From Firmicutes bacterium HGW-Firmicutes-15 (GTDB lineage Bacteria > Bacillota > Syntrophomonadia > Syntrophomonadales > Syntrophomonadaceae): 64,000 nt of DNA. Each line of letters opens with the position of its first letter. The first letter of the stretch is position 1. Location: assembly GCA_002840245.1 (NCBI GenBank), contig PHAA01000007.1, forward strand, positions 124,001 through 188,000. Reading direction: 5' to 3'. The notes under the pieces are model-generated. The model made no database searches. It was given only the letters and a program-made list of their open reading frames with translations, and was not told the origin of the DNA. The position numbers and the translations under genes are program-made. This document shows, one piece after another, positions 1 to 64,000 of the stretch.

Positions 1-408
1 GATTTCATGGATGAACTGCAGAACCCTTTTGCTTAGACTTTGAAATGACTCGCCTCCTGGCACAATATAGGTCTCAGTATCGCGAACCCATTCATTAAAC
101 GCCTGCGGGTATTTTTCGTACACTTCTGTAAATGTCATACCTTCCCATTCTCCAAAAGATAGTTCTCGCAAGCGAGCATCGCAAATTGACTCAATTCCCA
201 ACGATCTGCCGATTATCTGAGCCGTCTCTCTCGCGCGCATCAAATCACTGCAAAAGATAACCTGCGGAGACTCTTGGTCTTGTAAGTGCAATGCCGTCTG
301 GTAGGCCTGTGCCCTGCCCGTTTCATTGAGAGGAATGTCACTTTGTCCTTGATACTTCTGCTGTGCATTCCAATCGGTTTGCCCATGTCTGACCATAATG
401 ATCCGCAT
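1..408 (-). CDS. cobC: Histidine phosphatase, probable alpha-ribazole phosphatase (partial)
   Basis: The reading frame runs off the left edge, so only the first 136 residues are visible. The N-terminus carries the phosphohistidine signature VRHGQT with the catalytic His near residue 8, a downstream SDLMRARETA segment, and the E-W-E-G stretch near residue 95 typical of the phosphoglycerate mutase-like superfamily. The ATG at 408 is preceded by a GGGGGA Shine-Dalgarno. Family members in cobalamin operons dephosphorylate alpha-ribazole 5'-phosphate or adenosylcobalamin 5'-phosphate. The cobalamin role is inferred from position, 31 bases after cobS and in the same direction; the fold alone would also fit a generic phosphatase. 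Confidence 0.8.
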   Translation of the reverse strand, partial: MRIIMVRHGQTDWNAQQKYQGQSDIPLNETGRAQAYQTALHLQDQESPQVIFCSDLMRARETAQIIGRSLGIESICDARLRELSFGEWEGMTFTEVYEKYPQAFNEWVRDTETYIVPGGESFQSLSKRVLQFIHEI

Positions 409-439
409 GATTCATCTATCCCCCCAGGTACTTCTGTTC

Positions 440-1192
440 TCAAATCGCCAGATAGGAAAGTATGATTACGGTAACCATAAGCAAGACTGTTTCAGTGCTT
501 TCACATAAGGCGCCATAATTATCCCCTGTCAGCCCGCCCAATCGTCCTGCAATCCAGCGTGCGATCAGGATCATGATGCCAACTGTAAGGATTAGAGGCA
601 GCAGCACCTGCCAACCACCTACAGCTATCGACCCCAGAAGAAGCAGGACTGCTGCACCGACCAGCTTTTCCTTTCCCTTTTTGGCACCAAACGAATTTCC
701 GAGACCCGATTCTGAACGCGCGTAAGGAAAAAAACTAATCGCATATACCATCACCAAGCGTCCCAGGGCAGGAGCAATAAAAAGTGCCAAAAGCTTGTGC
801 TCCAGAGGCAACTGGTATAAAAAGCTGAGTTTTAAAAGCAGGATCGCAGCCATCGTAACTGCCCCCATGGCTCCAATTCTGCTGTCTCTCATGATCTCCA
901 GCTTTCTCTCTCGATCTCTGCCGCTGAACAACCCATCTGCAGAATCCATCAGACCATCCATGTGCATTGCTCCAGTGATGATAATCCAGAGCACTACCAC
1001 CATTACATCTCCTGCCAGTCCTAGGGATAGGATATGAGCCAGGTAAGCAGTCACGGCTAGAAGACCACCAATGACAAAGCCGACCAGAGGATAGAAATAG
1101 AGCGAAAAGGCCATTTCTTTCTCCGATGCAAGACGATTGCCATAAGCAGGTATTATGGTTAAAAAACTGAGTGCCAGCAAAAAATTACGCAT
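440..1192 (-). CDS. cobS: Adenosylcobinamide-GDP ribazoletransferase CobS
   Basis: Polytopic membrane protein of 250 residues, the usual size for CobS, which joins adenosylcobinamide-GDP to alpha-ribazole(-phosphate) in the last assembly step of cobalamin. The N-terminal region has the family pattern FLTIIPA followed by membrane segments, an acidic metal-binding motif with MDGLMDSADGLFSG near residues 75-92, and the DSRIGAMGA motif just after it. The ATG at 1192 has an AGGAG Shine-Dalgarno. It lies 25 bases downstream of cobT and directly upstream of the phosphatase gene, in one transcription unit under the cobalamin riboswitch. Confidence 0.95.
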   Translation of the reverse strand: MRNFLLALSFLTIIPAYGNRLASEKEMAFSLYFYPLVGFVIGGLLAVTAYLAHILSLGLAGDVMVVVLWIIITGAMHMDGLMDSADGLFSGRDRERKLEIMRDSRIGAMGAVTMAAILLLKLSFLYQLPLEHKLLALFIAPALGRLVMVYAISFFPYARSESGLGNSFGAKKGKEKLVGAAVLLLLGSIAVGGWQVLLPLILTVGIMILIARWIAGRLGGLTGDNYGALCESTETVLLMVTVIILSYLAI

Positions 1193-1217
1193 ATAATTCT
1201 CCTCTTAGCCTTTGATC

Positions 1218-2273
1218 TTACTCTTTATTGCTTACACCAGCTTCTTCAAAGGTTGCCATTTCATTTATTATTTTAACCGCTGCCTCAAAAATATGGAAGG
1301 CCAGCACTGCACCACTACCTTCCCCCAGCCGCATATCCAGGTAGAGCATTGGTTCCAGACCGATTTCCTCCAACATGATTCGATGCCCGGGTTCCTGCGA
1401 GAGATGAGAGGCAAATAGATAGTCCCGACATTTTGCATTCATTTTATAAGCCACCAGTGCTGCAGCAGAAGAGATAAAACCGTCTATCACAACCGGCACC
1501 CGGCGAGCGGAAGCACCAAGGATAATCCCTGTAATTGCTGCGATCTCGAGTCCGCCTACTTTTCGAAGGACATCTAGGGGTTGATTGGAATCAGGTTGGT
1601 TGATTTCCAGGGCTCGTCTGATGGCATTTTGTTTACGAATCAATCCCGTATCATCGATCCCCGTTCCCCGACCCGTGATGGAGTCGATCTCTCTGCCACT
1701 GAAACAGGCCAGGATAGCACTGCTGGGGGTGGTATTGCCTATTCCCATTTCTCCGGTCGCAACCAAGGTTACACCTCGGTCAATTTGTTCATTTACCAGC
1801 TCAATGCCTGCTTCAATCGCGGCAATAGCTTCTGATTCGGTCATAGCCGCTTCTCTTGCCATATTTCTGGTACCAGAGCAAATTCTGCGGTTAATTAAAT
1901 CCGGGTGTTGTATGGGCTCCGCCGCGATTCCGATATCTGCCACGACTACGCGCGCGCCGGCATGTTTAGCCAAAACATTAATTGCCGCTCCATGATTTAA
2001 AAAATTGAGTACCATCTGCGGGGTGACTTCCTGCGGGAAGGCACTGACCCCTTCCTCCACCACGCCATGATCACCTGCCATCGTCATTACTATTTTGGCA
2101 CCCAGTTGAGGAAGCGGATTGCTCTGGATTTGCGCAAGTTTTACTGCTATTCTCTCCAAAGTCCCCAGGCTTCCCTGTGGTTTGGTCAGCATATCCAGTC
2201 GATCCTGGGCTTTCTTTCCGCTTCCCCTATCAGCCTCCATTATATTTACCAGCGTTTTCTCCATTAAATTCAT
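1218..2273 (-). CDS. cobT: Nicotinate-nucleotide--dimethylbenzimidazole phosphoribosyltransferase CobT
   Basis: Full-length CobT (351 residues). The family activates the lower-ligand base by transferring phosphoribose from nicotinate mononucleotide to give alpha-ribazole phosphate. Visible landmarks are the LTKPQGSLG motif near residue 28, MAGDHGVVEEGVSAFPQEVT near 65-85, GEMGIGNTT in the middle and the C-terminal RLGEGSGAVLAF, which contains the catalytic glutamate. The ATG at 2273 has a GGGGGAGG Shine-Dalgarno 7 bases upstream. It is the first gene of the riboswitch-controlled cobT-cobS-cobC unit. Specificity for dimethylbenzimidazole versus other bases used by anaerobes cannot be read from the sequence. 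Confidence 0.96.
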   Translation of the reverse strand: MNLMEKTLVNIMEADRGSGKKAQDRLDMLTKPQGSLGTLERIAVKLAQIQSNPLPQLGAKIVMTMAGDHGVVEEGVSAFPQEVTPQMVLNFLNHGAAINVLAKHAGARVVVADIGIAAEPIQHPDLINRRICSGTRNMAREAAMTESEAIAAIEAGIELVNEQIDRGVTLVATGEMGIGNTTPSSAILACFSGREIDSITGRGTGIDDTGLIRKQNAIRRALEINQPDSNQPLDVLRKVGGLEIAAITGIILGASARRVPVVIDGFISSAAALVAYKMNAKCRDYLFASHLSQEPGHRIMLEEIGLEPMLYLDMRLGEGSGAVLAFHIFEAAVKIINEMATFEEAGVSNKE

Positions 2274-2333
2274 TTAGATTCCTCCCCCAAATTCAAATTG
2301 CTTAAAAATGTCAGACATTTATAACCCCTATAT

Positions 2334-2367
2334 AGAAAAAAGTTCTCAGGCGTAATCGCCTGAGAAC
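2334..2367 (-). terminator. Intrinsic terminator of the cobalamin riboswitch
   Basis: On the minus strand an 11-bp perfect stem (GTTCTCAGGCG / CGCCTGAGAAC, 4-base loop) is followed directly by a T-rich tract. It lies between the riboswitch aptamer and cobT, so it is the expression platform: ligand binding is expected to favour termination. Confidence 0.9.
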
Positions 2368-2394
2368 TTTGCCGTCGTCCTCACATATCATACT

Positions 2395-2555
2395 TCTGGC
2401 AGGTTTCCTGACTCCCGACTCAAACACCATCCTGGCCAGCCTTCCCGGGGATTCACCCAGTGACTATCATGACCATGGCTCATCGGATACAGTGCCGGGT
2501 ACGCTCAGGCTTTACACCTGATTCCCTTTTACCCCGTAAACGGGCACCTGAAGCA
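2395..2555 (-). promoter_or_regulatory. Cobalamin riboswitch
   Basis: Reading the minus strand, the leader contains the conserved elements of the cobalamin riboswitch in order: GGTGCCC, an AAAAGGGAA segment, the AAGCCTGAGCG and CCGATGAGCCA stretches, GTCACTGG, CCGGGAAGG, and the terminal GTCAGGAAACCTGCC, which is the B12-box-like 3' end. It sits 3' of a consensus promoter and 5' of an intrinsic terminator and cobT. Boundaries are approximate. Confidence 0.93.
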
Positions 2556-2587
2556 TTGATTCATAATAATGATAATACTTACATTTA

Positions 2588-2616
2588 ATTATAGAAAGAG
2601 TCACTCCAGCTGTCAA
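2588..2616 (-). promoter_or_regulatory. Consensus sigma-A promoter of the cobalamin operon
   Basis: Minus strand TTGACA, a 17-base spacer, and TATAAT, all matching the vegetative consensus exactly. Transcription would start near 2580 and run into the cobalamin riboswitch. Confidence 0.92.
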
Positions 2617-2711
2617 TCGCAAGTTTGTCCTTTTTTATGACGTGAGAAGCCTTTTTATCCAATTTTTAATCACCTAAAAAAAAGTTATTTCCTGCGTAAT
2701 ATATAAGAACA

Positions 2712-2737
2712 GACCAGGATGTACTCACTTCCTGGTC
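2712..2737 (-). terminator. Hairpin terminator after the 74-residue gene
   Basis: Minus-strand stem GACCAGGA / TCCTGGTC with a 10-base loop, followed by TGTTCTT. It lies shortly after the stop of the small gene ending at 2785. The T-tract is imperfect. Confidence 0.6.
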
Positions 2738-2784
2738 CTAGTTATCATTCATGGAATTATCTAATTTGCCGTTTCATTTTCAGT

Positions 2785-3009
2785 TCAGTCCCGCTTACGA
2801 CTCTGTGGCAGTCCCTCTATGAGATGCCAGTTATTATAGACTGCCTCCTCGTTTTTCTCCATTGAACCTGTTCGCCCCAGGTAACTAAGGAGCCTCTCTA
2901 GTCCAATTACATAAACAGTCCGGGTATCTGTCTCGATGAAGAAGGTGTTGATGCCGGCTGCTTCGAGCGTGGCTACAGCTGCTCCCACAACATTGTTTTT
3001 AACTCCCAA
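2785..3009 (-). CDS. Small protein of unknown function (74 residues)
   Basis: I do not recognise the family. The predicted product has an alanine/valine-rich N-terminal helix, a central beta-like stretch (FFIETDTRTVYVIG) and a charged C-terminus ending in a basic SRKRD tail. It has no signal peptide. The TTG start at 3009 is very close to its GGGGGAAGAGGA purine tract, so the exact start is uncertain. A terminator-like hairpin follows the stop, which favours a real gene. It lies between the cobalamin operon and the FIST kinase, with no clear operon partner. Confidence 0.5.
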   Translation of the reverse strand: MGVKNNVVGAAVATLEAAGINTFFIETDTRTVYVIGLERLLSYLGRTGSMEKNEEAVYNNWHLIEGLPQSRKRD

Positions 3010-3284
3010 GTCCTCTTCCCCCTTGGACTTTATTGTGGGATTCTAATACGATTATGGTTTTCCAAATGATAGCTTACATTTCTCCCCTCTACTCATATGC
3101 GTAAAACCCCTCAATTAGACTATATGAAGAACAAAACCAGAATGTACCTATTAATTTATGATTATAAACGATGTCCTGTGGAAACCTCGCATTCACCTAG
3201 TACGGCCAGCTCTATGCCCACTGTCATTTATACAGGGATCATTGGTATAGTCTGTAATAAATGTACTATTTTCTGTACTTTAAC

Positions 3285-5663
3285 CTAATTGCGCGACGGC
3301 ACTGTAAAATAAAAAGTGCTTCCTTTACCGAATTTTGATTCAACCCAGACCGTTCCACCATATATTTCAACAATCTTTTTAACAATAGTAAGGCCTATTC
3401 CAGTACTCTCATACTCATCACGCGACTTTAAGGTTTTAAAAACAGTAAATATATTATCAAAATTCTTCTCTTCGATACCGCATCCATTATCCTGAATACT
3501 AAACTGCCAGAATTCTCCCTGTTTCTGGCATGATATTCGTATTTCACCGTTGGGCTTATCCATGTATTTCATAGCATTGTTGATTAAATTCGTAAATAAC
3601 TGCTGGGTACGGGTTCTCTCCAACGTCAACCATGGCATTTCATTCTCGATAATGATAGAAATGTTATTTGGTGGTTGTAGCATTTCGATTGCTTCCTCTA
3701 CCACCTGGTTAATATTAATAACTGTCTTTTCTTCATTCTTGGAAGTTAACCTTGAATACCGAAGTATTCCTTCTATGAGTTTATTCATCCTATCAACCCG
3801 GTTTATAAGCATATCCAGCTGTTCTTTACCCTCTTCATCAAATTTATCCTGATAATCATTATAAAGCCAATCGGCCAGAGATCTAATTCCTCGAAGCGGA
3901 GCTTTCAAATCGTGTGATACTATATAAGCGAAATCTTTCAACTCCAGGTTTGCCGACTTTAATTCCATCATAAGTTCTAGACTTCTTTTTTCTGCCATTC
4001 GCCACTCGGTAATATCTTTAGATACAAATAGTAGATGCGGTTCATTTTCCATATCAATTATCTCAGCAGAAAGAAGTACCGTCCGTATCTCTCCAGATTT
4101 TATTTTGAACTTTGTTTCCAAGTTACGTATTTTACCATGTTCCTGGATTTGTATAATAATCTGGTCTCGTTCCTCTGGAATAGCCCAACTGGACAATTCG
4201 CTAGATGTATGACCTATAACCTCATCGCGTTGATAAGCGGTGTATTCTAACCAGGCATCATTTACTTCAACGTAACGTTCTGCATTCATAGTCGTTATGC
4301 TAATCGGATCAGGGTTGCAGAGAAAAGCTTTTGAAAAGCGTTCCTCTGATAAATATAAGGCCTTATTCGCTGCCTCCAGTTCAGCCGTTCGTTCATTTAA
4401 CTCACTGGTTACGGTGTTGACTAAATGAGCCAACGATTTTAATATTACCAGGCTTCTATCGGCAACATTGTCTTTGATAACAGCAACGTTGCTATCCGAA
4501 CAGACAATTCTCTCTGGTTCTGGGGCAAATACCTTTTGGGAGCCATTTGATTCGGATAATACCAATGTGGTCATCGTGGTGTTCAGTAATTGATTGCTGT
4601 TGTCGGCGTGGAAGAACTCGCCACTGGTAAAAAAACCTGCCGTAGGAGCAATATCTTGCAGTGGCAGGGTTTCAATCTGAGCTGATTCCTGGAGAAAGCC
4701 TCTCCGAGAGGCACAGGAATATACAAAAATACTCTCCACCGGTTGCTGCTGTATGGTTTGCAACAAGATGTCTACTTTTTCTAAAATCATTTCAACATCG
4801 CCAAAACTAAAGCGCACCTTTTCCCCCTCAGCAATGTCGCCATGGAAACCAATTGAATCATCTTCATATCGTAAGAACGGTGCCCTGGCGATAATAATAC
4901 CATGCTTGCAGATCGTCAGCGGAAATTCCATTACATTGAAAATGTTGGAGTTTGTGTTGACACCTAGATATTGGCGGTAAACCTGATATGCAGGTATATA
5001 ATCAATTGTATATACCCGCGAACCTTCGGCCCGGGTAATGGTCATTTCTTTGCCTAAAGGTTGCCAACCAAGATGACTGTGACCTGCAACTTTTAAATGA
5101 TCACTCTCAAGAATAACGCCAACCACTCCACAGTCAGTAACATTTTCATTGCAGCATACAAATCGCTGAGTATTTTTACTGCGATTGTCTCCCGCATTGC
5201 CTCCCGCAACCGGCAAAGCATCATTTACCGACTGGACTCCTTTTAATAATTGGCTCGCATTCACCCTTAGCCCGGTCGCAAATAGAATTAATACTTTGGC
5301 TTTATCACTATTGAGCGTGTTTGCAATCGATCTTCCCAATTCATAATCGTCCCCAATATCCTTTTCCGCGAAGACCAGCTTGATATCACTGTGACGAAAA
5401 ACGGAAAAGGAAAGAACGGTTTTTAGCCCACTGACCAATCCGTTCATAATCTCTCCGCTAGTGGTTGTCCCAATCACTTCAGCGCCAGGAATCAGCTCGC
5501 GGATCTGTCTAGATATAGCGACCAGATAATTCTTATCACAAATACCGCTGAAAACCTGTACCAGAACTGCACGGTTGCTACTGGCTAACAGCACCTCACC
5601 ATTATTGCTAACGAACTTTTCCAAACTTAGGTAGTCTTCATAATATGTATTGATTGTTTCCAA
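3285..5663 (-). CDS. FIST-domain PAS sensor histidine kinase
   Basis: Hybrid cytoplasmic sensor kinase of about 792 residues. Residues roughly 20-380 form FIST_N and FIST_C domains, a sensory module thought to bind small ligands such as amino acids. A short coiled coil (about 405-435) precedes a PAS domain (about 440-555). The kinase core begins with SHDLKAPLRG, whose His is the phosphoacceptor, and ends with an ATPase domain showing NAMKY, DNGCGI and GIGLTIVKKI boxes. No membrane segment is evident. A GTG at 5669 directly abuts the GGAGGA Shine-Dalgarno, while the in-frame TTG at 5663 has ideal spacing, so I use the latter. No response regulator is adjacent. Confidence 0.9.
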   Translation of the reverse strand: METINTYYEDYLSLEKFVSNNGEVLLASSNRAVLVQVFSGICDKNYLVAISRQIRELIPGAEVIGTTTSGEIMNGLVSGLKTVLSFSVFRHSDIKLVFAEKDIGDDYELGRSIANTLNSDKAKVLILFATGLRVNASQLLKGVQSVNDALPVAGGNAGDNRSKNTQRFVCCNENVTDCGVVGVILESDHLKVAGHSHLGWQPLGKEMTITRAEGSRVYTIDYIPAYQVYRQYLGVNTNSNIFNVMEFPLTICKHGIIIARAPFLRYEDDSIGFHGDIAEGEKVRFSFGDVEMILEKVDILLQTIQQQPVESIFVYSCASRRGFLQESAQIETLPLQDIAPTAGFFTSGEFFHADNSNQLLNTTMTTLVLSESNGSQKVFAPEPERIVCSDSNVAVIKDNVADRSLVILKSLAHLVNTVTSELNERTAELEAANKALYLSEERFSKAFLCNPDPISITTMNAERYVEVNDAWLEYTAYQRDEVIGHTSSELSSWAIPEERDQIIIQIQEHGKIRNLETKFKIKSGEIRTVLLSAEIIDMENEPHLLFVSKDITEWRMAEKRSLELMMELKSANLELKDFAYIVSHDLKAPLRGIRSLADWLYNDYQDKFDEEGKEQLDMLINRVDRMNKLIEGILRYSRLTSKNEEKTVININQVVEEAIEMLQPPNNISIIIENEMPWLTLERTRTQQLFTNLINNAMKYMDKPNGEIRISCQKQGEFWQFSIQDNGCGIEEKNFDNIFTVFKTLKSRDEYESTGIGLTIVKKIVEIYGGTVWVESKFGKGSTFYFTVPSRN

Positions 5664-5874
5664 GACCACTCCTCCAATGCGTCATCTGTTAATCTATAAG
5701 AGTCTTTTCTATGTTAGCCTTGTGACTGGAAAAGGGAATGAAAAGTAGATTGTTGAACTTGTCTCTATGTCAATTTTAGCATTGTGCCCTTTAGCTATAC
5801 TATAACAGACTACCAGACCCAACCCCGTCCCCTGCCCTGGTAAAACAAGCAATATCATTCATATATTTTCCGGA

Positions 5875-7134
5875 TTATAATAGATGGAGCAGAAGATACT
5901 GCAGTATGCCCACCAGGGCGCCAATTACGGTACCGTTAATTCTGATCCATTGCAGGTCATCCCCTACCTTGTCCTCCATGGACTTTACAAGTCCAATGTC
6001 ATTGAGATTCTGCAGCTTTTCACGTACGATATGACCAATCAACATATGATAGCGGTCCAGGAGGCCTACTAACTCGGTTTTAATCCAGGACTCCATGCTG
6101 TTTTTTCTTTCCTCATCACAACGAACCATATTAATCTGTTCAATAGCCATATTGGTTAGGAATCTTATCAGTGGCAATTCTTCGTTTGCACCAGCAATTA
6201 ATTGCACTTTTAAAACAGCAAAAAAATCTGCTGTGGCCGCAACTCCAGCATCTGTACCAACTATTTTCTTAAGCATCTCGCTTAACAAAGCGGAAGCCAT
6301 ATCAGGGTCGGCTATTTGGAGTTTCTCCATTTCAGTTTTAATCCTAATATGATATTGGTTGCTGGGATCTTTTATTTCGACTAAAAGGTGGTTGATGCGA
6401 TTGGAGAGGGCTCCGGCTGCCTCATCGTAATTAAAAATGTCAAGGCTCTCGCCCAAACCTTTGCCAAGGCGTCGAAAAAAGTTGCCACTATTTGAGTAAT
6501 CGGCTACTGCTCTTTTCAGGGTTCTTTTGATAATCCGCTCGAAGTCGTCGCCCTTTGTGGCTGCAATACCCCAATCCAGGAAAAGTCGAATTAGGTCATC
6601 ACCGTACAAGTTTTTAACTGAATCTTCCAATCTTTCAACCAGGATTGGAGAAATCTTTATCTCACCCAAATTGTCAGCTAGCATCAGATGAACGAAACGA
6701 GCAACCTCCTCGGGATTTAGGTCCTGAATGATGTTGGTGATCAGGGATTGAGCCAAACGGTTAAGACTACTGCGACCCTCCTCCGTTTCCAGCGCTGAAG
6801 CCAGGCCATCAATCAGCTGGTAATCGAGTATCTTATCACGAATGAAATCCAAACTCAACCAATCATCTTCAACAATCGCAACAATGCCTTCTATTATCCG
6901 TCCCCGATTGTTGGGAATGATAGCTGTATGGGGGATGAATTTCAAGCCCAGGGGATGACGGAAAAGAGCTACCACCGCGAACCAATCCGCTAGTGCACCG
7001 ACCAGGGCAGCCTCAAAGGCAGCAAAGAGCAACCCGCCAGTAAAACTCCCGCGATAGGGCCACACTATTATAGAGCCAGCAAGAGCCATTGCAAACATAA
7101 ATGTGGCTATTGCGTACATCCGTTTCATCTTCAT
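5875..7134 (-). CDS. DUF445 family membrane protein
   Basis: The 419-residue product starts with two membrane segments (about 5-25 and 30-50) and the characteristic FEAALVGALADWFAVVALFRHPLG signature region, split here as AALVGALADWFAVVALF plus RHPLG. A further hydrophobic segment closes the protein (VIGALVGILQYLLLHLL). This matches the DUF445 family. The long amphipathic middle part is typical of the family, whose biochemical role is not established. The ATG at 7134 follows GGAAGGGG. It appears to be monocistronic. Confidence 0.85.
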   Translation of the reverse strand: MKMKRMYAIATFMFAMALAGSIIVWPYRGSFTGGLLFAAFEAALVGALADWFAVVALFRHPLGLKFIPHTAIIPNNRGRIIEGIVAIVEDDWLSLDFIRDKILDYQLIDGLASALETEEGRSSLNRLAQSLITNIIQDLNPEEVARFVHLMLADNLGEIKISPILVERLEDSVKNLYGDDLIRLFLDWGIAATKGDDFERIIKRTLKRAVADYSNSGNFFRRLGKGLGESLDIFNYDEAAGALSNRINHLLVEIKDPSNQYHIRIKTEMEKLQIADPDMASALLSEMLKKIVGTDAGVAATADFFAVLKVQLIAGANEELPLIRFLTNMAIEQINMVRCDEERKNSMESWIKTELVGLLDRYHMLIGHIVREKLQNLNDIGLVKSMEDKVGDDLQWIRINGTVIGALVGILQYLLLHLL

Positions 7135-7410
7135 TGTTCCCCTTCCTTGTATGGGTATTTACTCGTAAAACGAAATCATCAATCCGTAGCATTACTTAGC
7201 TTATCACTGAGAGTGTCAGCTAACAAGATATAAACATGAGTATATATAGTATAAGTAATTAAAGTATTGATTGCATTATTATAAATATATCAGGAAGATA
7301 CGCCCATTCAGTTTTATACTTATTCTCACGAGGTGTATTCGGGTGCTTATAGAAGAAAAGAAAGCGATGTTGTTGACTAGGAAATGAGAGAACGCTAATT
7401 GGCAAAATCA

Positions 7411-7698
7411 TCATCTGCTTCTAATTATAATAAAAAGCAGTCCTGCCTGTAGTAGAAGTATGAGAGGCAAACCCCACTTAAATTTGAAGTGACGGGTTTT
7501 ATGATGGAAAACATACATTCCTAGCAATCCCCCGACCGATCCACCCAGGAAGGAATATAAGAGCAACGTACCTTCTGCAATTCTCCGAGCTCCGCGGCGA
7601 GCTAGCCTTTTGTCCCAAGCAAAAGCACCACAAGTAATTAGATTTATAATAACAAGGTAATACAGAGATATTTCCATATAGTTGAAATCCTGAAGCAT
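7411..7698 (-). CDS. DUF1294 family small membrane protein
   Basis: This 95-residue protein has the DUF1294 pattern: a first membrane helix, then the FAWDKRLARRGARRIAEGTLL motif region (KRLARRG and RIAE are visible), a second helix with GGSVGGLLGM, the HHKTRHFKF segment, and a last helix. Function is unknown; the family is widespread. The ATG at 7698 has an upstream GGAGG, so I keep it rather than the internal Met 8 codons downstream. Confidence 0.85.
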   Translation of the reverse strand: MLQDFNYMEISLYYLVIINLITCGAFAWDKRLARRGARRIAEGTLLLYSFLGGSVGGLLGMYVFHHKTRHFKFKWGLPLILLLQAGLLFIIIRSR

Positions 7699-7829
7699 TA
7701 TTATTCGCCTCCAATAGCATCATTATATATCTTAATATAATCTTTTCTATAAGTTAATAAAAAACTACCGGGTAAATATGTGGTGTAAGCTTATATAAAA
7801 TGCTTAGCAAATAATCTACTGCTTGCCTA

Positions 7830-7859
7830 TTGTCGAAACAGCTAGTTATCATATATAAT
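7830..7859 (+). promoter_or_regulatory. Probable sigma-A promoter of the ammonium transporter gene
   Basis: TTGTCG, an 18-base spacer and a perfect TATAAT. A start near 7866 would give a leader of about 185 bases that contains both hairpins described below. Confidence 0.55.
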
Positions 7860-7898
7860 ATTATTAATAATATTTTTACAAGTAAAGGCCAATGATGA

Positions 7899-7929
7899 CC
7901 TGAAACCCTATTGTGGTTTCGGGTTTTTT
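7899..7929 (+). terminator. Terminator-like hairpin in the amt leader (first of two)
   Basis: A 9-bp stem (CCTGAAACC / GGTTTCGGG, one U-G pair) with a 7-base loop is followed by six T. It lies about 120 bases before the amt start, downstream of the proposed promoter, so it could act as an attenuator rather than as the end of an upstream gene. Confidence 0.7.
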
Positions 7930-7974
7930 CTGTCTCCGGAAACGTAGAACTGAACAACGGCGTTCTGAGCATTG

Positions 7975-8020
7975 ACGCTCTTCGATTGCGTATATTGATC
8001 ACGTAATCGGGAGCGTTTTT
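7975..8020 (+). terminator. Second hairpin with T-run in the amt leader
   Basis: Outer stem ACGCTC / GAGCGT with an inner CGATT / AATCG helix, followed by TTTT. It stands 31 bases before the amt start codon, so it must be passed by any transcript that expresses the transporter. Confidence 0.55.
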
Positions 8021-8051
8021 ATATGTAAAAAATTATGGGGGAGGATTCGAA

Positions 8052-9308
8052 TTGGAACAGTTTAATCTACAAGATCTAGCCACTGGTATTGATACAGTCT
8101 GGGTTCTGCTGTGTGCATCGATGGTGTTTTTCATGGAAGGCGGATTTGCGTTTTTGGAGGCTGGCTTCATCAGCGCTAAAAACTCAATTAATATTGTCAT
8201 GAAGGTTTTTACGGATTGTACAGTCGGAATGCTCAGCTATTGGGCGGTTGGTTTCGCAATCATGTATGGCCTTGACCAGGGAGGGCTGTTTGGCAGTACT
8301 GGCTTTTTTATCGGGGGAGACTTGGGGCACATTAAGTTGCGCATTCCCATTTATGCTTATTGGCTTTTCCAGGCAGCATTTGCAGTTGCGATGGCTTCCA
8401 TTGTTTCTGGTGCAGTAGCGGAGCGAATGAAATTTGGTCCTTACATTGTCTATACAGCCTTGGCCGCAGGTCTTATTTATCCTGTCGCGGGACACTGGGT
8501 ATGGGGCGCAGGTGGATGGCTGTCACAAATGGGTATGTTGGATTTCGCTGGATCATCTGTCGTGCATGCTGTCGGGGGATGGAGTTCACTGGCTGCGGTT
8601 ATGGTCTTGGGAGCCCGTAGTTCGAAATATAATGAAGATGGCAGTATCAATTTCATGCCGCCCCATAATTTGCACTTGGCCTTCTTAGGGACATTTATCC
8701 TCTGGTTCGGGTGGAACGGTTTTAATGCCGGAAGTTCTCTTACCGGGCTGGACAGCAATATTGCCAGGATTGCCCTTAATACCAATTTAGCCGCAGCCAG
8801 CGGGGGTATGCTGGCCACCTTCTATACTATGTTTAGGTGGGGCAAGGCCGATCCCAGTATGGTAATTAATGGTTCGCTTGCAGGTTTGGCGGCTATTACC
8901 GCAGGGTGTGCTTATGTTAGTCCGCCGGTTGCAGTATTTATTGGAGCTGTCGCTGGTGTTCTGGTTGTCCTGGCGGTTGGGTTCTTTGATCGACGGCTTA
9001 TGGATGATCCTGTTGGCGCTATTGCTGTACACGGCGTGAATGGAACATGGGGTGTACTGGCAGTGGGCTTGTTTGCCGAACATGGGGGTCTTTTTATGGG
9101 CGGCGGGTTCAAGCTTTTAATCGTCCAGACTCTGGGGGTTACGGTGGTATCCTTATGGGCCTTTGGTATGACCTATCTTATTTTTACACTCCTGAAAAAA
9201 AGCGTTGGCATACGAGTCAGCCTGGAAGAAGAAATTAATGGCTTGGACATTGTCGAGCATGGTATATCTGCCTATGCAGGTCTTGACAGCGCCAGCGCAG
9301 AAGGTTAA
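8052..9308 (+). CDS. amt: Ammonium transporter (Amt family)
   Basis: The 418-residue membrane protein has the eleven-helix hydrophobic profile of Amt/Mep channels, which conduct ammonia/ammonium into the cell. The signature DFAGSSVVHAVGG (about residue 160) includes the first pore histidine, and AVHGVNGTWG (about 320) the second. The Phe gate region FLEAGF is near the N-terminus. The start is TTG at 8052 with a GGGGGAGG Shine-Dalgarno. A PII gene follows about 100 bases downstream, the usual amtB-glnK pairing in which PII blocks the channel when nitrogen is plentiful. Confidence 0.96.
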   Translation: MEQFNLQDLATGIDTVWVLLCASMVFFMEGGFAFLEAGFISAKNSINIVMKVFTDCTVGMLSYWAVGFAIMYGLDQGGLFGSTGFFIGGDLGHIKLRIPIYAYWLFQAAFAVAMASIVSGAVAERMKFGPYIVYTALAAGLIYPVAGHWVWGAGGWLSQMGMLDFAGSSVVHAVGGWSSLAAVMVLGARSSKYNEDGSINFMPPHNLHLAFLGTFILWFGWNGFNAGSSLTGLDSNIARIALNTNLAAASGGMLATFYTMFRWGKADPSMVINGSLAGLAAITAGCAYVSPPVAVFIGAVAGVLVVLAVGFFDRRLMDDPVGAIAVHGVNGTWGVLAVGLFAEHGGLFMGGGFKLLIVQTLGVTVVSLWAFGMTYLIFTLLKKSVGIRVSLEEEINGLDIVEHGISAYAGLDSASAEG

Positions 9309-9404
9309 TGTTGCTCGCTCTGTCTGGTAACGGTATAATAAAAATAAGGTCTTATTACAGTGCCCATTGAGAGTCGCAACTTAAATGGACGAGGAGAGGT
9401 TTAT

Positions 9405-9743
9405 TTGAAGAAGATAGAGGCTATCATCAGGCCGGGCAAATTGGATGAGGTAAAAGTTCAACTCGATAAAATCGGAATTCGGGGTATAACTGTCTATGAT
9501 GTCAAAGGGAGAGGACTGCAACGGGAGCAGAAGCAATATTACCGCGGACAAGAGCACACAGTAGACCTTTTCCCTAAGATAAAGGTAGAAATCGTTTGTG
9601 AAGATGCATTTGTAGAAAACATTGTTTCCACCATCCTTGGTATCTGCAAAACTGGGCAAGTCGGGGACGGGAAAATATTTGTGTATCCTGTAGAGAGAGT
9701 AATACGTATTAGTACTCGCGAAGAGGGCACTGCGGCAATCTAA
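9405..9743 (+). CDS. glnB: PII nitrogen regulatory protein (GlnB/GlnK) with His at position 51
   Basis: PII trimer subunits bind ATP/ADP and 2-oxoglutarate and regulate Amt and nitrogen enzymes. The TTG at 9405 after GGAGAGG gives exactly 112 residues, the family length, beginning MKKIEAIIRP; the longer GTG-initiated frame from 9360 is rejected. Conserved regions are VKGRG (34-37), the T-loop YYRGQEH (45-51), and KTGQVGDGKIFV (about 79-90). Tyr46 is kept but the canonical uridylylation residue Tyr51 is His, so uridylylation as in enteric bacteria is not expected. It follows amt directly and probably acts on it. Confidence 0.95.
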   Translation: MKKIEAIIRPGKLDEVKVQLDKIGIRGITVYDVKGRGLQREQKQYYRGQEHTVDLFPKIKVEIVCEDAFVENIVSTILGICKTGQVGDGKIFVYPVERVIRISTREEGTAAI

Positions 9744-9795
9744 AGTCAGTAAATATTCCACCCGGATTAAGGCAAGTGTTCTTATCTCGATAGCA

Positions 9796-9824
9796 TTGAT
9801 TTTTCATAAATATCGTGATATACT
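9796..9824 (+). promoter_or_regulatory. Sigma-A-type promoter between glnB and the dapB leader
   Basis: TTGATT, 17-base spacer, TATACT. It predicts a start near 9831 and heads a structured stretch that ends in an intrinsic terminator at 9937. Confidence 0.6.
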
Positions 9825-9839
9825 ATTTATGTTATTAAT

Positions 9840-9937
9840 ATCAAATATTGGTATTCGGCTGAGCGAACAAATCATTCGCTTTCAACAGATTTGATTTGTG
9901 GGTGAGGAACTCGTTTACTGAGTTTGTCACCTTTTTT
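9840..9937 (+). ncRNA. Candidate structured leader or small RNA with a pseudoknot
   Basis: Downstream of the 9796 promoter a 6-bp hairpin (AGCGAA / TTCGCT, 9862-9880) exposes a 7-base loop CAAATCA that is fully complementary to TGATTTG at 9892-9898, which would form a pseudoknot. It is followed at once by a terminator (GGTGA..AACTC / GAGTT..TCACC, then six T, 9901-9937). I know no family that matches. It may be an independent RNA of about 105 bases or the first of two regulatory modules before dapB. Confidence 0.45.
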
Positions 9938-10065
9938 ACACAAAGACGATATTTTTATTCTGAAGAAGCAATATGGAAGGTAATATAGGTTGGAATAGCA
10001 TCAGCTGGATTATGATTAGGTCTTATGGCGAATATTAAAACAATAAGGATTTTGTAAAAATTAAT

Positions 10066-10180
10066 AATACGCTGAATCCAGAAATGGAACGGGAGAACCA
10101 ACTATTGGGGTGAATCCTGACATTAGTCAGGTAGGGTTAACTTTCGACCCGAATCCGTCAGCTAATTTCGTAAGCGTTGA
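10066..10180 (+). promoter_or_regulatory. ydaO-yuaA (cyclic di-AMP) riboswitch
   Basis: The stretch contains the conserved ydaO aptamer blocks in order: CGCTGAATCC, GGGAGAACC, TTGGGGTGAATCC, a small stem, GGTAGGG, TTTCGACCCGAATCCGTCAG and GCTAA, closed by a P1 helix ACGCT / AGCGT (10069-10073 with 10173-10177). The class binds c-di-AMP and usually turns genes off. The 3' strand of P1 is complementary to the 5' arm of the following terminator, giving a plausible antiterminator. Confidence 0.92.
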
Positions 10181-10224
10181 GAGTGAAGGTGATTGATTAT
10201 GCAATATTAGTCATGCCCTTTCTT

Positions 10225-10257
10225 AACGCTACGGTTAAATACCGTAGCGTTTTTCTT
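10225..10257 (+). terminator. Intrinsic terminator of the ydaO riboswitch
   Basis: Perfect 11-bp stem AACGCTACGGT / ACCGTAGCGTT with a 5-base loop and a T-rich tail, 27 bases before the dapB start. Its first six bases can pair with AGCGTT at 10173-10178, so terminator and antiterminator are mutually exclusive. Confidence 0.92.
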
Positions 10258-10283
10258 TATAATAATGAAATGGAGGTTTTTCA

Positions 10284-11144
10284 ATGATAAGCATATGCTT
10301 AGTGGGACTTGGTAAAACAGGAAAAGAAATTGCAAAAGCAATCATGGAACAAAATGATTTGAAATTAGTGTCAGTTGTTTGTAGTCCTAATAGCAGCAAA
10401 ATCGGTAAAGATTTGGGCGAATTAATAGGATGTGTAGAAACGGGAATTATCATTGAAAGTTCGGATCATATTGAACAAGTGGTATTTAAGTCTCATCCCG
10501 ATGTTGTTGTAGATTTTTCAAACCCAATTGCAACAATGAAAAATGCAAGAATATTTGCCAGAATGAAAGTGAATATGGTTATTGGTACAACAGGTTTTTC
10601 TGAATTTGATATACGAAAGCTATTAGTTTTAACAAAAAAGAATCATACCGGAATTGTTTATGCACCCAACGTAACATTAGGCGTGAATGTGCTTATGCTC
10701 TTAAGTAACTTGGCAGCCAATATCTTGAATAATTATGATTTCCAAATTACTGAAATACATCACAAGCATAAAAAAGACTCACCTTCTGGTACTGCTTTAA
10801 AAATTGCCAAAGAAATCGAAAAAGGATTAGTATCATCAGGCTTGGAGATTAGTAATGAAAATGACATACCAATTAATGCTATTCGTGCGGGTGGCGTGGT
10901 TGGCAAACACGAAGTTATGATTGTTGGGGAAGACGATAAAATCGAAATATCACACGAATCATTTTCAAGAAGAGCTTTTGCTTTGGGGGCAATCAAGGGC
11001 ATTAGATTTGTACATGGTAAATCGGGCTATTTTGAAATGAATGACGTTTTAGATCTAAAAAAAGTGCTCGGTGATTATGTGGATAAAGAGGATACTAATA
11101 ACAAAAAAAGACATATGTACTACGGCACAAAAAATATTATCTAA
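10284..11144 (+). CDS. dapB: 4-hydroxy-tetrahydrodipicolinate reductase DapB
   Basis: The 286-residue protein has the N-terminal dinucleotide-binding motif VGLGKTGKEI, the VVVDFSNP segment, IGTTGF, and the catalytic stretch ITEIHHKHKKDSPSGTAL, which holds the proton-donor His and the substrate-binding Lys and SGTA. DapB makes tetrahydrodipicolinate for diaminopimelate (peptidoglycan), lysine and, in spore formers, dipicolinate. The ATG follows GGAGG. No other lysine gene is nearby. The AT-rich codon use and the unusual c-di-AMP riboswitch directly upstream set it apart from its neighbours. The C-terminal extension after about residue 265 is lysine-rich and atypical. Confidence 0.9.
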   Translation: MISICLVGLGKTGKEIAKAIMEQNDLKLVSVVCSPNSSKIGKDLGELIGCVETGIIIESSDHIEQVVFKSHPDVVVDFSNPIATMKNARIFARMKVNMVIGTTGFSEFDIRKLLVLTKKNHTGIVYAPNVTLGVNVLMLLSNLAANILNNYDFQITEIHHKHKKDSPSGTALKIAKEIEKGLVSSGLEISNENDIPINAIRAGGVVGKHEVMIVGEDDKIEISHESFSRRAFALGAIKGIRFVHGKSGYFEMNDVLDLKKVLGDYVDKEDTNNKKRHMYYGTKNII

Positions 11145-11203
11145 TTAATCCTTCTGCTTCGCATTCTTCATCACCTGCGGAAAGATTTTATTGGATGTCT
11201 AAG

Positions 11204-11240
11204 GGAACTTGCTGCCAGGTTGGCGGCAAGTTCCTATTTT
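11204..11240 (+). terminator. Terminator between dapB and the DUF4153 gene
   Basis: Stem GGAACTTGCTGCC / GGCGGCAAGTTCC (one mismatch) with a 5-base loop and TATTTT behind it on the plus strand. It lies at the converging ends of dapB and the DUF4153 gene and overlaps the latter's stop region. Confidence 0.75.
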
Positions 11241-13036
11241 GCAGATGCAGGTGCGCCAAACATAACAAAGATACTGTAGTCAACACCAGAATCAGAGTCA
11301 GTACCATAGGTTACATTGACATTTTGGAGCATTATCCGAAGCTTGTAGCCATCCTTTTCAACATCAATAGTCATTTTTTCAGGAGCCAGGGCTTCTTTAG
11401 GATTATTCCCGATTCCGGAGAGGGTTTTAGTGAAATCGTAGAGGCCCGTTCCAACTAGCTCAACCCCATCCGTATTCTTTACCGACACAAGCACCTCTTG
11501 GGGAGATAACCGTTCAAAGCTAAGCTTGTATTTTACACTGCTTACCTCAAAGTCTAACGAGGGTTGATTGGACTTATCCATTCCCCTATTCGAGTTGGTA
11601 TTAATTAAAATATCATAGCCGCTAATATTTAATGGCTTTTGCATATCAATGTTGGCAAAGAAGTAGTTGGAATCGCCTCTCACACCGCCATAAGCCGGTT
11701 CAAAGCCCAGCGTACTTTTCATTTTATCATTATTGAATTTAAAATCACCCGGCAGCCATTTAATGTATTTAATATAACTGCGATTGTCCAGGTAGGCTAG
11801 TATACTTGTTGATTCAAGCCTTAAATTCATAGGTACCTCTGCCTTAGGGCTGATTATTCCGTCAGCAAGTATACCTTCTGTTTTGAGCATGCTTTCAAGC
11901 CTGGTTATCTGGCTAACCCGTGATACCGTGAACGCATCTACAGGCGGTATGACCGAAAATATGGCAAAACCAGCTGCAAGCAATGCAATAATGCCGTTTT
12001 TGGATACCGGTTTGAAGCTGAGCGCGACACCGCAAACCAACGAGAATACCCCGAAGAGCGTAACATAATAGCGCGACTCCGTAATCCCATAGGCATTCAA
12101 ACGTATTGCAACTGAGATAAGCTGCATAATCACCACCGGAATTAGTACCTTGGGGAAAATTAATCGGTACAATTTAGCAAAATGATTTTCAAGCCGGCTT
12201 GAAAGGACATATATAGTAAGTCCTGCAGCTGAATATGCCAGCACCATAACTCCTAGCTGTCCAGAAGGCCATTTAAAGGTCACTAGAATTTTAATGAAAT
12301 AAGCAGCCAATACCAACGTATAAGTAGCTACCAGCGGAATCGCAATATATGAAATCAGTATTTCCAGGAATCGAGGATAAAGCGCCGAACTTTGTGCGTA
12401 TTCACGCTCGGTTTCATATTCCGAATTGTAGCGTGGCAGCAGAGATAAGTAATAAAGTGTTGCAAAAAGCACCCATATGATAGTCATCATATATCCGTAT
12501 GAATCACTGTTGACCTTGAAAAGCAATATGTCAATTGCTGCAATAATACTGGCACAGCCACCTGAGAGAACGCCTGAAAACAACACGGATGTAAATGCCG
12601 ATTTGAAATGAGTTAGAGCGATTCCGTTGAAATCAGATTTGCTCTGGTATGATGGCACCCATAAAAAGGCACAGAACATGGCAAAAACAGCCACAAAAGT
12701 ACGGGTCACAACCTCAAAACTAATACTAGGAGCCGCCAATATAATCAGGTAATAACCCACAGTAATTAGTGCGGATACTCCGTATACTGCAATGCGCATT
12801 TTCAACAGCCGATCAAACCGTTCACAGGTGAACTGAGCGGCAACTCCCAGAAATGAACCTAGCAAGAAGGTAAACATTAGTTTTTGTGTAATCAGGTCCG
12901 GTTCTTTGTGCAGGGAAATCATATAACAAATCAGGATCGAAGTACAGACCAGACATATGACTGTCAGCGGAAAGCGCTCAACAGCCTCAAATATCCTCTG
13001 GGAAGCACGTACGATAGCTTTGGTAAAGCGGTTCAT
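11234..13036 (-). CDS. DUF4153 family polytopic membrane protein
   Basis: This 600-residue protein has an N-terminal half with about ten to twelve hydrophobic segments (residues about 20-400) and a soluble, probably extracytoplasmic C-terminal domain. The profile, together with the central LLPRYNSEYETEREYAQSSALYPRFLEILISYIAIPL region (LLPRYNS and YPRFLEILISY visible), matches DUF4153. The role is unknown. The ATG at 13036 has a GGGGAG Shine-Dalgarno. It is transcribed convergently with dapB and divergently from the serine dehydratase genes. Confidence 0.8.
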   Translation of the reverse strand: MNRFTKAIVRASQRIFEAVERFPLTVICLVCTSILICYMISLHKEPDLITQKLMFTFLLGSFLGVAAQFTCERFDRLLKMRIAVYGVSALITVGYYLIILAAPSISFEVVTRTFVAVFAMFCAFLWVPSYQSKSDFNGIALTHFKSAFTSVLFSGVLSGGCASIIAAIDILLFKVNSDSYGYMMTIIWVLFATLYYLSLLPRYNSEYETEREYAQSSALYPRFLEILISYIAIPLVATYTLVLAAYFIKILVTFKWPSGQLGVMVLAYSAAGLTIYVLSSRLENHFAKLYRLIFPKVLIPVVIMQLISVAIRLNAYGITESRYYVTLFGVFSLVCGVALSFKPVSKNGIIALLAAGFAIFSVIPPVDAFTVSRVSQITRLESMLKTEGILADGIISPKAEVPMNLRLESTSILAYLDNRSYIKYIKWLPGDFKFNNDKMKSTLGFEPAYGGVRGDSNYFFANIDMQKPLNISGYDILINTNSNRGMDKSNQPSLDFEVSSVKYKLSFERLSPQEVLVSVKNTDGVELVGTGLYDFTKTLSGIGNNPKEALAPEKMTIDVEKDGYKLRIMLQNVNVTYGTDSDSGVDYSIFVMFGAPASAK

Positions 13037-13371
13037 TTAAAATCTCCCCTCAACGACAAGGTATAATATGTTTTAAGTTTAACAAGATTTATCCTTACTA
13101 TACTATTGTATCTTCTCAATAACAAACTATAGGTATTTTCAGAATGACATATATTACGATTAGTGTCTAGCATGTGTTATGTAAAAATAGCAGGTAATAA
13201 CAGGTAAACTCTACTCGCTAGATAAAATGCGCCGTTTTCTATATTTTGCCTTAGCTGAACACACAATTCTAAACTGCGCAGCTTAACCCAGCTGCCATCT
13301 GGAATAATATTTTTTGCAAAAAATCATACTAATATGACATGGTTCCGTGTCATGCATAAGGAGGCAAGAAT
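13037..13371. other. Intergenic region upstream of sdaAB
   Basis: AT-rich divergent spacer between the DUF4153 gene and sdaAB. Apart from the dyad listed separately at its right end and the sdaAB Shine-Dalgarno (AGGAGG), I see no gene, RNA or strong promoter match. Confidence 0.5.
13334..13353 (+). promoter_or_regulatory. Dyad symmetry just upstream of sdaAB
   Basis: ATGACATGG, TT, CCGTGTCAT: nine-base arms with one mismatch, ending 18 bases before the sdaAB start. It could be an operator or a hairpin in the leader; the position suggests control of the serine dehydratase genes. Confidence 0.45.
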
Positions 13372-14043
13372 ATGGGAGCAGGGATTTTTGAGGTTATAGG
13401 TCCGGTAATGGTTGGTCCCTCCAGTTCTCATACAGCAGGTGCGGTGAGGATTGGTGCAATAGCCAATAGAATTTGCGGAGGTATACCGGCACGAGTTAAT
13501 TTTTATTTGCATGGATCCTTTGCAGAAACATACCGGGGGCATGGAACAGATAATGCCCTGGTTGGCGGAATTCTAGGTATGTCACCATCAGATGAGCGAT
13601 TGCGCAATTCATTCCAATATGCCAGAAAACAAGGATTGGAATTTGACTTTAATACTATAGACCTAGGCGATGTTCATCCTAATACAATTAAAATTGTAAT
13701 GCATGCGCGCGACGGCTTGATACACGAAGTAATTGGATCATCAATCGGAGGTGGAAGCGTTTTAATAAGCTCAGTCGACAATTCCCGAGTAGAATTTAGC
13801 GGAAAATATCCTACCATATTTACCAGTCATGAAGACAAACCCGGTTTAATCGCTCGGGTTACCTCCCTTTTTGCCGACCGGGGTATTAACATAGCTTTTT
13901 TGAAGGTTTTCCGTTATTCACGTGGGAGTGATGCCTCAATGCTGGTTGAAACTGATGCCCAGATGCCGGCTGACTTGATTGGTGCTATTGGTAAACTGGA
14001 AGGCATTAAAAGTATTGTGTATATAAATGAGATCTATTCCTAA
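13372..14043 (+). CDS. sdaAB: L-serine dehydratase, iron-sulfur-dependent, beta subunit
   Basis: The 223-residue subunit shows the family signature GPVMVGPSSSHTAGA near the N-terminus and, from about residue 145, an ACT-type ligand-binding domain (KPGLIARVTSLFADRGINI). With the alpha subunit it deaminates serine to pyruvate and ammonia using an oxygen-sensitive 4Fe-4S cluster. The ATG follows AGGAGG. The alpha subunit gene follows after 50 bases with its own Shine-Dalgarno, so the pair forms an operon typical of anaerobic Firmicutes. Confidence 0.95.
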   Translation: MGAGIFEVIGPVMVGPSSSHTAGAVRIGAIANRICGGIPARVNFYLHGSFAETYRGHGTDNALVGGILGMSPSDERLRNSFQYARKQGLEFDFNTIDLGDVHPNTIKIVMHARDGLIHEVIGSSIGGGSVLISSVDNSRVEFSGKYPTIFTSHEDKPGLIARVTSLFADRGINIAFLKVFRYSRGSDASMLVETDAQMPADLIGAIGKLEGIKSIVYINEIYS

Positions 14044-14093
14044 CAGAAAAATCGATTCACCAAGAGAATATATTCTATTAATGGGAGGTAAGA

Positions 14094-14963
14094 ATGTTTC
14101 AGTACAACAAGGCAGCTGAATTATTAAGCATTTGCATATCCAGTAAGATGGCTTTAGCCGAGGTAATAATACAAGCTGAAATGGAAGAGAGCGGTTTGAG
14201 CCGGGACGATATCTGGCAGATGATGAGTGAACGCTTTGATATCATGAAAAATTCCATTATCAATGGTGTAGAGAAGGAACTAAAATCTAAAGGTGGCTTG
14301 ATCGGTGGCAATGCAAGAAAATTGTACTTAAACCTGAATTCTGCTTTAAGTGGTAAAACTGCAACCAAAGCAGTGAGTTATGCCCTGGCAGTTACCGAGG
14401 TTAATGCTTCTATGGGCAAAATCGTAGCTTCTCCTACTGCTGGATCTAGTGGCATATTGCCGGGAGTTTTATTGGCCTTGGCTGAAGATTACGATTATCC
14501 GCGGGAAAAGCTGATAGAGGCTTTATTTGTTGCTGCCGGTTTGGGCAGAATTATTGCCATAAATGCAACCCTATCGGGCGCCGAAGGTGGATGCCAGGCA
14601 GAATGCGGGTCCGCTTCTGCAATGGCAGCAGCAACGGCGACTTACCTAGTCGGTGGTTCCCCGGAACAATGTTTTAATGCTGCCGCGATGGCTTTGAAAG
14701 GACTTCTGGGTCTGGTATGCGACCCGGTAGCAGGGTTGGTGGAAGTGCCCTGTTCCAAGAGAAATGCAACTTCAACGGCTAATGCCCTTATATGTGCAGA
14801 TATGACCATAGCTGGAATACAGAGCTTTATTCCATTCGATGAAGTGGTGGAGGCCATGCATCGCGTGGGGCAGTTGATGTCTCCAGACCTGCGTGAAACA
14901 GCTCGAGGTGGTTGTGCGGCTGTTCCAACTGCATTAAAGTATGAAAAAACCATAAAGAAATAA
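14094..14963 (+). CDS. sdaAA: L-serine dehydratase, iron-sulfur-dependent, alpha subunit
   Basis: This 289-residue subunit carries the catalytic and cluster-binding part: the SPTAGSSGILPG motif near residue 113, cysteines in GGCQAECGSASAMAAA (about 163-178), the CDPVAGLVEVPCSKRN segment (about 207-222) and the C-terminal ARGGCAAVPTA. These match the 4Fe-4S ligands of two-subunit serine dehydratases. The ATG follows GGGAGG. It is co-transcribed with sdaAB and ends a few bases before the convergent amidase gene. Confidence 0.95.
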   Translation: MFQYNKAAELLSICISSKMALAEVIIQAEMEESGLSRDDIWQMMSERFDIMKNSIINGVEKELKSKGGLIGGNARKLYLNLNSALSGKTATKAVSYALAVTEVNASMGKIVASPTAGSSGILPGVLLALAEDYDYPREKLIEALFVAAGLGRIIAINATLSGAEGGCQAECGSASAMAAATATYLVGGSPEQCFNAAAMALKGLLGLVCDPVAGLVEVPCSKRNATSTANALICADMTIAGIQSFIPFDEVVEAMHRVGQLMSPDLRETARGGCAAVPTALKYEKTIKK

Positions 14964-14988
14964 TAAATCAGTACTCAGTATTGTTTTT

Positions 14989-16050
14989 CTATTTATTGAG
15001 GAATGATAATATGCCGTTTGCTATCGCTTGAGCCGCTCGGTCTTTGAAATCGTTGGTTTTCAATAGAGCTTCTTCGGCAGGGTTGCTGATAAATGCCACT
15101 TCAACCAGTACTGACGGCATCCGGGTATTTCTTAATACTGATAAATTAGCTTCTTTCACCCCTCGGTTCTGTCTTTGCAGCTTATCAAGCAGCTGTATTT
15201 GAAGAGCTTTAGCTAACCTTGCTCTATCATCACGCTGTACAAACAGGTCTGGATACTCTTGCGGAGCATAGAAGTAGGTTTCGGTTCCGCATGGAGCTGA
15301 TAGTATATTTGCATTATTATGAATGGATACAAAGAGGGTCGCGTTAAGCTTATTAGCTATGCTGCTGCGTTCTTCCAGACTGACATAACTGTCATTATTG
15401 CGGGTGTACTCCACTCTGATTCCCCTTTGCTTAAGCAATTCACCCGCCTTCAGAGCTATCACCAGGTTAACGTCTTTTTCTATAAGCTGACTTACCCCTG
15501 CACCAGGATCCCACCCACCGTGTCCGGCATCAAGTACCACTATTACTTCACGGGGTTGAGGTACAGGCGGAGATGGAGTAGGGTCTGAGCTGATTATGTT
15601 AATATTCCCGGTATTTTCGTCCCATGTCACCGTACCGCCAAAGGCTTCAGCTACAAAACGCAGCGGAGCTAAAGTCCTGTTGTTCACTATCTTGGAAGGA
15701 ACTTCTAAATTGTAGATGCTGCCATTTACCGTCGCAGTGCGAGAGTTCAATGGCAGTATAACTGTAATATCTCCTTTTGTGGCTGTAACTACAAGGGTAG
15801 TACTATTCCAGTCAACTTTTGCTCCCATGGACTCAAATATGGTCCGCAACGGAACCATAGTACGGTTATTTTCTATGGTAGGTAGTACTTCAAACTCCAG
15901 TTGCCTGCCATTAAGGATAACCAGCGGGTGACTTACCCCGGTATCCGCAGAAGCACTAGCTAGCAATGGTCCGACAAGGAAGGATAAAGATATCAGTATC
16001 ATCAATAATAAGTATATCTGTATATAGTTAGTTTTAGTTTTAAATAACAC
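14989..16050 (-). CDS. N-acetylmuramoyl-L-alanine amidase with copper-amine-oxidase-like N-terminal domain
   Basis: A signal peptide (hydrophobic ILISLSFLVGPLLASASA) is followed by a Cu_amine_oxidN1-type domain (about 45-150, with paired NNRTMVPLR and NNRTLAPLRFVAEAFGG motifs) and a zinc Amidase_3 domain (about 170-350). Zinc and catalytic residues are visible in VLDAGHGG, IEKDVN, SIHNN and LVEVAF. It cleaves the lactyl-peptide bond of peptidoglycan outside the cell. The frame is open from 16143, but the GTG at 16050 has an AAAGGA Shine-Dalgarno and places the signal peptide at the N-terminus, so I choose it (353 residues). Confidence 0.9.
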   Translation of the reverse strand: MLFKTKTNYIQIYLLLMILISLSFLVGPLLASASADTGVSHPLVILNGRQLEFEVLPTIENNRTMVPLRTIFESMGAKVDWNSTTLVVTATKGDITVILPLNSRTATVNGSIYNLEVPSKIVNNRTLAPLRFVAEAFGGTVTWDENTGNINIISSDPTPSPPVPQPREVIVVLDAGHGGWDPGAGVSQLIEKDVNLVIALKAGELLKQRGIRVEYTRNNDSYVSLEERSSIANKLNATLFVSIHNNANILSAPCGTETYFYAPQEYPDLFVQRDDRARLAKALQIQLLDKLQRQNRGVKEANLSVLRNTRMPSVLVEVAFISNPAEEALLKTNDFKDRAAQAIANGILSFLNK

Positions 16051-16307
16051 AATCTGTCCTTTATAAATAATTATATTTAACTTTTCGACAATTACTGATG
16101 TGTTCCCTGCTTCTTCGACATGGTAAATATCGGTAGTTAACACCGCGTTATTAGAAGTTTAGGTAACAGAATTATACAGATTGTTTATAACCAACAGGTA
16201 GTTCGATTAAATGAAATTAGTATTAAAAAATAAGCTCAATTAAATAATGAATATTTAATTGCTTTATTGGATACAATTTATGGTAATAAACTATATGGAG
16301 GTTGACA

Positions 16308-16754
16308 ATGGTTATTTCCTTATCTGATTTTAATAAGCTGTCCGACAAAGACAAGAAAAAAACACTGGAGAGTTTGAAACAAGAATTAGGTGTTAGTGGC
16401 ATTGTAAAGGCTTGGGAAATATCAAGATCAAAAGCGTACAGCATGCTGCGTGAGTTTAATATTTCCCTTAACAGGAAAATAAGCCGACCGTCAAAGGCGA
16501 AATCGGATGAAAACCTTGAAAAATCTGCAGAAGTAACCACTCAACAAAGAGACCAAAGCATTAAAAGTTCAGAAACTGTTGCACCAGAATCTCGATTAGA
16601 TTTTGATTCAAATGCAGATGGCTCGAAGTTTTTTCTTAATCTGGAGACTCAAGGTACTGCGCAGCTAATCAGTGAAACAATACATTCTCTCCTGGGATCA
16701 GGAAAATTATCGAGCGCAAAATTGCATCTGAGTATAACTATTCAAGAGGTTTAG
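16308..16754 (+). CDS. Small HTH-like protein of unknown function (148 residues)
   Basis: The N-terminal third contains LKQELGVSGIVKAWEISRSKAY followed by SMLREFNI (first part LGVSGIVKAWEISRSKAY), a pattern resembling a helix-turn-helix. A lysine/serine-rich linker (about 58-100) leads to a folded C-terminal part (about 105-148) with alternating hydrophobic residues. No signal peptide is present. The ATG at 16308 lies 6 bases after GGAGG; the in-frame TTG two codons upstream lacks room. I do not recognise the family; a DNA-binding role is only a suggestion. Confidence 0.6.
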   Translation: MVISLSDFNKLSDKDKKKTLESLKQELGVSGIVKAWEISRSKAYSMLREFNISLNRKISRPSKAKSDENLEKSAEVTTQQRDQSIKSSETVAPESRLDFDSNADGSKFFLNLETQGTAQLISETIHSLLGSGKLSSAKLHLSITIQEV

Positions 16755-16804
16755 AGGGTATCTTCACTATGGTCAGTAGATGTCACCTTATTTATTTAGC
16801 TGTT

Positions 16805-16839
16805 AGCCATAGGTTAAATAGTGTATTTAACCTATGGCT
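16805..16839. terminator. Long perfect hairpin between convergent genes
   Basis: A 16-bp perfect stem (AGCCATAGGTTAAATA and its complement) with a 3-base loop spans the etfA stop codon. It lies between the convergent small HTH-like gene and etfA and probably serves both as a terminator or 3'-end stabiliser, although neither side has a long T-tract. Confidence 0.6.
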
Positions 16840-17762
16840 TTCTGGAGTTCGGGAAGCACCTCTTTTATATCAGCTATGAGCACATAATCCGCCATTTGGT
16901 TCATATAAGCTTTTTCATCATTATTTATAGATACTATGGTCTTGGCATCACGAATTCCTACCGTGAACTGCACCTGTCCTGATACGCCGAGTATTATAGC
17001 TAGATCAGGTTTGCAGATCTTCCCGGATAAGCCTAATATTCTTTCTTCACCAAACCATTTTTTATCGGTTGCTACCGGTTTGGAGCAAGCTACTTCGCCG
17101 CCCAGGTTTTTGGCTATTTCCATAATAGCAGGCAGACTTTCTTGACTTTCCACTCCCTGTCCCACAACCACCAGAATCTCCGCCGCTTCAATATCTACAC
17201 TGTCCCCTGCTTTTGCCCGGGTCTCAATAAGTTTAATTCCTGAAGGAATAATATTCACTACATATTCGTTTATAGTCCCGCCAACTTCATCTGCCGCTGC
17301 TGGAAAAGCTTTGGGAGATATCGCTATTACTTTTTTGTCACTGATTATTTCCTGTATAGCTACGGTTGCTCCCCCTAGAACATTTCTTACACACTCGATC
17401 CTGCCGTTTTCAGTTTGCATGCTTTTCACATCAGTCAAACAACCAGCCTTGAATACTTGAGCCAGTCTCCCGGCCAGTTCTTTACCTCTCCTATTGGAAG
17501 ATAATAGTACTATGTCGGCATCCAGCTTTTCTGCTGTTTGCAGGAGAGCTGATGCCATAGCACCTGTATCTGCCAGATTCAATTCTGGATTTATGATCTT
17601 ATAGGTCTCTGCCCCTTTAGCTGCCAGTTCTTCTGCCTGTTCATCATTGTTAATGCTAACTGCTTTTATAGTTAGGTCAGTATTTTTTCCTATAAGTTGT
17701 GCCGCATTCAGTAATTCAAAGGCCAGTTTGGTTTTATCGCTGTATATTAATATTGCTGCCAT
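16827..17762 (-). CDS. etfA: Electron transfer flavoprotein alpha subunit (EtfA/FixB-like)
   Basis: The 311-residue protein has the N-terminal Etf domain and a C-terminal FAD-binding domain with the signature LGVSGQVQFTVGIRDAKTIVSIN (conserved SGQVQFTVG and INNDEKA) and YVLIADIKEVLPEL at the end. EtfA holds the redox FAD that accepts electrons from acyl-CoA dehydrogenases and passes them to a membrane partner. It is the last gene of the operon, 4 bases after etfB, and is followed by a strong hairpin. Together with etfB, fixX and fixC the set matches a FixABCX complex. Confidence 0.93.
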   Translation of the reverse strand: MAAILIYSDKTKLAFELLNAAQLIGKNTDLTIKAVSINNDEQAEELAAKGAETYKIINPELNLADTGAMASALLQTAEKLDADIVLLSSNRRGKELAGRLAQVFKAGCLTDVKSMQTENGRIECVRNVLGGATVAIQEIISDKKVIAISPKAFPAAADEVGGTINEYVVNIIPSGIKLIETRAKAGDSVDIEAAEILVVVGQGVESQESLPAIMEIAKNLGGEVACSKPVATDKKWFGEERILGLSGKICKPDLAIILGVSGQVQFTVGIRDAKTIVSINNDEKAYMNQMADYVLIADIKEVLPELQKAIG

Positions 17763-17766
17763 TTTA

Positions 17767-18507
17767 TCACCTCCTAAGTAATCCTTCGTTTTCTAAAACT
17801 TTTAACAGCTTTTCAATTGTCTCTATTTCTATTTGTTTCCGCTGCATCTCCGGTGCCAGGTTGCTTATCGTTTCCAGCATGCTATCCCCCGTTACATCCA
17901 ATTCCAACATTTCTTTCGGTTTTCTCCCTGCTTTTAATATCTGGGTTACCGAAGGTATCCGAGGTTCGTTTATGTCTGCAATTACGCTTACTACTATGGG
18001 CAGTTCTGCTTCCAGCACTTCTTCACAGTCTTCTAAAGATCGGGTAACTGTAGCGATATTTCCATTTATGTTTATACTCTTGGCATAGCCCGCCTGAGGT
18101 AAACCTAGTATTGCAGCTACCCTGGACCCAACCTGTCCGGAGTAGTTATCCCCGCTTCCTTCACCAAAGAGTATAATACCTACATCGTCTATCTTTTTTA
18201 TTGCTTCGGCAATTAATCTGGCACTACTGGAACTTTCCATATCCCCTATCTCATCATCTAAAACCAAGTAGGCTTCGTCGGCACCAGCAGCCAGGGCTTC
18301 TTTTATGGTGTCTTCTAAAGCCTCAGTTCCGACTGATACTACTATTAGATTACTACCTGTAGCTTCTTTTAGCTGTACACCCGCTTCCAAAGCATTTTTA
18401 TCTATGTTCCCGAATGTTAGGGCAACATCATCCAGTATCGGCTTACGATTTCTAATACGAATTTGCTGCAAATCCGGAATTTGTTTCATAGCAACTACAA
18501 TATTCAT
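17767..18507 (-). CDS. etfB: Electron transfer flavoprotein beta subunit (EtfB/FixA-like)
   Basis: The 246-residue protein begins MNIVVAMKQIPD and contains LTFGNIDKNALEAGVQLKEA (NIDKNALEAGVQLKEA is the adenine-nucleotide region), the EALAAGADEAYLV segment and a SGQVGSRVAAILGLP motif (about 120-135), all EtfB/FixA landmarks. It binds AMP or, in bifurcating versions, a second FAD. The ATG at 18507 is preferred over TTG at 18516, which abuts the AAGGAG Shine-Dalgarno. It lies between fixX and etfA. Whether it is of the bifurcating type is not decided by visible motifs. Confidence 0.93.
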   Translation of the reverse strand: MNIVVAMKQIPDLQQIRIRNRKPILDDVALTFGNIDKNALEAGVQLKEATGSNLIVVSVGTEALEDTIKEALAAGADEAYLVLDDEIGDMESSSSARLIAEAIKKIDDVGIILFGEGSGDNYSGQVGSRVAAILGLPQAGYAKSININGNIATVTRSLEDCEEVLEAELPIVVSVIADINEPRIPSVTQILKAGRKPKEMLELDVTGDSMLETISNLAPEMQRKQIEIETIEKLLKVLENEGLLRR

Positions 18508-18556
18508 TCCTCTCAAACTCCTTCCACATTAAATGGTCTCCACTCCATAGCTGTCT

Positions 18557-18841
18557 CTAACCAAACCTGAATTGCACCCCTGATCCACCACTGGGATACT
18601 GCCATTCCAGCAACTCTGTACCGCAGGCTAACAGACAAGTCCCACATTCCAGACAACCATCAACACTTATCACCACTTCGCCATTTTCCGTTTCACTATA
18701 TAAACCAGCTGGGCATACCAGTATGGCTTTTTTCAAACGCACATCTTTTGCTTGGCCCTCTTTTATCTTTATATGGAATTCATTATCTTCCTTAAAGACA
18801 TCTAATCCCAGTTTGGCCTTCAAACCCATTACTTCGCTCAT
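18557..18841 (-). CDS. fixX: Ferredoxin-like protein FixX
   Basis: The 94-residue protein has a C-x2-C-x2-C-x3-C cluster motif (GCLECGTCLLACG) near residues 68-79, followed by the LEWQYPSGGSGVQFRFG tail typical of FixX. It carries electrons between EtfAB and FixC. Its ATG overlaps the fixC stop (ATGA), showing translational coupling. Only one cluster motif is complete; a second set of cysteines expected for some ferredoxins is reduced to a single early cysteine. Confidence 0.9.
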   Translation of the reverse strand: MSEVMGLKAKLGLDVFKEDNEFHIKIKEGQAKDVRLKKAILVCPAGLYSETENGEVVISVDGCLECGTCLLACGTELLEWQYPSGGSGVQFRFG

Positions 18842-20139
18842 ATCTTCATCATCCTCCTACCAAGCTGCACCATCGACCACATCTCTCTCATGCTCATATA
18901 TTTCTTGATAGTGGGAAAGAGTTTTGCTTTAGGTCCGGCTGGAACTTCATATAAGTCTTTCATGATATTCCCTGCTAGTTCTGGGTAGTGCTGGAACAAA
19001 CGCGGGTACTCCAATACTTCTAATGATTCTTTGAAGCTGTTGAAGTCTTGCATCACAAAACTATTTTTCAAGAGTGTTTCATAGGTGGCCAGACCCGTTT
19101 GGGTAAAATCATTTTGTTTTTTGGCCTCTATTACTGCCTGGGCTGCATAGTAACCACTTGCCATAGCGTATTCCATTCCTCGTACGGTTACACCAATGTT
19201 CATGGAAAATCCGGCGGCATCTCCCGCTACCAGTATTCCATCCCCATATAGTTTGCCCATGGCTTTTAAACCACCTTCCGGTATTACATGGGCTGAATAT
19301 TCTACAGTTTCCCCACCTTTTATTAGTTTTAGTATTTCCGGTCGTTGTTTGAATTTATCCAGCAGTTCCGGTGCTTTGATCTCCGGCGTTTCTTCGGTCA
19401 GGGCATCAATTCCGACCACTATTCCAAGGCTTATGCTTTCTTTGTTGGTATAGAGGAAGCCTCCGCCAAATTTTCCGGCGCTTGCATCTCCCATGAAAAG
19501 CCGTGCTGCCCCTTCATCGCCTTCCAGATTAAATCGGTTTTCTAAAACACCGCGATCAAGTTCAATAATTTCTTTAAAACCTACTGCAAAGTTTTTCGGT
19601 TGAGCTGGTTTTCTCAAGCCTGCCCTTTGAGCAACAAAGGATAATACTCCATCACAGGCTATTACCACATTAGCCCTAAGTTCATCTCCCCCGGCCATTA
19701 CTCCCATGACTTTCCCATTTTCTATAATGAGATCGTCTACCCGGCTTTTAGTTACTAATATGGCTCCTTTTCTCTCGGCCTGTTTGGCCAACCATTTATC
19801 GAATTTGCCTCTTAATATACTGTAACTCTGATATGGTTCCTGATTTAATTCAGAACCGTCGTACCTTATAGTTAATGAGCGTTCTTTTCCCATAATGCAA
19901 ACTTCTTCATGGGCAATGTATCTTTCCAACGGGGCTTTTTTCCATAGATCAGGGAATAGTTCTCTTATTGGATTCAAATACAGGCGTCCACCAGTCACGT
20001 TTTTGGACCCGCAGTAATCTCCTCTTTCTAATACCAGCACTTCCAATCCTGTTGACGCCATGGTGTAAGCAGCAGCAAGGCCCGCTAATCCACCACCAAC
20101 GATTATTGCATCAAATTTTTCGTTTGATTGACTTTCCAT
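18838..20139 (-). CDS. fixC: FAD-dependent oxidoreductase FixC (ETF:quinone oxidoreductase-like)
   Basis: The 433-residue flavoprotein opens with the dinucleotide-binding motif VGGGLAGLAAAYTMASTG and an acidic LERGDYCGSKNVTGGR segment, both typical of FixC/ETF-QO. A second FAD motif (GDGILVAGDAAGFSMN) is near residue 290, and the C-terminal part has the FixC-like FNSFKESLEVLEYPRLFQHYPEL region (FNSFKESLE visible). It should pass ETF electrons to the membrane quinone pool or a membrane reductase. It overlaps fixX by four bases and is followed by etfB and etfA. A long inverted repeat precedes it. Confidence 0.92.
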   Translation of the reverse strand: MESQSNEKFDAIIVGGGLAGLAAAYTMASTGLEVLVLERGDYCGSKNVTGGRLYLNPIRELFPDLWKKAPLERYIAHEEVCIMGKERSLTIRYDGSELNQEPYQSYSILRGKFDKWLAKQAERKGAILVTKSRVDDLIIENGKVMGVMAGGDELRANVVIACDGVLSFVAQRAGLRKPAQPKNFAVGFKEIIELDRGVLENRFNLEGDEGAARLFMGDASAGKFGGGFLYTNKESISLGIVVGIDALTEETPEIKAPELLDKFKQRPEILKLIKGGETVEYSAHVIPEGGLKAMGKLYGDGILVAGDAAGFSMNIGVTVRGMEYAMASGYYAAQAVIEAKKQNDFTQTGLATYETLLKNSFVMQDFNSFKESLEVLEYPRLFQHYPELAGNIMKDLYEVPAGPKAKLFPTIKKYMSMREMWSMVQLGRRMMKI

Positions 20140-20171
20140 TTACTTACACCTCACTTAATACAACATGATTT

Positions 20172-20201
20172 GATTAGGAGGAGCGATCGCTCCCCCTAAT
20201 C
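20172..20201. repeat. Inverted repeat between the acyl-CoA dehydrogenase and fixC
   Basis: Fourteen-base arms with one mismatch centred on GCGATCGC. It lacks a T-run on the minus strand, so it is more likely an RNA-processing or stability hairpin inside the operon, which could set different levels for the acd and fix parts, than a full terminator. Confidence 0.6.
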
Positions 20202-20332
20202 TATGATTACCTTTCTGGTGAGAATGCTAAATAATTAATAATCGGCCCTGGCATTTTGCAATATTGTCTTGCCCAATGCCGTGTTGAGAATTCCTCCAAC
20301 CACGCCATAGAGAGTACCAGTGTTATAGAGTC

Positions 20333-21472
20333 CTATCCGTTTAAGACAACTCCGGCAATAATCATTTTTTGCATATCAGCAACCCCCTCGACCTGTGGAC
20401 CCAGGATAGCATCTCGGTATAAGCGGGTTACCAGATAATCGTTCATTAAACCATAGGAACCGTGTACATCAATTGCGATTCGAGCCGCATCCACGAATGT
20501 TTCGCAGACATAAGTTTTGGTCACGGCCGCTTCTTTAGCAAACAGCATAGGATCTTTGGCATTATTAGCCAAACAGCCCAAGCGGTAAGTCAACCAGCGG
20601 CACGCTTCATATTTCATAGCCAGATCGGCAATTCTTAATTGTACAGCCTGGAATTTGGCTATTGGTTCTCCCCGGTGAGTTTTTTCTTTAGCATATTTTA
20701 CGGCTGCCTCATAAGCAGCCAGGATCCCACCCAGGGCAACCGAGCTTATACCCACTTTTCCGAAAGCGATACCATAGGTTAATACGGGGAAACCTCCCCC
20801 CATTTTACCCAGAACATTTTCAGCCGGTACTTTTACATCCTTTAAATAGACATCCAGCAGGTTCCCGCCGCGATAGCCTATCTTATGCCAGGGTTCCGAG
20901 ATAGAGTAACCCTCACAGAATTTATCTACGATGAATGCAGTTGGTTTGCTGCTCTCATCATCCATAGCAAACGCCACCATAGGACCTGGATAATCTGCAT
21001 TACTGATGAAGCGCTTGGTTCCGTTTAGGATGTAGTGGTCACCCTCTTTGACTGCACGGGTAGTAATCTGTTTGGGGTCTGACCCGGTTCCCGGTTCGGT
21101 AAAAGCAAACGAGGCCAGATGTTCGCCCCTACATGCTTTAGGCATATACTTGGACTTTTGTGCGGGGGTGCCAAACTTATCGATTGCCCCTAAGCCCAGA
21201 CAGTTAACTGAGATAGTAATAGCCGGTCCGCTGGAAACTTTGCCCAATTGCTCCATGGCTAGGACATAGCAATCGTAGCCAGCGTCTGCTCCACCATATT
21301 CTTCTTTGAATGGCAATCCAAACAGATCCAGTTCAGACAAGCCCTTGATAATTTCAGCAGGGATCTTATTATCGCGATCTATCTGCTCAGCCACGGGTTC
21401 AAGGTGTTTTGCGCAAAATTCTTGGGCCATTTTTTGTATCAAGAGTTGTTCTTTACTTAATGTAAACTCCAT
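20333..21472 (-). CDS. Acyl-CoA dehydrogenase (short form)
   Basis: The 379-residue flavoenzyme has the classic layout: an all-alpha N-terminal domain, FTEPGTGSDPKQITTRA with the FAD/substrate loop, NGTKRFISNADYPG, the middle beta domain, and a C-terminal four-helix part with DVHGSYGLMNDYLVTRLYRDA. The catalytic base is the Glu in QVEGVADMQ, replacing the common Y-E-G-T. It oxidises an acyl-CoA to the enoyl-CoA and donates electrons to ETF. A second open frame, 20235-20345, continues as LKRIGLYNTG... to ...NARADY after the stop, hinting at a frameshift near the C-terminus. Confidence 0.93.
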   Translation of the reverse strand: MEFTLSKEQLLIQKMAQEFCAKHLEPVAEQIDRDNKIPAEIIKGLSELDLFGLPFKEEYGGADAGYDCYVLAMEQLGKVSSGPAITISVNCLGLGAIDKFGTPAQKSKYMPKACRGEHLASFAFTEPGTGSDPKQITTRAVKEGDHYILNGTKRFISNADYPGPMVAFAMDDESSKPTAFIVDKFCEGYSISEPWHKIGYRGGNLLDVYLKDVKVPAENVLGKMGGGFPVLTYGIAFGKVGISSVALGGILAAYEAAVKYAKEKTHRGEPIAKFQAVQLRIADLAMKYEACRWLTYRLGCLANNAKDPMLFAKEAAVTKTYVCETFVDAARIAIDVHGSYGLMNDYLVTRLYRDAILGPQVEGVADMQKMIIAGVVLNG

Positions 21473-21562
21473 GACTTATTTTCTCCTTTCGATTAGCAGG
21501 ATGTAGGGAGGGAGGCTGGTAAAGCCTCCTGCCCAAACCACCTGTCATATTAATCTAGTTGT

Positions 21563-23410
21563 CTAATAATCAAAACAATCGCTGTCTATGGCAAGTACTG
21601 AGGTATCAGCAAGTTTAATTATTTCAGCCAAATTAACCACATGGGGCACCTCATTTAGCAGATAATATCTTGCTGACAGGACTTTGCCCTTATAAAATTT
21701 ATAATCATAATGGTCTTCTCCCAGTTCTTTAACCTTTTTGTCAGCTAACAAGGCTTGCTCGAGAAGCAGCTTGCCGCCAAGCAGCTCAGCGGTAGCCATC
21801 AGAACACGTTTAGCAAACGTAGGTATCAGTCCCAGTGTCTCTTTATCTTGGGCAAATCCAGCCATGGTTTTTTGTATTTCTTCATAGGCTGTTATGGCCT
21901 TGCCTAACTGTTCAAATTCCTTTTCAAAAATCGGGGAATTCTTATTGGCTTCATAGAAATCTTTGTTACTCTGCATCCAGCGAGCAAAAACCGCGCCCTT
22001 TTCCATGCTCCATTTACGCCCTACTAAGTCCATGGCCTGTATATAGGTAGTACCTTCATAAAGCGTGTTAATCTTAGTGTCACGAGCCATTTTTTCACAG
22101 GGATAATCTGAGATATATCCATATCCACCGTAAATCTGAATAGCCTCAGATCCTATCACGTCCCAGGAAATTTCGCTGCAGTAGGCTTTGGCCAGAGGAA
22201 TAATTATGCCCAGCTCATCGTCGGCTTTCTTTTGCTCGATCGGATCAGGATCCCAATGATTAATATCAATATCAAGATATCCTTTGTAAATCATGGCCCG
22301 GCAGGCCTCGGTAATTGATTTTAATCTTAACAGGGATCTTTTAATATCTTCATGTTCTATGATAGCCACTCTGCCTTTTTTGGGATTGGTAAAAGGTGTT
22401 CCCTGAATTCTTTCGGTGGCATACTGCTTGGCATTATAATAAGAATTGGCTATCACACTTACTGAGAGTATCCCGCAAACCAGACGTTCCTCGTTCATCA
22501 TTTTAAACATCAAGGACATTCCATCGCCCTTACCTTCGTGTTCCAGGGGATTTCTGCCTAAAAGATAACCACGGCACTCATTATTGTCGCCAAAGCTAAG
22601 TGATACAGTGGGATTACCATGCATCCCCATCTTCTTCTCCACTCCGGTAGCGATCACATCATTAAATTCCTGACTGCCATCATCATTAATCCAGTACTTG
22701 GGTACCAGGAACAGGGATATACCCTTGGTGCCCGGCAATGCTCCATCTACCCGGGCTAAAAACATGTGCACGATATTTTCCGCGAAATTGTTATCACCAT
22801 TACTTATAAATATTTTCTGCCCTTTTACTTTAAATACCCGTGGATCATCGGTAGGAAAAGCTTTACTGGCAATTTCTCCAACATCTGAACCGGCCTGAGG
22901 TTCGGTCAAACACATGGTGCCGGTATAATCTCCAGAGAACATCTTGGGCAAAAACTTCTGTTTTATATCCTCGGGAGCCAGTGCGTCCACCAGCATTGAA
23001 GACCCCTGGGCCATACACAGGAATGGGGGTACGAAGGCCGGGTTAGCGGCTGAGAACATTTCCCATAGTGGAAACATCATTACCTGAGGCAAAACAACTG
23101 CCCCTTCACTGGTGTCATTGTTGCTGCAGCCCCAGCCTTCTGCCTGCAGTTTCTTGTATACTGGGGGTACGGTCGGTGAAATTATTACCTGGCCGTTCTC
23201 AAATTTGATGGGGTTTATTTCGCCGTCATCAGAAGTAGGTTCAACAATATCTTTAGTCATTTTGAGAACTGTGTCCAATATCATATCAACATCATCAACA
23301 GCGTAGTTTTCGCTGTAACGCGGATAGGCTAAAACCTTGTTAAGGGGAAGCCATTCTTTTAGTATGAATTTAAAGTCTCGGGTGTTTTTATAGGCAAAAT
23401 TCGAAGCCAC
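21563..23410 (-). CDS. Acyl-CoA dehydrogenase (long form with C-terminal domain)
   Basis: This 615-residue enzyme belongs to the long acyl-CoA dehydrogenase type related to DmdC-like enzymes. It contains MCLTEPQAGSDVGEIASKA (FAD loop), KVKGQKIFISNGDN, GMHGNPTVSLSFGD, the IYGGYGYISDYPCEKMARD segment and the catalytic Glu in TLYEGTTYIQ, followed by an extra domain of about 130 residues. Substrate cannot be told; such enzymes act on various short or modified acyl-CoAs. Start is GTG at 23410 after GGAGGG. It sits between the CoA-transferase and the short dehydrogenase. Confidence 0.92.
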   Translation of the reverse strand: MASNFAYKNTRDFKFILKEWLPLNKVLAYPRYSENYAVDDVDMILDTVLKMTKDIVEPTSDDGEINPIKFENGQVIISPTVPPVYKKLQAEGWGCSNNDTSEGAVVLPQVMMFPLWEMFSAANPAFVPPFLCMAQGSSMLVDALAPEDIKQKFLPKMFSGDYTGTMCLTEPQAGSDVGEIASKAFPTDDPRVFKVKGQKIFISNGDNNFAENIVHMFLARVDGALPGTKGISLFLVPKYWINDDGSQEFNDVIATGVEKKMGMHGNPTVSLSFGDNNECRGYLLGRNPLEHEGKGDGMSLMFKMMNEERLVCGILSVSVIANSYYNAKQYATERIQGTPFTNPKKGRVAIIEHEDIKRSLLRLKSITEACRAMIYKGYLDIDINHWDPDPIEQKKADDELGIIIPLAKAYCSEISWDVIGSEAIQIYGGYGYISDYPCEKMARDTKINTLYEGTTYIQAMDLVGRKWSMEKGAVFARWMQSNKDFYEANKNSPIFEKEFEQLGKAITAYEEIQKTMAGFAQDKETLGLIPTFAKRVLMATAELLGGKLLLEQALLADKKVKELGEDHYDYKFYKGKVLSARYYLLNEVPHVVNLAEIIKLADTSVLAIDSDCFDY

Positions 23411-23464
23411 GATTTATCCCTCCATTTTCTTTCATTGTCTTGTTACGATTTCAAACAATTGTGT

Positions 23465-24826
23465 CTAAAAAGGAATCCTATTAGTGGGGGACCAGATTTT
23501 CATCTCTCTGGCATTCTTGATCAAATCATCACGGAAATCAGGATGGGCAATACTGATGACCCCTTCAGCCATTCCCCAAACCGAACGGCCGCGCATGTTG
23601 ACTGCACCATATTCAGTAACCAACCAATTTACCAGAACCCGCGGGCAAGTAACCACGGCACCTTTGGTCAAATACGGATTAATTCGTGAATGTACTTTGC
23701 CGGCTTTATCGGTAAAGGTCGAATTGAAGGCCAATATTCCTTTGCCGCCTTTAGATTCAAAAGCACCTATATGAAAATCAAGCGAACCTCCTGTGCCTGA
23801 AATCTGCCGAGTTCCATTAGATTCTGAGCATACCTGAGAGAGGAGATCTACTTCTATAATGTTGTTAATTGAAATAACGTTGTCTTCCAGAGCGATATAC
23901 TTGGGATTATTAGTGTAATCGCAGTTATAAGCAGCAACCTGGGGATTATGATCCAGGAATTGATGAGTCTTTTGATTTCCAAAACAGAAGGTGAAGCTGC
24001 TCCGGCCTACATCTCTGGTTTTGTATTTGTTAGTAATCTTGCCGGCTTCATACATATCCACCATGGCATCACAGAACATCTCCGTGTTGACTCCCAAATC
24101 TTTAAGATCTGATTGTGCTATCAATGCCCCGATAGTATTAGGCACCCCGCCAATTCCCAGCTGCAAACAGGCCCGATCCGGAATCATGGGCATAATCAGG
24201 TCTGCGATCTTTTTTTCGGTTTCATTGGGTTCACCGGCTGGAGGCATTGCAAATATCCGCTCGTCGCTTTCGATTATATAGTCTACATCTTTAACATTGA
24301 TGCTCTCCATAGATCCACCCATGCAATAAGGGTTCTTGGCATTGACTTCAACAATGATCATATCTGCATTTTTAAGGGTTGCGTAAGTATCCGAAGCAGC
24401 TATGCCAAAATTAAAATTACCATGTTTATCCATCGGACAAACCATAAGCACCATAATATTCTTTTTCAAAAAGGGCTGTACCACATCACCGCGGATTTTT
24501 TGTAAATCGTGATATTGGGTAGGGACATAGGAAACACGATTTTTGTCTCCCAGCATACGATCTACGCCGGAAAAGTGATTGCTGTAATAGGTAAAAGTCT
24601 TCATTTCCGGGTCATTCTTTACAACCTCGGGGAATCTTACCGATGCCGCACAATCAATGGTCACATTCACAAGAGTTTCTTCACCAGCTCTTTTCCCCAG
24701 AGCTATATCAAACTCAGCCGGGTATAATCCGAAATGGCCATAGCCTACAAAATCTCCTGATTTAACCTGCGCGGCAGCTTTCTCCGGAGTAATCAATTTA
24801 CTGTTGTACTCTTCCATAAATGTCAT
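23465..24826 (-). CDS. Acetyl-CoA hydrolase/CoA-transferase family protein
   Basis: The 453-residue enzyme is a family I-type CoA-transferase related to 4-hydroxybutyrate and butyryl-CoA:acetate CoA-transferases. The catalytic Glu lies in [14 protein letters not shown], and the glycine loops [12 protein letters not shown] and GTGGSLDFH match the CoA-binding motifs. It would activate a carboxylic acid with acetyl-CoA or another acyl-CoA without spending ATP. It is the first gene of the sigma-54 operon, about 185 bases after the predicted start site, and feeds the two dehydrogenases that follow. Confidence 0.92.
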
Positions 24827-25021
24827 TATTAATCCATCCTTTCACAACATTATTTTGCCTAAATTAGTAATGCATTTTGCAGATTATATCGCCTCCTCAT
24901 TTTATGCCTATATTATTTCCATATCCGATCATTGCATTCGGCAAAATGCGATCCTTTCATCCCTGAATACTATGTTTTAACTTCAAGAATGGGAGACTCA
25001 CATTATCTAGCCATATGATAG

Positions 25022-25037
25022 AGCAATTATCGTGCCA
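25022..25037 (-). promoter_or_regulatory. Sigma-54 (-24/-12) promoter
   Basis: Minus strand TGGCACGATAATTGCT matches the consensus TGGCACR-N4-TTGCW at every defined base. It drives the CoA-transferase operon, and transcription should begin near 25010. A sigma-54 activator gene lies immediately upstream. Confidence 0.93.
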
Positions 25038-25061
25038 ACATTTTTTACATTTATTCCACAG

Positions 25062-25090
25062 TAAAAGGACCCCCTCATAAAGGCGGTCCT
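25062..25090 (-). terminator. Terminator of the sigma-54 activator gene
   Basis: Minus-strand stem AGGACCGCC / GGGGGTCCT (one mismatch) with a 7-base loop and TTTAC behind it. It insulates the activator gene from the sigma-54 promoter of the next unit. Confidence 0.7.
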
Positions 25091-25166
25091 TGTAGTGATT
25101 GTATTTAGTTGGGAGAATTAATCCAGTACTTCGTCTTACCGTGTTGCATTCGCCACATTGCAGCGC

Positions 25167-25186
25167 AGTGTATCAATCGCTACACT
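25167..25186. promoter_or_regulatory. Candidate upstream activating sequence
   Basis: Dyad AGTGTA-N8-TACACT about 130-165 bases upstream of the sigma-54 promoter, a normal enhancer distance. A related 11-base segment in the opposite orientation lies at 25091-25101 (TGTAGTGATTG versus TGTAGCGATTG). Likely bound by the Fis-type HTH of the neighbouring activator. Confidence 0.45.
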
Positions 25187-25206
25187 ACAATACGCTTCAC
25201 ATTGAA

Positions 25207-27222
25207 TCATATATTTATTTTGTAGTTTTTCATTTTGCGATAAATAGTACTCCTGGCAGCTCCCATATGTCGGGCTACATTACTAATATTACCCCCGAAT
25301 TCATCCAGCAGTCTCACGATTTCATCGCGTTCCATCTCCGCACTAGCCTTCTGATTATATTTTCTGGCTTCTTCGATGGTCAGACCGGACACAGTCTCAT
25401 CACTGCTAATCATCTCAGGTGGCTTTCTATCAGAAAAAGATACATTTTGAACTGGTATATATTGTTTTAAATAGGACGGAAGAATATCTTCCGTAATGAT
25501 GTTGCCCTCGGCAAACACAATTGCGTTTTCTATAACATTTCTCAGCTCTCTTGCATTTCCTGGCCAGTTATAAGCGCAAAGCAGGTGCATTGCAGCATCA
25601 CTTATGCTTAATACGTCCCGTTTGAACTGGCTGCACAGGGTGTGGATGAAAAATCTGGTAATAGGGGGTATATCAAGTATCCTCTCTCTAAGAGGAGGTA
25701 ATTCAATACTTATTACATTTAGCCGGTAAAATAGATCTTCACGGAACCTTCCCATACTCACCTCAGTCTTCAGCTTTCGATTCGTTGCCGCGATAATTCT
25801 CACATCCACTTTTTTGGGAATTGAACTGCCTATACGTGTAATCATTTTATCCTGCAGAAATCTGAGCAAATTGACCTGCATATCAAAGGGCATTTCTCCG
25901 ATTTCATCCAGGAAAACGGTCCCCCCATCCCCCATTTCCAGTTTTCCTATACCTCCGCCTTTCCTAGCACCTGTAAATGATCCATCTTCATATCCGAACA
26001 GTTCACTCTGCAATAATTCCTTCGGTATAGCTCCACAATTAATTGCCACGAACGGCCCCTTCAACCCGCTTTCATCATGTATAGCTCGAGCTACCAGCTC
26101 TTTACCTGTACCACTTTCTCCTTCAATAAGCACACTGGAAGAAACCCGTGCTGCTCTTATAGATAATTTCTTTATTTCTATCCATTTTTCGCTGTGTCCA
26201 ACCAGATTGTTAAAATTGGAACTGTCATCCCCATACGTACCAGTAAAGACATACTGTTGGTCTGACTTCGTTTCACCCTCGACAACAAAACCCAGAACTG
26301 TTTGCTGAGATCCATCGGGATTTTTTGTTATACGTCTTCGCACTAATGAACATGGAACTAAACCCCGTGCACCCCTTAGAGAAAATTTACTAATAAATTC
26401 ATTGGGATTACTGGATAGAAGGTTTGAAAGTACCACCCGGTCATCAGCCAGGATATTACCCAAGAATTCTCCGATCAAAGACTCTCGATCGTTGATCCCC
26501 AGTAGGTTCAAAGCACTTTGGTTAACGTTAATAATATTGTCCTTGGCATCAACAACAAAAAAACCATCACTGAAAAAATCAATAATAGATGAACAGGTAT
26601 TGTGATATATATGAGTAATTTCGGATTGCTCTGATTTGTAATTAATTTGATTTTGAATTACCTTTAAGCCCAGTTTAAGAGTCTGTAATATCCCAGTTGG
26701 CAGTGCAGTTGAAAAGTTGTAAACTGCCAAAATTCCGATGATTCGATCTCTGATGTCGTGAACAGGTACGGCTGCACCATAGGCTGAATGGTAACAATGG
26801 CAATAATGTTCCGAGCCTCTTACTTCAAATGCCTTGTTCTCAAGCAAAGCTGTTCCAATGGCATTGGTTCCTATGTCAACTTCGCTAAAACGAAGCCCTA
26901 AAAGTTCATAATATTGGGGTTCACCAGCTAAGTCCACAATATAACCATCTTGATCTGACAATACCACAAAATCGAGTCCCTCAACTTCACTGATATCCCT
27001 GATAATAGGCCTGGCAAGTGATATTAGCTGCACATTATCTACCAGCTTGGCCTGCAGCATACGGTTGGGCAACTGGTGCCGGTGTTTGGCAAAGGGATCA
27101 ATTCCCCGGCTTCTCTGCCAGGATTCCATAATTTCAGGCCTAATTGTTCCCTCTAAAATAGTACCGTCATTAACGAAACCAGCCCATGCTTTATAAATAT
27201 TAGAATTCAAAGTGGCATTCAT
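25207..27222 (-). CDS. Sigma-54-dependent transcriptional activator (AcoR-like)
   Basis: This 671-residue activator has an N-terminal GAF-like sensory region (about 60-180), a PAS domain (about 205-300), an AAA+ domain with Walker A GESGTGKE, the sigma-54-contact loop as GSFTGA (Ala-to-Ser variant of GAFTGA), Walker B VFLDEIGEMP, and a C-terminal Fis-type HTH ending in HMGAARSTIYRKM. The ATG at 27222 lies after GGAGG; the annotated-looking TTG at 27240 overlaps that Shine-Dalgarno. It stands just upstream of the sigma-54 promoter and most likely controls the beta-oxidation operon in response to a small acid or derivative. Confidence 0.93.
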   Translation of the reverse strand: MNATLNSNIYKAWAGFVNDGTILEGTIRPEIMESWQRSRGIDPFAKHRHQLPNRMLQAKLVDNVQLISLARPIIRDISEVEGLDFVVLSDQDGYIVDLAGEPQYYELLGLRFSEVDIGTNAIGTALLENKAFEVRGSEHYCHCYHSAYGAAVPVHDIRDRIIGILAVYNFSTALPTGILQTLKLGLKVIQNQINYKSEQSEITHIYHNTCSSIIDFFSDGFFVVDAKDNIINVNQSALNLLGINDRESLIGEFLGNILADDRVVLSNLLSSNPNEFISKFSLRGARGLVPCSLVRRRITKNPDGSQQTVLGFVVEGETKSDQQYVFTGTYGDDSSNFNNLVGHSEKWIEIKKLSIRAARVSSSVLIEGESGTGKELVARAIHDESGLKGPFVAINCGAIPKELLQSELFGYEDGSFTGARKGGGIGKLEMGDGGTVFLDEIGEMPFDMQVNLLRFLQDKMITRIGSSIPKKVDVRIIAATNRKLKTEVSMGRFREDLFYRLNVISIELPPLRERILDIPPITRFFIHTLCSQFKRDVLSISDAAMHLLCAYNWPGNARELRNVIENAIVFAEGNIITEDILPSYLKQYIPVQNVSFSDRKPPEMISSDETVSGLTIEEARKYNQKASAEMERDEIVRLLDEFGGNISNVARHMGAARSTIYRKMKNYKINI

Positions 27223-27486
27223 ATCTATTTTAGCCTCCAATCAACACGTACAAATACTAGTTGATGCCTATAATAATGTTATACAGCTTTTTATAGCAGT
27301 TTACAACATGAAAGGATAACCAAGCTTGATGGATAGTATCTACCCCTTTTCGTGCAAGGCCAATAATAGTTTTATCATCTTATTAAAAACAGTTATGTTA
27401 ATCCTCAGCATATTTCGTATAAAAACAGGCCATCATACAACTAGTTCGTTTCTTTAATGAAATTGACTACTGATGGAGGTATAGCA

Positions 27487-28371
27487 TTGAATGTAATCGA
27501 GATTATTAATTTATGCAAGTTTTACGGGAAATCGAGAGGGATAATTGATGTCAGTTTTAATGTGGAGGAGGGTGAGGTATTCGGCTTCATTGGACCTAAT
27601 GGTGCTGGGAAATCGACTACTATTCGGACCTTACTTTCACTAATTTATCCAACCAGTGGATCAGCCAAAATTTTTGGTATGGATTGTATTAAAGAAGGAA
27701 GAGAAATTAGACAACATATAGGGTATCTACCCTCAGAAGTTTTTTATTATGACAATATGAAAGTGATTGATCTATTAAAATACTCCGCCAGTTTTTACCT
27801 AAATAGTGATAAAAATCGCATTTATGAACTAGCTGCAATAATGGATTTAGACTTAAACAGAAAAATTGACGACCTCTCATACGGTAATAAAAAGAAAGTT
27901 GGTATTGTTCAGGGCTTATTACATAGACCTAAACTAATTATTTTGGATGAACCAACTGGTGGATTAGACCCTCTTATGCAAAATCGATTTTTTGACCTTA
28001 TTCATGAAGAAAAAGAAAAAGGAACCACCGTTCTTTTCTCCTCCCACATCCTAAGCGAAGTTCAAAAGATTTGTACAAGAGTAGGGATAATAAAAGAAGG
28101 TAAAATGATTAGGGTGGAAGATATCAAAACCCTTGAACATACAAATTATAAGAAATTCAAAATCGAAATGAAGGAAGCTATTCCAGCTGAATATTTCAAT
28201 ATAAATGGGATAAGTAATTTAGATGTTAAGGAAAAAGCTGCCACTTTTATTTTCAACGGTGACATTAACAAAATCGTCGAAAAACTTTATGAACGAAAAG
28301 TGTCAAATCTCATTGTTGAAGAGCCTTCTTTAGAAGAGATTTTCTTGCACTATTATGACAAGGAGGCATAA
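27487..28371 (+). CDS. ABC-2 type exporter ATP-binding protein
   Basis: The 294-residue ATPase has Walker A GPNGAGKST, the Q-loop region, a signature DLSYGNKKKVGI (variant of LSGGQ common in this subfamily), Walker B LIILDEPTGGLDP and the switch His in FSSHILSE. The TTG at 27487 has a GGAGG 7 bases upstream; the frame is open to 27457. It powers the two membrane proteins encoded just downstream. The export substrate is unknown; related systems export drugs, peptides or lipids. The operon is more AT-rich than its neighbours. Confidence 0.93.
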   Translation: MNVIEIINLCKFYGKSRGIIDVSFNVEEGEVFGFIGPNGAGKSTTIRTLLSLIYPTSGSAKIFGMDCIKEGREIRQHIGYLPSEVFYYDNMKVIDLLKYSASFYLNSDKNRIYELAAIMDLDLNRKIDDLSYGNKKKVGIVQGLLHRPKLIILDEPTGGLDPLMQNRFFDLIHEEKEKGTTVLFSSHILSEVQKICTRVGIIKEGKMIRVEDIKTLEHTNYKKFKIEMKEAIPAEYFNINGISNLDVKEKAATFIFNGDINKIVEKLYERKVSNLIVEEPSLEEIFLHYYDKEA

Positions 28372-28375
28372 CCTC

Positions 28376-29173
28376 GTGAATATTTATATTCAAGAGCTAA
28401 AAATGTCTGTAAAATCATTAATCTATTGGACTTTTGGGATGCTCCTAGCACTTATGTTTTTCATGTTATTGTTCCCTGCCATCTCCCAAGATGCTGCCCT
28501 GATGAATCAATTAATCAGTAAATTTCCGCCAGAGCTAACCAGGGCTTTGGGACTAACCACCTTGGATTTATCGATGGCATTAGGATTTTACGGTTATCTA
28601 TTTTTATTTATTCTTCTTATTGGTTCAGTTTACGCAATGAAATCAGGCATGTCAGTTTTATCTGAAGAAATCAGAGCCAAAACTGCCGATTTTTTATTAT
28701 CCAAGCCTATTTCACGAAATACAATTGTGACTGCCAAAATTATGAGTGTCCTTTCACTTTTAGTTCTTCAGACAGTTTTTTATATCATTGGTGCATTTAT
28801 TGTTGTCAATCTTACAACCAATCAACTCTTTGATAGAACGACATTTCTGCTAATAAATCTGAGCTTACTCCTGGTACAATTGTTTTTTGCAGCTTTAGGG
28901 TTATTACTTTCTGTGATTGTTCGAAAGATTAAGACTGTGTTACCAATTGCGCTCGGCATCGTTTTTGGTTTTTATGTTCTGCAAATGTTGAATCAATCCC
29001 TCACCGATTCAAATTTGGCATATATAACGCCTTTTGCTTACTTCGATATTTCAAAAATTGTTGCAACTGGTGCCTATGAATCTAATTATTTAATTATTAA
29101 CACTTTCATGATTCTTGGTTTCACGATACTTACCTATATTATCTATAATAAAAAGGATATGCCATCAATATAG
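28376..29173 (+). CDS. ABC-2 type exporter permease (first)
   Basis: The 265-residue membrane protein has about six hydrophobic segments and the ABC-2 pattern in which a conserved cytoplasmic stretch (SEEIRAKTADFLLSKPISR; EIRAKTADFLLSKPISR visible) follows the second helix. GTG at 28376 follows AAGGAGG, 4 bases after the ATPase stop. It resembles the next gene in order and motif, so the two probably arose by duplication and form a heterodimeric channel. Confidence 0.9.
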   Translation: MNIYIQELKMSVKSLIYWTFGMLLALMFFMLLFPAISQDAALMNQLISKFPPELTRALGLTTLDLSMALGFYGYLFLFILLIGSVYAMKSGMSVLSEEIRAKTADFLLSKPISRNTIVTAKIMSVLSLLVLQTVFYIIGAFIVVNLTTNQLFDRTTFLLINLSLLLVQLFFAALGLLLSVIVRKIKTVLPIALGIVFGFYVLQMLNQSLTDSNLAYITPFAYFDISKIVATGAYESNYLIINTFMILGFTILTYIIYNKKDMPSI

Positions 29174-29198
29174 TATGGATGGGAAGGAGTTTTTCAGC

Positions 29199-29993
29199 AT
29201 GAATATCGTATTACGAGAGCTTCGTGCTAATCTAAAATCACTTATTATATGGTGTGTTAGCATGGCTTTACTCATTTATGCGGGAATGGTCAAATATTCT
29301 GGCATTGCAGCGGTTGGTCAGAGCGCCAATGAGCTCTTTAACCAGTTACCGGAAGCCATGAAGAGCATATTAGGTATGAACTCCTTAGATTTAACCTCGA
29401 TATCTGGTTATTACGGGATGTTCTTCCTATATTTCATGCTGTTAGGCAGCACATTTGCGGTAATGCTGGGTGCAATTATTATCTCTAAAGAGGAAAGAGA
29501 TAAGACTGCTGATTTTTTATTAGTAAAACCCATTTCCAGAAGTAAAGTTATTACCGCAAAGCTGATTGCGACTCTAATAAACTTAGCTGTCTTTAATATA
29601 ATTACTCTTTTGGCATCGTTTTTCTTTGTAGCCATGTTTAATAAGGGCGTGCCTATCAACGATCAGATCATTAATCTGATGATTGCATTATTCATTTTAG
29701 AGGTCTTGTTTGCATCAATAGGAGCAGGAATTTCTGTTTTTACCACAAACACCAAAAAGGCTACTTCATTGGCAACGACACTGCTTTTAACCATGTTTTT
29801 ATTGTCTGCTGCCATTGACATCTATGATAAGATTAGTTTTTTTAAATATTTAACACCCTTTAAATATTTTCAAACTGCTCAAGTTATGAGAGGATCCTTT
29901 GATACTTTTTTCTTGTTTTTATCTGCATTTATTTTGATTACATGTATTGCGCTTACCTACACTACCTTCCAAAAACGAGATATTCACATTTAA
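29199..29993 (+). CDS. ABC-2 type exporter permease (second)
   Basis: The 264-residue protein has six predicted membrane helices and the stretch SKEERDKTADFLLVKPISRSK, clearly paralogous to the first permease. ATG at 29199 follows GGAAGGAG; the frame is open back to 29115 within the previous gene but without a good Shine-Dalgarno there. It completes the ATPase-permease-permease operon. A short stem (ATTACCT / AGGTAAT, 30052-30076) lies beyond its end, too weak to list as a firm terminator. Confidence 0.9.
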   Translation: MNIVLRELRANLKSLIIWCVSMALLIYAGMVKYSGIAAVGQSANELFNQLPEAMKSILGMNSLDLTSISGYYGMFFLYFMLLGSTFAVMLGAIIISKEERDKTADFLLVKPISRSKVITAKLIATLINLAVFNIITLLASFFFVAMFNKGVPINDQIINLMIALFILEVLFASIGAGISVFTTNTKKATSLATTLLLTMFLLSAAIDIYDKISFFKYLTPFKYFQTAQVMRGSFDTFFLFLSAFILITCIALTYTTFQKRDIHI

Positions 29994-30081
29994 TAAATAC
30001 GATACTACCTTATTGAACCACAATTTAATCGGGTTTATATCCTCTTTATCTATTACCTGCCATACTACTAGGTAATTGTTG

Positions 30082-33000
30082 TTATTCTATCTGCATTAAT
30101 AACTCTCTGTTTTTAACTTGTTGGCCTTCTTTTACTGTCACATTTACCACTTTGCCGCCCAGTGGTGCTGCTATTTGGGTCTCCATTTTCATAGCTTCAA
30201 TTATAATGAGGCTTTGGCCAGCCTTTACCAGGTCTCCATCTTTGACGAGTATTTTGGCAACTGTTCCAGGAATGCTTGCACCTATCTCTCGTTTGTTGTC
30301 TGGATCTGCGAGAACCGTCGATGATACTACCTCACCCTTTTGGTAACCCTTATCAAATACGGTGATTTCTCTTTGATTTCCATTTACCTCGAAATATATT
30401 TTCCTGAAGCCTTCTTTATTAACTTTTCCTATATTAACTAGTTTAATAATAAATATTTTCCCTTCATCAACTTCAACTTCGCAGATCTCCCCTTGGCATA
30501 TTCCATCGAAAAATACCGGGCTGTTCACTCTGCTTAGATCACCATATTCTTTTTTAAATTCTAAATAATCTTCAAATACTTTTGGATACAGTGCATAACT
30601 TAAAACATCTTTCATTTCTGGTTTGATATTGAATTTTTGCTCAAGAAGTTTATTTATTAAATCAAAATCTGTTGGTTCTAATAATTCACCCGGACGGCAG
30701 GTGATAGGCTTTTTACCCTTTAGCACAACTTTTTGAAGTTTTTTGGGGAAACCACCAACAGGTTGCCCCATCATACCTTCAAAGTAAGCTTCTGCTGAAT
30801 CAGGAAATGCTAAATCCTTGCCTTTTTCAATTATATTTTCTGGAGTTAAATCATTCTTGACCATGAATATGGCTAGATCTCCAACCAGTTTGGATGAAGG
30901 AGTAACTTTTACAATGTCTCCCAACATTTCGTTGACACTTTTATACATTTCTTTAACTTCTTTAAATTTGTGTCCCAGTCCGAAACTTTCCACCTGCGGT
31001 TTTAAGTTGGAATACTGGCCACCTGGAATTTCATATTTATATACTTCAGCAGTACCAGATTTGAGGCCTGACTCAAACTGCCCATATATTGGTCTTATAT
31101 CACTCCAATAGTCAGCAATTTCTTGTATTTCATCCAAATTAATTTTGGTAGCCCGGTTGGTGTTTTCCAAGGCGGCGACCACCGAATTCAGAGCCGGTTG
31201 GCTGGTTAGGCCTGACATACTGTTAAATGCTGTATCAACTATATCTACTCCGGCTTCTGCAGCCATAAGCAGGGTAGCCACGCCATTCCCACTGGTGTCA
31301 TGGGTATGTAAATGAATGGGAATGGATATTTCGTTTTTCAATTCTCTGATTAGTTTTTCGGCCGCATATGGCTTTAATAGACCCGCCATATCCTTGATGC
31401 CAAGAATATGAGCCCCCATTTTTTCAATTTCCTTGGCCGTTTGAATATAATACTTGAGGGAATATTTATCTTTGCTTTCATCCAAAATGTCACCAGTATA
31501 ACAAATACATGCCTCCGCAATTTTACCGGTTTTCAAGGTTTCATCAATAGCAATTTCCATTCCCTTTAACCAGTTTAATGAATCAAATATTCTGAATATA
31601 TCAATACCTGAACTTGCCGATTCTCTAATAAATTCCCTAACCACGTTATCTGGATAATTAGTATAGCCAACGGCATTGGCTCCCCTAATTAACATTTGGA
31701 ACATTATATTAGGTATTTTATTACGAAGTTCGGTTAATCTTTCCCATGGGGATTCGTTTAAAAAACGATAAGCAACATCAAATGTGGCTCCTCCCCACAT
31801 TTCCAATGAAAATAAATCCTTTCCAAAATGGGCCGTTGCTTCCGCAATCCTTAACATGTCAACTGTCCTAACTCTAGTAGCCATTAATGATTGATGCGCA
31901 TCCCGCATGCTTGTATCTGTCAGTAATAATTTGTTTTGAGCTTTTATCCAATCAACAACACCCTGAGGACCTTTTTTATCTAAAATCTGTTTTGTGCCAG
32001 ACAGCTTATCATTGATTTGAAACTTCGGAATCCTAGGCACATCATAATCTTTTCCAACCTTACTTTCATTAACAACTTTTTCCCCAATAAATTTTAATAT
32101 AGTAGCTTCATGGTCTTCTTTTGGTGTTATGTCAAAAAGTTCAGGTGTTGAATCTAGAAAACCAGTATCACATTCACCCTTAATAAATTTTGGATGGGCG
32201 AGAACATTGAGCAGAAATGCTTCATTAGTCTTAACTCCACCAATAACGGCTTCCCGCATAGCACGCTTGGATTTATTTATCGTGTCCTCGAAAGTTCTTG
32301 AGCTTGAGGTAACTTTGACCAGTAAGCTATCATAGTAAGGGCTGATTATTGAACCAGTATAGCCATTCCCACCATCCAGCCTAATACCAAAACCAGATCC
32401 TGTCCTATATACATCTATCTTCCCGGTGTCAGGTGCGAAACTATTGGTCGGGTCTTCAGTTGTAACTCGACACTGTATGGCATAGCCGCGAGGTTTAATG
32501 GCCTTTTGACCAGGGATACCAATTTGTTGGGAATCTAACTTATAACCTTGAGCAATTAGGATTTGACTCTGAACAATATCAATGCCAGTAACCATTTCGG
32601 TAATTGTATGTTCAACCTGAATTCTTGGGTTCATTTCAATGAAGTAATGATTTCCCTGATTATCTAATAAGAATTCGACTGTACCTGCACTTCTATAGTT
32701 GACTGATTGAGCAATCTTAATCGCATCAGCGCAAATTGCCTGTCTCTTATCTTCTGAAATTGCAATGGCCGGTGTAAACTCAATCACTTTTTGGTGACGT
32801 CTTTGAATAGAACAGTCCCTTTCATATAAATGAACAATATTTCCATAATTGTCACCCAGGATTTGAACCTCGATATGTTTGGGACGCTCTAGATATTTTT
32901 CCACAAAGATATCATCAATTCCAAAAGCCTTCTTGGCTTCATTTTTACAACTATGAAATTCTTTAAGTAAATCAGTTTCGCTTCTAACTATTCTCATGCC

Positions 33001-33510
33001 TCTTCCGCCACCACCTGCGGATGCTTTTAGCATAATCGGGTAAGAACATTTTTCAGCAAACTTAATGGCATCTTTGTCCGATTTAATAGGCTTTTCAATT
33101 CCTGGAATGGTAGGTACGCCTATATTTTGGGCAATGAGTTTCGATTTAATCTTATCCCCCATTTTATCCATCATTTCTGGAGTCGGCCCTATAAATTCAA
33201 TTCCTGATTCGATACATTTTTTCGCAAACTCAGGATTTTCAGATAGAAATCCGTATCCAGGGTGAATTGCATCTACGCCTTTTTTTATTGCCAGACTAAT
33301 TATTTCTTCTATACCTAAGTAAGCTTCAACTGGACCTTTATTATTACCAATCAAATATGATTCATCAGATTTGGTTCTAAATAATCCTAACTTATCTTCT
33401 TTGGAATAAACCGAAACCGTTCTAATACCTAATTCATGGCATGCTCGAATTATGCGTATTGCAATTTCCCCACGGTTTGCAATCAACACTTTTTTGAAAG
33501 TTTTAATAAT
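30082..33510 (-). CDS. pyc: Pyruvate carboxylase (single-chain), probable ATT start
   Basis: Complete biotin enzyme making oxaloacetate from pyruvate and bicarbonate. Biotin carboxylase domain about 1-455 (KVLIANRGEIAIRI, GGGGRGMRIV, FIEMNPRIQVEHT), carboxyltransferase domain about 525-800 (LLLTDTSMRDAHQSLMATRVR region with DAHQS), linker, and a C-terminal biotinyl domain with the biotinylated Lys in EAMKMET. The first canonical start, GTG at 33489, would be about 25 bases from the AGGAGGAGG and would cut off the conserved Ile-Lys-Thr-Phe-Lys-Lys lead. Reading upstream gives two ATT codons at 33510 and 33507 at proper spacing, so an ATT start is likely (about 1142 residues). Confidence 0.93.
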   Translation of the reverse strand: MIKTFKKVLIANRGEIAIRIIRACHELGIRTVSVYSKEDKLGLFRTKSDESYLIGNNKGPVEAYLGIEEIISLAIKKGVDAIHPGYGFLSENPEFAKKCIESGIEFIGPTPEMMDKMGDKIKSKLIAQNIGVPTIPGIEKPIKSDKDAIKFAEKCSYPIMLKASAGGGGRGMRIVRSETDLLKEFHSCKNEAKKAFGIDDIFVEKYLERPKHIEVQILGDNYGNIVHLYERDCSIQRRHQKVIEFTPAIAISEDKRQAICADAIKIAQSVNYRSAGTVEFLLDNQGNHYFIEMNPRIQVEHTITEMVTGIDIVQSQILIAQGYKLDSQQIGIPGQKAIKPRGYAIQCRVTTEDPTNSFAPDTGKIDVYRTGSGFGIRLDGGNGYTGSIISPYYDSLLVKVTSSSRTFEDTINKSKRAMREAVIGGVKTNEAFLLNVLAHPKFIKGECDTGFLDSTPELFDITPKEDHEATILKFIGEKVVNESKVGKDYDVPRIPKFQINDKLSGTKQILDKKGPQGVVDWIKAQNKLLLTDTSMRDAHQSLMATRVRTVDMLRIAEATAHFGKDLFSLEMWGGATFDVAYRFLNESPWERLTELRNKIPNIMFQMLIRGANAVGYTNYPDNVVREFIRESASSGIDIFRIFDSLNWLKGMEIAIDETLKTGKIAEACICYTGDILDESKDKYSLKYYIQTAKEIEKMGAHILGIKDMAGLLKPYAAEKLIRELKNEISIPIHLHTHDTSGNGVATLLMAAEAGVDIVDTAFNSMSGLTSQPALNSVVAALENTNRATKINLDEIQEIADYWSDIRPIYGQFESGLKSGTAEVYKYEIPGGQYSNLKPQVESFGLGHKFKEVKEMYKSVNEMLGDIVKVTPSSKLVGDLAIFMVKNDLTPENIIEKGKDLAFPDSAEAYFEGMMGQPVGGFPKKLQKVVLKGKKPITCRPGELLEPTDFDLINKLLEQKFNIKPEMKDVLSYALYPKVFEDYLEFKKEYGDLSRVNSPVFFDGICQGEICEVEVDEGKIFIIKLVNIGKVNKEGFRKIYFEVNGNQREITVFDKGYQKGEVVSSTVLADPDNKREIGASIPGTVAKILVKDGDLVKAGQSLIIIEAMKMETQIAAPLGGKVVNVTVKEGQQVKNRELLMQIE

Positions 33511-33774
33511 AACGCCTCCTCCTATATATCATCCGATATTATCGGAATCTAAAACTTAATATTCATCTCTATTATTCCCCACTAATCAGTTTATCCCTTA
33601 CTTACCTTACCTGCAACAACTCTAAGTCTTATTTTATACTATTGTATTGTAATCGATTTAGTATAATTGAGAAATAGAATACTGTGGAAGTAATCGCACC
33701 AGTAAATATTTTAGCAAGATTGGTCAAGAAACCCATTCCAGTAATTTGCTATCCTTCATGCAGGAGGTGAAAAA

Positions 33775-34680
33775 ATGGAGAACTGGGACAATATAAATGC
33801 GGTTCAGAGGGTGCAGGATTATGTCGCAGAGCATATAACCGAGCCACTAACACTGCACATGCTTTCCAATGCGGCAGGTTATTCGCCTTGGCACACATCC
33901 CGAATGTTTAAAGAGCTTACCGGGAAATCACCTCTTGAATATATCCGTTCCCTTAGACTATCCCGAGCAGCTGTAGATCTCTGGGATGAGGATAAACGAA
34001 TAATTGATGTAGCATTCGATTTTGCATTTAACTCCCATGAGGGTTTTACCAGAGCGTTTTCGGCACAATTTGGTGTTACACCGCAATATTACCGAAAAAA
34101 CACGCCCATGATTTCGCTATTTATGCCCAGTCGTATCCGTGATTATTATCTCATGTTGCAGAAAGGAGAAATAATAATGTCCGAAAAAACAAGTACTAAA
34201 ACGGTTTTTGTTCAAGTAGTGGAAAGACCAGCGAGGAAGTTGATATTAAAGAGAGGTGTCGATGCAGATAATTATTTTGATTATTGTTCAGAGGTTGGCT
34301 GCGATGTATGGGGCGAACTATGCAGTATAAAAAAGGCATTGTATGAGCCAATCGGAATGTGGATGCCTGAAAACTTCCGAAAGCCAGGAACATCAGTCTA
34401 TGCTCAGGGAGTTGAAGTGCCTGTTGATTATACTGGCGAATTCCCGGATGGATTTGAGATGATTGAATTACCACCTTGTATGGTTATGGTATTCCAAGGC
34501 CCACCGTTTGAGAACGAGGCATTTGTGGAAGCAATTGGCGATTTGTGGGAAGTTATAAAAAACTACAATCCGGAGTTCTATGGTTTCAAATGGGCAGACA
34601 ATGATGGGCCAAGATTTCAACTCGAACCTTTGGGCGAGCGCGGATATATTGAGGCAAGACCAGTAAGGGCAGTAAAATAG
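33775..34680 (+). CDS. AraC-type regulator with GyrI-like effector domain
   Basis: Residues about 8-108 carry two AraC-type helix-turn-helix motifs (LHMLSNAAGYSPWHTSRMFKEL; LSNAAGYSPWHTSRMFK visible, and VAFDFAFNSHEGFTRAFS), and the C-terminal half (about 140-300) matches the GyrI-like/SOUL small-molecule-binding fold seen in Rob-like regulators. ATG at 33775 follows CAGGAGGTG. It is monocistronic, ends in a strong terminator, and does not have an obvious adjacent target; the pyruvate carboxylase gene is divergent from it. Confidence 0.88.
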   Translation: MENWDNINAVQRVQDYVAEHITEPLTLHMLSNAAGYSPWHTSRMFKELTGKSPLEYIRSLRLSRAAVDLWDEDKRIIDVAFDFAFNSHEGFTRAFSAQFGVTPQYYRKNTPMISLFMPSRIRDYYLMLQKGEIIMSEKTSTKTVFVQVVERPARKLILKRGVDADNYFDYCSEVGCDVWGELCSIKKALYEPIGMWMPENFRKPGTSVYAQGVEVPVDYTGEFPDGFEMIELPPCMVMVFQGPPFENEAFVEAIGDLWEVIKNYNPEFYGFKWADNDGPRFQLEPLGERGYIEARPVRAVK

Positions 34681-34701
34681 AAACCTACCTAACAAGATTT
34701 C

Positions 34702-34733
34702 AAAAACGTCCCATAAGCGGACGTTTTTGTTTT
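34702..34733 (+). terminator. Intrinsic terminator of the AraC-type gene
   Basis: Ten-base perfect stem AAAAACGTCC / GGACGTTTTT with a 7-base loop and a further GTTTT, 21 bases after the stop. Confidence 0.92.
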
Positions 34734-34853
34734 GGGAAAGATTGTCTCTTTCCAGTCAATTCGTAATATAGAAATCTGTTTGAATTCGTTTTTTGTTATA
34801 TAATACCTTTGGGCCTTCTGCCAAAACGAACTATAAAAACGAGGGGTATCCTG

Positions 34854-35744
34854 ATGAACGATAATGTTCTATTATACGTGGTTAAGGCTGCAGATAAATA
34901 TATTTATCTGCGGGATGTATTAATATCTCAAATGCAAGTTTCACATTCTTTGTTGATTAAACTTAAATTACAGCACAAGATCATGGTCAATGGTCAGGTT
35001 ACCTATACAAATTACCGACTGCAAGAAGGTGACCTGGTTACAGCAGACATATCGCTTGATGAGCAAAACCATATTATTCCTGAGGATATACCCCTGGATA
35101 TAGTCTATGAAGACCCCGATTTACTGGCAATTAATAAACCGCCTGGTTTGGCAGTTCATCCCTCCAAGGGCATATTCGAAGGAACTCTGGCTAACGCAGT
35201 AACCTATTACTGGATTAAACAGGGAAAGTCACTCTTATTCCGACCTATTAACCGCCTAGATAAAGATACCTCCGGTCTCATCCTAATTGGCAAAAGTCAA
35301 TTTGCCCACCAAGCAATCTTTCGTCAACAGAAACTAGGCACTATCCGCCGCACCTATCTGGCTGTTGTTAAAGGCATCATCGATGAGGATTCCGGTTGCA
35401 TCAATAAACCTATTGCCCATATATATCCGAACTCCTGCGCCAGAACAATCGATCTATCTGGTAAGCCTGCTGTGACCAATTATACCGTATTAAAAAGATT
35501 CAGAGACTTCACTTTGCTCTCACTTACCTTGGACACTGGGCGTACTCATCAAATAAGAGTACACTTAAGCCAATCAGGTTATCCGATTTGTGGTGATACC
35601 CTATATGGACAGCCATCCTCTCTTATAAGCCGCCAGGCCTTGCATGCATTCCAACTCACCTTTCAGCAACCACGCACTGGAACAACCCTGCAATTTGAAG
35701 CTGCACTACCATTAGATATAGCCAAACTGTTGGAATCTCTGTAA
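34854..35744 (+). CDS. RluA-family pseudouridine synthase
   Basis: An S4-like RNA-binding region (about 15-75) precedes the RluA catalytic domain. The catalytic Asp lies in INRLDKDTSGLILIGKS, and the downstream TGRTHQIRVHL motif is also clear. These enzymes isomerise uridine in rRNA or tRNA; the exact target cannot be told. The ATG at 34854 after GAGGGG is used although the frame is open from 34809. The gene is 296 residues, usual for RluD-like proteins in Firmicutes. Confidence 0.92.
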   Translation: MNDNVLLYVVKAADKYIYLRDVLISQMQVSHSLLIKLKLQHKIMVNGQVTYTNYRLQEGDLVTADISLDEQNHIIPEDIPLDIVYEDPDLLAINKPPGLAVHPSKGIFEGTLANAVTYYWIKQGKSLLFRPINRLDKDTSGLILIGKSQFAHQAIFRQQKLGTIRRTYLAVVKGIIDEDSGCINKPIAHIYPNSCARTIDLSGKPAVTNYTVLKRFRDFTLLSLTLDTGRTHQIRVHLSQSGYPICGDTLYGQPSSLISRQALHAFQLTFQQPRTGTTLQFEAALPLDIAKLLESL

Positions 35745-35871
35745 GGCATTTCTGCACACCTTGAGTCTAGAAAACATCCCCTAACCCACAATCAGAGGTA
35801 TATTTATTGTTATTTTTCAAACAATATCTATGTAAGCACGAAAATAATCTTTGAAATAAAGGAGAAATGAT

Positions 35872-36102
35872 ATGATGAAACACAATCCCGATAACCGCAG
35901 AGACAATGTAGATAAAATACAAAATAACATCGACCACACCATACAAAATATGGAGGTTGCAGAAGAAATGATCGCTTTAACCGATGACCCAAAAAAGAAG
36001 AAATCATTAAAAGATAAAAATGATCGAAGAAAAGATGCCCTTGATGGTATGAAAAATGAAATAAAAGATGAAGCAAAAGATAAACAACACAAATATAAAT
36101 AA
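35872..36102 (+). CDS. tlp: Small acid-soluble spore protein Tlp
   Basis: The 76-residue, strongly charged helical protein matches Tlp: PDNRRDNVDKIQNNIDHTI... with KNDRRKDALDGMKNEIKDEA at the end (segments DNRRDNV, KNDRRKDAL and EIKDEA visible). Tlp proteins are made in the forespore late in sporulation. ATG at 35872 has AAGGAG 7 bases upstream. A GTATA box at 35798 with an imperfect sigma-G-like -10 (CAATATC) is at the right distance but weak. Two hairpins follow the gene. Confidence 0.85.
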   Translation: MMKHNPDNRRDNVDKIQNNIDHTIQNMEVAEEMIALTDDPKKKKSLKDKNDRRKDALDGMKNEIKDEAKDKQHKYK

Positions 36103-36157
36103 ATGTTGCACTTATACTGAAAGTGCAACAGTAGCATTCAATCAATGTACTCCACAT

Positions 36158-36193
36158 GGGGACGTGCCTACTGAAAAGCAGAAGGTCGTCCCC
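36158..36193. terminator. Hairpin between tlp and the YhcN-like gene
   Basis: GGGGACG / CGTCCCC with an inner CCTaCTG / CAGaAGG helix. It lies between convergent genes and lacks a long T-tract, so it may end either transcript or protect a 3' end. Confidence 0.5.
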
Positions 36194-36206
36194 ATATCTT
36201 ATACAG

Positions 36207-36233
36207 TTTCTAAATCGCTATATCTTGGCTCCT
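36207..36233 (-). repeat. Short duplicate of the galE 3' coding end
   Basis: TTTCTAAATCGCTATATC continuing to TTGGCTCC is 25 of 26 bases identical to 36886-36911 inside galE. Read on the minus strand it encodes the same EPRYSDLET residues and then stops, so it is a remnant of a second galE copy or of a local duplication around the YhcN-like gene. Confidence 0.6.
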
Positions 36234-36251
36234 AATCAGAGCCGTATTCAA

Positions 36252-36728
36252 TTATTTTATTCCAGTTGTTCCTGTTGTGCTGTCCAAAGCTTCTCTTTTT
36301 ACTGAGATTCCCTGGTCTATTTCCATTATTTCGTTTTGAAAACTCGATAACGGATTACCTTGGGCAAAATTCTGCGCCACATACCTGATTTTGCGGACTA
36401 AATCCATGTCTGAAGTAACCCCCATCGCATAGTTGGGCTCCAAATACATCATTCGATCCAGTACACTTTTCTCTATGGCAGTTGATTTCTGTTTATCAAT
36501 ATTTTCTTTTAGATCTAATCCGATATAGATGTTTTTGTCTGAAACGAGCGCCGTTGCTTTGTTAACTCCCTCAACTTTTTGGGCCTCTGTTTCAATCCCA
36601 TTCGCCACTTCTTTAGGGGTCCCGGGCATAGGTTTGGCCGGTTTCTGTGAGCTACAACCTCCAGCAACCAGACAAACTCCAATCAGTATTGTTATCAATA
36701 TGAATAGTTTTTGCCTCGATACGTTCAA
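36252..36728 (-). CDS. YhcN/YlaJ-family sporulation lipoprotein
   Basis: The 158-residue protein has a signal peptide with a lipobox (LVAGGC, Cys about 25) and the YhcN/YlaJ features: IETEAQKVEGVNKATALVSDKNIYIGLDL (VEGVNKATALVSDKNIYIGL visible) and a D-L-V-R-K-I-R region. Members are forespore or spore lipoproteins with possible roles in germination. It lies between tlp and galE, reinforcing the sporulation character of this stretch. Confidence 0.82.
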   Translation of the reverse strand: MNVSRQKLFILITILIGVCLVAGGCSSQKPAKPMPGTPKEVANGIETEAQKVEGVNKATALVSDKNIYIGLDLKENIDKQKSTAIEKSVLDRMMYLEPNYAMGVTSDMDLVRKIRYVAQNFAQGNPLSSFQNEIMEIDQGISVKREALDSTTGTTGIK

Positions 36729-36814
36729 AATGTTGCCTCCTTAAGATTCATTTTAAATATATTATCTCTAATATTTTCAAAAGCTATCCAAAGGCGGGAA
36801 TGAGTCGTTGACAT

Positions 36815-37816
36815 TTAAAAATGAGGCAAACGACGATAACCATTAGGATGACTGCTGTGCCAACGCCACGCACTGGAAAGTATGGTTTCTAGATCGCTAT
36901 ATCTTGGCTCCCAACCCAAAGCAGCCTTAATAGCTGTATTATCGGCTACTAGAATATTCGGATCCCCTACTCTGCGTTCTTTGGATTCGATGGTAATTGT
37001 ACGTCCAGTGATTCTCTCAGACTCATTTATTATTTTCATCACTGAAGCACCCTTACCTGTACCTACGTTGAATATATTGCTTGGCAAGCCTTGTTCTATG
37101 GCATGAAGAGCAAGAATATGAGCATTAGCCAAATCTATAACGTGTACATAATCACGAATACATGTGCCATCTGGTGTTGCATAGTCTGTGCCGAATATAG
37201 ACAATTTTTCCTGCAGTCCCAGGGAAGTTTTTAAGACCAATGGAATGAGATGTGATTCTGGATCGTGATCCTCGCCCATGCTCGCCTCTAATGATGCCCC
37301 GGCTGCGTTAAAATAGCGGAGAGCCACCCATCCAATTCCATGCGCCTTTCCCATCCACTCCAGATATTCCTCAATCATACGTTTCGAAGCACCATAGGGA
37401 TTAATCGGAGCTAACATCGATTCTTCTGTAATGGGAATGCATTTTGGATTTCCATACACAGCAGCCGTAGATGAAAAGACGACCTCCTTTATCCCCCCTT
37501 TTATTGCCGCTTTCAAGAAAACAAACGACTTGACCGTGTTTTCATAAAAATATAGTTCCGGTTTAGCGAGTGATTCACTTACCAGACTTTTGGCAGCGAA
37601 GTGTATAAGCGACTGAATCTTATGTTCCTTGATAATGTGTTCGACAAGGGCGGTGTCGGCAATATCGCCTTCGTAAAAATACTTCGAACGAATAGCATCC
37701 CGGTGACCGGTAGTCAGGTTATCCAAGACCACCACCGAGACTCCCTCTTTAATTAGTTCCTGTACGGTATGGCTGCCGATATAACCTGCGCCTCCTGTAA
37801 CCAATACTGTTTTCAT
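36815..37816 (-). CDS. galE: UDP-glucose 4-epimerase GalE
   Basis: This 333-residue short-chain dehydrogenase has the NAD motif GGAGYIGSHT at the N-terminus, FSSTAAVYG with the catalytic Ser/Thr, and the Y-x3-K pair in NPYGASKRMIE (about residue 142). LRYFNAAGA and the DYVHVIDLA motif follow. It interconverts UDP-glucose and UDP-galactose for surface polysaccharides. Its ATG overlaps the stop of the preceding 71-residue frame (ATGA), suggesting coupling. A fragment of its 3' end is repeated at 36207. Confidence 0.94.
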   Translation of the reverse strand: MKTVLVTGGAGYIGSHTVQELIKEGVSVVVLDNLTTGHRDAIRSKYFYEGDIADTALVEHIIKEHKIQSLIHFAAKSLVSESLAKPELYFYENTVKSFVFLKAAIKGGIKEVVFSSTAAVYGNPKCIPITEESMLAPINPYGASKRMIEEYLEWMGKAHGIGWVALRYFNAAGASLEASMGEDHDPESHLIPLVLKTSLGLQEKLSIFGTDYATPDGTCIRDYVHVIDLANAHILALHAIEQGLPSNIFNVGTGKGASVMKIINESERITGRTITIESKERRVGDPNILVADNTAIKAALGWEPRYSDLETILSSAWRWHSSHPNGYRRLPHF

Positions 37817-38028
37817 AAAGAATCACCCACTTCCGTAGACTCAGTATTAGTTTCTTTCCTAACTGCAATAACAAATAGAAATTTCATAAGGTAACCAAGT
37901 AATAATATATTGAAGGGCGAAGCAGATATAAGAGTCGGACTATAAGATACTGAATTTATATGTAGAATTGTCCCAAACAGAACCATATGGGTATTGATGT
38001 AAATGGTAGTGCTAAGTCCGCCAACCAA
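37813..38028 (-). CDS. Small membrane protein upstream of galE, possible remnant (71 residues)
   Basis: Two hydrophobic segments (about 2-24 and 37-56) are followed by a charged tail. The TTG at 38028 has AGGAGG six bases upstream and its stop overlaps the galE start, both signs of translation. The opening LVGGLST resembles the start of GtrA-type flippase domains, but the rest does not give a full GtrA protein. It could be a genuine small protein or the decayed remnant of a membrane gene kept only for coupling to galE. Confidence 0.45.
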   Translation of the reverse strand: MVGGLSTTIYINTHMVLFGTILHINSVSYSPTLISASPFNILLLGYLMKFLFVIAVRKETNTESTEVGDSL

Positions 38029-38147
38029 CCACAGCCTCCTATTGTCCCTTATTTATGTGAAGGCTAAAATAGCCGGGGCTATTCCCCTTAATCTAAATGT
38101 ACTATGAATATGCGGTGACCCAAATAATAATCAGGCGTTAACCACGC

Positions 38148-38363
38148 TCATATAAAATCACCGGTTATGGGTCGATTTTCAGCAAATACCCAGATACGAC
38201 TTCCGATAAAATTCACTGCTATTCCCACCCCTGTAGCTGCAATCTTGGCAAGCCAAATATCCAAATGATTTACATCGTGTAGAAACTGAACATTGCTGGA
38301 GTAAGTGCTGAATCTACACTGAAATGTTTGGCAAAATATTTCATTTACGATATTAATCCTTAA
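38148..38363 (-). pseudogene. GtrA-like C-terminal remnant
   Basis: An open frame without a start codon, bounded upstream by a stop, encodes a tail reading LDIWLAKIAATGVGIAVNF then IGSRIWVFAENR. This matches the last helices of GtrA-type membrane proteins, where an N-F-x3-R-x-W-V-F pattern ends the domain. The N-terminal half is missing, so it is a truncated pseudogene. The 120 bases between it and the 71-residue frame hold only a weak AATAGCC / GGCTATT hairpin. Confidence 0.6.
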
Positions 38364-38390
38364 CTATGTAATCTGCTTAACTAGTTGCCC

Positions 38391-38444
38391 AAAAAGCAAA
38401 AACGACATTCACACACAGGAAAGCCGTGCATGAATGTCATTTTT
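38391..38444 (-). terminator. Terminator of the two-component operon
   Basis: On the minus strand AAAAATGACATTCA pairs with TGAATGTCGTTTTT (one G-U/mismatch) around a central loop, followed by GCTTTTT. It lies about 40 bases after the kinase stop. Confidence 0.75.
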
Positions 38445-38482
38445 AATAAATAATTAATTCTAATATTCAAGAAATATCTAAC

Positions 38483-40006
38483 TTATTCTGGAAGCCACAC
38501 ATAAAATGTGCATCCTTCTCCTTCATCACTGACTATGCTAATGGTTCCTCCATGAACTTCTACAATAGATTTAGTAATCGATAAGCCTAAACCAGCACCA
38601 CCATATTTGCGGGTTCGGGAGGAATCGCTCCGGTAAAAACGATCAAAAACGTGGGGCAGATGTATATCACTGATCCCGAGTCCATTGTCTTGAACAGACA
38701 ATTGCACCCCGTTGTTATTCTTATTTAATGATATTTGTATATAACCCTTGTCAGGATCTGTATAATGTACTGCATTATGAAACAAATTCAAAATCACCTG
38801 TTTCATTTGATCCTGATCATATTTACAAATCATATTTGGTTCAATCCGCAATCTGAGTTTTCTGCTGCCGGCTAGAATACGAAGCTGGGGTTCCATCTCC
38901 AGGATAACTGTATCAAGCGAACCTTCTTTAAGCTCCAACTTAGATTGACGATCGAGTTTGCTCAAGAGGAGGAGATCATGTACCAATTTATTAAGACGAA
39001 GCGATTCACTATGCATACTTTTTAAGGATTTGTCCAGTTGATCAGGTTGGTTGGCCGCTCCTCGGAGCAGCACCTCTAGAAATCCGCTAATGGAGGTTAA
39101 CGGTGTCCGAAGCTCATGTGAAGCGTCAGCTATGAAACGGCGCATCTGCTCCTGGGTCTCTTTTTCAGCTTCAAAGGACCCTTCCAATCGCTCTAGCATG
39201 CTATTAAAGGATTCGGCTAAGCGATCAATTTCAACCTGTCCTTGATTAGTTGGAAACCGCCTGGCCAAATTCCCAGCATCGATTTGTCCCGCAGTATCCA
39301 CCATGTTGGATAAGGGTACTAAGGTTCTCTTAAGCACCGGAAGGAAGCCCAGAATTCCTAATAACAGGGCAATCAGGGAAAGCAGAACGAACATGAGTAG
39401 TTGGCGAATTAGCAGTTCCTTAAGCGGGCCCGTTAAAGTGCTTATTTGTACCAGGCCAAGCAACTGATGTTCGGGAAATGAAATAATCGGTTGTAAAACG
39501 ACTAATTGCTCTACTCCCCCGTTATTAACTATTTTGTAGTTCGGTTTCGGTTTGCCTGGTTTGCCTAGTTTGCCTGGTTTAGGTCCAGATTGGTCTGGTT
39601 GCTCTGGTTGTCTATTTATGAGGTTCATATACTCATTTGTATCAAATTGAGGAGTATTGATTTTGTCATCCATGTTGTCTGGGCCATTAAACAATACTGA
39701 ATAGTTGCCTTGTAGATCAATAAACGCCAGGTTTGCTTCAGGAATAAAAATGCGGGGTGTTGCGCTCGGGCTATTATCGGAGTTAGTGGCAATCTGGCTA
39801 AAGGCATCTGGGGAGACCGACATAATCTGGCTCTGTAGACTGTCAGCTTTGTTTCTATAAATAACCTCTTGCATAAAAACATACTGCAAGATGCCAACGA
39901 GTACCAGCAATCCTGCCAATATGAACAGTGAGCGAGATAATAGTTGCAGCCGCAATGAGTTAGGAAAGAATAAGGATCTGATTGACCTACTTTCTTTTTG
40001 GGTCAT
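38483..40006 (-). CDS. Membrane sensor histidine kinase of an OmpR-type system
   Basis: The 507-residue kinase has a first membrane helix (about 20-42), an extracellular region to about 195 with a lysine/proline stretch (PGKLGKPGKPKP), a second helix, a HAMP domain (about 225-280), HisKA with FIADASHELRTPLTS (phosphorylated His), and an ATPase domain with NLFHNAVHY, DNGLGI and GAGLGLSI boxes. It overlaps the response-regulator gene by ATGA. The basic, proline-rich sensor insert is unusual. Its operon shares a promoter motif with the efflux operon at 45-47 kb, so it may sense a compound that the pump exports. Confidence 0.93.
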   Translation of the reverse strand: MTQKESRSIRSLFFPNSLRLQLLSRSLFILAGLLVLVGILQYVFMQEVIYRNKADSLQSQIMSVSPDAFSQIATNSDNSPSATPRIFIPEANLAFIDLQGNYSVLFNGPDNMDDKINTPQFDTNEYMNLINRQPEQPDQSGPKPGKLGKPGKPKPNYKIVNNGGVEQLVVLQPIISFPEHQLLGLVQISTLTGPLKELLIRQLLMFVLLSLIALLLGILGFLPVLKRTLVPLSNMVDTAGQIDAGNLARRFPTNQGQVEIDRLAESFNSMLERLEGSFEAEKETQEQMRRFIADASHELRTPLTSISGFLEVLLRGAANQPDQLDKSLKSMHSESLRLNKLVHDLLLLSKLDRQSKLELKEGSLDTVILEMEPQLRILAGSRKLRLRIEPNMICKYDQDQMKQVILNLFHNAVHYTDPDKGYIQISLNKNNNGVQLSVQDNGLGISDIHLPHVFDRFYRSDSSRTRKYGGAGLGLSITKSIVEVHGGTISIVSDEGEGCTFYVWLPE

Positions 40007-40686
40007 GACAGATCAACCCGATAGCCTGATCCCCTCAGGGTCCGTATTAACTGATGGTCTTTGTCGTTCAATTTATCCCGCAATGAACGAATATACACCT
40101 CAACAATATTTTGCTCTCCACCAAAATCATAGCCCCAGACTTTATCTAAAATCATTGTTTTGCTTAAAACCAATCCATGATTGAGAATTAAATATTTAAG
40201 AAGTTCATATTCTGTTGGAGAAAGTTCCAGCACCCGGTTTTTGTATCTGATTTCCTTGCGGCGGTCATCAATCTGAAAAGGCCCGATCACAACTTCCCCA
40301 AAAAGGTTGGGAAATTGATTGCGGATTCTGGCATAGATCCTCGCCAGCAGCTCTTCAAAACTAAATGGTTTCACCATGTAATCGTCTGCCCCAATCCTTA
40401 GGCCCTTCACCCGATCATCTACTTCATCCCTAGCTGTCAGCATAATTACCGCTACATGCTCTGTTTTTTTTAGCATACGGCACACTTCGAAACCATCCAT
40501 TCCTGGCATCATTATATCGAGTATTACGACATGGGGTTGAAATTGCCTCATCAACGTAATGGCTGTCATACCATCCTGGGCAGATTGAACATCAAACCCT
40601 TCATTTTGCAGACCAATCTCTAAGAACTGCAAAATGTTAGGTTCATCATCTACTATTAATATTTTAATTCCCTTTAATTGTTGCAT
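40003..40686 (-). CDS. OmpR/PhoB-family response regulator
   Basis: The 227-residue regulator has a receiver domain with the acidic pair in IVDDEP, the phosphorylated Asp in VILDIMMPG (about residue 55) and Lys in VKPFSFEEL, then a winged-helix DNA-binding domain (VWGYDFGGEQNIVEVYIRSLRDKL, of which EQNIVEVYIRSLRDKL is the recognition helix region). It pairs with the downstream kinase through a four-base overlap. The TTCAG direct repeats 55 bases upstream are the likely self-binding site. Confidence 0.95.
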   Translation of the reverse strand: MQQLKGIKILIVDDEPNILQFLEIGLQNEGFDVQSAQDGMTAITLMRQFQPHVVILDIMMPGMDGFEVCRMLKKTEHVAVIMLTARDEVDDRVKGLRIGADDYMVKPFSFEELLARIYARIRNQFPNLFGEVVIGPFQIDDRRKEIRYKNRVLELSPTEYELLKYLILNHGLVLSKTMILDKVWGYDFGGEQNIVEVYIRSLRDKLNDKDHQLIRTLRGSGYRVDLS

Positions 40687-41067
40687 TCCTCATCTACCGC
40701 CTTCAGCATGGTCTTATTAAATCTAGTATCAGGGACGTAACTGAACCCGTACTGAATGAAAGCTGAAAATTTGTTGAATATGCTCAATCCCCATAATTAT
40801 CATCTTCCAATGATGAGTATAACTTACCACAAAAAGCTAGTTTTATAATTATTAATTATATCACTCATAGGATAATAGATCCCTAATTATTGCTGCTAAG
40901 AAGAGAACATTGACTGAGCAAATATTGAATAAGTTTCTAGCCACTTATTTTACTCATTATTGCCACATTTTCGACATAAATATAATTAATTGTTATTAAT
41001 GGTAAATTATTATTTTTGTAGGCAATATTTGCGATAATAAATTAACAAAGAAAAAGGAGTGATGCAA
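40687..41067. other. Divergent spacer between the two-component operon and the repeat-protein gene
   Basis: AT-rich spacer. It holds the three-repeat box at 40741 and an otherwise featureless A/T stretch. I see no convincing promoter for the rightward repeat-protein gene and no small gene. Confidence 0.4.
40741..40767 (-). promoter_or_regulatory. TTCAG direct-repeat box (two-component operon)
   Basis: Three copies of TTCAG at an exact 11-base period on the minus strand (CTGAA at 40741, 40752 and 40763 on the plus strand), 55 bases upstream of the response-regulator start. Tandem repeats on one helix face are typical of OmpR-family sites. A near-identical box precedes the efflux operon at 46950. 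Confidence 0.8.
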
Positions 41068-41910
41068 GTGAATGTAAGTTGGAATCCCAATGTTTCTTCT
41101 CTGTTTTCCAAAATTAATTCCTTAACTGCCACCGAAAAAAGTGATTCTTCTTCAATTTCCTTATTTACTGGCACAGATACTGTGCAAATTAGCCAGGATG
41201 CGATTAATGCGTTACTAGCTATGGAAGAATATATGTCTTCAGAGGATACTTCTGCAAAGACATATGATTTCGCCCAGATTCTTGCGGACAAACTCGACAC
41301 TCTAGTATCATCTGGCACCATCAACCAAGGCCAGGAAGACGCTATTAACGATGCATTAGCTGGTTCTTTGCAGGCAACACCGCCCCCGCCACCTCCTCAG
41401 AGTGGTGGTTTCGAACAAGCACTTAATGATGCGCTTGAGAGCCTTGTATCATCCGGCACTATTACTCAAGATCAGAGGACTGCTATTGCAAATGCTTTAA
41501 TACCTTCTTCTGAAAGTTCAAACTCACAAATGAATCCGTTTAAAGATCAGCTAGATAGCCTTGTATCATCAGGTGTCATCACCCATGATCAGGAAGACGC
41601 CATTCAAAACTCATTAAAGCCACCTACTCATGGTGGGCCACCCCCACCTCCTCCCGGAGGCGGTTTTGAAAAGATGCTTACTGACAAGCTTGACGAACTA
41701 GTATCATCTGGGACCATTACTCAGGACCAGGAAGACGCTATTCAAAATGCACTAAAGTCGTCTTCGGAAGATGATTTAGACACGCAGACGGCAGATTTAT
41801 TACAAGCTTTTAAGGAAACTTTGGATGATCTGGTATCATCAGGTATGATTACCTCGGATCAGAATACAGCAATCCTAGATGCATTAAAGACTTCTTCTGA
41901 TAGCGAATAA
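41068..41910 (+). CDS. Five-repeat cytoplasmic protein of unknown function
   Basis: The 280-residue acidic protein contains five copies of a roughly 28-residue unit with the core LDxLVSSGTITQDQEDAIxxAL, at about residues 68-97, 115-144, 158-183, 200-229 and 246-273. Two polyproline linkers (six prolines each) separate repeats 1/2 and 3/4. The N-terminus is Ser/Thr-rich and has DTVQISQDA. No signal peptide or membrane segment is visible. GTG at 41068 lies 8 bases after GGAG. The unit resembles short helical hairpins of the DUF2680 kind, but I cannot assign a family. A terminator follows. Confidence 0.8.
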   Translation: MNVSWNPNVSSLFSKINSLTATEKSDSSSISLFTGTDTVQISQDAINALLAMEEYMSSEDTSAKTYDFAQILADKLDTLVSSGTINQGQEDAINDALAGSLQATPPPPPPQSGGFEQALNDALESLVSSGTITQDQRTAIANALIPSSESSNSQMNPFKDQLDSLVSSGVITHDQEDAIQNSLKPPTHGGPPPPPPGGGFEKMLTDKLDELVSSGTITQDQEDAIQNALKSSSEDDLDTQTADLLQAFKETLDDLVSSGMITSDQNTAILDALKTSSDSE

Positions 41911-41935
41911 TACTAATACAGCTAATTACCACTAT

Positions 41936-41970
41936 AAAAGACCGCTAACCTAGTAGTTAACGGTCTTTTT
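41936..41970 (+). terminator. Intrinsic terminator of the repeat-protein gene
   Basis: AAAAGACCG(C)TAAC pairs with GTTA(A)CGGTCTTTTT around a 6-base loop, with a T-run in the 3' arm. Confidence 0.88.
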
Positions 41971-42152
41971 ATAATGAACTGATTTAAGTACATCTAACAT
42001 GTTTCTAACGATATAGATCCTACTTGACCTATCTACCATAATCATCTCCTATGTCATTTACAGGTAAATATAATGGAGATACCATTTCCTTTTCCGGTTC
42101 AATTACCCTAATCATCAGCAGTTTTTCGCGCCTAAGCTTGGTGCTTAAATAT

Positions 42153-42827
42153 CTATTCTTCAAACCTATATCCGTACCCCCAGATGGTTTTGACATTCTT
42201 CATTGCCCCACTCACCCGTAATTTTCTGCGCAGGCGTTTCACTAGGTCGTCGACAGCCCTTGCACTTCCAACATAGTCACATCCCCATACCCGGTCCAAT
42301 AGTTCCTGGCGCTTAAAGGTACGCTGAGGCTGCCCAGCAAGTAATAGCAGAAATTCATATTCCATTGGTGTAAGCATAACTTCCTTTTCATCCACAGTAG
42401 CATGTCGATCATTGAGATCAATCTTGAGGTTGCCGATTTCCACTAACTCCTCCATTATGATTGGAACGGCAGAGCATCGAAATAATGACCGTACCAGGGA
42501 TATAAGTTCACGTGGGCTGCAAGGTTTGGTCAAAAAGTTATACTCACCAGATTCTATACCCCAAATACGATCAATTTTTTCACCTTGGTCAGCTAAAAGG
42601 ATGACCGGCACACCGCTGCGGTTTCTAATACCCTGGTAAAATTTAAAGCATTCTTTAACTGGCAACACAATATCTAGAACAAACATATCTGGAAACCCGG
42701 ATTGCATGCGTTCCAGCACTTCTTTCACCGAAGCGAACGTTTCCACCCTGAATTTTTCCCGCATAAGATACTCACTAATGGTATTGCGAGTATTTTCCTC
42801 GCAGTCAACTACAAATATAGTCTGCAA
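42153..42827 (-). CDS. OmpR-type response regulator (orphan)
   Basis: The 224-residue regulator has a receiver domain (VVDCEEN acidic cluster, Asp in FVLDIVLP, Lys in LTKPCSPREL) and a winged-helix domain ending in WGYGYRFEE. The receiver is divergent: the usual DDE is D-C-E-E, and the loop after the Asp reads VKECF. GTG at 42836 and ATG at 42833 crowd the GAGG, while TTG at 42827 has correct spacing. Its upstream neighbour is a broken kinase, so it is probably driven by another kinase or acts unphosphorylated. Confidence 0.88.
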   Translation of the reverse strand: MQTIFVVDCEENTRNTISEYLMREKFRVETFASVKEVLERMQSGFPDMFVLDIVLPVKECFKFYQGIRNRSGVPVILLADQGEKIDRIWGIESGEYNFLTKPCSPRELISLVRSLFRCSAVPIIMEELVEIGNLKIDLNDRHATVDEKEVMLTPMEYEFLLLLAGQPQRTFKRQELLDRVWGCDYVGSARAVDDLVKRLRRKLRVSGAMKNVKTIWGYGYRFEE

Positions 42828-42863
42828 AGCCATCACCTCATTAGTTAAATTAATAATATTTTT

Positions 42864-43431
42864 TTATTGGGTTGCTATTGCTTGGTATTTACAGTCTTTT
42901 ACCTGCTGAGAACTAAGACTGAAAGCAACTAAAACTACTTCTTTGTCACTCATTAACGCCTCAGCTTGGATAATTGGATGAATTGTCTTTATTATCGAAT
43001 CCAGGTATCTAGGTATTCGTTGATCTGATTTACCCCGAGCTATACTAAGAAATTCAGAAATGATAGAATTCGCTCGATCAAGTTCCTCAATCATTAGGTC
43101 ATAATAAACTTTATAATCTTTGTTATTTTCTTTACCACCTAACATCTGTAGAAAGCCACGTACCGCTGTGATTGGATTGCGTATTCATGACCAATAGAGG
43201 CAGCCATCTCCCCGATCAGGCTTAACCGATCCAAGCGGGCCAACTCCATATCTATGTATTTACGCTCTTCTTCAGATTGACTACGCATCCCCACCGCCTG
43301 CTTGCTTTTACTGATGTCAGTTATTTGGCGCGGACCATTCATTGTCGATCCTTGGCAATATTCATAAGACACAATTGAACAAATGAATAGAAAAGAACTC
43401 TTATTCCTGCTTTTTTTCTTAATTTATACAT
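42864..43431 (-). pseudogene. Broken PAS/HisKA sensor kinase
   Basis: An AGGAGG and ATG at 43431 open a short frame that stops after 30 codons, while the adjacent frame carries RQITDISKSK and then LDRLSLIGEMAASIGHE, the phosphoacceptor region of sporulation-type kinases. Right after GHE the frame breaks: GAATACGC where GAAATACGC is expected. In the shifted frame the text resumes as RNPITAVRGFLQMLGG and continues to 42864, ending before any ATPase domain. So the gene has at least one single-base frameshift and a C-terminal truncation. Confidence 0.8.
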
Positions 43432-43456
43432 AGTCATTTCCTCCTATAAAATAATA

Positions 43457-44665
43457 TTATTCAAACCGCAGGGCATCAATAGGATTGGCGTTAGCGGCTT
43501 TCCGTGCCGGGTAATACCCAAAAAACAAGCCAATCATTATAGCAAAACCCATGGAGACTGCTATTAACCAGGCTTCCACCTTCATTGTTAAACCAGCAAA
43601 TACACTCAGTAATTGTGATGTTCCCCATCCTACAAAGACACCTATAATACCACCAATAAAACACAACAACAATGCCTCGATTATGAACTGAGTTAGAATA
43701 GCCCGAGTAGTAGCCCCTATCGCCATACGAATGCCTATTTCTCTGGTTCTTTCGGTTACCGATACCAGCATGATATTCATAATGCCAATTCCCCCAACTA
43801 GTAAGGATACACCTGCGATCCCCCCCAGCAGGAAGGTGAACATCTTAGTGGTATCCTCAATGGTTGCTAGGAGCTCAGCCATGTCCCGAATCCGAAAATC
43901 ATCATCAGCTGTAGCAGCCAAGCGATGTCGCTGCCGCAGCAGAGTGCTAATGTATTCTTTCAAGGGTGTTAGTGCTGCCTCGTTGGTGGCCTGCACACTT
44001 ATTGATTTCACACTAGTTGACCCTAAAAGCCTCTGTTGAGCGGTACTTAGGGGAATATATATGATGTCATCGGGGTCATCGGGTCCACTGCTTCCTTTAG
44101 TGCTTAGCACGCCAACAACATTAAAGCTCAGCCCATTAATTTTTATAGTCTGTCCCAGAGGGCTGCTTCCATCTGCAAAAAGGTTGGTGACTACGGTGCT
44201 TCCCAGAACTGCAACCCGGTTAACACTGTCAACGTCGCTGGCAGTAAAAAATGCGCCTTGAACTGTATCCCAGCTCTTTATAGTCATTAATTCTGGAGCA
44301 GTACCATCTACAGTCGTTGTCCAAGTATTGCTGCCTATCGCAATCGTTGCGCTGTTTACGCTGGATTCCGAAGCAACATATTTTACTAGAGGTAAATTTT
44401 TTATTGCTTCTACATCGCCGTTGGTCAACTTAGATGTGCTTACACCTCTTATTGGTCCACTGCTGCCTCCGGCCGAAATGGTCAACAGGTTAGAACCCAT
44501 GCTGGAAATTCTGGAGGTAATGCCGGAAGCAGTTCCCTGGCTCAGTGCTACCATCGCTATAACTGCGCCGACACCTATAATCACTCCCAGCATGGTAAGG
44601 AAAGAACGCATTTTATTGGCTAACAGGCTTTGCCAAGCCATTTTTAGGCTGGAGAATAAATCCAT
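43457..44665 (-). CDS. MacB-type ABC transporter permease
   Basis: The 402-residue protein has one N-terminal helix (about 20-45, MLGVIIGVGAVIAMVALSQG), a large extracytoplasmic MacB-PCD domain (about 50-255) and three C-terminal helices in an FtsX domain with VTERTREIGIRMAIGA. This is the MacB/YknZ layout, which works as a mechanotransmitter rather than a pore. It follows the ATPase and adaptor genes in the order adaptor-ATPase-permease, as in B. subtilis YknXYZ, which protects against a toxic peptide. Confidence 0.93.
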   Translation of the reverse strand: MDLFSSLKMAWQSLLANKMRSFLTMLGVIIGVGAVIAMVALSQGTASGITSRISSMGSNLLTISAGGSSGPIRGVSTSKLTNGDVEAIKNLPLVKYVASESSVNSATIAIGSNTWTTTVDGTAPELMTIKSWDTVQGAFFTASDVDSVNRVAVLGSTVVTNLFADGSSPLGQTIKINGLSFNVVGVLSTKGSSGPDDPDDIIYIPLSTAQQRLLGSTSVKSISVQATNEAALTPLKEYISTLLRQRHRLAATADDDFRIRDMAELLATIEDTTKMFTFLLGGIAGVSLLVGGIGIMNIMLVSVTERTREIGIRMAIGATTRAILTQFIIEALLLCFIGGIIGVFVGWGTSQLLSVFAGLTMKVEAWLIAVSMGFAIMIGLFFGYYPARKAANANPIDALRFE

Positions 44666-44718
44666 ACATGATACCGCCTTATCAATTTAGTCTGCCTGGT
44701 TTATCCCTTGACATTTCC

Positions 44719-45444
44719 TTATCCAGCCTGCATCTTGGCCAGATAAGGTTCAGTAACTATCTCATCTTTAACAATTAGTCCGTCGTTTAAGCGCACAATA
44801 CGTTGACAGTGAAGACCAATGTCTGCTTCATGAGTTACGATCACGACCGACAACCCTTGCTCGCGGTTTAACCGCTGCAGTAACAACATAATCTCCACAG
44901 TGGTTTTGCTATCCAACGCTCCGGTAGGTTCATCAGCCAGGAGCATTCCCGGTTCGTTGACCAATGCCCGGGCAATAGCGACCCGCTGCTGCTGCCCGCC
45001 GGACAATTGCCTGGGCAAATGATGTTCACGACCTTCCAGTCCTACCATTCTCAGCATTTGTCGCCCACGTTTTTCCCTCTCCTTGCGAGACGAAACCCCT
45101 GCATAAATCAAAGGTAGGCATACGTTATCCAGTGCTGTTGCTCTTCCTATTAGGTTAAAGTTTTGAAAAACGAATCCTATGACTATACTACGAAAATTCG
45201 CTAACTGATCTTTGTCTAGAGTCATAACATCCTGCCCGGCAAAATCATATGATCCTGAATCGGGCTTATCTAAACAACCCAATAGGTTCATCAAAGTAGA
45301 CTTGCCTGACCCGGAAGGTCCCATGATAGCCAGCATTTCCCCACTATTAATATTTAATGAAATGGACCTTAAGGCATAAACTGGCTCACCTGCACCATAA
45401 TATGTCTTACTAATATTTTCTAAAGCAATTAGATTCTCAGCCAT
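44719..45444 (-). CDS. MacB-type ABC transporter ATP-binding protein
   Basis: The 241-residue ATPase has Walker A GPSGSGKST, signature LSGGQQQRVAIARAL, Walker B MLLADEPTGALD and switch His in VIVTHEADI, with the LolD/YknY-type sequence LMNLLGCLDKPDSG. It energises the permease encoded 53 bases downstream and is 32 bases after the adaptor gene. Confidence 0.95.
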   Translation of the reverse strand: MAENLIALENISKTYYGAGEPVYALRSISLNINSGEMLAIMGPSGSGKSTLMNLLGCLDKPDSGSYDFAGQDVMTLDKDQLANFRSIVIGFVFQNFNLIGRATALDNVCLPLIYAGVSSRKEREKRGRQMLRMVGLEGREHHLPRQLSGGQQQRVAIARALVNEPGMLLADEPTGALDSKTTVEIMLLLQRLNREQGLSVVIVTHEADIGLHCQRIVRLNDGLIVKDEIVTEPYLAKMQAG

Positions 45445-45476
45445 TTATTATTCCCCCTCGTTATCACGTATATCTA

Positions 45477-46850
45477 CTACATTCCTGGAGGTGGCCCGCC
45501 CATAGCCCCGCCTCCCTGATTATTATTTGATTTAGTTGTGGTGGACTTACTTGAGCTTGCTCCGGAAGATGTTGTGCTAGCAGTACTGGATCCTACAATA
45601 ACTTTGTCGCCCACGTTAAGGCCACTGATAAGTTCATAATTAGAGCCATCGCTTAAGCCTAAGACCACTGATTTTACGGTCGGTTGATTATTCTCCAAAA
45701 CCACTGCGATGCTTGAAGTACCCTCTTTAGAGGCAGCGGTAGGAGCAGGTGCACTTGATGGGTTACTTTTCACATACGACTCCGCATAACTTACCGCCAT
45801 CATAGACACCGTCATAACATTACTTTTCTGTGCCACTATAATATTGGCCGAAACAGACATACCGGAGAAGAGTTGATGGTCTGGATCAATACAGGAAATA
45901 AGCACCGGGTAATATTGAACACTGCTAACCGTAGAGGCTTGCGGAGTAATTCTTAAAACTTTCCCTTTAAAGGTCTTGTTAGCATAGGTGCTGGTAATAA
46001 ATGATACATCCTGACCCACCTTTACTCGGCCAATGTCTGCCTCATTGATAAGTGCGCTTAGTTGTAATTCTTCACTCAATACGCTAAGTAATGTACTGGA
46101 GCTGCTGTTGATTCCGTTAATCTGGCCCACCTGTCCATTAACCACACCTATGATGCCATCAAATGGTGCCACTAGCGTCGCACCTGCTAGATCAGCCTGG
46201 GCTTGATCTGCCTTAGCTTGATCATTGGCCAGTTTGGCTTTAGCAGTGGCAACGTCCCATTCGCTCTTAGTTAATGTATTTTGGGCTGTATCCAAATCCG
46301 TTTGTGCTATCGCACCTGCGACAAAGAGTTGTTGTTGGCGGTCCAGTGTTTTTCGATAAGTTTCATAGTTCAGGTTAGCCACTTTCACACTGATCTGATC
46401 CTGATCTACTGAGCTCTTAGCTTGCTGCAATGCAGATTGTAGACTAGAAGGGTCCTGTTGAGCTAAAATCTGACCCATTTTAACTTTGTCCCCTGGTTGA
46501 ACATTAATTGCAGTAATAGTATCGTCGTTCTTAAAACCCATTGCTGATGATTTTATTGCACTCAAAGTACCGGTTGCCTCTATGGAATCAGTTATGGTTG
46601 CCTTGCCAACAGTCGCCGTAGGGTATTCTGTATTTTTGCTGCTGCTTCCCAGCCATTTATAGGAACCGTAGCCTGATACACCAATAACCAGCAGAATTCC
46701 TACCAGCCAAAGAATCTTATTTTTCTTGGACATTCCTTGAATACGTTTCTTTAAAAGTACTTCCTTGACTTTAGTAACGTCATATTTCCCCTGGTTTGAC
46801 TGTATTAGGGCGTTTTCCGTATCTGTTTGGCTATTTTGAGATTCCGACAT
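45477..46850 (-). CDS. MacA/YknX-type periplasmic-adaptor-like protein
   Basis: The 457-residue protein has a single N-terminal membrane anchor (about 44-62), a biotinyl/lipoyl-like region (IEATGTLSAIKS), a coiled-coil hairpin (about 135-215, rich in Gln, Ala and Lys), then beta-barrel and membrane-proximal domains. The C-terminus is Ser/Thr/Gly-rich and ends GGAMGGPPPGM. In Gram-positive bacteria such adaptors work with MacB-type pumps at the cell surface. It is the first gene of the efflux operon; the TTCAG box lies 100 bases upstream. Confidence 0.92.
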   Translation of the reverse strand: MSESQNSQTDTENALIQSNQGKYDVTKVKEVLLKKRIQGMSKKNKILWLVGILLVIGVSGYGSYKWLGSSSKNTEYPTATVGKATITDSIEATGTLSAIKSSAMGFKNDDTITAINVQPGDKVKMGQILAQQDPSSLQSALQQAKSSVDQDQISVKVANLNYETYRKTLDRQQQLFVAGAIAQTDLDTAQNTLTKSEWDVATAKAKLANDQAKADQAQADLAGATLVAPFDGIIGVVNGQVGQINGINSSSSTLLSVLSEELQLSALINEADIGRVKVGQDVSFITSTYANKTFKGKVLRITPQASTVSSVQYYPVLISCIDPDHQLFSGMSVSANIIVAQKSNVMTVSMMAVSYAESYVKSNPSSAPAPTAASKEGTSSIAVVLENNQPTVKSVVLGLSDGSNYELISGLNVGDKVIVGSSTASTTSSGASSSKSTTTKSNNNQGGGAMGGPPPGM

Positions 46851-46949
46851 AAAACATTCATCACTCCAAACTCTCTTATTACCATTAACCCGGTTATGCC
46901 TGGCTTGCCGCCTCTTATTAGCTTGTTGGTTATATTATCCAAGTTATAA

Positions 46950-46976
46950 CTGAACCCGCACTGAATGAAAGCTGAA
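46950..46976 (-). promoter_or_regulatory. TTCAG direct-repeat box (efflux operon)
   Basis: CTGAA at 46950, 46961 and 46972 with the same 11-base period and nearly the same intervening bases as the box at 40741. On the minus strand the third repeat lies a short way upstream of an A/T-rich -10-like TAATAT, fitting an activator site. Confidence 0.8.
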
Positions 46977-47098
46977 AATTAGTGGAATATGAGTAATTAT
47001 TTACTGATCCGACCAAATTGACAAAGTGAATGCACAATTTTATCAATAGAGCCACTACATTTACGCACATAGCTGAACTTAACCTCTAAAACACAAAA

Positions 47099-47270
47099 AA
47101 GACCCTTGCGGGTCTCAGAGTGTCGATAAAGTCAGGCCGAGCAAAAAAGTTTAAGAGCAAGGCATTAATTGCTCGTGATTGAGGCGTACATAGATACGTT
47201 GATTGAACGAGCTTTTATTTAATAACGCCGCTATTGGGCTTTTTTGACGGTCTGAGACCCTTGCGGGTCT
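47099..47270. repeat. MITE-like element with inverted ends
   Basis: The left end AGACCCTTGCGGGTCTCAGA and the right end, read in reverse complement as AGACCCGCAAGGGTCTCAGA, match over about 24 bases with few differences. Each end is itself a GACCC-TTGC-GGGTC hairpin. The interior of about 130 bases has no coding frame. It resembles small nonautonomous elements or REP pairs; no similar second copy is present in this window. The left hairpin read leftward has a six-T tail and could also terminate transcription. Confidence 0.55.
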
Positions 47271-47551
47271 ATGCTTAATAGTTTAGTATCAATTAATTAT
47301 CTTGGAGGCAAACCTTAGCGGACCTTTCAGCAATGCCAGTAGGCTATACCTCCTTCTACTTTGCTTTTAACGTTCTCACGAAGACGGGCTATCGCCTGTG
47401 TCCCTTATTCCTAACCCAATATAGCCATATAGACATGTTATTATTGCATCCTGTTTTCGATTGCCAATTTTGCCTTTATTAAATCATCAAGCACCGATAA
47501 TTTACACTTTTCATATTATCAATTAAAGATGAAAATTAAGGAGTTTATAGA

Positions 47552-48679
47552 ATGAATGATAAACCGTTGATAGCGGTCTTATCGACTGTCAGAATTAATC
47601 CAAATAGTGGTTTTCCGACAGGCAGAGAAGCTAGAATATATAAGGAGAAATTTGCTGCAGCCAAACAATATGGGATAAGAATGTTTTTATTCTTTGTGGA
47701 CGATGTCAACTGGATAAATAGAACCATTAAAGGCTTTGCCTTTGTCACAAGCACGGATAACAAAGGCCATTGGGTAAGAAAAGCTTTTCCTTTCCCAGAC
47801 GTAGTCTATAATAGAATTCGCTATAGGAAGATTGAAAAGCAACCCAAGGTAAAACAGCTATTGAAATCATTTGATAATGATCCTAATATTCAGCTTTTCA
47901 ATACCCGTTTTCTTGATAAATGGGAAGTTCATCAATCATTGATTAATAATCCAAATACTTTAAAAATGGTTCCCCCTACAAGATTATTTTCTTCTATAAA
48001 CCTGAAAGAATTTTTAGATAAATATTCAGAAGTTTTTATTAAACCTAGAAATAACAATGCCGGAAGAGGTATTGTTAAGGTTATCTGTGATACCTCAAAT
48101 ATTTATACCTATGGCAGGTCAGACACCTCCCCTCCTAAGTGGAGAAAAAGCACTTCCTTCAGTAAACTATGGAATCATTTGATTAATGAAATTCGGAATC
48201 CAGATGATTATCTAATTCAAACCGGAATTGATCTGTGTAGACTGGATGGGCAAGTCTTTGATCTCCGTGCCCAGGTTCAAAAAGATGGGAATGGAAAATG
48301 GGTTTTTACGGGGGTAAATGTTAGGGCAGCTACGGGAAACCGTTTTGTTACCTATCCTAAAGTTGGCAAAAGAGTATCTTTCGATAAGGCTATAGACATT
48401 GTTGCTGATGGTTCAGAGGAATTCAAATGCGGGATCAATTATCAATTATCTGATCTTTATCACTATGTTCCCATGATTCTGGAGAAAGACCTGGGATTAT
48501 CATTAGGAGTCTTATCAATTGATATCGGCATAGATATACATGGAAAAACATGGCTTATAGAGGTTAGCTCTAAATCAGACAGTTTTAGTGAAGATAATAT
48601 ACGGGCTAGACACTTTAAATATCTGATGGAATACTTTCTCTATATTACTGGGGGAAATCCTGGTAAGAATGCAAGGTAA
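47552..48679 (+). CDS. YheC/YheD-family ATP-grasp protein
   Basis: The 375-residue protein belongs to the YheC/D ATP-grasp-like family, associated with the spore coat in Bacillus. Visible marks are FPDVVYNRIRYR, FIKPRNNNAGRGI (nucleotide-binding Lys and Gly loop, about residue 170), the DGQVFDLRAQVQKDGNGKW region (LDGQVFDLRAQVQKDG) and a C-terminal LSIDIGIDIHGKTWLIEVSSKSD with the metal-binding acids. ATP-grasp enzymes ligate a carboxylate to an amine, so a modifying enzyme of coat or wall is possible. A MurF-like ligase gene follows 193 bases downstream. Confidence 0.88.
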   Translation: MNDKPLIAVLSTVRINPNSGFPTGREARIYKEKFAAAKQYGIRMFLFFVDDVNWINRTIKGFAFVTSTDNKGHWVRKAFPFPDVVYNRIRYRKIEKQPKVKQLLKSFDNDPNIQLFNTRFLDKWEVHQSLINNPNTLKMVPPTRLFSSINLKEFLDKYSEVFIKPRNNNAGRGIVKVICDTSNIYTYGRSDTSPPKWRKSTSFSKLWNHLINEIRNPDDYLIQTGIDLCRLDGQVFDLRAQVQKDGNGKWVFTGVNVRAATGNRFVTYPKVGKRVSFDKAIDIVADGSEEFKCGINYQLSDLYHYVPMILEKDLGLSLGVLSIDIGIDIHGKTWLIEVSSKSDSFSEDNIRARHFKYLMEYFLYITGGNPGKNAR

Positions 48680-48872
48680 TAGGATTGAGTTTTATAAACC
48701 CGTCCAGCATCAGGGTCAATTTTATCTCGTGCAAAAGTAACCCTTTTGTGAACAAATTGAATATACTATCGAAACTAGCGGAAGGCAAAACAATAAATTA
48801 CGATAAAATCTCTCGCTTATAAATCACAAATTATTATTTCGCCGTTCCTAAGAAAATGAAAAGGGTGATCTT

Positions 48873-50282
48873 TTGCAGAGTCTGTCCTTGGAAAAGCTAA
48901 CTAATATCCTGAATGGCAAAATCTTGTCTAGGAGTAACAATCATCAAATTCCCTTTGTTGTAAGTAGATTTCGCACTGCACCACCAACCTGCATTACATT
49001 TTTGAATAAGTCTTTCGTAAATGAACCGTCCTTATTAAGTCTATTTAAAAGCCATGATGTTCGTTGCGTGGTTGTAAAATCTCCTAATATGTTGACCCTT
49101 AACAAATGGAACGCAGCGGATATTGCAATTGTCGAAGTTCAAAACTTAAGTAGAGCCTATAGGTCCCTTGCCATGTTTTATAGGGACCAGTTCTCTATCC
49201 CCTTCATCCAGGTGATTGGAAGCTCAGGTAAAACAACCACAAAAGAAATGATCGGATCAGTACTCAATGAAAAATTCCCTACTTTAACCAGCCTTAAAAA
49301 TATGAATTCCCCGACAGGGGTTGCCAAAAACCTGTTCCGTCTAAACAAGACACCCCGTGCCGCTGTCCTTGAAGCAGGAATGAAAGCATCAGGAATAATT
49401 AGGACTGCTACTCGTTTAATTAAGCCTGACATCGGGGTTATCACCAGTATCCACAGCGCTCACTTGACCAGATTAGGATCTATACAGAATATCATTGCCG
49501 CCAAGGCTGAAATATTTGAGTATTTATCAAAAGATGGATGTATGATTGTTAACTGGGATGACCCCAACTGCCAAAGATTACCCTTCCACAGATACCATGG
49601 CAAACTTTTGCGTTTCGGTTTTTCTGAGGAGTGTGATCTGTGGGCTTCGGATATTCAACGCCAAGGCTTTCGAACCAATTTTAAAATTAATACCAAAGAC
49701 CTACAATTTGCCTGCACAATTAATATTGTAGGACGGTATAACGTTGGCAATGCTCTTGCGGCGACGGCGGTTGGTCTAAAAATGGGGTTGTCACCCATGG
49801 AAATTGCCCACGGTTTAGAGCAGTTTAACCCCGTGAACGGGAGGCTGAAAGTCTATCATAGAAGTGATGGGGCCGTTGTTATTGATGACACCTATAATGC
49901 AAATCCTGATTCAACGCGCCTACTGATAGATGAATTAATAATTATGGCCCGTGAACAGCCGGTTGTCTTGGTCATCGGTGATATGGAGCGACCTTCCCGT
50001 GACATAGAGAACTATGCGCGAAGTGTACACTTCAATATCGGGCAACAACTGGCACAGGGTGCATTTCAACATGTAATGGCAATAGGCCTATGGGCCAGCG
50101 AATATGTTCGCGGGGCGATCCAAGCGGGCTTTCCTCAGAATAAGATCAGCTACTATGAAACTGTACGAGCAGCCGAAACCAGCTTTAAATATCTAATCAC
50201 ACCGGGAACTACCGTGGTTCTCAAGGCTTCGACCTACACAAAACTGAAACACCTGGACATTAATGACTACTGCAGTTGTTAA
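48873..50282 (+). CDS. MurF-like Mur ligase
   Basis: The 469-residue enzyme has the Mur ligase architecture: an N-terminal MurF-like domain (about 1-108), a central ATPase domain with P-loop IGSSGKTTTKEM, HSAHLTRLGS, NWDDPN, and a C-terminal domain with IDDTYNANPDS and VIGDMERPS. Canonical MurF adds D-Ala-D-Ala to the peptidoglycan precursor. Here the C-terminal motif is altered (LKASTYTKL) and the gene sits beside YheC/D instead of in a division cluster, so it may be a paralog acting on another peptide. TTG start at 48873 after AAGGG. Confidence 0.88.
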   Translation: MQSLSLEKLTNILNGKILSRSNNHQIPFVVSRFRTAPPTCITFLNKSFVNEPSLLSLFKSHDVRCVVVKSPNMLTLNKWNAADIAIVEVQNLSRAYRSLAMFYRDQFSIPFIQVIGSSGKTTTKEMIGSVLNEKFPTLTSLKNMNSPTGVAKNLFRLNKTPRAAVLEAGMKASGIIRTATRLIKPDIGVITSIHSAHLTRLGSIQNIIAAKAEIFEYLSKDGCMIVNWDDPNCQRLPFHRYHGKLLRFGFSEECDLWASDIQRQGFRTNFKINTKDLQFACTINIVGRYNVGNALAATAVGLKMGLSPMEIAHGLEQFNPVNGRLKVYHRSDGAVVIDDTYNANPDSTRLLIDELIIMAREQPVVLVIGDMERPSRDIENYARSVHFNIGQQLAQGAFQHVMAIGLWASEYVRGAIQAGFPQNKISYYETVRAAETSFKYLITPGTTVVLKASTYTKLKHLDINDYCSC

Positions 50283-50470
50283 GCTCTTCTCCTTCCAATA
50301 CTTTCTCTTCTTTGCTTTCTCAAATCAATGCAAAACAATATAAATATTAAGTGTAAAATAAGAAGTTCATTTCAGGACTATTAATATTATGGTAAAATGA
50401 GCAGGAATGACAATTGGGAGTGCTTTTACTCCTAAAGAGAATATAGTTAATTGTGAGGCAGGTGAATCAG

Positions 50471-51574
50471 GTGCGGAAGATACCCCTAGATTATGCCAGT
50501 GAAGGAATGTTATTAGGTCGCAGCATTATAGATAGTGAGGGTAATATTTTGCTCAGGGCAGGGGTAGAGTTGGACGCTCAATATATAAATCGGCTTTTTG
50601 AGATAGGTATCCACTATTTATATATACGTGACGAAACATTTGGAGAGACTGATGATGAGGACGTAATCTCGGAGGAAACCAGAATTAACACCGTAAAACT
50701 GGTAAAAACAACCTTCAGTCACTTACAGCAAGATCGAAAAATAAATACCGTTGCTTTACGCAATATAGTTAATAATTTATTAGATGAGATTCTGGACAAT
50801 AGCAGTGTACTGTTAAGCATTTCCGATATATCGACTCTGGATAATGTTATTTTTTATCATTCGGTAAGTGTTTGTACGCTATCTATCATGACCGGAATCA
50901 CCTTGGGTTATAGTGATACTAAGCTGAAGGAACTAGGTATAGGGGCTTTATTGCATGATATAGGCAAGTCGAAAATTGACCAGGAATTAGTTGAACGGTT
51001 TGGAAACATGAGCGAGGAAGAATATGTAGTGCTATCCAAACATCCTGAATTGGGTTATTCCATCATAAGGGATTATGGTGACCTTTCACTGCTATCTGCC
51101 CATGTAGCCTTGCAACACCATGAACGGTGGGATGGCAAGGGCTACCCTCGTCAGCTTGCAGGCACTAAAATACATGAATATGCACGTATTGTAGCCGCCG
51201 CCAATACTTACGATGATCTGATGACCGAACGCCTTAATCGCCCTCCTTATCAGGTTAATCAGGCAATTAACCTTATTAAACGGATGTCAGGTATATACTT
51301 CGACCCTGCCGTGGTTGTAGCAATGATATCCAATATCGCTAGTTACCCATTGGGGAGTTTTATTAAGTTAAACACCGGCGAAATAGGGATTGTTACCCAT
51401 TTGAATCCTGAAAGCCCTCAAAAGCCGGTAATACGGATAATTATTGATAAATCTCTACGCAGGGTACAGCACCCGCATGAAATTGATTTGTCACGGATGA
51501 AGACCATAATACCGGTTGAGATAATAAGCGAGCGTGAGCTTAACAGCCTACTGCCCCGTCCATCCGGAGTATAG
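50471..51574 (+). CDS. HD-GYP domain protein, probable c-di-GMP phosphodiesterase
   Basis: The 367-residue protein has a DUF3391-like N-terminal part (about 1-110) and an HD-GYP domain: FYHSVSV, LLHDIGKSKI, KHPELGYSII and the HHERWDGKGYP signature. The last motif reads ANTYDDLM where AD-x-YDAL is common, so one metal-ligand Asp is Asn. The final 60 residues form a small beta domain. GTG at 50471 follows AGGTGA; an earlier in-frame GTG at 50453 overlaps the Shine-Dalgarno. It forms an operon with the downstream diguanylate cyclase, an opposing pair. Confidence 0.9.
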   Translation: MRKIPLDYASEGMLLGRSIIDSEGNILLRAGVELDAQYINRLFEIGIHYLYIRDETFGETDDEDVISEETRINTVKLVKTTFSHLQQDRKINTVALRNIVNNLLDEILDNSSVLLSISDISTLDNVIFYHSVSVCTLSIMTGITLGYSDTKLKELGIGALLHDIGKSKIDQELVERFGNMSEEEYVVLSKHPELGYSIIRDYGDLSLLSAHVALQHHERWDGKGYPRQLAGTKIHEYARIVAAANTYDDLMTERLNRPPYQVNQAINLIKRMSGIYFDPAVVVAMISNIASYPLGSFIKLNTGEIGIVTHLNPESPQKPVIRIIIDKSLRRVQHPHEIDLSRMKTIIPVEIISERELNSLLPRPSGV

Positions 51575-51589
51575 GAGTGGTGCAAAAAC

Positions 51590-52960
51590 ATGGCATATTC
51601 TCCTGATAATAAAAACATGCAACATGATCTAGAGTTCTTACAAAAGGAGAATTCTCGATTGAGGCAAGAGCTTGCCAAGATAAAAGCAGAAGTAACATTT
51701 GCTAAATACCTATCAGAAGATAGTTTGAATGCCTTAAATATTATCGGCTACTCTGCTGATCTGAATTTTATGCCCTTGAATTGTATGGGGGCAGTCAAGG
51801 AAATAACCGGATACGACAAAAATGACTTTATTAATGGACAAATCATGTTCGAACATCTGGTTCATCCCAAAGATTTGCACGCGTTTCAGACTACTAATTA
51901 CCGTTTGCTCAATGGCCATGAAGCTCAGACTTTAGAATATCGTATTATTTCAGGTCAAGGACAGATAGTTTGGCTAAATAGTGTGGCTGTGCCGGTCCTT
52001 AATGAATCAGGGCAACTTATTTCGATTGAAGTTCTTCTTTTTGATGTTACCAGCCGCAAGAAAACTGAAGAAGATCTTCTGGAAAGGCAGGCACATCTGG
52101 ATAGCATTCTGAGTTCGGTGCAAGATGTAATATGGTCAGTAACTCCCGATACCTTTGAATTGATCTATGTTAATCCAGCAGCAGAAAGAGTGTACGGCTA
52201 CCCCGTTGAAAAAATATATGAAGATGCAGCCAACGGATACCAATTAATGAGTACGGCCCACGAACTGATTCTGGAGAACTTTTCCACCCTTTTGCAGCGA
52301 GGATGGTTTGAGGTTGAATATTCCTATAACCATCCCAATGGCCAACAGCGCTGGCTGAATCGGAGAGCTCATTTTGCTCACGATGCGCATGGCTTTGTTG
52401 CCCGGATTGATGGTACAGATACCGATGTTACCCGCCGTAAACAAGCCGAAGATTCCCTGCGCTACATAAGCATGCACGATTACCTTACGGGTTTATTCAA
52501 CCGTTTCTTCTTTGAAAAGGAAATGCATGCCATTGACAATGATTCCCTTGACTCAGTTGGATTGATTGTATGTGACGTTGACGGTTTAAAGACGATCAAT
52601 GATAATCTGGGCCATGAGGCAGGTGACCATTTACTGATGCAATGTTCCGGAGCACTGAAAACCTGTTTTGACCATGACGAAATAGTCTCCCGTATCGGTG
52701 GTGATGAGTTTACCATACTGATTCGAAACTGTTCTGCCGAGCAACTGGAAGCATACGTCAAAAAACTTCGCCACACTATTGTTGAGCAAAACCAATCCGC
52801 ACCGCGTTACCCCTTGAGCCTATCAATTGGTCATGCTTTGAAATCATCTCCGGACATTAACATGAGGGAAGTATTCCGACAGGCCGATAATCTAATGTAT
52901 GCTGAAAAGCCTGAAAATCGCCGAAGTTTTCATAAATTATACCGAACCTTGAAATTATAA
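51590..52960 (+). CDS. PAS-PAS-GGDEF diguanylate cyclase
   Basis: A short N-terminal coiled coil (about 5-30) is followed by two PAS/PAC domains (about 40-155 and 165-285) and a GGDEF domain (about 290-450). The active site RIGGDEF is intact and an earlier MHDYLTGLFNR opens the domain. The RxxD inhibitory site is not present at the usual place before GGDEF. It makes c-di-GMP from GTP under control of PAS input; no membrane segment is seen. It starts 16 bases after the HD-GYP gene, so synthesis and breakdown are co-expressed. Confidence 0.93.
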   Translation: MAYSPDNKNMQHDLEFLQKENSRLRQELAKIKAEVTFAKYLSEDSLNALNIIGYSADLNFMPLNCMGAVKEITGYDKNDFINGQIMFEHLVHPKDLHAFQTTNYRLLNGHEAQTLEYRIISGQGQIVWLNSVAVPVLNESGQLISIEVLLFDVTSRKKTEEDLLERQAHLDSILSSVQDVIWSVTPDTFELIYVNPAAERVYGYPVEKIYEDAANGYQLMSTAHELILENFSTLLQRGWFEVEYSYNHPNGQQRWLNRRAHFAHDAHGFVARIDGTDTDVTRRKQAEDSLRYISMHDYLTGLFNRFFFEKEMHAIDNDSLDSVGLIVCDVDGLKTINDNLGHEAGDHLLMQCSGALKTCFDHDEIVSRIGGDEFTILIRNCSAEQLEAYVKKLRHTIVEQNQSAPRYPLSLSIGHALKSSPDINMREVFRQADNLMYAEKPENRRSFHKLYRTLKL

Positions 52961-52978
52961 AAGAGGGGAGATTTTTCG

Positions 52979-53266
52979 ATGCAACTCATAGCAATCGAGA
53001 ACTTGCGAATGACTGGACAAAACATGGCTGGTGCCGATGTCGTTTTTGACATTGATGGCAGACCGGTAAAAGCAGAGTTAAATTTTTATCTCCAAGGCAC
53101 CCAGTGCCTTGCGATTAAGCTAGGGCGACATGACAAGGGAGTTGCAAGCAGTGATCTTGAGGCTTACCTGAAACAATCCGGGATAGAAATTAAGAAACAG
53201 CTAAAACCTGATATTGAACGAATTAGGAAAGAACGAAGGAGACTGGTCTTCGGCGAAGAAGGCTAG
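52979..53266 (+). CDS. Small protein of unknown function in the c-di-GMP operon (95 residues)
   Basis: The product has alternating hydrophobic strands in the first half (VVFDIDGRPVKAELNFYL), then a helix and a strongly charged C-terminus rich in Lys, Arg and Glu. ATG at 52979 has GAGGGGAG upstream and lies 18 bases after the diguanylate cyclase stop, so it belongs to the same operon. No known motif (such as PilZ RxxxR) is evident, and I do not assign a function. Confidence 0.7.
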   Translation: MQLIAIENLRMTGQNMAGADVVFDIDGRPVKAELNFYLQGTQCLAIKLGRHDKGVASSDLEAYLKQSGIEIKKQLKPDIERIRKERRRLVFGEEG

Positions 53267-53272
53267 GTCCGC

Positions 53273-53307
53273 AAGGGTTAAGTGCAATTATTATCCACTT
53301 AACCCTT
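53273..53307 (+). terminator. Hairpin after the c-di-GMP operon
   Basis: Twelve-base perfect stem AAGGGTTAAGTG / CACTTAACCCTT with an 11-base loop, just after the last gene. There is no T-run behind it, so termination efficiency is uncertain. Confidence 0.55.
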
Positions 53308-53388
53308 GGCAATCCAGAGTCTATTTTATTGTGCTTATTTACTTTCAAGGCTAGATTACTTTACCAGTAAAATAATGCACTTGTTAGA

Positions 53389-54471
53389 CTATTCCCTTAC
53401 AACCCGCTGGTAACTGTAAGTTTCCAGACACTGCTGCAAAAGGTAAACTGCCTCTTGCTTAGTTAATTGCTTCTCAGGCCGGAAACTGCCGTCCGGATAT
53501 CCATTGACGATATTAGCAGCATAAGCCGAATTAATGCCTGCTTGAGCCCATGCTGGAATTTGATCGTTAAACATAGCCTGCTCGCCCTTTGTACTAAAAA
53601 TCATTCCTAACACTGAAACTGCTTCTGCCCTTGTTATATATTGATCTGCTTTAAAATATCCACCCTCATATCCATTAATGAAACCTGCATTTACTAAAGA
53701 AACTATTTTATACTTATCCGCAGGGTTCATGTCGCCTGTATCTGAGAACTTTTCATCTATACTAGGTTCGCTTCTTATCACATGCAGGGGTGAAGAAGGA
53801 AACGGCATGGTCACTCCATTCAGTAAGCTGAAAAATTGCAGCCGACTGACCTTATCTTCAGTATCACGAGAATAATCAGCAGCAAACTCCGTAAAAGATG
53901 CTACCCTCACCTTACTATACCCTTCCTGGTTAAAAACAATATCGATTATCATAATCTCTCCGGAACGGTCAATGTTCCCTACCTCCAGTGTCAGGGAAGA
54001 CGGGCTTGCGCCAAGAAACTTTATTCCGGACTGGCCATTGCCATCTTTGATCTGGTTTTTCTTCCCATTAATAGTTTCAGGCCATTCCACGTAATTTTTA
54101 TAAGTTTCCGCTCTCGGTATCTGCATATAAGCTGTACCTTTAGGTAAAGAAATCATTATCTTTTGGCCTGGTGATAACGGAACGGCTATTCCCGGTTTTC
54201 CACTTATCCGCAAGGTTCCCAATTCCCGATTCTCTCCATAAGATACTACCGGTTGGGATAGGACTGTGTTAATAGTATTTCCTTCGGAAGTCACTCCTCC
54301 TTCGGGTTTATCCGGATTATTTATCCCTTCTGGCTTGTCAGGATCACTTATGCGTATTACTAACTCCGTTTCTGCCATAACAGATTGGGGTATAAGTAAA
54401 ATTACCCCCCAAAAAACAACAAACAATATGGCTAGTGTGCAAAGCTTATTCCCCTTTTTTATGCTATACAA
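53389..54471 (-). CDS. Secreted S-layer-homology (SLH) domain protein
   Basis: The 360-residue protein has a signal peptide (LCTLAILFVVFWGVILLIPQ... AMA-like cleavage region near residue 33), a beta-rich domain of unknown type (about 40-240) and two SLH units (about 250-350; FINGYEGGYFKADQYITRAEAV and GYPDGSFRPEKQLTKQEAV region). SLH units anchor proteins to wall polymers. A DPDKPEG/NPDKPEG repeat stands just after the signal. TTG at 54471 is preferred because the GTG at 54478-54480 overlaps its Shine-Dalgarno. It is divergent from the deacetylase gene. Confidence 0.85.
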   Translation of the reverse strand: MYSIKKGNKLCTLAILFVVFWGVILLIPQSVMAETELVIRISDPDKPEGINNPDKPEGGVTSEGNTINTVLSQPVVSYGENRELGTLRISGKPGIAVPLSPGQKIMISLPKGTAYMQIPRAETYKNYVEWPETINGKKNQIKDGNGQSGIKFLGASPSSLTLEVGNIDRSGEIMIIDIVFNQEGYSKVRVASFTEFAADYSRDTEDKVSRLQFFSLLNGVTMPFPSSPLHVIRSEPSIDEKFSDTGDMNPADKYKIVSLVNAGFINGYEGGYFKADQYITRAEAVSVLGMIFSTKGEQAMFNDQIPAWAQAGINSAYAANIVNGYPDGSFRPEKQLTKQEAVYLLQQCLETYSYQRVVRE

Positions 54472-54605
54472 AGACTTCACTCCCTATTATTTCTTCGTGT
54501 ATAACATTCAATAAGAATCTATAAAATCCTGCTAAACATAAGTCGTACACCTTATTTCTGTTGTATAATACGCGTATGCATAATTCCATTAAAGAGGAGA
54601 TAATG

Positions 54606-55475
54606 ATGAAGCCGAAGTGCCTATTCTTCACTATGGTTATGATATTGATATATGGACTTGGGATAACCGGGTGCCAGTCCGGAATAAAGCCGGTTAACTC
54701 TGACTTGCCACAGGTGATCGATATGGAAATACTGGCATCAAAGCAAGTCCAGCCTAATCTAAACGAACAGGTTCTATTAAAATATACAAATGCGCAGCCG
54801 CAACAGTGGGGCGAAAAAGTGAGCGGGGTGGCACATAGCCTGGATACTAAGCAAAAAATCCTGGCTCTAACCTTCGATGCCTGTGGAGGCTCGGTACGTT
54901 CTAATGGATATGATGCCAACCTGATTGATTATTTGGACAAAATGCAGATACCAGCCACTTTGTTTATTTCTGGCAAATGGATTGACGCTAACCCAGATAT
55001 ATTTCTTAAACTAGCTCATAACAAGCTTTTCGAGATCGGTAATCATGGATTAAACCATCTCCCCTGCTCAGTAAATGGCAAGACCGCTTATAATATTAAG
55101 GGAACCAGTACCGTAGCAGATGTCATAGAAGAAATAGAAACTAATGGAGAAAAGATATTATCCCGCACAGAGCTCAAACCCCGCTTTTACCGCTCGGGAA
55201 CCAATTACTATGACGAAGCAGCAGTAGCACTTGCCAGTGATTTAGGCTATACAACTGTAGGCTACAGTGTTCTGGGCGATGCCGGAGCCACTTATAACCG
55301 GGAACAGGTAAAAAAAGCCCTGCTCGGTGCCCGAGCAGGGTCTATTGTAATATTTCATTTTAATCATCCCGAAGGGGAAACTGCTGAAGGTATTATGGAC
55401 GCTATTCCTATTCTAGAGAAAAATGGTTTCAGATTCGTTAAGCTATCTGACTACCCTATCATTACATATCCCTAA
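54606..55475 (+). CDS. Lipoprotein polysaccharide deacetylase (TFDACGG subtype)
   Basis: The 289-residue protein carries a lipoprotein signal (LGITGC) and a NodB-type deacetylase domain. Motif 1 is TFDACGGS, a variant of TFDDGP; motif 2 is NHGLNH with the metal His residues; motif 3 is RFYRSGTNYYDE. The family removes acetyl groups from peptidoglycan or other polysaccharides. ATG at 54606 after GAGGAGA is preferred over 54603. Its 3' part contains, on the opposite strand, an intrinsic terminator that serves the convergent operon. Confidence 0.88.
   Translation: MKPKCLFFTMVMILIYGLGITGCQSGIKPVNSDLPQVIDMEILASKQVQPNLNEQVLLKYTNAQPQQWGEKVSGVAHSLDTKQKILALTFDACGGSVRSNGYDANLIDYLDKMQIPATLFISGKWIDANPDIFLKLAHNKLFEIGNHGLNHLPCSVNGKTAYNIKGTSTVADVIEEIETNGEKILSRTELKPRFYRSGTNYYDEAAVALASDLGYTTVGYSVLGDAGATYNREQVKKALLGARAGSIVIFHFNHPEGETAEGIMDAIPILEKNGFRFVKLSDYPIITYP
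55311..55340 (-). terminator. Intrinsic terminator embedded in the deacetylase coding region
   Basis: On the minus strand CCCTGCTCG / CGAGCAGGG with a 5-base loop is followed by C and six T. It is about 145 bases beyond the stop of the convergent TPM gene and lies inside the antisense strand of the deacetylase gene. Confidence 0.85.
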
Positions 55476-55485
55476 TCGATAGGTT

Positions 55486-56322
55486 TTACCAGTCCCGACT
55501 ACTACCTCCCCCGCCGAAGGATCCTCCTCCGCCGGAGTCTCCACCGCCAAAGCCTCCACCCCCACCTCTTCCGCCTCCACGGAAGAGCATACCCAATAAC
55601 ATACCTAAGAAGAAACCATTAAGAAAACGATTATCTAACCATATCAAAAATATAAGCCCAATAGCCCCCAGGATGGTAAGCCAGGTAGGAACTTTCTTTT
55701 GGGCTGGAGCTTCTACTGGTACTGTTTTGGTCCCCTGCTGAATGCCTATACTAACTCCGTATTCCTTGGCAACCTCGGCAACTATTGCTTTATAACCGTT
55801 CGCCAAACCTAGGTCATAATTGCCCTCCTTGAAGGCAGGCAACATATACTCATCCTCTAGTCGTCCGATCTTGCCATCGGGGAGAGCACCTTCTAACCCA
55901 TAACCTACTTCTATACGAATTTTCTTCTCCGTGGGAACTACCAGGATGACTATCCCGTTGTTCAGTTGCTTATCACCTAACTGCCATTTACGACCGATTT
56001 CCAGGGCTACGTCTGCAATAGGCTGTCCGTCCAGGGTTTTCATGGTAACAACCGCCACTTGAGCCTTGGTCTGGCGGGCCAGTTCCTGGCTGGTATTAAT
56101 AATCATAGCTTTAGTTTCGTTACTCATTACCCCAGCCTGGTCGAGCACATAAAGTCCGGGCTCGGGGTCCGGGATAACAGCTGCTGCCATAGTTGGGGAA
56201 GGAAACACAAACAATAATAGCAAAACCAAGGCCGCCAGCCAGCCCACTATTGAGCCAATTCCCCGCCGCCAACTGTTTCCGAACCTAGTTTCCGTTATAT
56301 GGCAGGACAAATAATTATCCAT
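55486..56322 (-). CDS. TPM-domain membrane protein (YgcG family)
   Basis: The 278-residue protein has an N-terminal membrane helix (about 25-45), a TPM domain (about 55-185, with LGDKQLNNGIVILVVPTEKK and RIEVGYGLEGALPD), a second helix (about 218-245) and a glycine-rich tail ending SFGGGGSSRDW. This is the classic YgcG/TPM architecture. It is co-transcribed with lemA, 17 bases downstream of it, a conserved pairing; the TPM fold has been linked to phosphatase or membrane-stress roles but its function is unclear. Confidence 0.92.
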   Translation of the reverse strand: MDNYLSCHITETRFGNSWRRGIGSIVGWLAALVLLLLFVFPSPTMAAAVIPDPEPGLYVLDQAGVMSNETKAMIINTSQELARQTKAQVAVVTMKTLDGQPIADVALEIGRKWQLGDKQLNNGIVILVVPTEKKIRIEVGYGLEGALPDGKIGRLEDEYMLPAFKEGNYDLGLANGYKAIVAEVAKEYGVSIGIQQGTKTVPVEAPAQKKVPTWLTILGAIGLIFLIWLDNRFLNGFFLGMLLGMLFRGGGRGGGGGFGGGDSGGGGSFGGGGSSRDW

Positions 56323-56339
56323 GCTGTATAGCTCCTCTA

Positions 56340-56897
56340 CTATTTGAACTCAACTTTGGGAACCACTTTAGCGGATGCCTCGGCTTCGAAGTATTCGCGA
56401 GAAGAAAATCCTAACATACCCGCGAACATCGCATTGGGAAAAGTCTTGATTTTAGCGTTAAAAATTTGAACCGAGTCATTATAGTCTTTCCGCGACACCG
56501 CTATGCGATTTTCAGTTCCAGCTAGCTCATCCTGAAGCTGTCGAAAGTTTGCATCTGATTTGAGGTTAGGATAGTTCTCTACTACCACTAACAAACGAGA
56601 AAGGGTGGAGGAAAGTTCCTCATTAGCTGCAGCCTTGTTGGCAACCCCTTGTGCTCCTACTAATTTACTACGCGCATCGGCAATACTTTTAAGAATATCT
56701 TTCTCCTGAGCAGCAAAGCCTTGAACTGTTGAGACCAGATTGGGTATAAGATCAGCCCGGCGCTGCAGTTGAACATCCACCTGACTCCATTTGCCATTAA
56801 CCGATTCATTAAGACTAACTAAACCATTGTAGCTGCTCATTATTGAAAAACCGAGCAGAACAATAACTGCAAGGACAATAATCCATGCTTTCTTCAC
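56340..56897 (-). CDS. lemA: LemA family protein
   Basis: The 185-residue protein has an N-terminal membrane anchor (IIVLAVIVLLGFSIM) followed by an outward helical domain with the LemA motif VNGKWSQVDVQLQRRADLIPNLV (WSQVDVQLQRRADLIPNLV) and FPNAMFAGMLGF near the C-terminus. The GTG start at 56897 follows GGGAGG. LemA proteins are widespread with poorly known function and commonly sit beside TPM proteins, as here. Confidence 0.93.
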   Translation of the reverse strand: MKKAWIIVLAVIVLLGFSIMSSYNGLVSLNESVNGKWSQVDVQLQRRADLIPNLVSTVQGFAAQEKDILKSIADARSKLVGAQGVANKAAANEELSSTLSRLLVVVENYPNLKSDANFRQLQDELAGTENRIAVSRKDYNDSVQIFNAKIKTFPNAMFAGMLGFSSREYFEAEASAKVVPKVEFK

Positions 56898-57021
56898 AAT
56901 AATACCTCCCTTTAATTTGTTTCACTTATGCGCTATATTATTATACCATTCATCCTAGGGCTCAGATACAATTAGTTCCCATTTTTGATGCTGCTTCTCG
57001 ATACTGATAAATCTGGTCTAA

Positions 57022-57891
57022 CTATTTCTTTATCTCTTGGTATTTTTCAGTACAATAGATAATGGAAAGAGTTCCGGGGCCAACGTGCAGTCCAATGACT
57101 GGTCCAATGGGAAGCACCGCTACTTCCATGCCATATCTAACATGGATAGTCTGTGCCAATTCTGCAGCTTTATCAGGACAGCTAATATGGTGCACCATAA
57201 CATTTCTAAGCCCAAAAGCCTTAAAATCATTCTCAAGCAGGTTTAATAAGCGCTCAATAGCTGCTCGCGATCCTCGCGCCCTTTCTAGCAGAGCCGTCTT
57301 GCCATTCTCCACAAACAGAATAGGTTTTAACTTCAATATAGAACCCAACAGTGCTGCAGCACCGCCTATGCGCCCCCCCTTCTTCAGGTATTCCAGCCCT
57401 GCAGGAACAAAATAAAATTTCACCCGTTTCATCGTTTGCCGAGCTAGCTCTATGATCTCCTCCATTGATTTTCCTTCCAGGGCCGCTTGGGCCGCGTCCA
57501 TTACAGTTAAACCCATTGCCAAGCAATTGGTACGAGAATCTATTACCTCTATCCTGGCACCAGGATATTCTTGCATGATCATATCTTTGGCAACTAAGGC
57601 GGAGTGATAGGTGCCGCTCATATCCGAGGACAAGAAAATAGCCAGCACCTCATCCCCCCTGGCAACGATATTTGTGAATATCTCTTGAATCTCTCCCTGA
57701 GCCGGCTGTGATGATGAAGGTATTATACCTTCTCTTTCAATTTTTTTATAGAAATAGTCATAGTCTACTTCAGTCTCTTTGAATGATTCGTCGGGAAAAC
57801 TAACACTAAGGGGAATTATCGTTATATCTAATTCGCGTTGAACAGAGGCATCAATATACGAAGTACTATCACTAACGATTTTTACGCTCAT
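57022..57891 (-). CDS. DegV family fatty-acid-binding protein
   Basis: The 289-residue protein starts MSVKIVSDSTSYID and shows the DegV landmarks SSQPAQGEI, LAIFLSSDMSGTYHSA and the GRIGGAAALLGSILKLKPIL region. DegV/FakB proteins bind a fatty acid and present it to the FakA kinase. The ATG at 57891 after AGGAGGG is chosen; the frame is open to 57924. It lies alone between the TPM/LemA pair and cobQ. Confidence 0.92.
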   Translation of the reverse strand: MSVKIVSDSTSYIDASVQRELDITIIPLSVSFPDESFKETEVDYDYFYKKIEREGIIPSSSQPAQGEIQEIFTNIVARGDEVLAIFLSSDMSGTYHSALVAKDMIMQEYPGARIEVIDSRTNCLAMGLTVMDAAQAALEGKSMEEIIELARQTMKRVKFYFVPAGLEYLKKGGRIGGAAALLGSILKLKPILFVENGKTALLERARGSRAAIERLLNLLENDFKAFGLRNVMVHHISCPDKAAELAQTIHVRYGMEVAVLPIGPVIGLHVGPGTLSIIYCTEKYQEIKK

Positions 57892-58017
57892 ACGCACCCT
57901 CCTATGTTCAATTTCGTGAAACACTTCGTGATAAACGGCTTGAATTCCTGCTGTCGACAGAAATTGCTGCCTTCTGTTGTTATATTCCGTGGATAGGATT
58001 GTTTATTATCTATGAGT

Positions 58018-59541
58018 TTATAATCCCATAAGCTGATAAACTCGTTTCATATCAATATTTTCTCTGACTAGCTCGGCCAGTTTTTCATAGGCTGCTTCGC
58101 GATTTTCCTGGAAATTATATTGTAAATCTATGGGCGGCAAATCTTTAAGCTTCCTTAATTGATTTAAGAAAACACGACGAAATTCGTCTGCATCAAATAT
58201 GCCATGTAGATAGGTGCCAAATATCAGTCCTGTTTCGTTGACTGCCCCATCTAAAACTAAAGAGTCCGGATCATTTTTGCGTAATAATTGAAAGGCTGGT
58301 TTTACTCCCGGATTGCGAAATGATTGTCCCATATGAATCTCGTATCCTTCAACCTCGCGGGAACGCAGAGCATCCATTAGTTTTCCATGCCCTAGAGCCT
58401 TGCCATTTACCTGCCAGGTTGTTTTTTCGCAACTGAAATTAGTAATAACATCTAAAAGTCCTAATCCAGCAGTCTCTTCACTTGCTGATTCAATGTTCTG
58501 GGAATCAATAATAGTCCTGCCCAGCATTTGAAAGCCGCCACATATTCCAATAATGGGAACTTCACTAGCGGCCAAATGCATAATTTCTTTATCCCAACCA
58601 ATTTTTTTAATCCAGTTAAGATCACCAATAGTATTTTTCGATCCCGGTATAATGAGACAATCTAACCTTCCAAATTTATCTCCAGGTTTAATATAGCGCA
58701 GAGAAACATCTGGTTCCGCATCCAGTGAATCAAAATCCGTAAAATTTGAAATATGGGGCAGATAAAGCACCCCAATTTCCAAAACATTTTTTTCGGAGTG
58801 TTTAGGACGGAGTTCATCATTTACAGTATCTTCCTCGGGAATATTATAATTAAAATATGGTATTACTCCCAAGACTGGAATGCCAGTCTTTTCTTCCAAA
58901 AAATCCAGAGCCGGCTGAAGTAATCCAAGGTCACCTCTGAATTTATTAATAATTATACCGACTACCATTTTCCGATCATCAGGCGGTAATAACTCCAGGG
59001 TGCCAACCACAGCAGCTAAAGCTCCGCCTTTATCAATGTCAGCCACAAGTAAAACCGGGGCACTAGCCATATGAGCTGCCCGCATATTCACAACATCATT
59101 TTTTTGTAGATTTACCTCTGCAGGGCTGCCCGCCCCCTCCAAAACAATAATTTCGTATTTCTCCTTTAAACGTCCGAATGATTCTAGTATTGCCGGCCAA
59201 ACTGTTTTCACGTAGTCATTATGGTAATAACTAGCACTCATCGTTCCAATTGGCTTACCATGTACTATAACCTGGGAAGCATTATCAGCCGATGGTTTAA
59301 GCAAAATAGGATTCATATCTATATCAGGTTCTATCCCTGCTGCCTGTGCCTGGACTACCTGAGCACGGCCCATTTCTCCCCCATCTATCGTAACAAAGGA
59401 ATTTAGAGCCATATTTTGAGATTTAAAAGGTGAAACAGCATAACCATCCTGCAAAAATATTCGGCAAAAAGCAGTAACCAGAACACTTTTTCCAACATGC
59501 GAACCTGTCCCCTGAATCATCAAAGTATGAACCGTTTTCAT
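58018..59541 (-). CDS. cobQ: Cobyric acid synthase CobQ
   Basis: The 507-residue glutamine-dependent amidotransferase has an N-terminal dethiobiotin-synthetase-like ATP domain (QGTGSHVGKSVLVTAFCRI... SQNMALNS) and a C-terminal class I-like glutaminase domain with the nucleophile Cys in GICGGFQMLGR and the His in YLHGIFD. It amidates the corrin side chains of adenosylcobyrinic acid diamide. ATG at 59541 follows AGGAGATGG. It is the last gene of the right-hand cobalamin cluster. Confidence 0.95.
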   Translation of the reverse strand: MKTVHTLMIQGTGSHVGKSVLVTAFCRIFLQDGYAVSPFKSQNMALNSFVTIDGGEMGRAQVVQAQAAGIEPDIDMNPILLKPSADNASQVIVHGKPIGTMSASYYHNDYVKTVWPAILESFGRLKEKYEIIVLEGAGSPAEVNLQKNDVVNMRAAHMASAPVLLVADIDKGGALAAVVGTLELLPPDDRKMVVGIIINKFRGDLGLLQPALDFLEEKTGIPVLGVIPYFNYNIPEEDTVNDELRPKHSEKNVLEIGVLYLPHISNFTDFDSLDAEPDVSLRYIKPGDKFGRLDCLIIPGSKNTIGDLNWIKKIGWDKEIMHLAASEVPIIGICGGFQMLGRTIIDSQNIESASEETAGLGLLDVITNFSCEKTTWQVNGKALGHGKLMDALRSREVEGYEIHMGQSFRNPGVKPAFQLLRKNDPDSLVLDGAVNETGLIFGTYLHGIFDADEFRRVFLNQLRKLKDLPPIDLQYNFQENREAAYEKLAELVRENIDMKRVYQLMGL

Positions 59542-59625
59542 CTTCCATCTCCTTTCTCCTCCTGATTCCAGGCAGTTTCCCCGCGTCTCACCAGTATTGC
59601 CTTATAGGCGAGCAGCTTACTTCCC

Positions 59626-60729
59626 CTACCCTCTCAAACTAGAAATATAAGCATCAAGAGCGTGAATTAGCCGCATATTCTCGAGTCGCGTTCGTACAGC
59701 AATCCTGATAAAATAGGGTCCCATCCCTTGAAAAGATGTGCAATCCCTAATCAACAATCCAGAACGTGCCAGAACTTCTTGCAGATGACTAGCAGTAATA
59801 CCAGCTTCACAGGTATTCACAAGCAGAAAATTAGCTGTAGGAATGTATGGCTTTAACCCGGGAAGCTTTTTTATTTCTTCATATAAATATTGTCGTTCTT
59901 CCCAAATTGTTTCCTGTAAACGAGTACGATAATCCCTTTCCGTCAGGGCTGCTACCCCCGCTGCTTGGGCTAGAGAATTAACACTCCATGGATCTCTTAG
60001 AGTATTCATTTTATCGATTAAATCTTTATGGCCGATAGCATATCCAATACGGAGACCCGGTAATGAATATACTTTGGTTAAGGATTTCAATATGAGTAAA
60101 TTATCATAATGAAATACCTGGTTTACTACCGAATGGTCAGAACCGCCTTTCACAAAATCCAAATAGGCCTCATCAACAACAATAAAACAATGATTAGCTT
60201 TACCCACCTCAAGAATTTCCTGCAAATCATTTCGATCAAATAAGGTACCGGTTGGGTTGTTGGGATTGCAAATAAACGCCAGATCCGAACCCCGAATTGA
60301 TTTGCAGAAGTCGTCAATAGAAATAACAAACCGGGATCCTTCCGGTTGTAATTCAAAATATTTCAATTTACCACCCACTGAACGCACAGCATATCCATAC
60401 TCTGAAAAAGTAGGAATAGGAATCAAAGTATAACGAGGAAGTATCATCCGTACAATAAGATAAATAATTTCAGCAGCCCCGTTGCCTGCTAATATGTTTT
60501 CCCTTCCAACTCCTAATTCTGATGCTGCTGCCTGCCTGAAATCTTTACATGCAGAATCTGGATAGTGAGCAATTGTTCCAAGCGAGTTTTTGACAGCTTG
60601 CATTACAACTTCAGGTACCCCCAGAGGACTAACGCTGGCACTAAAATCAAGAATCTCTTCTAAATCTATTATATATTTCCGAGCTACTTCATAAACATTG
60701 CCTCCATGTATCCTTTCCTTCTCATGCAA
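59626..60729 (-). CDS. cobD: Threonine-phosphate decarboxylase CobD
   Basis: The 367-residue PLP enzyme is a class I/II aminotransferase-fold protein starting HGGNVYEVARKY (near residue 8), with NPNNPTGTLF, VDEAYLDF and SLTKVYSLPGLRIGY holding the PLP-binding Lys. In cobalamin clusters it decarboxylates L-threonine phosphate to aminopropanol phosphate. A histidinol-phosphate aminotransferase would look similar, but position between cbiB and cobQ favours CobD. Start is TTG at 60729 with GGAGGTGAT. Confidence 0.92.
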   Translation of the reverse strand: MHEKERIHGGNVYEVARKYIIDLEEILDFSASVSPLGVPEVVMQAVKNSLGTIAHYPDSACKDFRQAAASELGVGRENILAGNGAAEIIYLIVRMILPRYTLIPIPTFSEYGYAVRSVGGKLKYFELQPEGSRFVISIDDFCKSIRGSDLAFICNPNNPTGTLFDRNDLQEILEVGKANHCFIVVDEAYLDFVKGGSDHSVVNQVFHYDNLLILKSLTKVYSLPGLRIGYAIGHKDLIDKMNTLRDPWSVNSLAQAAGVAALTERDYRTRLQETIWEERQYLYEEIKKLPGLKPYIPTANFLLVNTCEAGITASHLQEVLARSGLLIRDCTSFQGMGPYFIRIAVRTRLENMRLIHALDAYISSLRG

Positions 60730-60826
60730 GATATCACCTCCTCACCCATTAATATACAAACTAATCTTATGCTTCTAAACTTAAGCTAATGCTCCCAAGC
60801 AACCTGAATAAAAGAAAGCCGTTTTC

Positions 60827-61777
60827 CTATAATATTTTATACACATACGAACCTAAAAGCACTGCAAGTATTGCCGTAACATACACAAACCTGATTGTTT
60901 GCTTGATATGATCATACCCCAGGATATTGCCCGGGGACACTCCCATTAACGGGCGAAAGGAAGGAATTCCTTCATAATAATTAGTGCCACCTAAACACAC
61001 TCCCAGCGCACCTGCCACACCTGCCTCAGGTATACCGCTGTTAGGACTAGGATGTTTCCCGCTATCGCGAAAAATGCTTACTGCTGCAGTGACTGGTTGA
61101 CACCTAAGAATAATAGCAGCAATAACGATTAATACCCCTGTAATTCGGGCAGGTATATAGTTTACCAGGTCATCTAGTCGTGCTGAAGCCCAACCAAAAT
61201 ACAGATAGCGAGAATTTCGATATCCCACCATTGAGTCCAAAGTATTGATAGCTCTATAAGTCATCGCTAACGGAGCCCCGCCAATAAAAGCAAAAAATAT
61301 TGGTGCTACTACCGCATCGACAATATTTTCGGCCATTGTCTCCACTGTGGCCCGAGTCATTTCTTGCTCGTTCATATCCCCTGTATCTCTTCCAACAATC
61401 CCATCCACCACTTTTCGAGCCGGTTCTAGCTCACCATAAAATAAATACCTATATACTGAACGCCCCACATCCATCAAGCCTCTTGCAGCAATAGTGGTAG
61501 AAATCAACCACGCCGATAATACAATTTCTAAATTATGATGTATCGTTCCAGCTGCCCAACATACCCATAATGTTAATACATAAACTGTTCCTGGAATAAT
61601 TAATGCGAGCAGGCAACCGGTAAAACGTTCACTTCTTTTGGACCTCGCTAAAGGACGCAATAATTTTTCTAAACCTGTAATGGCTCGGCCCATTATTTTC
61701 ACTGGATGGGGTATAAATAATGGATCACCGAATACCAGATCTAATAGCAAAGCTAGCGGTACGATCAACCATAACAT
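60827..61777 (-). CDS. cbiB: Adenosylcobinamide-phosphate synthase CbiB
   Basis: The 316-residue membrane protein has CbiB hallmarks: LLDLVFGDPLFIPHPVKIMGRAI at the N-terminus, GRDTGDMNEQEMTRATVETMAENIVD and MTYRAINTLDSMVGYRN in the middle. It attaches aminopropanol phosphate to adenosylcobyric acid. It starts 4 bases after cobU and is in one operon with cobU and cobD. Confidence 0.94.
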   Translation of the reverse strand: MLWLIVPLALLLDLVFGDPLFIPHPVKIMGRAITGLEKLLRPLARSKRSERFTGCLLALIIPGTVYVLTLWVCWAAGTIHHNLEIVLSAWLISTTIAARGLMDVGRSVYRYLFYGELEPARKVVDGIVGRDTGDMNEQEMTRATVETMAENIVDAVVAPIFFAFIGGAPLAMTYRAINTLDSMVGYRNSRYLYFGWASARLDDLVNYIPARITGVLIVIAAIILRCQPVTAAVSIFRDSGKHPSPNSGIPEAGVAGALGVCLGGTNYYEGIPSFRPLMGVSPGNILGYDHIKQTIRFVYVTAILAVLLGSYVYKIL

Positions 61778-61781
61778 ATGC

Positions 61782-62336
61782 TTACATACCTTTAGTTAGA
61801 GCTTTTAATTCAATCGGAATACCCGCAATTGTAATATATGCCTCGTCAGCATACGAAGCTATAATTTGATTGGCACGCCCAATAATGTCTCGGTACAACC
61901 TTGATAAAGGGTCACCGGGAACTATACCCCATCCCACCTCATTGGAGACTATAATAATATGAGCTGCCGATTCGCGACTCACCTTGGCTAATTCGATAAT
62001 CTTCTGTAATAGCTGTTCTTCACCTAGTTCTATTTCAGTTTGAAGCATCAGATTGCTAACCAGCAGGGTCAAACAATCCAAAAGAAATATATGCCCTGGT
62101 TCATCCAATTCCTTAATAACTCCAACTGGATTAAAGGCCTCTTCTATAGTTTGCCAATTAACTGGTCTTCGAGCCTGATGGCGGGCGACCCTATCAACCA
62201 TTTCATCGTCTCCTGGAACACAAGTTGCAATATAGCTTACCTTTCCTTCTAAATCTGCAGCCATCTTTTCGGCAAAAAAACTCTTGCCACTTCTGGCTGC
62301 ACCGGTTACAAAAACCAGCTTACCTCGGGATGCCAT
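61782..62336 (-). CDS. cobU: Adenosylcobinamide kinase/guanylyltransferase CobU
   Basis: The 184-residue enzyme has the P-loop VTGAARSGKSFFAE, HQARRP (with the guanylylated His), DCLTLLVSNL and VSNEVGWGIVPGDPLSRLYRD motifs. It phosphorylates adenosylcobinamide and transfers GMP, preparing the substrate for CobS. The ATG lies inside the last 31 bases of the upstream ABC-ATPase gene, so translation is coupled. Confidence 0.95.
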   Translation of the reverse strand: MASRGKLVFVTGAARSGKSFFAEKMAADLEGKVSYIATCVPGDDEMVDRVARHQARRPVNWQTIEEAFNPVGVIKELDEPGHIFLLDCLTLLVSNLMLQTEIELGEEQLLQKIIELAKVSRESAAHIIIVSNEVGWGIVPGDPLSRLYRDIIGRANQIIASYADEAYITIAGIPIELKALTKGM

Positions 62337-63595
62337 TTTTCCTCATCTCCTTCCATTAAATGAATAGCCTCCCATTCGCTTTTAACAATATGTACCCCCC
62401 TCTTAAGCAGGCTCCCATAAAGCTCTGTAGCCTTTCCTCCAGTGTAATCACGATCACCGATATCAATATTATCAACTACAATGACTGGGTTTCCTTTTTC
62501 AGCAAGCTCAAGAACACATTCTAAATTACCTAGATTGCCTGTACCAAAGGGAATCCCCGTCATAATAATGAAGTCCGCCTTTTGCATCATCTCTTTATTC
62601 CGCCTAACTTCATCCACACCTACACTACAAAAAGGTGGGGCTTCTGTAATACTCACCCCCAGGCGGCAAGCTTCTTGCCAATCGCTGTCACCAACATTGA
62701 CTACTCCCGTACTAACCTTCCACCCTGATTTAAGAAGATTTCTAAACAGCAATACGCCCGCCCCACCGCCTCCGACAACATGTACCCAACGTTCACGGCC
62801 CTTTCTAACTGCAATAATTTCCTCGCTATTAAAAACTATATAAGGTCGTTCTATGGAATTGGGGCACTCTACTCTCACATCGCAACCATATACTTCCTTT
62901 ATCATATTTGTTGTAATTACCTGATGGGGAGCACCAATAGCGTGTATTGAGCCCTGCTTCACTACCACTAAATAGTCGCAATACCTGGAGGCAAGATTAA
63001 TGTCATGAAGAACCATAACAATCGTAAGACCATAATCACGGCGAAGCCGAGCCAGGAGTTCCATTATTTCAATTTGATAGTTTAAATCCAAATATGCCGT
63101 AGGTTCATCCAAAAGAAGTATTTTTGGTTCCTGGGCCAATGCCCGGGCTAATAGTACCCGCTGTTTTTCTCCGCCGCTAAGTTCGTTTACTTGACGGTTA
63201 GCAAGTAGGTCCGTGTCAGTTAAATCCATAGCCTTGGCAACGGCCTCCAGATCCTGTACGCCTTCTTTTGCAAAGCGTTTTAAGTGAGGTATACGCCCCA
63301 TCATAACAACATCTCTTACTGTAAAAGGAAAGTTTAGCCCCTGTTCCTGAGGTATTACCGCCATTTTCTGGGCCAGCCTGGAAGCAGGAATATCATAGAT
63401 GTCTTCCTCATCCAGCAGCACTTTACCATGCAGCGGTTTTAATACCCGGCTAATTGTACGAAGAAGAGTAGATTTCCCGGAGCCATTAGGTCCTACGACG
63501 CCTACAAAATCCTGAGTATGTATCTGCACACTGGCATCTTGCAATACAGGAGAAGCACCATAGCCACAAGTAACTCCTAATATGTTAAAAAGCAC
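62306..63595 (-). CDS. Corrinoid-type ABC transporter ATPase fused to an unknown C-terminal domain
   Basis: Residues about 1-255 form a FecE/BtuD-type ATPase: GPNGSGKST (Walker A), NELSGGEKQRVLLARAL, ILLLDEPTAYLD and VLHDINLA. The remaining 170 residues form a second domain starting WVHVVGGGGAGVLLFRNLLKSG, a Rossmann-like glycine motif, with SITEAPPFCSV and VIVVDNIDIGD later on. Length 429 versus about 260 for a plain BtuD. It follows the btuC-type permease and overlaps cobU, so the extra domain may link uptake to cobinamide salvage. GTG start at 63595 after GAGGAGGGG. Confidence 0.9.
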   Translation of the reverse strand: MLFNILGVTCGYGASPVLQDASVQIHTQDFVGVVGPNGSGKSTLLRTISRVLKPLHGKVLLDEEDIYDIPASRLAQKMAVIPQEQGLNFPFTVRDVVMMGRIPHLKRFAKEGVQDLEAVAKAMDLTDTDLLANRQVNELSGGEKQRVLLARALAQEPKILLLDEPTAYLDLNYQIEIMELLARLRRDYGLTIVMVLHDINLASRYCDYLVVVKQGSIHAIGAPHQVITTNMIKEVYGCDVRVECPNSIERPYIVFNSEEIIAVRKGRERWVHVVGGGGAGVLLFRNLLKSGWKVSTGVVNVGDSDWQEACRLGVSITEAPPFCSVGVDEVRRNKEMMQKADFIIMTGIPFGTGNLGNLECVLELAEKGNPVIVVDNIDIGDRDYTGGKATELYGSLLKRGVHIVKSEWEAIHLMEGDEEKWHPEVSWFL

Positions 63596-63608
63596 CTATT
63601 ACCCCTCC

Positions 63609-64000
63609 TCAAAACATTGAATTTTTTTGACGACGCAGAAGATAAATAAAAAATGGTCCACCAACCAGGGCGGTAACAATTCCTACCGGCAATTCTCCCG
63701 GAGCAATAACAACTCTGGCCAATACATCCGCAACCAATAAAAAGGCAGCTCCAATCAAAGCTACGGCCGGAAGCAATGTACGGTGATCGGGGCCAAAGAG
63801 CATTCGTACTATATGGGGAATTACCAGTCCTACAAATCCAATCAGGCCACTAACAGATACACATGCGCCTGTTAGTAATGCTGCGGCTATTAGCAAACGG
63901 CGTTTTACCCGCTCAACTTCGATTCCTAGATGTTGAGCAGGTTCTTCTCCTAATAGCATGGCGTTTAATTCTCGTGCATATATGAATATTACAGTTGACC
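63609..64000 (-). CDS. FecCD/BtuC-type ABC transporter permease (partial)
   Basis: The frame is open to the right edge, so only the C-terminal 130 residues are visible. The segment contains ARELNAMLLGEEPAQHLGIEVERV, the well-conserved cytoplasmic loop of BtuC/FecCD permeases (LLGEEPAQHLGIEVERV), then GLIGFVGLVIPHIVR and GELPVGIVTALVGGPFFIYLL. It should import cobalamin, cobinamide or an iron siderophore with the ATPase encoded downstream; the cobalamin neighbours favour corrinoids. Confidence 0.92.
   Translation of the reverse strand, partial: STVIFIYARELNAMLLGEEPAQHLGIEVERVKRRLLIAAALLTGACVSVSGLIGFVGLVIPHIVRMLFGPDHRTLLPAVALIGAAFLLVADVLARVVIAPGELPVGIVTALVGGPFFIYLLRRQKNSMF

Follow-up and report, generated by a model that had tools for sequence, protein, structure and literature searches.

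A c-di-AMP riboswitch on a second dapB gene, probably preceded by a divergent sodium riboswitch, in a Syntrophomonadaceae bacterium

Introduction

A stretch of 64,000 nucleotides (the window) from Firmicutes bacterium HGW-Firmicutes-15, contig PHAA01000007.1, carries an aptamer of the ydaO type in front of a gene for 4-hydroxy-tetrahydrodipicolinate reductase, dapB. This arrangement raises the question of why an enzyme of the lysine pathway should be controlled by c-di-AMP, and which product of that pathway is being supplied. The initial annotation of the locus saw here a direct tie between c-di-AMP and the supply of diaminopimelate, lysine or dipicolinate. The tie itself had already been described, as tandem Na+-I/c-di-AMP riboswitches on dapB of Acetivibrio cellulolyticus (White et al. 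2022; PMC9337991, Extended Data Fig. 6). Since the c-di-AMP/dapB pairing has been published in a related bacterium, the window provides a further example and not a new principle. For a second tandem, which precedes ablA in Dehalobacter sp. CF, Na+ was shown in vitro to increase read-through of the first terminator, and c-di-AMP to lower read-through to under 5% (PMC9337991). In a review, the table lists five tandem representatives and the text six (PMC9481103), and we found no further report of a ydaO-dapB pairing in the open literature.

Here, we describe a computational analysis of this leader and of the gene that it precedes. What is new is a dedicated clade of DapB isozymes, its recurrent linkage to ablA(B), the split placement of these genes in this genome, and a leader whose Na+ element is divergent. 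The greatest novelty, an undescribed leader RNA, is found outside the window.

Results

A covariance-model search placed a c-di-AMP (ydaO) riboswitch aptamer at 10060-10190 of the forward strand, scoring 111.8 bits against the RF00379 gathering score of 38, with model positions 1-134 all covered and no non-canonical pairs flagged in the RF00379 alignment. The E-value of 7.7e-26 excludes a chance match as its source. The ydaO aptamer recognized in front of dapB by the initial annotation is therefore a real element; its start lies 6 nt before the position given earlier (10066), and the distance of about 220 nt from the start of the aptamer to the ATG was as claimed. A terminator scan and folding identified terminator T2, an 11-bp stem at 10225-10251 (+) followed by TTTCTTTATA, with a U-rich tail extending to about 10257. 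T2 was the sole terminator-like site in a scan of 9200-11400, and its fold (-17.6 kcal/mol, z -6.0) was equalled by none of 200 shuffles.

The 3' P1 strand of the aptamer (10169-10182, +) doubles as the 5' strand of an antiterminator: CGTAAGCGTTGAGA, at about 10169-10182, is complementary to TCTTAACGCTACG, at about 10222-10233 in the 5' arm of T2. This duplex was computed at -16.9 kcal/mol, compared with -6.6 +/- 2.1 for shuffled sequences, none of which was as good in 300 trials. In the nascent RNA preceding the T2 3' arm, the antiterminator fold reached -54.9 kcal/mol, as against -38.8 with the aptamer pairs enforced, in ViennaRNA energies that include neither ligand nor aptamer tertiary contacts. 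The expression platform thus comprises a terminator and an antiterminator and is mutually exclusive with the aptamer, as had been proposed. Because the P1 3' strand pairs with the T2 5' arm, ligand should switch dapB2 (as we call this gene) OFF; and because the nascent RNA prefers the antiterminator, the ligand-free leader should be ON and the c-di-AMP-bound leader OFF, by transcription termination. This modelled behaviour agrees with the OFF-on-ligand logic put forward in the initial annotation.

Additional elements are found upstream. An amt gene and a gene for a P-II (glnK-type) protein occupy 8052-9743, directly before the switch, and a cobalamin riboswitch (103.1 bits) is found on the reverse strand at 2381-2566. 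A possible promoter (TTGATT-17-TATACT, the -10 sequence being preceded by TG) was located at 9796-9824 (+) by a consensus scan (9/12 matches); it is a weak candidate because such sites are at least as frequent in shuffled sequence as here. A permissive Rfam search of 9700-10300, together with folding, revealed, at 9857-9932, a Na+-I-like element and a terminator that were absent from the initial annotation. The element (9857-9911, +) matches the Na+-I (DUF1646) riboswitch model RF03071 at 25.7 bits (E 0.0032 in 601 bases), which falls short of the threshold of 40.5. It is the sole RF03071 match at E <= 1 in the whole 3.47-Mb genome (E 0.0044) and sits 150 nt upstream of the c-di-AMP aptamer; the chance of such a match within 400 nt upstream of either of the genome's two ydaO elements is about 1e-4. 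It keeps 25 of the 32 strongly conserved letters of the family, 8/9 pairs of P1 and, with mispairs, 5/7 pairs of P2.

Terminator T1, at 9900-9932 (+) with a U tract to about 9937, folds at -17.7 kcal/mol (z -3.9; one of 200 shuffles equally good). The 3' end of the Na+-I-like element forms its 5' arm, the two overlapping at 9900-9911 in the arrangement of an ON switch, and the same overlap occurs in relatives L075 and L077, in which full-score Na+-I and c-di-AMP tandems precede homologous genes. The leader therefore reads Na+-I-like element (below threshold), T1, c-di-AMP aptamer, T2. We read the region 9857-9911 as a Na+-I riboswitch homologue of uncertain function; a sodium-sensing switch, worn or divergent, probably lies ahead of the c-di-AMP switch on dapB2.

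Given its score and imperfect P2, the element may have lost ligand binding, and it is quite conceivable, if somewhat less than probable, that only the c-di-AMP switch is functional, the upstream element being a decayed relic and T1 simply terminating amt-glnK transcription. The gap between 25.7 bits and the cut-off of 40.5, the P2 mispairs, and the lack of a Na+ element in L074, the closest relative of DapB2, are consistent with decay. Against it stand the retention of so much of the conserved core, the overlap of T1 with the element just as in the full-score tandems, and the rank of the element as the best Na+-I match of the genome. We therefore consider a Na+ AND NOT c-di-AMP gate to be the likely logic of the leader.

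The regulated gene, dapB2 (10284-11144, +), follows a GGAGG ribosome-binding site at 10272-10276 (+) and apparently forms a single-gene transcription unit, the next gene lying on the opposite strand. Its full-length product of 286 amino acids scores 228.1 bits with the TIGR00036 dapB model (equivalog cut-off, 122 bits), contains both Pfam domains, DapB_N and DapB_C, and has an intact catalytic HHxxKxDxPSGTA motif; GTTGF and HHKHKKDSPSGTA are likewise kept, and the nucleotide loop reads GxGxxG. An identity as amine or diaminopentanoate dehydrogenase was rejected, NF040740 giving only 36.7 against a cut-off of 400. Four dapB homologues are present in this genome, which rules out dapB2 as its sole dapB. 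The copy on contig C4, in a lysC-asd-dpaB-dpaA-dapB operon without ydaO, is the housekeeping gene. The other two copies belong to a related type, dapB'; one closes a ydaO-ablA-ablB-dapB' cluster on C77 (ablA 624 bits, ablB 280 bits), and the other stands alone on C37.

The dapB' clade (L013:5764-6552(-), L014:5270-6058(-), L101, L106, L143, L146 and others) ranges from Lysinibacillus to Bathyarchaeota, and its genes are found in abl operons, preceded by ydaO (L171, L101) or by the new leader RNA described below. Both copies in this genome pass the dapB cut-off; dapB' products have lost GTTG, carry F in place of H160 and lack the P of PSGTA; their reaction is probably altered.

A scan of public genomes identified 13 close relatives of the window DapB, with 44-74% identity, in Acetivibrio, Pseudobacteroides, Herbivorax, Ruminiclostridium, Anaerobacterium, Clostridium magnum and other Clostridia. 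RF00379 lies directly upstream in 12 of these, as well as in the more distant relatives L087 and L088. The initial annotation had named homologous dapB genes devoid of this leader as evidence that would count against it; within the clade, basal L084 is the only such gene. A quick maximum-likelihood tree clustered the window DapB with its clade, apart from all housekeeping copies (support of 85-96 on the relevant branches), and a second dapB was present elsewhere in all 15 searched genomes carrying a relative of the window gene. No ydaO was found at any of 20 housekeeping dapB loci, most of which had only about 500 nt of flanking sequence. The window-type P1-strand antiterminator is not a universal device, as the exact duplex is missing in most relatives. 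In C. magnum (L080:5865-6001) and Clostridium sp. OS1-26 (L082:5862-6001), there is no terminator because the aptamer abuts the dapB2 ribosome-binding site, which suggests translational control of dapB2 by the c-di-AMP aptamer in these two species.

In sequence identity, the window aptamer is closer to that of L075 (85%) than to the second aptamer of this genome (69%), and the DapB2 type was not found in any of the 60 relatives sampled. On this comparative evidence dapB2 and its switch probably moved together, by horizontal transfer from Acetivibrio-like Clostridia.

The neighbours of dapB2 bear on its role. The enzymes encoded by ablA and ablB make N-epsilon-acetyl-beta-lysine, a compatible solute. 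Directly downstream of dapB2 lie ablA and ablB in L077, L078, L081 and L086, and a partial ablA in L075; across related genomes, ydaO recurs before lysine or glutamate 2,3-aminomutase genes. Because of this linkage, the placement of the genome's own ablAB under ydaO, and the association of ydaO with aminomutases, osmolyte lysine is the best reading, and the role of dapB2 is most likely to provide lysine for protective solutes under salt stress. Against this reading, the window has dapB2 by itself, at a distance from ablAB. N-epsilon-acetyl-beta-lysine accumulates under ammonium stress in Methanoculleus from biogas digesters (PMC12776343); given this, the position of amt and glnK beside the switch may or may not be coincidence.

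The c-di-AMP switch could instead supply diaminopimelate to peptidoglycan, low c-di-AMP raising DapB2 so that the wall is reinforced under osmotic stress, a reading that White et al. put forward for the A. cellulolyticus gene (PMC9337991). Neither ablA nor ablB is seen in L074, L076 and L083, three genomes that have ydaO-dapB2, and Clostridium sp. OS1-26 has only ablA, in an apparent lysine-fermentation operon; some of these assemblies are incomplete metagenomes. The product there must be lysine itself or diaminopimelate. However, ablA follows dapB2 in 5 of the 13 relatives (with ablB in four), wall genes visibly follow it in none, and the ablAB genes of the window genome are under its other ydaO. 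We regard a role in wall synthesis as unlikely.

Improbable, in our view, is that DapB2 does not reduce HTPA at all and acts on another imine of osmolyte metabolism. Its GxGxxG loop, where housekeeping DapB has GxxGxxG, and the related dapB' clade, devoid of GTTG and of one catalytic histidine, could be so explained; DapB2, however, retains GTTGF and HHxxKxDxPSGTA and at 228 bits passes the dapB equivalog cut-off. DapB makes the precursor at the branch point adjoining dipicolinate synthesis, which would favour a supply of dipicolinate to spores, but this role is rejected as very improbable because a separate dpaAB-dapB operon, without ydaO, exists, and no dapB2 relative lies beside sporulation genes in the flanks read. 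Of the link from c-di-AMP to precursor synthesis initially envisaged, the switch on a genuine DapB thus stands; a general supply of diaminopimelate or dipicolinate does not, given the separate operon dapB and the housekeeping loci without ydaO.

A recurrent leader RNA surfaced while weak Na+-I matches in relatives were being checked. It comprises, in order, ACGGUCAAAG, a GAAA-loop hairpin, GGGG, a second hairpin, AUGAGAA, and a P2-like CGGCUUACUGGGGUGGGUAGCC followed by a terminator; CUUACUGGGGUGGGUAG is the Na+-I P2 hairpin that it has in common with that riboswitch. Its 5' domain is larger than and different from that of Na+-I, with a GAAA loop and an apparent receptor. A covariance model seeded with 8 sequences found members in this genome at C37:21155-21269 (-), C77:8556-8670 (-) and C59:22457-22560 (+), and elsewhere at loci L209-L237 (for example, L226:1501-1617 in genome G026). 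Of 63 genomes from the class, 24 had matches; outside the class, matches were found in only 4 of 299 genomes from the phylum, one of them weak. Among 31 members, in an alignment fitted to the model, two-sided changes affect 21 of 23 pairs and the covariation score is 0.629, compared with 0.303 +/- 0.016 for shuffles (0/500 as high) and with no more than 0.14 when the pairings were slid; the seed alignment of 8 sequences agreed with this. The GAAA loop is present in 24/31 members and a sequence resembling what we take to be the consensus of the 11-nt tetraloop receptor in 16/31.

The genes that follow encode CitMHS/ArsB/NhaD-like permeases (about 17), NhaA, DUF1646 proteins, a sodium/calcium exchanger, a Na/Pi cotransporter, ion antiporters and, in this genome, dapB'. 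The RNA also precedes four aminomutase genes, with a ydaO in between (G007:C27, G016:C31, G034:C21 and G034:C18; L169, L170, L179 and L240); the first three are of the glutamate 2,3-aminomutase (eam) type, just below the curated cut-off, and the fourth ends at a contig end. No matching family was found in Rfam 15, and a literature search found no paper describing this RNA. Searched at E 0.01, the window gave no match to the model, R1, and the Na+-I-like element there was rejected as a member. From the gene context and the shared hairpin, we infer Na+ as the putative ligand of this RNA.

Discussion

Our analysis suggests that two switches in the leader together gate transcription of a dedicated DapB isozyme for osmotic stress, which supplies lysine for osmolytes, a composite reading that we hold to be probable. 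At high Na+, the Na+-I-like element would be stabilised, blocking T1 and allowing polymerase to pass. Under hyperosmotic stress, when c-di-AMP is low, folding and homology predict that the P1 3' strand would pair with the T2 5' arm, precluding T2 and permitting transcription of dapB2; at high c-di-AMP, P1 and then T2 would form, and transcription would halt. Gene neighbourhoods suggest that the extra DapB would increase flux to lysine, the substrate that AblA and AblB would convert to N-epsilon-acetyl-beta-lysine; their genes are under the other c-di-AMP riboswitch of the genome. More broadly, we lean towards a salt response wired by three RNA sensors: the c-di-AMP riboswitches, the divergent Na+-I element, and the new leader RNA, which in Syntrophomonas-like bacteria would represent a new architecture of alkali-ion riboswitch. 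Conserved and absent from Rfam 15, this RNA may be a further sodium-sensing riboswitch. What c-di-AMP controls here is, on this analysis, not the housekeeping dapB but a dedicated isozyme, horizontally mobile and linked to genes for beta-lysine osmolytes, a result that weighs between two published readings, wall and osmolyte, and makes the choice testable.

The locus resembles several known systems and departs from each. Like the ydaO/yuaA riboswitches of RF00379, it has a full, high-scoring aptamer, a downstream terminator and an OFF architecture, whereas its target is a lysine-pathway enzyme and not a transporter or wall hydrolase, as already noted for A. cellulolyticus. The upstream element shares with the Na+-I riboswitch (RF03071) a 5' hairpin that carries UUUCAA, a GGGUG within the P2 region and an ON-type terminator overlap, but it is one G short of GGGGUG, its P2 is imperfect, and it scores 25.7 against 40.5. 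DapB2 has the domain order and catalytic motif of housekeeping DapB and passes the TIGR00036 equivalog cut-off; it differs in forming a separate clade, in its GxGxxG loop (housekeeping, GxxGxxG), and in being always an extra copy in the genomes checked. The closest parallels are the tandems of A. cellulolyticus dapB and Dehalobacter sp. CF ablA, with the same succession of Na+-I element, terminator, c-di-AMP aptamer, terminator and gene; the predicted Na+ AND NOT c-di-AMP logic is common to them and the window, which also has its target, dapB, in common with the former. Unlike these tandems, the window has a Na+ element that is divergent and under the Rfam cut-off, its gate is predicted from sequence, and its dapB2 stands alone, with ablAB located elsewhere under a second ydaO.
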